A stretch of 13,290 nt of DNA. Source: Solirubrobacteraceae bacterium. GTDB lineage: Bacteria > Actinomycetota > Thermoleophilia > Solirubrobacterales > Solirubrobacteraceae. How positions within the stretch are numbered: position 1 is the first letter of the stretch; the number at the start of each line of letters is the position of its first letter. The notes beneath the pieces are model-generated. The model saw nothing but the letters and a program-made list of their open reading frames with translations. It was not told the DNA's origin and searched no databases. Both the position numbers and the translations under genes were made by a program. The stretch lies in the NCBI GenBank assembly GCA_024710825.1, contig JANJUA010000289.1, forward strand, positions 1 to 13,290. The letters are read 5' to 3'. Below, one piece after another: positions 1 to 13,290 of this stretch.

Positions 1-60
1 GCTGGGGGGGGTGCGGGCGGGGGGGGCGCGGTCGGTGGCGCGGGGGGGCCCCGCCGCGCG
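1..60. other. G-rich low-complexity edge with quadruplex-type G runs
   Basis: The first 60 bases hold G runs at 4-11, 15-17, 19-26 and 42-48. The runs in 4-26 satisfy the four-tract G3 pattern with loops of 1-7 bases, so a G-quadruplex could form on the plus strand. Read on the minus strand, this is the C-rich segment just downstream of the dehydrogenase stop. It also contains GGCGCG...CGCGCC arms that could act as a strong GC hairpin, but there is no U tract. I see no gene in it. The position at the window edge means a contig-end artefact is possible. Confidence 0.45.
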
Positions 61-70
61 CCCGCCCCGC

Positions 71-967
71 TCAGCCGCCCGGCGTCAGCTCCTTCGTCTG
101 CGCGCCGGGCTCGAGGCCCGGCTCGGACCTCGACGCGCGCAGCTCGTAGTCGCGCCGCTTGCCCTCGTCGATCGTCCACAGGACGCGATCCACGCGCATC
201 GCCCTGGTGGCCGCCTCGCGGGCGACGCGGGGCAGCATCGCCGACACCGCGCCGAGGTGCCCGTTCTCGCGCGGGACCCAGACCTCGAAGCGCTCGGTCC
301 GCAGCGCGTCGACCGTCGCGTTCGCGACGTCCTCGGGCTCGATGTCGCGCTGTCCGCGCGGCTTGTCCACCCCGAGGCCGAGCTCCGTGTTGACGATCGT
401 CGGCATCACGCAGGTGAGGTGCACGCCGGTGGCCCCCAGCAGCCGCAGCTCCTGACGCACCGACTCGGAGAGCCCGACCACCGCGTGCTTCGTGGCGCAG
501 TAGGTCGCGCCGCCGGCGAGACCGAACTTGCCGGCCTGCGAGGCGAGGTTGACGATGTGCCCGCGGTTGCGCGCGATCATGCCCGGCAGGACGACCTTCA
601 TGCCGAACAGGACGCCGTGCAGGTTGATGTCGATCATGCGCCGCGCGGTCGCGTCGTCCTCGTCGAGGAAGCGCGAGAGCTGCATGATCCCGGCGTTGTT
701 GACGTAGACGTCCACCGGGCCGAGCTGACGCTCGACCTCCGCCACGAAGGCCTCGTGCGAGGCGCGCTCGGTGACGTTGAGCTCGAGCGCGATCGTGCCG
801 GAGCCGATCTCCTCGGCCGTCTGCCGTGCCGCGGGCAGGTCGAGGTCGCCGATCGCCACCTGCATGCCCTGGCGGACGAACGCGTGGGCCATCGCGCGAC
901 CGATGCCGCGTGCGCCGCCGGTGATCGCGGCGACCTGCCCGGCCAGGACCTTCGGTTGCTTCGCCAT
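71..967 (-). CDS. Short-chain dehydrogenase/reductase (SDR family oxidoreductase)
   Basis: This is an NAD(P)-dependent oxidoreductase of the classical SDR fold; the substrate is unknown. The 298 residues show the Rossmann glycine motif TGGARGIG at 16-23 and an acidic Asp41 after the second strand, which usually favours NAD(H). NNAG lies at 90-93 and the catalytic tetrad is Asn115, Ser143, Tyr156 and Lys160 (YCATK). A tail of about 50 residues after the core is somewhat longer than in minimal SDRs and ends in a charged stretch. The ATG at 967 is supported by an AGGAGGG ribosome binding site (976-982) spaced 8 bases upstream. It is divergent from the alpha/beta hydrolase gene, and an inverted repeat in the shared upstream region suggests repression. 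Family assignment is firm and the reaction is not known. Confidence 0.93.
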   Translation of the reverse strand: MAKQPKVLAGQVAAITGGARGIGRAMAHAFVRQGMQVAIGDLDLPAARQTAEEIGSGTIALELNVTERASHEAFVAEVERQLGPVDVYVNNAGIMQLSRFLDEDDATARRMIDINLHGVLFGMKVVLPGMIARNRGHIVNLASQAGKFGLAGGATYCATKHAVVGLSESVRQELRLLGATGVHLTCVMPTIVNTELGLGVDKPRGQRDIEPEDVANATVDALRTERFEVWVPRENGHLGAVSAMLPRVAREAATRAMRVDRVLWTIDEGKRRDYELRASRSEPGLEPGAQTKELTPGG

Positions 968-991
968 CGGCGATTCCCTCCTCGAGATCTA

Positions 992-1010
992 TGACGCAGG
1001 CGTCACTTTA
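992..1010 (-). promoter_or_regulatory. Putative operator and -10 box for the SDR gene
   Basis: A perfect inverted repeat, TGACGC-AG-GCGTCA, occupies 992-1005. Directly adjoining it on the minus strand is TAAAGT (1010-1005), which fits the actinobacterial TAnnnT -10 pattern. Transcription would then start inside the repeat, about 30 bases before the SDR start codon. A dimeric repressor, for example of the TetR type, could bind here and block the promoter. The symmetry is seen in the sequence; the regulator and its class are inferred. No regulator gene lies in the window. Confidence 0.5.
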
Positions 1011-1071
1011 GTGCGTCCGACGGGAGAGCGCGCCTCGTACCGCTGCTGCGCCCGACGGCCGGGGCCATCGG

Positions 1072-1077
1072 TAGCGT
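1072..1077 (+). promoter_or_regulatory. Candidate -10 box of the alpha/beta hydrolase gene
   Basis: TAGCGT fits the TAnnnT -10 consensus and lies 11 bases before the ATG at 1089, which would give a leader of only a few bases. No clear ribosome binding site precedes that ATG, in keeping with a leaderless or near-leaderless transcript. No convincing -35 box was found. Confidence 0.35.
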
Positions 1078-1088
1078 GGCGCCTGCCC

Positions 1089-1922
1089 ATGGCCACGCTG
1101 ACCCATGCGGGACACCGACTCGCGTACACGGAGCACGGCTCCGGCCCCCGGGTCTGCGTGCTGCTGCACGGGCTGCTGCTGTCGCAGCGGATGCACGAGC
1201 CGCTCGCCCGAGCGCTGGCCGAGCGCGGCAACCGGGTCATCACCCTGGACCTCCTCGGCCACGGCCGCTCCGACCGGCCGCCGGACGTGTGGCGCTACTC
1301 CATGCCGCAGTACGCCGAGCAGGTCGTCGCGCTGCTCGACGAGCTCGAGGTCGACGAGGCGGTCATCGCCGGCACGTCGCTGGGCGCCAACGTGGCCCTG
1401 GAGACCGCGGCGAGGGCACCCGAGCGCGTCCGCGGCCTCGTCGCCGAGATGCCGGTTCTCGACACCGCGCTGATCGCCTGCGTGCTCGCGTTCGGCCCCC
1501 TCCTGGTGGGACTGACGCTCGGCGAGCCCGCCGCGCGGCTGCTCTCACGCGCCGCGCGACTCGTGCCCGAGGGGCTGACCGGGTGGCTCGGCGACGTGGC
1601 GCTCGACACCGTCCGCCAGGACCCCCGACCCAGCGGCGCCGTGCTCCAGGGCCTCGTCTTCGGGCGCATCGCGCCGCACCGCAGCGTCCGGCGGACCCTC
1701 ACGGTGCCCACGCTCGTGATCGGGCATCGCCGCGATCCGGTGCACCCGTTCTCGGACGCCGGGATGCTCGCCGAGGAGCTGCCCGACGCGCGGCTGCTGG
1801 AGGCGAGCACGATCCTCGAGCTGCGCCTCACGCCGCGGCGGCTCACCGGCGAGATCGCGGAGTTCCTCGACGAGTGCTGGAAGCCGCGCAGGGCCCGCGG
1901 ACGGCGCGAGCGCGCTTCCTGA
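1089..1922 (+). CDS. Alpha/beta hydrolase-fold protein lacking the usual catalytic histidine
   Basis: The 277-residue protein has the alpha/beta hydrolase fold. It shows the oxyanion-strand motif LLHG (25-28), the LDLLGHGRSD segment (53-62), and the nucleophile elbow GTSLG with Ser97. A likely acid is Asp216 in GHRRDP. In most relatives a GH dipeptide carrying the catalytic His follows about 25 residues later. Here that spot reads EASTILELRLTP (238-249), with no His. The only nearby histidines are His213 and His219. It may therefore be a divergent or inactive hydrolase, or may use another His. The open frame extends upstream, but the ATG at 1089 begins the conserved N-terminal strand and follows a plausible -10 box. 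Function and substrate are unknown. Its nearest upstream neighbour, the SDR, is divergent. Confidence 0.85.
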   Translation: MATLTHAGHRLAYTEHGSGPRVCVLLHGLLLSQRMHEPLARALAERGNRVITLDLLGHGRSDRPPDVWRYSMPQYAEQVVALLDELEVDEAVIAGTSLGANVALETAARAPERVRGLVAEMPVLDTALIACVLAFGPLLVGLTLGEPAARLLSRAARLVPEGLTGWLGDVALDTVRQDPRPSGAVLQGLVFGRIAPHRSVRRTLTVPTLVIGHRRDPVHPFSDAGMLAEELPDARLLEASTILELRLTPRRLTGEIAEFLDECWKPRRARGRRERAS

Positions 1923-1941
1923 GCCCTGACGTCGACCGCAG

Positions 1942-1947
1942 TAGTCT
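1942..1947 (+). promoter_or_regulatory. Candidate leaderless -10 box of the DUF3105 gene
   Basis: TAGTCT fits TAnnnT and ends 6 bases before the ATG at 1954, the spacing expected when transcription starts at or next to the start codon. There is no ribosome binding site in the 31-base gap. This would give the gene its own promoter although it lies just behind the hydrolase gene. No good -35 box is visible. Confidence 0.45.
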
Positions 1948-1953
1948 GGCTCG

Positions 1954-2652
1954 ATGTCGAGCCGTCATCAGGAGAAGGAGCGCCGCCGCCGCGAGCGCGA
2001 AGCGCAGGAGGCGAAGGCCGCCGCGGCCGCGGGTCGGACCCGCCGCCTTCAGCTCGTAGGGGGCGTGGTCGTCGTCGTCGCCGTGGTCGTGGTCGCCGTC
2101 GTGCTGCTGACGTCCGGCGGGGGTGGCGACGGAGGGCCCTCGACGGCGCCGCAGACCGCCGCCGTGACGCTCCCGCCTCGCGAGATCGAGAACCTCGAGG
2201 AGGCGGCCGAGGCGGCCGGGTGCACGATCAGCTCGCCCGAGGTCGAGGGCGCGACCCACACGGAGGAGGCGGTCGAGTACGGCACCAACCCGCCCACGTC
2301 CGGCGACCACAACCCCGTCCCGGCGCAGGACGGCGTCTACGAGCACGACGCGACGCCCGCGAAGGAGCACCTCGTCCACTCGCTCGAGCACGGCCGCATC
2401 CACTTCCAGTACCGGCCCGACGCCCCGCCCGAGACGATCGCCACGCTCGAGGCGATCTTCAACGAGGAGGTCAACGGCACCCCCGGCTACCACGCGCTCG
2501 TCTACCAGAACACGACGAACATGGAGCCCGCCGTCGTAGCGACGGCGTGGGGCCAGATGATCACCTGCGAAGAGCTCGGCCCCGAGGCGATCGACGCGCT
2601 GCGCGCGTTCCGGGAGCGCTACACCGACAAGGGGCCGGAGTTCGTCCCGTAG
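1954..2652 (+). CDS. DUF3105 family membrane-anchored extracytoplasmic protein
   Basis: The 232-residue protein begins with a strongly basic, Arg/Glu-rich cytoplasmic segment (1-31). One valine-rich transmembrane helix follows (33-53), then a Gly/Ser/Thr linker, then the DUF3105 domain (about 85-232). The domain hallmarks are visible: YGTNPPTSGDH (109-119), HSLEHG (142-147) and a C-terminal region with WGQMITC. Cys90 and Cys205 could form a disulfide outside the cell. The clustered His119, His142 and His146 are reminiscent of a metal site, but that is inference. The family has no established function. The gene has its own candidate promoter and is convergent with the zinc-ribbon gene, the two stop codons being separated by only 9 bases. 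Confidence 0.92.
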   Translation: MSSRHQEKERRRREREAQEAKAAAAAGRTRRLQLVGGVVVVVAVVVVAVVLLTSGGGGDGGPSTAPQTAAVTLPPREIENLEEAAEAAGCTISSPEVEGATHTEEAVEYGTNPPTSGDHNPVPAQDGVYEHDATPAKEHLVHSLEHGRIHFQYRPDAPPETIATLEAIFNEEVNGTPGYHALVYQNTTNMEPAVVATAWGQMITCEELGPEAIDALRAFRERYTDKGPEFVP

Positions 2653-2661
2653 GCTCGGCGG

Positions 2662-3711
2662 CTACCTCCAGAGCTTGAGCTCGGAGACGCCGACCGACGG
2701 CGAGCGGTCGACGGGGCCGACGGAGAACCAGACGAGCAGGTGGCGGACCTTGTCGTCGCCGTCGCCGAGCGGGATGCTCGTGCGGCCCTCGACGTCCAGC
2801 CGCGTGGCGAGCTTCTTCCAGCCGTCGTCGGTGATCTCCGGCGGCGGCGTCTTCGACGTCGCGCCGTAGACCTCGATCGTCGTGCCCGGCGTGGTGGGCG
2901 TGATCCGCAGGCGGCGCAGGCCGATCGGCTTGTCGAGCGTGACGAGCAGGCCGGCCGCCGGGGTGTCGATCTGCGCCTCGGTCACCAGCGGGACGCTCCA
3001 GGACGTGGCGGGATCGCCGTCGAGCGCCAGCGCGGGGTCCGGCGCCGGGTCGGCGGGCCGGGCGGACGGGTCGTAGGTCGCACCGGCATCCGGCTCGAGC
3101 TCGACGAGGACCAGCGGCGCCTTCTCCCGCTCGGGCAGCTCGCCCTCGTCGTCGGGGCCGCCCTTGTCCTTGCCGCCCGGTTCGGTCGTCGGCGGCGGGG
3201 CGGCAGCCGGCGGCGTGACGGGCGGCGGCGGGGCGATCGGCGCCACGGACGGTGGCGGCGCGACCGGCGCGGGAACGTCCGCCGGCGGGGGCTCCACCGG
3301 CGGGGGGATCTCCTCGGACGGCGGCGTCACCGGGGGCGCGACGCCGGGATCGGTGGTCCCGATCGGCGGTGCGGCGCCGAGGTCGTCGGGGGCGGCGGGC
3401 GGCGTCGCGGAGGCGGTGACGGGCGGAGCGTCGTCCTCGGAGGCGCTGAGCGCCGCGTACGCCGCCGCGACGGCGCCCGAGGCGAGCACGAGGCAGGCGG
3501 CGATCGTCGCCGCCGCGGTGCGCCAGCCGGGCAGCCCGCCGGAGCGGTCCCCCGCCGCGGCTCCGCACTCCAGGCACCAGTCCTGGTCGGGCGCGAGCGC
3601 CGCGCCGCAGCTCGGGCACGGGCGCTCGACGGCCACCTCGGGCTGCGGCGCCTCGCTCGCCGCGTCGGGCGCGGCGTCCTCTGCGGATGTGGGGTCGCGG
3701 AACAGGGACAT
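2662..3711 (-). CDS. Zinc-ribbon, single-pass membrane protein with proline-rich linker and discoidin-like C-terminal domain
   Basis: The 349-residue protein has four segments. An acidic N-terminus is followed by a zinc ribbon (CPSCG at 32-36, CLECG at 46-50). One transmembrane helix comes next (about 65-90), then a Pro/Ala-rich stretch (about 95-178) that would cross the cell wall. The C-terminal domain (about 205-349) has the LDGDPATSW signature and a beta-rich pattern typical of F5/8 (discoidin) type carbohydrate-binding folds. Similar C-terminal domains occur in some actinobacterial kinases and MviN-like proteins. I infer a link between a cytoplasmic metal ribbon and an outside glycan or peptidoglycan sensor. 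The start is supported by AGGAG (3722-3726), 10 bases upstream. The gene lies 55 bases behind the ATP-grasp gene, with a hairpin in the gap. Function is not established. Confidence 0.85.
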   Translation of the reverse strand: MSLFRDPTSAEDAAPDAASEAPQPEVAVERPCPSCGAALAPDQDWCLECGAAAGDRSGGLPGWRTAAATIAACLVLASGAVAAAYAALSASEDDAPPVTASATPPAAPDDLGAAPPIGTTDPGVAPPVTPPSEEIPPPVEPPPADVPAPVAPPPSVAPIAPPPPVTPPAAAPPPTTEPGGKDKGGPDDEGELPEREKAPLVLVELEPDAGATYDPSARPADPAPDPALALDGDPATSWSVPLVTEAQIDTPAAGLLVTLDKPIGLRRLRITPTTPGTTIEVYGATSKTPPPEITDDGWKKLATRLDVEGRTSIPLGDGDDKVRHLLVWFSVGPVDRSPSVGVSELKLWR

Positions 3712-3741
3712 CGAGGGACTACTCCTAGCAGCTTGAACGGG

Positions 3742-3768
3742 AGAAGTTCCCCGAAGTCGCGGACTTCT
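3742..3768 (-). terminator. Hairpin between the ATP-grasp and zinc-ribbon genes, possibly an attenuator
   Basis: A perfect 6-bp stem with a 3-base loop (GAAGTC-GCG-GACTTC, 3753-3767) overlaps the ATP-grasp stop codon. A second GAAGT copy at 3743-3747 can pair with the same right arm, so two alternative foldings are possible. No U tract follows on the minus strand, so it is not a classical intrinsic terminator. It could attenuate or process the message between the two genes. Confidence 0.4.
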
Positions 3769-4759
3769 ACCTGGGCGGGGGCGGCCCTCCCGACACCAGA
3801 TCGCGCCCCGTCGGCCGCATCTCCGGGTCCAGCTCCAGCTGCCAGAAGTAGCGCGTGAAGCTCATCCCGGAGCGGTACTCGCCCACGTGGGGCTCGACCC
3901 GCTCGCCGCGGGCCAGCGCGACGATCAGCTCAGGATAGGTCCTACCCGGCAGGGCCGCGTACATCGGCGCCGGGAACGCCCCGCCAAAGCGGGTGTTGAC
4001 GTCCGTGATCCCGAGCCCGACCTCCGAGTCGCGGAACGCCTGCACCGTGCAGGGCCCGCGCACGCCGAGCGCCTCCACGAGCGAGGCCGCCAGCTCGACG
4101 AGCTCGGGCGCGTCCAGCACCGTGCCCTTGACCTGCTCGCCCCCGCGCGCCTCGATCATGTTGCGGGCGATGGCGTTGAGGCAGCGCCCGTCGCGGTCCG
4201 ACAGGCAGTCGATCGAGAACTCCGGCCCGTCCATGAGCTTCTGCACCATCACCGGCTCCTCGACGTAGTCGCAGAAGAAGGCGGCCTGGGCGGCGTCGCG
4301 CGCCGGGTGGATCGAGCGGGCGCCCGAGCCGCGCCGGGGCTTGACCATGACCGGGTAGTACGGGGGCTCCTCGCCGGGCAGCACCGTCGGCGGCGACGGG
4401 AACCCGAGCCGCTCGAGCAGCAGGTGCGCCTCGTACTTGTCGTACGTGGCCGCGGCGATCTCCGGGTCGGGGACGAGCGCCTGCGGCAGGCGGCCGTCGG
4501 CGCGCGCGATCGCCAGCGTCTCGATGTCGAGGTCCGTGAGCGGGACGATGGCGCCGACGTCGTGGCGCTCGCAGAGCTCCTGCAGCGCCGGGACGTAGCC
4601 CGGGTCGTCGATGCGGGGGACGCTCGTGCGGACCGTCGCGGCGTACTGCGCCGGGGCCAACGGGTTGGGGTCGGCGGCGACGACCGTCGTGTGCTGGGCG
4701 AACGACGCGACGATGTCGTAGCGCTTGCCGACGCCGGTGAGGAGGACTGCCTCGGGCAT
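3767..4759 (-). CDS. ATP-grasp domain carboxylate-amine ligase-like protein (carbamoyl-phosphate-synthase/PylC-like)
   Basis: The 330-residue protein likely activates a carboxylate with ATP and joins it to an amine or thiol; the substrates are unknown. A Rossmann-like pre-ATP-grasp domain comes first (VLLTGVGKR at 5-13, an acidic D30 after the second strand, IVPLTDLD at 71-78). The ATP-grasp domain follows, with the ATP-lysine strand VMVKPRRGSGAR (137-148), E180 in DGPEFSID and the metal-binding D253VN255TR strand, where many relatives have EINPR. The frame stays open upstream of 4759, but the ATG there starts the first conserved strand. An upstream start would run through the divergent channel gene. 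A candidate -10, CAGAGT, ends 8 bases upstream. The zinc-ribbon gene is downstream. It could act in cell-wall or peptide modification, but nothing here shows that. Confidence 0.88.
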   Translation of the reverse strand: MPEAVLLTGVGKRYDIVASFAQHTTVVAADPNPLAPAQYAATVRTSVPRIDDPGYVPALQELCERHDVGAIVPLTDLDIETLAIARADGRLPQALVPDPEIAAATYDKYEAHLLLERLGFPSPPTVLPGEEPPYYPVMVKPRRGSGARSIHPARDAAQAAFFCDYVEEPVMVQKLMDGPEFSIDCLSDRDGRCLNAIARNMIEARGGEQVKGTVLDAPELVELAASLVEALGVRGPCTVQAFRDSEVGLGITDVNTRFGGAFPAPMYAALPGRTYPELIVALARGERVEPHVGEYRSGMSFTRYFWQLELDPEMRPTGRDLVSGGPPPPR

Positions 4760-4790
4760 GGGCGAGCACTCTGGCAGGATGCGCGCGCAC
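4760..4790. promoter_or_regulatory. 31-bp divergent promoter region of the ATP-grasp and ion-channel genes
   Basis: Two -10-like hexamers lie back to back: CAGAGT on the minus strand (4773-4768), 8 bases before the ATP-grasp ATG, and CAGGAT on the plus strand (4775-4780), 10 bases before the channel ATG. Each promoter's -35 region would fall inside the other gene's coding sequence, so RNA polymerase could probably serve only one side at a time. The AGGA at 4776-4779 could instead be a ribosome binding site for the channel. Confidence 0.4.
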
Positions 4791-5636
4791 ATGGCCCGCA
4801 CCTGTCGCCGGATCGTGGACTCCCGCTGGTTCGACCCGCTGATGCTGACGATCATCTTCGTCAACGCGGTGACGCTCGGGCTCGAGACCTACGAGGCGAT
4901 CGACCGCAGCGTGGGGCCGGAGCTGAACCTCCTCAACGCGATCATCCTCGGCGCGTTCGTCGTCGAGCTGCTGATCCGGATCGGCGCGTACGGCAGCCGC
5001 CCGCAGGACTTCTTCCGCGACGGCTGGAACGTCTTCGACTTCGTCGTCATCGGCGCCGCCTTCGTCCCGGGGGTGCGCGAGAACGCGACCCTGCTGCGCC
5101 TCGTGCGGCTGCTGCGGATCGTGCGCGCCGTTCGGCTGCTGCCGGACCTGCGCGTCCTCACGGTGGCGGTCGCCCGCTCGGTCCCGGGCGTCGCGAGCCT
5201 CGCCGTGATCACGCTGCTGCTCGTCTACGTCTACGCGATGGTCGGCTGGCTCGTCTTCGCGGAGCACGACCCGGCGAACTTCGGCAACGTCGGTCAGTCG
5301 ATGGTGACGATGTTCGTCCTGCTCACGCTCGAGAACCTGCCGACGTACATCGAGGAGGGCCAGCGGCTGTCGGACTGGACGCTGCTGTTCTTCGTCTCCT
5401 ACGTGCTGCTGGCGTCGTTGCTGATCCTCAACCTGTTCATCGGGATCGTCATCAACTCGATGGAGGAGGCGCGCGCGATCGAGCTGCACCGCGCGGAGGC
5501 GGAGCTGCTCGACGACGACGAGGCCAACGACGAGCGCGCGCATGCGGTGGTGGTGCGCGAGCGCCTGCGCGTGCTCAAGGAGTCCCTCGAGGACCTCGAG
5601 CGCGAGCTGGCGGCGCGGGAGCGCTCGCGCCGCTGA
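4791..5636 (+). CDS. Voltage-gated cation channel, BacNav-like ion transport protein
   Basis: This 281-residue, one-domain, six-helix protein should form homotetramers in the membrane and pass cations on depolarisation. Visible parts are S1 (about 16-32), S2 (46-64), and S3 (78-93, with NVFDFVVI). S4 carries a perfect every-third-residue Arg ladder at 103, 106, 109, 112 and 115. S5 (133-156), a pore helix and S6 (about 194-223) follow. The filter reads TLENLP (179-184). NaChBac has TLESW, so the key Glu181 is kept while the Ser-Trp pair is replaced. A charged C-terminal helix (224-281) rich in Glu and Arg looks like the coiled-coil neck of this family. In-frame ATGs at 4725, 4758 and 4779 are possible, but the first two overlap the divergent gene. 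The ATG at 4791 has AGGA or a -10 box 10-11 bases upstream. Ion selectivity cannot be told from sequence. Confidence 0.9.
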   Translation: MARTCRRIVDSRWFDPLMLTIIFVNAVTLGLETYEAIDRSVGPELNLLNAIILGAFVVELLIRIGAYGSRPQDFFRDGWNVFDFVVIGAAFVPGVRENATLLRLVRLLRIVRAVRLLPDLRVLTVAVARSVPGVASLAVITLLLVYVYAMVGWLVFAEHDPANFGNVGQSMVTMFVLLTLENLPTYIEEGQRLSDWTLLFFVSYVLLASLLILNLFIGIVINSMEEARAIELHRAEAELLDDDEANDERAHAVVVRERLRVLKESLEDLERELAARERSRR

Positions 5637-5644
5637 GCGCCGCG

Positions 5645-5650
5645 TGGGAT
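5645..5650 (+). promoter_or_regulatory. Weak candidate -10 box before the small acidic ORF
   Basis: TGGGAT lies 9 bases before the ATG at 5660 (3 bases before the alternative ATG at 5654). The geometry matches the other short-leader promoters on this strand, but the hexamer departs from TAnnnT at the second base. The ORF could equally be cotranscribed with the channel gene, which stops 23 bases upstream. Confidence 0.2.
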
Positions 5651-5659
5651 GCTATGGGC

Positions 5660-5860
5660 ATGCGGCTGCCGTGGCGGCGCGAGCGGACTGAGGAGCCCTC
5701 CGAGGCGATCGAGGAGCTCTGCTGCGAGGAGCAGCGGCTGCTGGAGGCGTGGGCCGAGGGCCTGGACCCGATGCGCGAGGGCCGCTGCGAGGCCCGCCTG
5801 GAGCAGGCCTGCGAGCGCCTCGATCAGCGCAGGTCGAACCCGCCGCGCTCGCCCTTGTAG
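5660..5860 (+). CDS. Small acidic cysteine-containing hypothetical protein
   Basis: I do not recognise this 66-residue ORF. It begins with a basic stretch (RLPWRRERT) and continues as a highly charged, probably helical segment rich in Glu and Arg, with four cysteines (21, 22, 43 and 51) and no transmembrane helix. An amphipathic helical pattern and G/C-ending codons suggest real coding sequence. It starts 23 bases after the channel stop and may be cotranscribed with it. The last 12 codons overlap, in antisense, the 3' end of the convergent sugar transferase gene by 37 bases, so those residues are constrained by the other gene. An ATG at 5654 would add two residues. The cysteines could bind a metal or be redox-active; this is a guess. 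Confidence 0.5.
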   Translation: MRLPWRRERTEEPSEAIEELCCEEQRLLEAWAEGLDPMREGRCEARLEQACERLDQRRSNPPRSPL

Positions 5861-6411
5861 AGCCCCGAGCCGCGCACGAGCACGGTCACCGTGCGGCGGA
5901 TGATCGCCAGGTCCAGGCGCCACGAGCGGTGCTCGACGTACCAGAGGTCCAGCTCGATGCGCTCCGACCACGGCAACGACGCGCGGCCCTGCACCTGCGC
6001 CCAACCCGTGAGCCCCGGCTTGACCGCCAGCCGCCCGCGCTGACGCTCGGTGTACTGGGCGACCTGCACGGGGATCGTCGGCCGCGGGCCCACGATCGCC
6101 ATCTCGCCGCGCAGCACGTTGACGAGGTTGGGCAGCTCGTCGATCGAGGTGCGCCGCAGGAACGCGCCGACGCGGGTGATGCGCGGATCGCCCTCGTTGA
6201 CCGCCATGCCCGCCCCGAGGCCCTCCGCGCCCTGGACCATCGTGCGGAGCTTGAGCATGTCGAACTCGCGGCCGTCCTTGCCGACTCGGAGCTGCCGGTA
6301 GACCACGGGGCCCGGCGACTCGAGCCGGATGGCCAGCGCCGCGGCCGCCATCACGGGGGCGCCGGCGACGAGGCCGAACGCGGCCACCACGACGTCGAAG
6401 GCGCGCCTCAA
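5824..6411 (-). CDS. Polyisoprenyl-phosphate sugar-1-phosphate transferase (short PglC/WcaJ-C type)
   Basis: This enzyme transfers a sugar-1-phosphate from a nucleotide sugar to undecaprenyl phosphate on the inner face of the membrane, the first step of building a surface glycan repeat. The 195 residues are a minimal monotopic transferase without the extra N-terminal membrane domain. They comprise an N-terminal re-entrant helix (about 4-30), then SPGP (32-35), KLRTM (54-58), and the catalytic Asp-Glu of SIDELPNL (Asp91, Glu92). GEMAIVGPRP (102-111), KPGLTGWAQV (131-140) and LDLWYV (154-159) follow. The start is a TTG at 6411-6409 inside TTGA, overlapping the upstream glycosyltransferase stop, with GAGGG 6 bases upstream. 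The match to the usual family N-terminus (RRAFD) supports it. The sugar is unknown. Confidence 0.93.
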   Translation of the reverse strand: MRRAFDVVVAAFGLVAGAPVMAAAALAIRLESPGPVVYRQLRVGKDGREFDMLKLRTMVQGAEGLGAGMAVNEGDPRITRVGAFLRRTSIDELPNLVNVLRGEMAIVGPRPTIPVQVAQYTERQRGRLAVKPGLTGWAQVQGRASLPWSERIELDLWYVEHRSWRLDLAIIRRTVTVLVRGSGLYKGERGGFDLR

Positions 6412-7514
6412 CGCGTGCCCTCGGGGGGATCCCAGCCCGCCTCGGTCCCGTGGCGCAGCCAGTCGGCGAGCCCGGCGGCCAGCGAGGCCGTCGTCAGCAC
6501 GTAGTAGCGAGCCACCAGCAGCGGGCGCGCCCGGAGGCGCCCGCCCGCGGCGGCCGCGGCGAGGAGGCCGAGCTGCGCCGCGAGCAGGAGCTTGTGCCGG
6601 CGCCAGCGCGCGAGCGTCGCCCCGAGCGCGGCGAGGTGCAGGAACGGGGTGGCGTAGCGCAGCGCCCGGTGCGAGGCGATCATCAGCGCGTAGCGCGGCG
6701 GGTAGCCGCGCGGATCGAGCAGGCCGCCGCGCAGCACGATCGGCCAGCCGTGGCTCATCATGCGTCGCTTGCGGGCGAACTCCCCCTCGATCGACGGGAC
6801 CATCTTCTCGGTGGCGCGGGCCTCGGGAACGTAGACGGCGCGCCAGCCGCGCTTGACGAGGTTGAACGGGAACGAGAGGTCGTGGCCCATGATCGGGTCG
6901 ACCTCGATGTAGGCCTCGCGCCGGACCGCGTAGATCGCCCCGTTGCCGCCGGTGACCGAGGCGAGGTCGGACTCCATGCCCCGCAGCCACATCTCGTAGC
7001 GCCAGTAGAGGCCCTCCTGGTTCGTCCCGGCCTCGTTGACGAACGCGACCTGGCCGCAGGCGTAGCCGACCTCCGGGTCGGCGAACGCGGCGACGAGCCG
7101 GCGCAGCGCGTCGGGCTCCCACAGCGCGTTGGCGTCGGAGAAGGCGACGACGGCGCCGCGGGCGCCGCGCACCGCCGCGTCCTGGGCGCGGATCTTGCCG
7201 CCGCGCGGCAGGTCGAGGACCGCGTCGGCGCCCGCCTCCCGGGCGAGGGCCACGGTCGCGTCGGTCGACCCGTCGGAGGCGACGACGACCTCGAGTCGCT
7301 CCCGCGGCCAGTCGAGCGCGAGCGCGTTGGCGACCTTGTCTGCGATCACCGTCTCCTCGTCGTGGGCGGCGACGACGAGCGTGACGTCGGGCTCGATCGG
7401 CGCGGCGGCGACGGGGCGGGGGCCGAGAACGCGCCTGAGCGCGGCGAGCAGCAGGCCGTAGCCGGCCTGGGCGTAGGCGAGGAGGGCGACGGATCCGTAG
7501 AGCAGGGCGCGCAT
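6408..7514 (-). CDS. Family 2 glycosyltransferase with C-terminal membrane region
   Basis: This inverting GT-A glycosyltransferase probably adds sugars to a lipid-linked or extruded polysaccharide at the membrane. Its 368 residues hold an N-terminal transmembrane helix (about 3-28), the catalytic domain (about 42-260), and a hydrophobic C-terminal region (about 285-350). Nucleotide-sugar binding is shown by ASDGSTD (79-85) and by the metal-binding SDAN (126-129). GGNGAIYAVRREAY (189-202) and the likely catalytic base in HDLSFPF (Asp212) follow. RKRRM (248-252) sits where processive enzymes have QxxRW. The organisation resembles cellulose/hyaluronan-synthase-like GT2 proteins. The sugar transferase gene follows with a TTGA overlap. 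Upstream lies the oppositely oriented DUF cassette. A CACACT (7530-7525) 10 bases before the ATG is a possible -10 box. Confidence 0.93.
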   Translation of the reverse strand: MRALLYGSVALLAYAQAGYGLLLAALRRVLGPRPVAAAPIEPDVTLVVAAHDEETVIADKVANALALDWPRERLEVVVASDGSTDATVALAREAGADAVLDLPRGGKIRAQDAAVRGARGAVVAFSDANALWEPDALRRLVAAFADPEVGYACGQVAFVNEAGTNQEGLYWRYEMWLRGMESDLASVTGGNGAIYAVRREAYIEVDPIMGHDLSFPFNLVKRGWRAVYVPEARATEKMVPSIEGEFARKRRMMSHGWPIVLRGGLLDPRGYPPRYALMIASHRALRYATPFLHLAALGATLARWRRHKLLLAAQLGLLAAAAAGGRLRARPLLVARYYVLTTASLAAGLADWLRHGTEAGWDPPEGTR

Positions 7515-7644
7515 GCGGGCGTGGAGTGTGGCGGAATCGCCGCGCGGCTTGCCGCTTCGCGTCGGCAGAGGACTCCCTGCGGGTCATGCGCGTTCGTCGT
7601 CGGCGAGCAGGAACACCCATGTCTACACCGAACTGCTGTGGGCC

Positions 7645-8142
7645 ATGCTGCCCCCACTGACCGAGACGGCCGTCGAGGATCTCCTGACGGCCGGGCCTGT
7701 CGCACGCGGCCGGCTCGAGTGGGCGGTCCGGGGCGGCCACCTCCGTAGCCGCCTCCCGATCGCCAACGACCGCGGAGAGTCGCTCGAGCTCGATTTCCAC
7801 ATCTCGCTGGATGTACCGTGGAAGTACACGCTGCAGCTCATGTGGGCCAAGCGCCCGATCAAGCGGCTCGACGTTCGCGGCAGCCATGTGAACCACTGCG
7901 ACGGGTCCAACACGACTTGGCGCTTCCAGACGCACAAGCAGCCGTTCAAGGACCGCTACGACCTCGGGCAGGCCTACACTCCAGGCGACATACCCGACAC
8001 GAACGGCACGGTCGTGGCGCCAGGCGAGTACCAAGCAGTTTTCCAGGCATTTCTCGCGGAATGCGGCATCCGCGACGATTGCGTGTGGGTGGAGCCGCGC
8101 GTGCCGGCAGCGCAGCTCTCGACGCGCCAGGGACCGCGATGA
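7645..8142 (+). CDS. Small protein resembling DUF6978, first gene of the two-gene accessory cassette
   Basis: The 165-residue protein has no signal peptide or membrane helix. A helical N-terminus (1-30) precedes a beta-rich core with LELDFHISLD (47-56), LQLMW (63-67), RLDVRGSHVNHCDG (74-87) and WRFQTHK (92-98). This spacing of RLD, H, DG and H recalls proteins labelled DUF6978 in phage and accessory regions; the match is from memory and moderate. The conserved-looking Arg74, Asp76, His81, His84, Asp86 and His97 could form a catalytic or metal site, which is inference. The ATG at 7645 has no ribosome binding site, and the frame stays open back to 7513, so a longer form is possible. Three hand-counted lines average about 64% GC against 78-80% in flanking genes, a sign of transfer. 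It ends in ATGA shared with the DUF1828/1829 gene. Confidence 0.75.
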   Translation: MLPPLTETAVEDLLTAGPVARGRLEWAVRGGHLRSRLPIANDRGESLELDFHISLDVPWKYTLQLMWAKRPIKRLDVRGSHVNHCDGSNTTWRFQTHKQPFKDRYDLGQAYTPGDIPDTNGTVVAPGEYQAVFQAFLAECGIRDDCVWVEPRVPAAQLSTRQGPR

Positions 8143-8954
8143 GCGACTGCGTCGAGCTCGTGGAGCGGTACACGGAAGGACTCGGGCAACGCTTCGCCTG
8201 TCGACCTCTGTCGCGCGACAACGAGGTGCTGCTGAGTACCCCTTACGCTTATGTCGACGGCGATCTCCTGGAGGTGGTGGCGGTCGTCGGCTCTGAGCGC
8301 CTAGTGCTCGGCGACGCAGGCTCGGCGCTGAACCGACTCGAGCTTCACGGGCTCAACGTCGAGGCGCCGACAGTGCGCCGACAGATGAGGGCGATACTCC
8401 ACGGATTCCTCGTTGACCTTCGCGACGGCAGGCTCGAGGTGGAGGGATCCCCGGAGCAGTCGACCGACATGCTGCTGCGGCTCGTGGGGGCGATGCGAGA
8501 GGTGGATGCGCTGCGCCTGCTCCAGCCGCAGCCGCGACCGCCGCGCTTCGAGGAGCGGCTGCTGACGCACCTTCGCGCTCGTTGCACCGACGTCGAGGAG
8601 CGGCCGACCCTGACGGGTCGCAGCGGGTCGCGCTACCGCCTCACCGCAGCGTTCGGGCGGCGCGACCCAGTGTACGTCCAGGCGGTCGCCGGCGGACGGG
8701 GCGAGAGCGGTGTGCGATCCGTGAACCAGGCCTTCCGGGTCTTCCACGACGTGGACGGGCAGCTTTCACCGGAGCGAAAGCTCGTCGTCCTCTCCGACGA
8801 CGATCAGCCGTGGCGGCGCGAGGATCTGGAGCTGCTCGGCACCGTCGCATATGTAGCGGGTTGGTGGGCGCCTGCAGCGCTCGACGACTTTCTTGAGCGC
8901 CGCACCGCAGAGCACCGTCTGCTGTTCCCCGAGCAGACCGCTCTCCCCTCGTAG
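8139..8954 (+). CDS. DUF1828-DUF1829 protein, second gene of the accessory cassette
   Basis: The 271-residue cytoplasmic protein has two regions. Residues 1-105 match the DUF1828 pattern: LLSTPYAYVDGDLLEVV (31-47), LVLGDAGSALNRLELHGLN (55-73), then a helix with RRQMRAILHGF (80-90) and a DGRLEVEG strand (96-103). Residues about 135-265 fit DUF1829, with TGRSGSRYRL (159-168) and YVQAVAG (179-185) in the core. Both domains have no established role and are commonly found together. The start codon overlaps the previous stop (ATGA, 8139-8142), so the two products are made in a coupled way and probably act together. No nuclease, ATPase or helicase motif can be seen. I infer a role as partner or antidote, or as effector, of the smaller protein, but the sequence does not decide. 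Codon use is less GC-biased than in the flanking genes. Confidence 0.8.
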   Translation: MSDCVELVERYTEGLGQRFACRPLSRDNEVLLSTPYAYVDGDLLEVVAVVGSERLVLGDAGSALNRLELHGLNVEAPTVRRQMRAILHGFLVDLRDGRLEVEGSPEQSTDMLLRLVGAMREVDALRLLQPQPRPPRFEERLLTHLRARCTDVEERPTLTGRSGSRYRLTAAFGRRDPVYVQAVAGGRGESGVRSVNQAFRVFHDVDGQLSPERKLVVLSDDDQPWRREDLELLGTVAYVAGWWAPAALDDFLERRTAEHRLLFPEQTALPS

Positions 8955-9066
8955 CGACCGGTCTGCGGCACACGCGGGACTGCGTGAGCGACGTCAGCGT
9001 CGAGATCGCTGTACGGCGGATCGATCCGCGAGGAGGACGCGTTCGCGGCGCTCACGGCGGCGGGCG
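8955..9066. other. Convergent gap with a 14-bp perfect palindrome
   Basis: This 112-base gap separates the cassette from the oppositely oriented polymerase gene. It holds a small hairpin (CACGC-GGGACT-GCGTG, 8971-8986) and a perfect loop-free palindrome, GCGGATCGATCCGC (9016-9029). Neither has a U tract on either strand. The first could contribute to termination. The second looks more like a protein-binding or recombination-type site. No gene is supported here. Confidence 0.4.
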
Positions 9067-10575
9067 TCAGGCCGACGCCGGCGCGGGCTCATCCGTGGCG
9101 GGCGTGGGGCGCGGCGCCGCCAGCGCCATGCCGACGCCCAGCAGGGCCCACGACAGCGGGTCCTCCAGGAACGCCGCGTAGAGCATCGTGTGCACGATCA
9201 GGGCCACGAAGGCGGCGGCCACGTACGCGCGCAGCGGCGACGAGCGCGCCCCGCGCAGCAGCCGGACGAGCGCCGCCACGAGCAGCGCGAGGTAGACCGC
9301 CAGGCCGACGACGCCCTGCTCGGCCGCCACCGTCACCGGGATCGTGTGCGACGCCGTCGCCGCGCGCTCGCTGGACACGCCCTCCTCCTCGCGGAAGACC
9401 GTCGCGAACGAGCCCGAGCCGTAGCCGAGGACCGGCCGGTCGCGGAACAGGTCGACGCCGCCCACGACGAGGTCCGCGCGGCCGCTCGTGGCCTTGTCGG
9501 CCGCACGCTGCGAGCTGATGTCCAGGCGGACCGCGTCGGGCGCCAGCAGCACCAGCGCCAGGCCGATCGCGGCGGCCACGGCGACCGCCGCCGCCGTCCA
9601 GCGCACGCTCCAGCGCAGCGCGGCGAGCACCGCGAGGCCGGCGAGCAGGGCCGCGAAGCTCGACTGCGAGAACGTCAGCACCAGCCCCGCCCACAGCAGC
9701 GCCAGCGCCAGCGCCCCGAGCAGCACGTCGCGCGAGCTGCGCGCCCACAGGACGACCGTCGCCACGCCGAGCATCACGGTCGCGAGGAAGCGGCCGTAGA
9801 CGTTGGGGTCGAAGAACAGCGAGTTGACCCGGAAGTAGCTCTGGTACTGGCTCGCCGCGACCAGGTCGGGGTTCAGCAGCAGCTCCTTGCGCCAGTACTC
9901 GACGAACCCGACGCAGACGAACACCGCGGCGAGCGCGAGCAGCACCCCCAGGCACTGGAGCGCGAGCCGCCGCGTCCAGCGGATCTCGCGCAGCAGCCCG
10001 AGCAGCAGCGCGAACGGCACGTAGAAGAAGACGACGTTCTGCAGCGCCTTGGCGAAGTCGTCGGAGTAGGCGGCCTGCAGCGCGTAGAGCACCACCGACC
10101 CGACGAGCAGCCACTCGAGAGCGCGCGGGCGGAACGGGGCGTCGTCGTCGGGGCCGCGCGCCCTCGGGACGGCGTGGGCGAGCACGCCGGCGGCGATCAC
10201 GAGGTACAGGGGCACGAGCAGGTTCGAGGTGTCCCCGCCGGCGGAGATCGGGATCCGGAACGGCAGGGCGGCGACCGCGAGCAGCGGCAGCAGCGCCGGC
10301 CAGCGGCGCATGAGCAGGGCGAGCACCGCCACCGCCGCCAGCGCGCCGAGGACGGCGCCCGCGGCGATCGCCGGGCGGTCGCGCAGCGACGCGATCTGCG
10401 GCGAGTCCCAGATGTCGGCCACGAGCAGGATCGGCGTCAGCGCCAGCGCGAGCAGCGCGGCGATCGCCCGGCCGCGCACCGACGGGGCGAGCAGGGCGAC
10501 GCCGACGAGCAGCGCCGCGGCGACGACGCCGAGGCGGTAGACCACGTCCGCCAGGTCGGTGGCCGCGAGGATCAT
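9067..10575 (-). CDS. O-antigen ligase/polymerase-like (WaaL/Wzy, PF04932-type) membrane protein
   Basis: This 502-residue polytopic protein has roughly a dozen hydrophobic segments. It probably polymerises lipid-linked repeats or ligates a glycan on the outer face of the membrane. The family region is recognised by FFDPNVYGRFLA (254-265), the large outer loop containing SGRADLVVGGVDLF (364-377) and RPVLGYGSGSF (380-390), and SHTIPVTVAAEQGVVGLAVY (409-428). Arg366 and His410 occupy the positions of the conserved functional Arg and His. The ATG at 10575 lies in an ATGA overlap with the upstream gene's stop. An ATG at 10593 would add six residues but has no ribosome binding site. It is the last gene of the coupled minus-strand chain, and a polymerase/ligase fits the downstream GT2 and sugar transferase. 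Confidence 0.9.
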   Translation of the reverse strand: MILAATDLADVVYRLGVVAAALLVGVALLAPSVRGRAIAALLALALTPILLVADIWDSPQIASLRDRPAIAAGAVLGALAAVAVLALLMRRWPALLPLLAVAALPFRIPISAGGDTSNLLVPLYLVIAAGVLAHAVPRARGPDDDAPFRPRALEWLLVGSVVLYALQAAYSDDFAKALQNVVFFYVPFALLLGLLREIRWTRRLALQCLGVLLALAAVFVCVGFVEYWRKELLLNPDLVAASQYQSYFRVNSLFFDPNVYGRFLATVMLGVATVVLWARSSRDVLLGALALALLWAGLVLTFSQSSFAALLAGLAVLAALRWSVRWTAAAVAVAAAIGLALVLLAPDAVRLDISSQRAADKATSGRADLVVGGVDLFRDRPVLGYGSGSFATVFREEEGVSSERAATASHTIPVTVAAEQGVVGLAVYLALLVAALVRLLRGARSSPLRAYVAAAFVALIVHTMLYAAFLEDPLSWALLGVGMALAAPRPTPATDEPAPASA

Positions 10576-12371
10576 CCCGACAGCAGCGTCCATGTGCGCC
10601 GCACCAGCTCCGTCTCGTTGCTCGGCTCACCCAGCCGCTCGGCCAGCTGCGGCAGGCCGAAGCGGATGACGAGCCCCTCGCCCAGCCTGGTCGCCACGAT
10701 CACCTTGCGCCCGTCGTCGGTGGCCGCGCTGGCGACGATCTCCTGCCCGTCGCCCACCGACCGCGTCGCCTCGAAGACGTCGTAGCCGGTGAAGACCCCG
10801 GTGCCGCCGTAGACGTCGCCGGCGAAGAGCTCGATCTCGTCGTTGAAGATCGTCAGCGTCGTGTCCTCCGCGCGCTCCAGCGGCGCCAGCGTCGCGCCGA
10901 ACGCGTCCGCCGGCGTGGGCGCCGTGGGATCGACGAGCCGCTCCGCCGTCAGGCGCACCTGCCGGCGCAGCGAGTCGACGCCGAAGCTCGCGACGACGCC
11001 GCCGCGGCGCACGAAGCGCCGCAGCTCGCGCTGCTGCTCGACCGGCAGCCAGCGCTCGTCGCCGGCCAGCATGACGCCGGTGTGGCCCTCGATGCGCGGC
11101 CCGACGTCCGCGGCGAGCGCCAGGTCGGTAGTGAGGTCGTAGCGAAGCTCCTGCCGGTCCAGGAAGATCAGCAGCGGCGCGATCTGACGCACCAGGTCGC
11201 CGGGCAGCCCGTCGGCCAGGACGCGCTCGCGTCGCACCGGCAGGCCGCCGCTCAGGGTGTTCGGCCAGCCGTCGCCGTCGTCGTCCACCGCGTTGCGGCC
11301 CTGCCAGGTGATCGCCGGGAGGACCACGAGCACCTTGCGCGTCTTCACCGCCTGGATCGGCAGCGGGACGCTCGTCGTGCGCCCGCCCGCGCGCACCTCG
11401 AACAGGTAGAGGCCGGACCGCTTGACATCCGGGGCCTTGAACGTCACGACCGGCTTCGTCTTGCGCCCGTCCTTGTCGACCCTCGTCACGCCGACGCGAC
11501 GCACCGACCAGCGGTAGGGGCGGCGGCGGGCGTCGACGCCGAACTGGACGTTCGAGCCCGCGATCGACGGCTCGAGCGTCGGCTGCACGCCCAGCTCGCG
11601 GATCGTGATGCCGCCGCGCCCGCCGAGCGTCGTGCCGTACTCCGCGCGCGGCGGCAGCGGGCTCGGCGACGTCCCGACGTTGCCGGCCTGGTCGCGGGTG
11701 CGGACCGCGACGACGTAGGTGCCCGGGCGCATCGGGCGCCCCGCCTCGTCGGCGCCGCTCCACACCGTCTGGTCCTCGCCCGCGGGCACGGTCGTCTCGT
11801 GCACCAGCTCGACCCCCGGCGACGTGCGGTAGATCAGGACGTCGGTCGGCTCCTTCGTGGAAGGGGTGTAGAAGCGGATGCGGGCCTCGCCGCCGTCGCC
11901 GAGCGGCAGGATCTCCGGCTTCGTCGGGCTCGGGCCGATCGACAGGACGCGCGGCTTCGGCGGCTTCGTGTCCAGCGTGACGATGCGCGGGAGCAGGACG
12001 GCGCGGCCCTGGTCCTGGAGGTTGACGCGGTAGCGATAGACGCCGTCCGGAGCGACCCGGCCGTCGTCGGTGCGCCCGTTCCAGCGCACCCGCAGCCGCT
12101 CGCCCGCGGCCAGCGGCCGGTTGCGCACGAGCGTCCGCACCGGCTCGAGGTCCTCGTCGATCACGCGCACCGAGACGGTGTCGGGACGGTCGAGGGCGAA
12201 GCTCGCCCGCGCGCGGTCCTTGACGCCGTCGTCGTTGGGCGAGAACAGCCGCGTGGCGCGGACCTCCCGGAGGTCGGACGGCTCGCGCTTGACGCGCTGG
12301 ACGACGAAGAAGGCCGCGAAGGTCGCGACGACGAGCAGCGCGAACGCCGCCCCGCGGAGGCGCCCGGTCAC
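10572..12371 (-). CDS. Membrane-anchored FlgD-Ig-like protein with dimethylformamidase-beta-like C-terminal domain
   Basis: This 599-residue protein starts with one transmembrane helix or uncleaved signal anchor (about 5-25). Two FlgD-type Ig-like modules lie outside the cell. The first has FSPNDDGVKD (43-52) and VRWNGRTDDGRVAPDGVYRY (95-114). The second has VWSGADEAGRPMRPGTYVVA (203-222). A further beta-rich region leads to a C-terminal domain (about 345-599) with ITWQGRN, a DDDGDG loop (363-368), GHTGVMLAGDERWL (429-442) and RRFVRRGGVVASFG (451-464). This resembles the C-terminal part of N,N-dimethylformamidase beta subunits, where GHDEYW and GGNLAF motifs occur. Enzyme activity is not shown. 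The start is GTG within GTGA, shared with the phosphatase stop, and the end is ATGA, shared with the polymerase start. I infer a wall or glycan role from context. Confidence 0.82.
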   Translation of the reverse strand: MTGRLRGAAFALLVVATFAAFFVVQRVKREPSDLREVRATRLFSPNDDGVKDRARASFALDRPDTVSVRVIDEDLEPVRTLVRNRPLAAGERLRVRWNGRTDDGRVAPDGVYRYRVNLQDQGRAVLLPRIVTLDTKPPKPRVLSIGPSPTKPEILPLGDGGEARIRFYTPSTKEPTDVLIYRTSPGVELVHETTVPAGEDQTVWSGADEAGRPMRPGTYVVAVRTRDQAGNVGTSPSPLPPRAEYGTTLGGRGGITIRELGVQPTLEPSIAGSNVQFGVDARRRPYRWSVRRVGVTRVDKDGRKTKPVVTFKAPDVKRSGLYLFEVRAGGRTTSVPLPIQAVKTRKVLVVLPAITWQGRNAVDDDGDGWPNTLSGGLPVRRERVLADGLPGDLVRQIAPLLIFLDRQELRYDLTTDLALAADVGPRIEGHTGVMLAGDERWLPVEQQRELRRFVRRGGVVASFGVDSLRRQVRLTAERLVDPTAPTPADAFGATLAPLERAEDTTLTIFNDEIELFAGDVYGGTGVFTGYDVFEATRSVGDGQEIVASAATDDGRKVIVATRLGEGLVIRFGLPQLAERLGEPSNETELVRRTWTLLSG

Positions 12372-12910
12372 AGTCGGACGAGCGCGCCGTTCGGGACGGC
12401 GATCCCGTGGTACGCGGCCAGCCCCTCCCGGCGCGTGTGGCACAGCGCGGACCGGATCACGCCGCGGTGGCACACGACGAGCGCCGGCAGCTCGCCCGCC
12501 TGCGTCACGTCGACGAGGGCGGCGATGACGCGCTCCTGCTGCTGCGCCAGCGACTCTCCGCCGGGAAAGGCCCAGTCGGCGCCGCCCGCCTGCCAGCGCG
12601 CCCACAGCTCCGGCTCGGCCGCCTCGACATCGGCGAACAGGCGGTCCTGCCACTCGCCGACGTCGTGCTCGGCGAGGCGGGCGTCGAAGCGCGGCTGGAG
12701 GCCCAGCGCCTCGGCGACGACCTCCGCCGTCTGGCGCGCGCGCAGGATCGGGCTGGCGTAGAGGGCGGCGAAGGGCGGCTCCCGGCCGGCCGCCCGCGCC
12801 AGCTCGCGGGCCTGCTCGAGGCCCCGGGCGTTCAGCGGCACGGCGCCCTGGCCCTGGAAGCGACGCTCGGCGTTGTAGTCGGTCTCGCCGTGGCGGGCGA
12901 GGAAGATCAC
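12368..12910 (-). CDS. Histidine phosphatase superfamily (phosphoglycerate-mutase-like) enzyme
   Basis: This 180-residue cytoplasmic phosphatase uses a phospho-histidine intermediate. Its RHGET motif (6-10) carries the nucleophile His7. YASPILRARQTAE (51-63) carries the phosphate-binding Arg. Glu81 lies in LAEHDVGEW, PGGES is at 116-120, and the second catalytic His148 is in VVCHRG. Length and layout match small members such as CobC/GpmB-like phosphatases. The GTG start (12910-12908) sits inside GTGA, overlapping the stop of the phosphosulfolactate synthase gene. The substrate is unknown. Its tight coupling to ComA makes 2-phosphosulfolactate worth considering, since ComA's product is normally dephosphorylated next. 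Its 3' end likewise overlaps the secreted-protein gene by GTGA. Confidence 0.92.
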   Translation of the reverse strand: MIFLARHGETDYNAERRFQGQGAVPLNARGLEQARELARAAGREPPFAALYASPILRARQTAEVVAEALGLQPRFDARLAEHDVGEWQDRLFADVEAAEPELWARWQAGGADWAFPGGESLAQQQERVIAALVDVTQAGELPALVVCHRGVIRSALCHTRREGLAAYHGIAVPNGALVRL

Positions 12911-13290
12911 GCCTCGCGCCCCATCGTGTCGCTGCGCAGGCCGAGGCGAAGGGTCTCGAGGCTCAGGACGTCGCCGGGGGCGATGTTGCCGAGGTTCGCG
13001 TCGGGGCCGAAGCGGCGCAGTAGGAAGACCTGCTGGTCCTTGCGGGGCGCCTCGAACAGCAGCCGCGCCGGGTCCACGGCGTGGGCGATCTCGTCGATGA
13101 GGCCCATCCGCGGCTCCCCGTCCGCGCGGTAGATCCCCGCGGTCCCCGACTCGCGGGCCTCGGCGATGACCTTCCAAGCCCCCGCCTCGAGCTCGGCCTC
13201 GATCTGCTCGACCCACCGGTACGGGGCCATGATCTCCTCGGCGTCCTTGGATCCCACCTCGCTCAGCACGGTGAACTCCTTCGCCAGCCG
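12907..13290 (-). CDS. comA: Phosphosulfolactate synthase, ComA-like (3' part only)
   Basis: This is the C-terminal 127 residues of a (2R)-phospho-3-sulfolactate synthase, which adds sulfite to phosphoenolpyruvate. The pathway leads to coenzyme M in methanogens and to sulfolactate in some bacteria. Family features in order are LSEVGSKD (9-16 of the visible part), ELEAGAWKVIAEARESG, LLFEAPRKDQQ, FGPDANLGNI and LSLETLRLGLRSDT. The Lys, Glu and Arg residues in these blocks are the conserved active-site type. A GTG at 13269 could be taken as a start, but the frame continues to the window edge with family-like RLAKEFT, so the gene is cut by the window. It is the first visible gene of the coupled minus-strand chain. 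Confidence 0.88.
   Translation of the reverse strand, partial: RLAKEFTVLSEVGSKDAEEIMAPYRWVEQIEAELEAGAWKVIAEARESGTAGIYRADGEPRMGLIDEIAHAVDPARLLFEAPRKDQQVFLLRRFGPDANLGNIAPGDVLSLETLRLGLRSDTMGREA

Follow-up and report, generated by a model that had tools for sequence, protein, structure and literature searches.

A divergent, horizontally acquired PDC-M24-type gene pair as a candidate toxin-antitoxin-style defence unit

The window, i.e., the whole stretch of 13,290 bases that we analysed and that forms an entire contig of a genome in 444 contigs, carries two overlapping genes, here termed A and B. By homology, they form a divergent variant of the two-gene module PDC-M24, and they were acquired horizontally. 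With somewhat more conviction than doubt, we consider its most likely function to be that of a toxin-antitoxin (TA)-style defence unit, in which A would act as the effector and B as its restraint or sensor. This reading draws on the matches to PDC-M24, the pairing of both genes in all testable named loci, distances that co-vary between A and B, an asymmetric decay of the two genes, their position in phages, and B's predicted folds together with the missing expected catalytic residues of its C-domain. The precedent of DS-6B for DUF1829, a similarity of A to TumE, the low GC3 of the pair and the absence of A from three congeners point the same way. The first-pass annotation had suggested a candidate TA or defence module, with the function as its inference, and this suggestion is supported by the conserved pairing, the mobile and variable settings, the contrast in defence-model matches and the listing of PDC-M24 in PADLOC. 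That is, the pair type is already known to PADLOC, as a phage-defence candidate. In the literature searched, we found no published mechanism, study or test of PDC-M24 or the DUF6978-DUF1828 pair; an excerpt from Virology Journal (PMC12482510) terms PDC systems ('phage defence candidates') other than PDC-M24 still uncharacterised.

The features of the pair and its flanks are as follows (window positions, strand, basis).

6408..7514, minus strand: flanking GT2 glycosyltransferase gene (family core, 57/61 genomes)
7645..8142, plus strand: gene A, DUF6978-like (PDC-M24A-like), 165 aa, proposed toxin/effector (ORF; hhalign to DUF6978-type proteins; homologue P0004)
7885..7941, plus strand: H-x-N ... 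H-x-H site conserved among A proteins, present in window A as H81, N83, H97, K98 and Q99 (comparison with relatives)
8139..8142, plus strand: ATGA overlap of the A stop with the B start (sequence)
8139..8954, plus strand: gene B, DUF1828 protein with PDC-M24B match, 271 aa, proposed antitoxin/sensor (ORF; Pfam; PADLOC)
8238..8504, plus strand: DUF1828 match, B residues 34-122, within the N-domain (Pfam; predicted type III secretion-chaperone/YbjN-like fold)
8535..8912, plus strand: C-domain of B (residues 133-258), whose predicted PD-(D/E)XK fold lacks the catalytic residues that would be expected
9067..10593, minus strand: flanking O-antigen ligase-type (Wzy_C) gene (family core, 57/61 genomes)

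As first annotated, the two genes overlap by ATGA and run against their surroundings, with both flanking genes on the minus strand. Both reading frames are intact. For A, the start at 7645 agrees with that of the homologue P0004, and an alternative in-frame start lies upstream at 7513. Elsewhere in the window, an ATP-grasp gene (3767-4864, minus strand) and an ion-channel gene (4725-5636, plus strand) share 140 bases (4725-4864) when each ORF is taken from its first start, such that one of the two starts is probably annotated too far upstream.

With regard to family membership, window B matches DUF1828 (PF08861) with 38.3 bits (curated Pfam cut-off 22) and PADLOC's PDC-M24B over residues 10-252 (E 5.3e-15, 53.7 bits, a score given without PADLOC's own cut-off). 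Its original label DUF1828/1829 thus holds for the first part; for DUF1829 (PF08862), there is no Pfam match at E ≤ 1 and only an alignment of the C-terminal part of B with DUF1829-bearing relatives. Window A matches nothing in Pfam at E ≤ 1, DUF6978 (PF22398) and TumE included, and nothing in PADLOC, NCBIfam or PHROGs at E ≤ 10, PDC-M24A models included. Its homologue P0004 (54% identity) matches PDC-M24A at 6e-6. We compared window-type A (two proteins) with 21 DUF6978-type proteins, a set that excludes the window sequences, and obtained an hhalign value of 97.0% over 134 columns. The same 21 proteins gave 97.2% over 146 columns with a large group of A proteins that we call 'YNG' after its YNGKSHEHTN stretch, and such comparisons against the B domains gave about 1% or less. 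Since window-type and YNG-type A reach only 1.2% when compared directly, their kinship runs via the DUF6978 proteins. Judged from these profiles, window A is a remote DUF6978/PDC-M24A homologue; the initial DUF6978-like label therefore stands by profile-profile comparison but not by a direct family match. Because window A matches no PDC-M24A model, we class the pair as a divergent variant and not as a PDC-M24 member; the adjacency of both genes in the order A-B, by which PDC-M24 is recognised, is found in the window pair with its ATGA overlap. A near-copy of A on a 7,825-base contig (P0003) equals window A through residue 130 and then has another short C-terminus, i.e., it is either a variant or an assembly chimera.

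The composition of the pair marks it as foreign. GC content at codon position 3 (GC3) is 0.837 in A and 0.812 in B vs. 0.963-0.988 in six other window genes. The gap is smaller in overall GC (0.671 and 0.684 vs. 0.688-0.781), such that the lower GC noted at first pass is seen most clearly in GC3. A search of three congeners found neither A nor B. A B profile finds matches in 4 of 151 relatives and, within the class, in 7 of 399 genomes; both counts include the window genome, and outside it the matches belong to distant members of the superfamily (E 3.6e-4 to 2.6e-9). The junction is also variable, since the single-contig congener G002 has about 4.4 kb of other sequence between its homologues of the two flanks.

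The pairing of A and B is conserved far beyond the window. When named genomes were scanned with the YNG-type A alignment, 131 stretches were confirmed. The best 80 (L026-L105) were kept, and their sources range over many phyla of bacteria as well as methanogenic archaea. Two loci (L073, L096) are left out of the pairing, decay and spacing counts since their contigs end there. For all 78 testable named loci among the best 80 of 131, B is found downstream of A on the same strand, i.e., in the two-gene operon arrangement of TA systems. A possible B start lies within 30 nt of the A stop in 73/78 loci, and 23/78 show an NTGA overlap. Furthermore, A distances correlate with B distances (r 0.76 over 70 pairs, with a maximum of 0.15 in 1,000 permutations), where the comparison covers 70 of the 78 loci, without the short-A loci and L103. 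The DUF6978 model, which is independent of the YNG-type alignment, matches at E ≤ 0.001 in 4/296 and 4/201 genomes. B adjoins the match in seven of these eight genomes, and the eighth, whose match is below the cut-off, is without B. A search for the same pair in other genomes, proposed along with the initial annotation, thus finds it conserved in both data sets.

The pairing is looser when viewed from the B side than from the A side. DUF1828 was found in 13 of 296 genomes; 7 of these, the window genome among them, have an adjacent A-type frame, and none was seen in the other 6 (L013-L018; one match below the cut-off). No A motif was seen in L187 and L005 either. No second genome was seen to combine window-type A with an adjacent window-type B, which leaves the window as the only example. 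The DUF1828 proteins of L013-L017, several of which are short, have no visible A partner and ordinary-looking chromosomal settings. DUF1828 may also be used outside such pairs. In the E. coli control genome, too, the model finds a match.

Next to its pairing, A is characterised by its conserved site. A simple H-x-H pattern fits 115 of 121 A-type proteins (window A counted). Window A itself carries Gln99 at the second His position (HKQ), which casts doubt on whether this copy is still active. Given that some phage A proteins are without H-x-H as well, the site may not be catalytic. That the window copy is decaying or repurposed and its A inactive, which would be compatible with the TA-style defence reading of the family, is in our view on the unlikely side: HKQ is present in window A and in P0003 vs. 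HKH in the next homologue P0004, while both window frames are intact, the ATGA overlap is kept, and other A subgroups without H-x-H still have open pairs (L135-L137). Two YNG-type A sequences (L006 1869-2351 and P0017) show weak matches (E about 0.004-0.005) to PADLOC's SAVED_HNH (CBASS effector endonuclease) and PtuA models that cover the H-x-H part and are perhaps due to chance.

The two genes decay differently. When counting a gene as intact if one frame covers 85% of the model, A is intact in 70/78 and B in 77/78 named loci (best 80 of 131). A short A beside an intact B occurs in 7/78 loci, the reverse in none, and both are short in one. A served as the bait, which disfavours the detection of broken copies of it, and B, being longer, offers more room for chance errors. 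For three of the seven A-short loci, A coverage is near the threshold (0.79-0.81), and A-short calls may include assembly errors. Two mobile-element records also combine a broken A with an intact B. This asymmetry (7 to 0) fits a harmful A, as expected of a toxin.

We also studied the pair in phages and plasmids. Using a Staphylococcus-phage B protein as query, 17 phage records were found and 10 examined. An A frame lies directly upstream of B in all ten; it is open in nine and has an in-frame stop in UPMK_1. The A frames of Javan249 (L135 2330-3005) and Javan357 (L138 2250-3000), directly upstream of B, are open but unannotated. An annotated integrase or tyrosine recombinase is found at most three genes downstream in 8/10 records, with an unlabelled gene at the integrase position in phage 37 and none there in UPMK_1. 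At least 6 of the 10 records annotate a same-strand repressor or HTH gene upstream. Of eight plasmid records found, five were examined, among them a conjugative IncP plasmid; A is open upstream of B in four and decayed in one (Lactobacillus intestinalis), where B is intact. Together with the window junction, these temperate phages and plasmids bear out the variable or mobile setting that had been proposed for the pair.

With regard to defence genes, those close to the relatives of the pair yield 413 PADLOC model matches (148 genes) vs. 69 for genes further off (122 genes), a rough contrast that is based on ORF-derived gene calls (148/274 near and 122/125 far genes scanned) and counts matches of overlapping models, not distinct genes. 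The check for defence-island enrichment that had been suggested initially accordingly shows many more defence-model matches beside relatives than at a distance. Among the window genes scanned, no other defence gene was found. MADS-like genes occur near YNG-type pairs (flanks of L026-L105), where the mad2 model matches 6/148 near vs. 2/122 far genes.

These settings bear on two alternatives to a TA-style defence unit. The pair might be an addiction module only, i.e., a TA pair that stabilises prophages, plasmids and islands without a selected anti-phage role. Its presence on phages and plasmids would agree with this, as would the asymmetric decay, which suits any TA pair. We nevertheless take it to be clearly unlikely, since many relatives sit in chromosomal contigs, their neighbours match many defence models, and PADLOC holds the pair type as a defence candidate; the near/far contrast and the prophage position weakly favour defence over mere addiction. 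Still less probable is a pair of non-toxic proteins with a role in immunity or regulation tied to lysogeny, whose A would be an enzyme or a binding protein. While its place between repressor and integrase in temperate phages would suit such a role, chromosome contigs of bacteria and archaea carry the same pair, and A decays where B stays.

For B, structure prediction suggests a type III secretion-chaperone/YbjN-like fold of the N-domain and a PD-(D/E)XK fold of the C-domain, the latter resembling Cdn1, PspGI, Can2 and Bax1. We tabulated the residues of 74 of the 78 named-locus B proteins. With columns assigned by inference, the motif-II Asp is replaced by Thr in 12/12 window-type B, and Lys is absent from the aligned E-x-K column in all 101 B proteins. 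Since its C-domain is without the catalytic residues to be expected, B looks like an antitoxin or sensor and not like a nuclease. That B is instead the effector, a PD-(D/E)XK nuclease regulated by A, is suggested by its predicted fold but is highly improbable given these residues and the persistence of B where A is broken.

A is possibly a remote relative of the toxin TumE, although the profile similarity is below the usual threshold and varies with the alignment used (0.2-81%); we regard the link as suggestive. According to the parts of its description at hand, TumE packs two helices on a seven-strand sheet without a confident PDB match, is encoded in two-gene operons and lowers protein synthesis (PMC10584680). 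For 28 TumE-family against 23 DUF6978-type sequences, the hhalign value is 81% over 100 columns, and the D-N-x-P-H...H-K-H stretch of TumE falls on the D...H-x-N...H-x-H stretch. The reversed comparison gives 60%, and other alignment sets 49, 22, 19 and 15%. With A restricted to the window type or to the YNG type, the values drop to 2.8% and 0.2%, and shallower TumE alignments are negative (0.2-2.6%). Sets with at least 15% score 24.6-37.0 bits, above all 194 shuffles (maximum 14.0) and 103 decoys (maximum 18.1), both of which were run against the 23-sequence set only, with earlier hhalign output left uncleared between decoy runs, unlike between shuffle runs.

Given the TA-style defence reading, the following mechanism can be proposed. 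A would be the effector, a small alpha+beta protein with the conserved H-x-N...H-x-H site. It is probably directed at RNA or translation, considering its possible remote kinship to the translation-blocking TumE. B would restrain A, with the chaperone-like N-domain binding A and the nuclease-fold C-domain binding DNA or a phage-derived trigger. Infection would then free A and growth would stop. In this proposal, that A is toxic and that B neutralises it is our inference, as are the trigger and the protection against phages.

A bolder generalisation, which we hold possible if rather doubtful, takes PDC-M24 as a new class of TA defence. Here, a translation-directed toxin of the TumE superfamily would be held by an antitoxin that joins a secretion-chaperone fold to a dead restriction-nuclease fold sensing the phage, and the whole would be a prophage superinfection-exclusion cassette spread through bacteria and archaea. 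If the proposed mechanism is right, the separately described families DUF6978 and TumE would become linked, and a secretion-chaperone fold would be seen to serve as antitoxin. The kind of system is already a database candidate; the value of the pair lies in its mechanistic leads. PDC-M24 gains a testable mechanism that names a toxin gene (A), residues to change (the His of H-x-N...H-x-H) and roles for both domains of B. A candidate pair for such tests is that of prophage Lj965 of Lactobacillus johnsonii, a host that is harmless.

Finally, we compared the pair with known systems. The likeness of B to type III secretion chaperones and YbjN-like proteins is one of fold only (6-15% sequence identity in the structure matches), and no secretion genes are among the window genes scanned. 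With TumE-TumA (DUF6516, PF20126), as far as its description was accessible, the pair shares the two-gene operon, and A has a predicted helix-strands-helix order and a D...H...H-x-H stretch that are similar to those of TumE. It differs in that A has no Pfam TumE match, B does not resemble the RelB-like antitoxin that one TumE cluster is described to have, and the A-B gene order is opposite to that of most TumE clusters. HipAD/DS-6, in the portions of its report available, is a validated two-gene defence system of a HipA-like kinase and a DUF3037-DUF1829 protein, DS-6B, for which its authors hypothesise a TA-like mechanism (PMC13092281). The DUF1829 of this partner is also carried by PDC-M24B relatives, whereas its effector is a kinase and not DUF6978, its N-domain is DUF3037 instead of DUF1828, and window B lacks a direct DUF1829 match. 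With regard to PDC-M24 itself (PDC-M24A, DUF6978; PDC-M24B, DUF1828/DUF1829), window A matches none of the PDC-M24A models at E ≤ 10, and in window-type B the motif-II column holds Thr and a DUF1829 match is absent; like PDC-M24, the window pair consists of two adjoining genes in the order A-B, and its B matches PDC-M24B.
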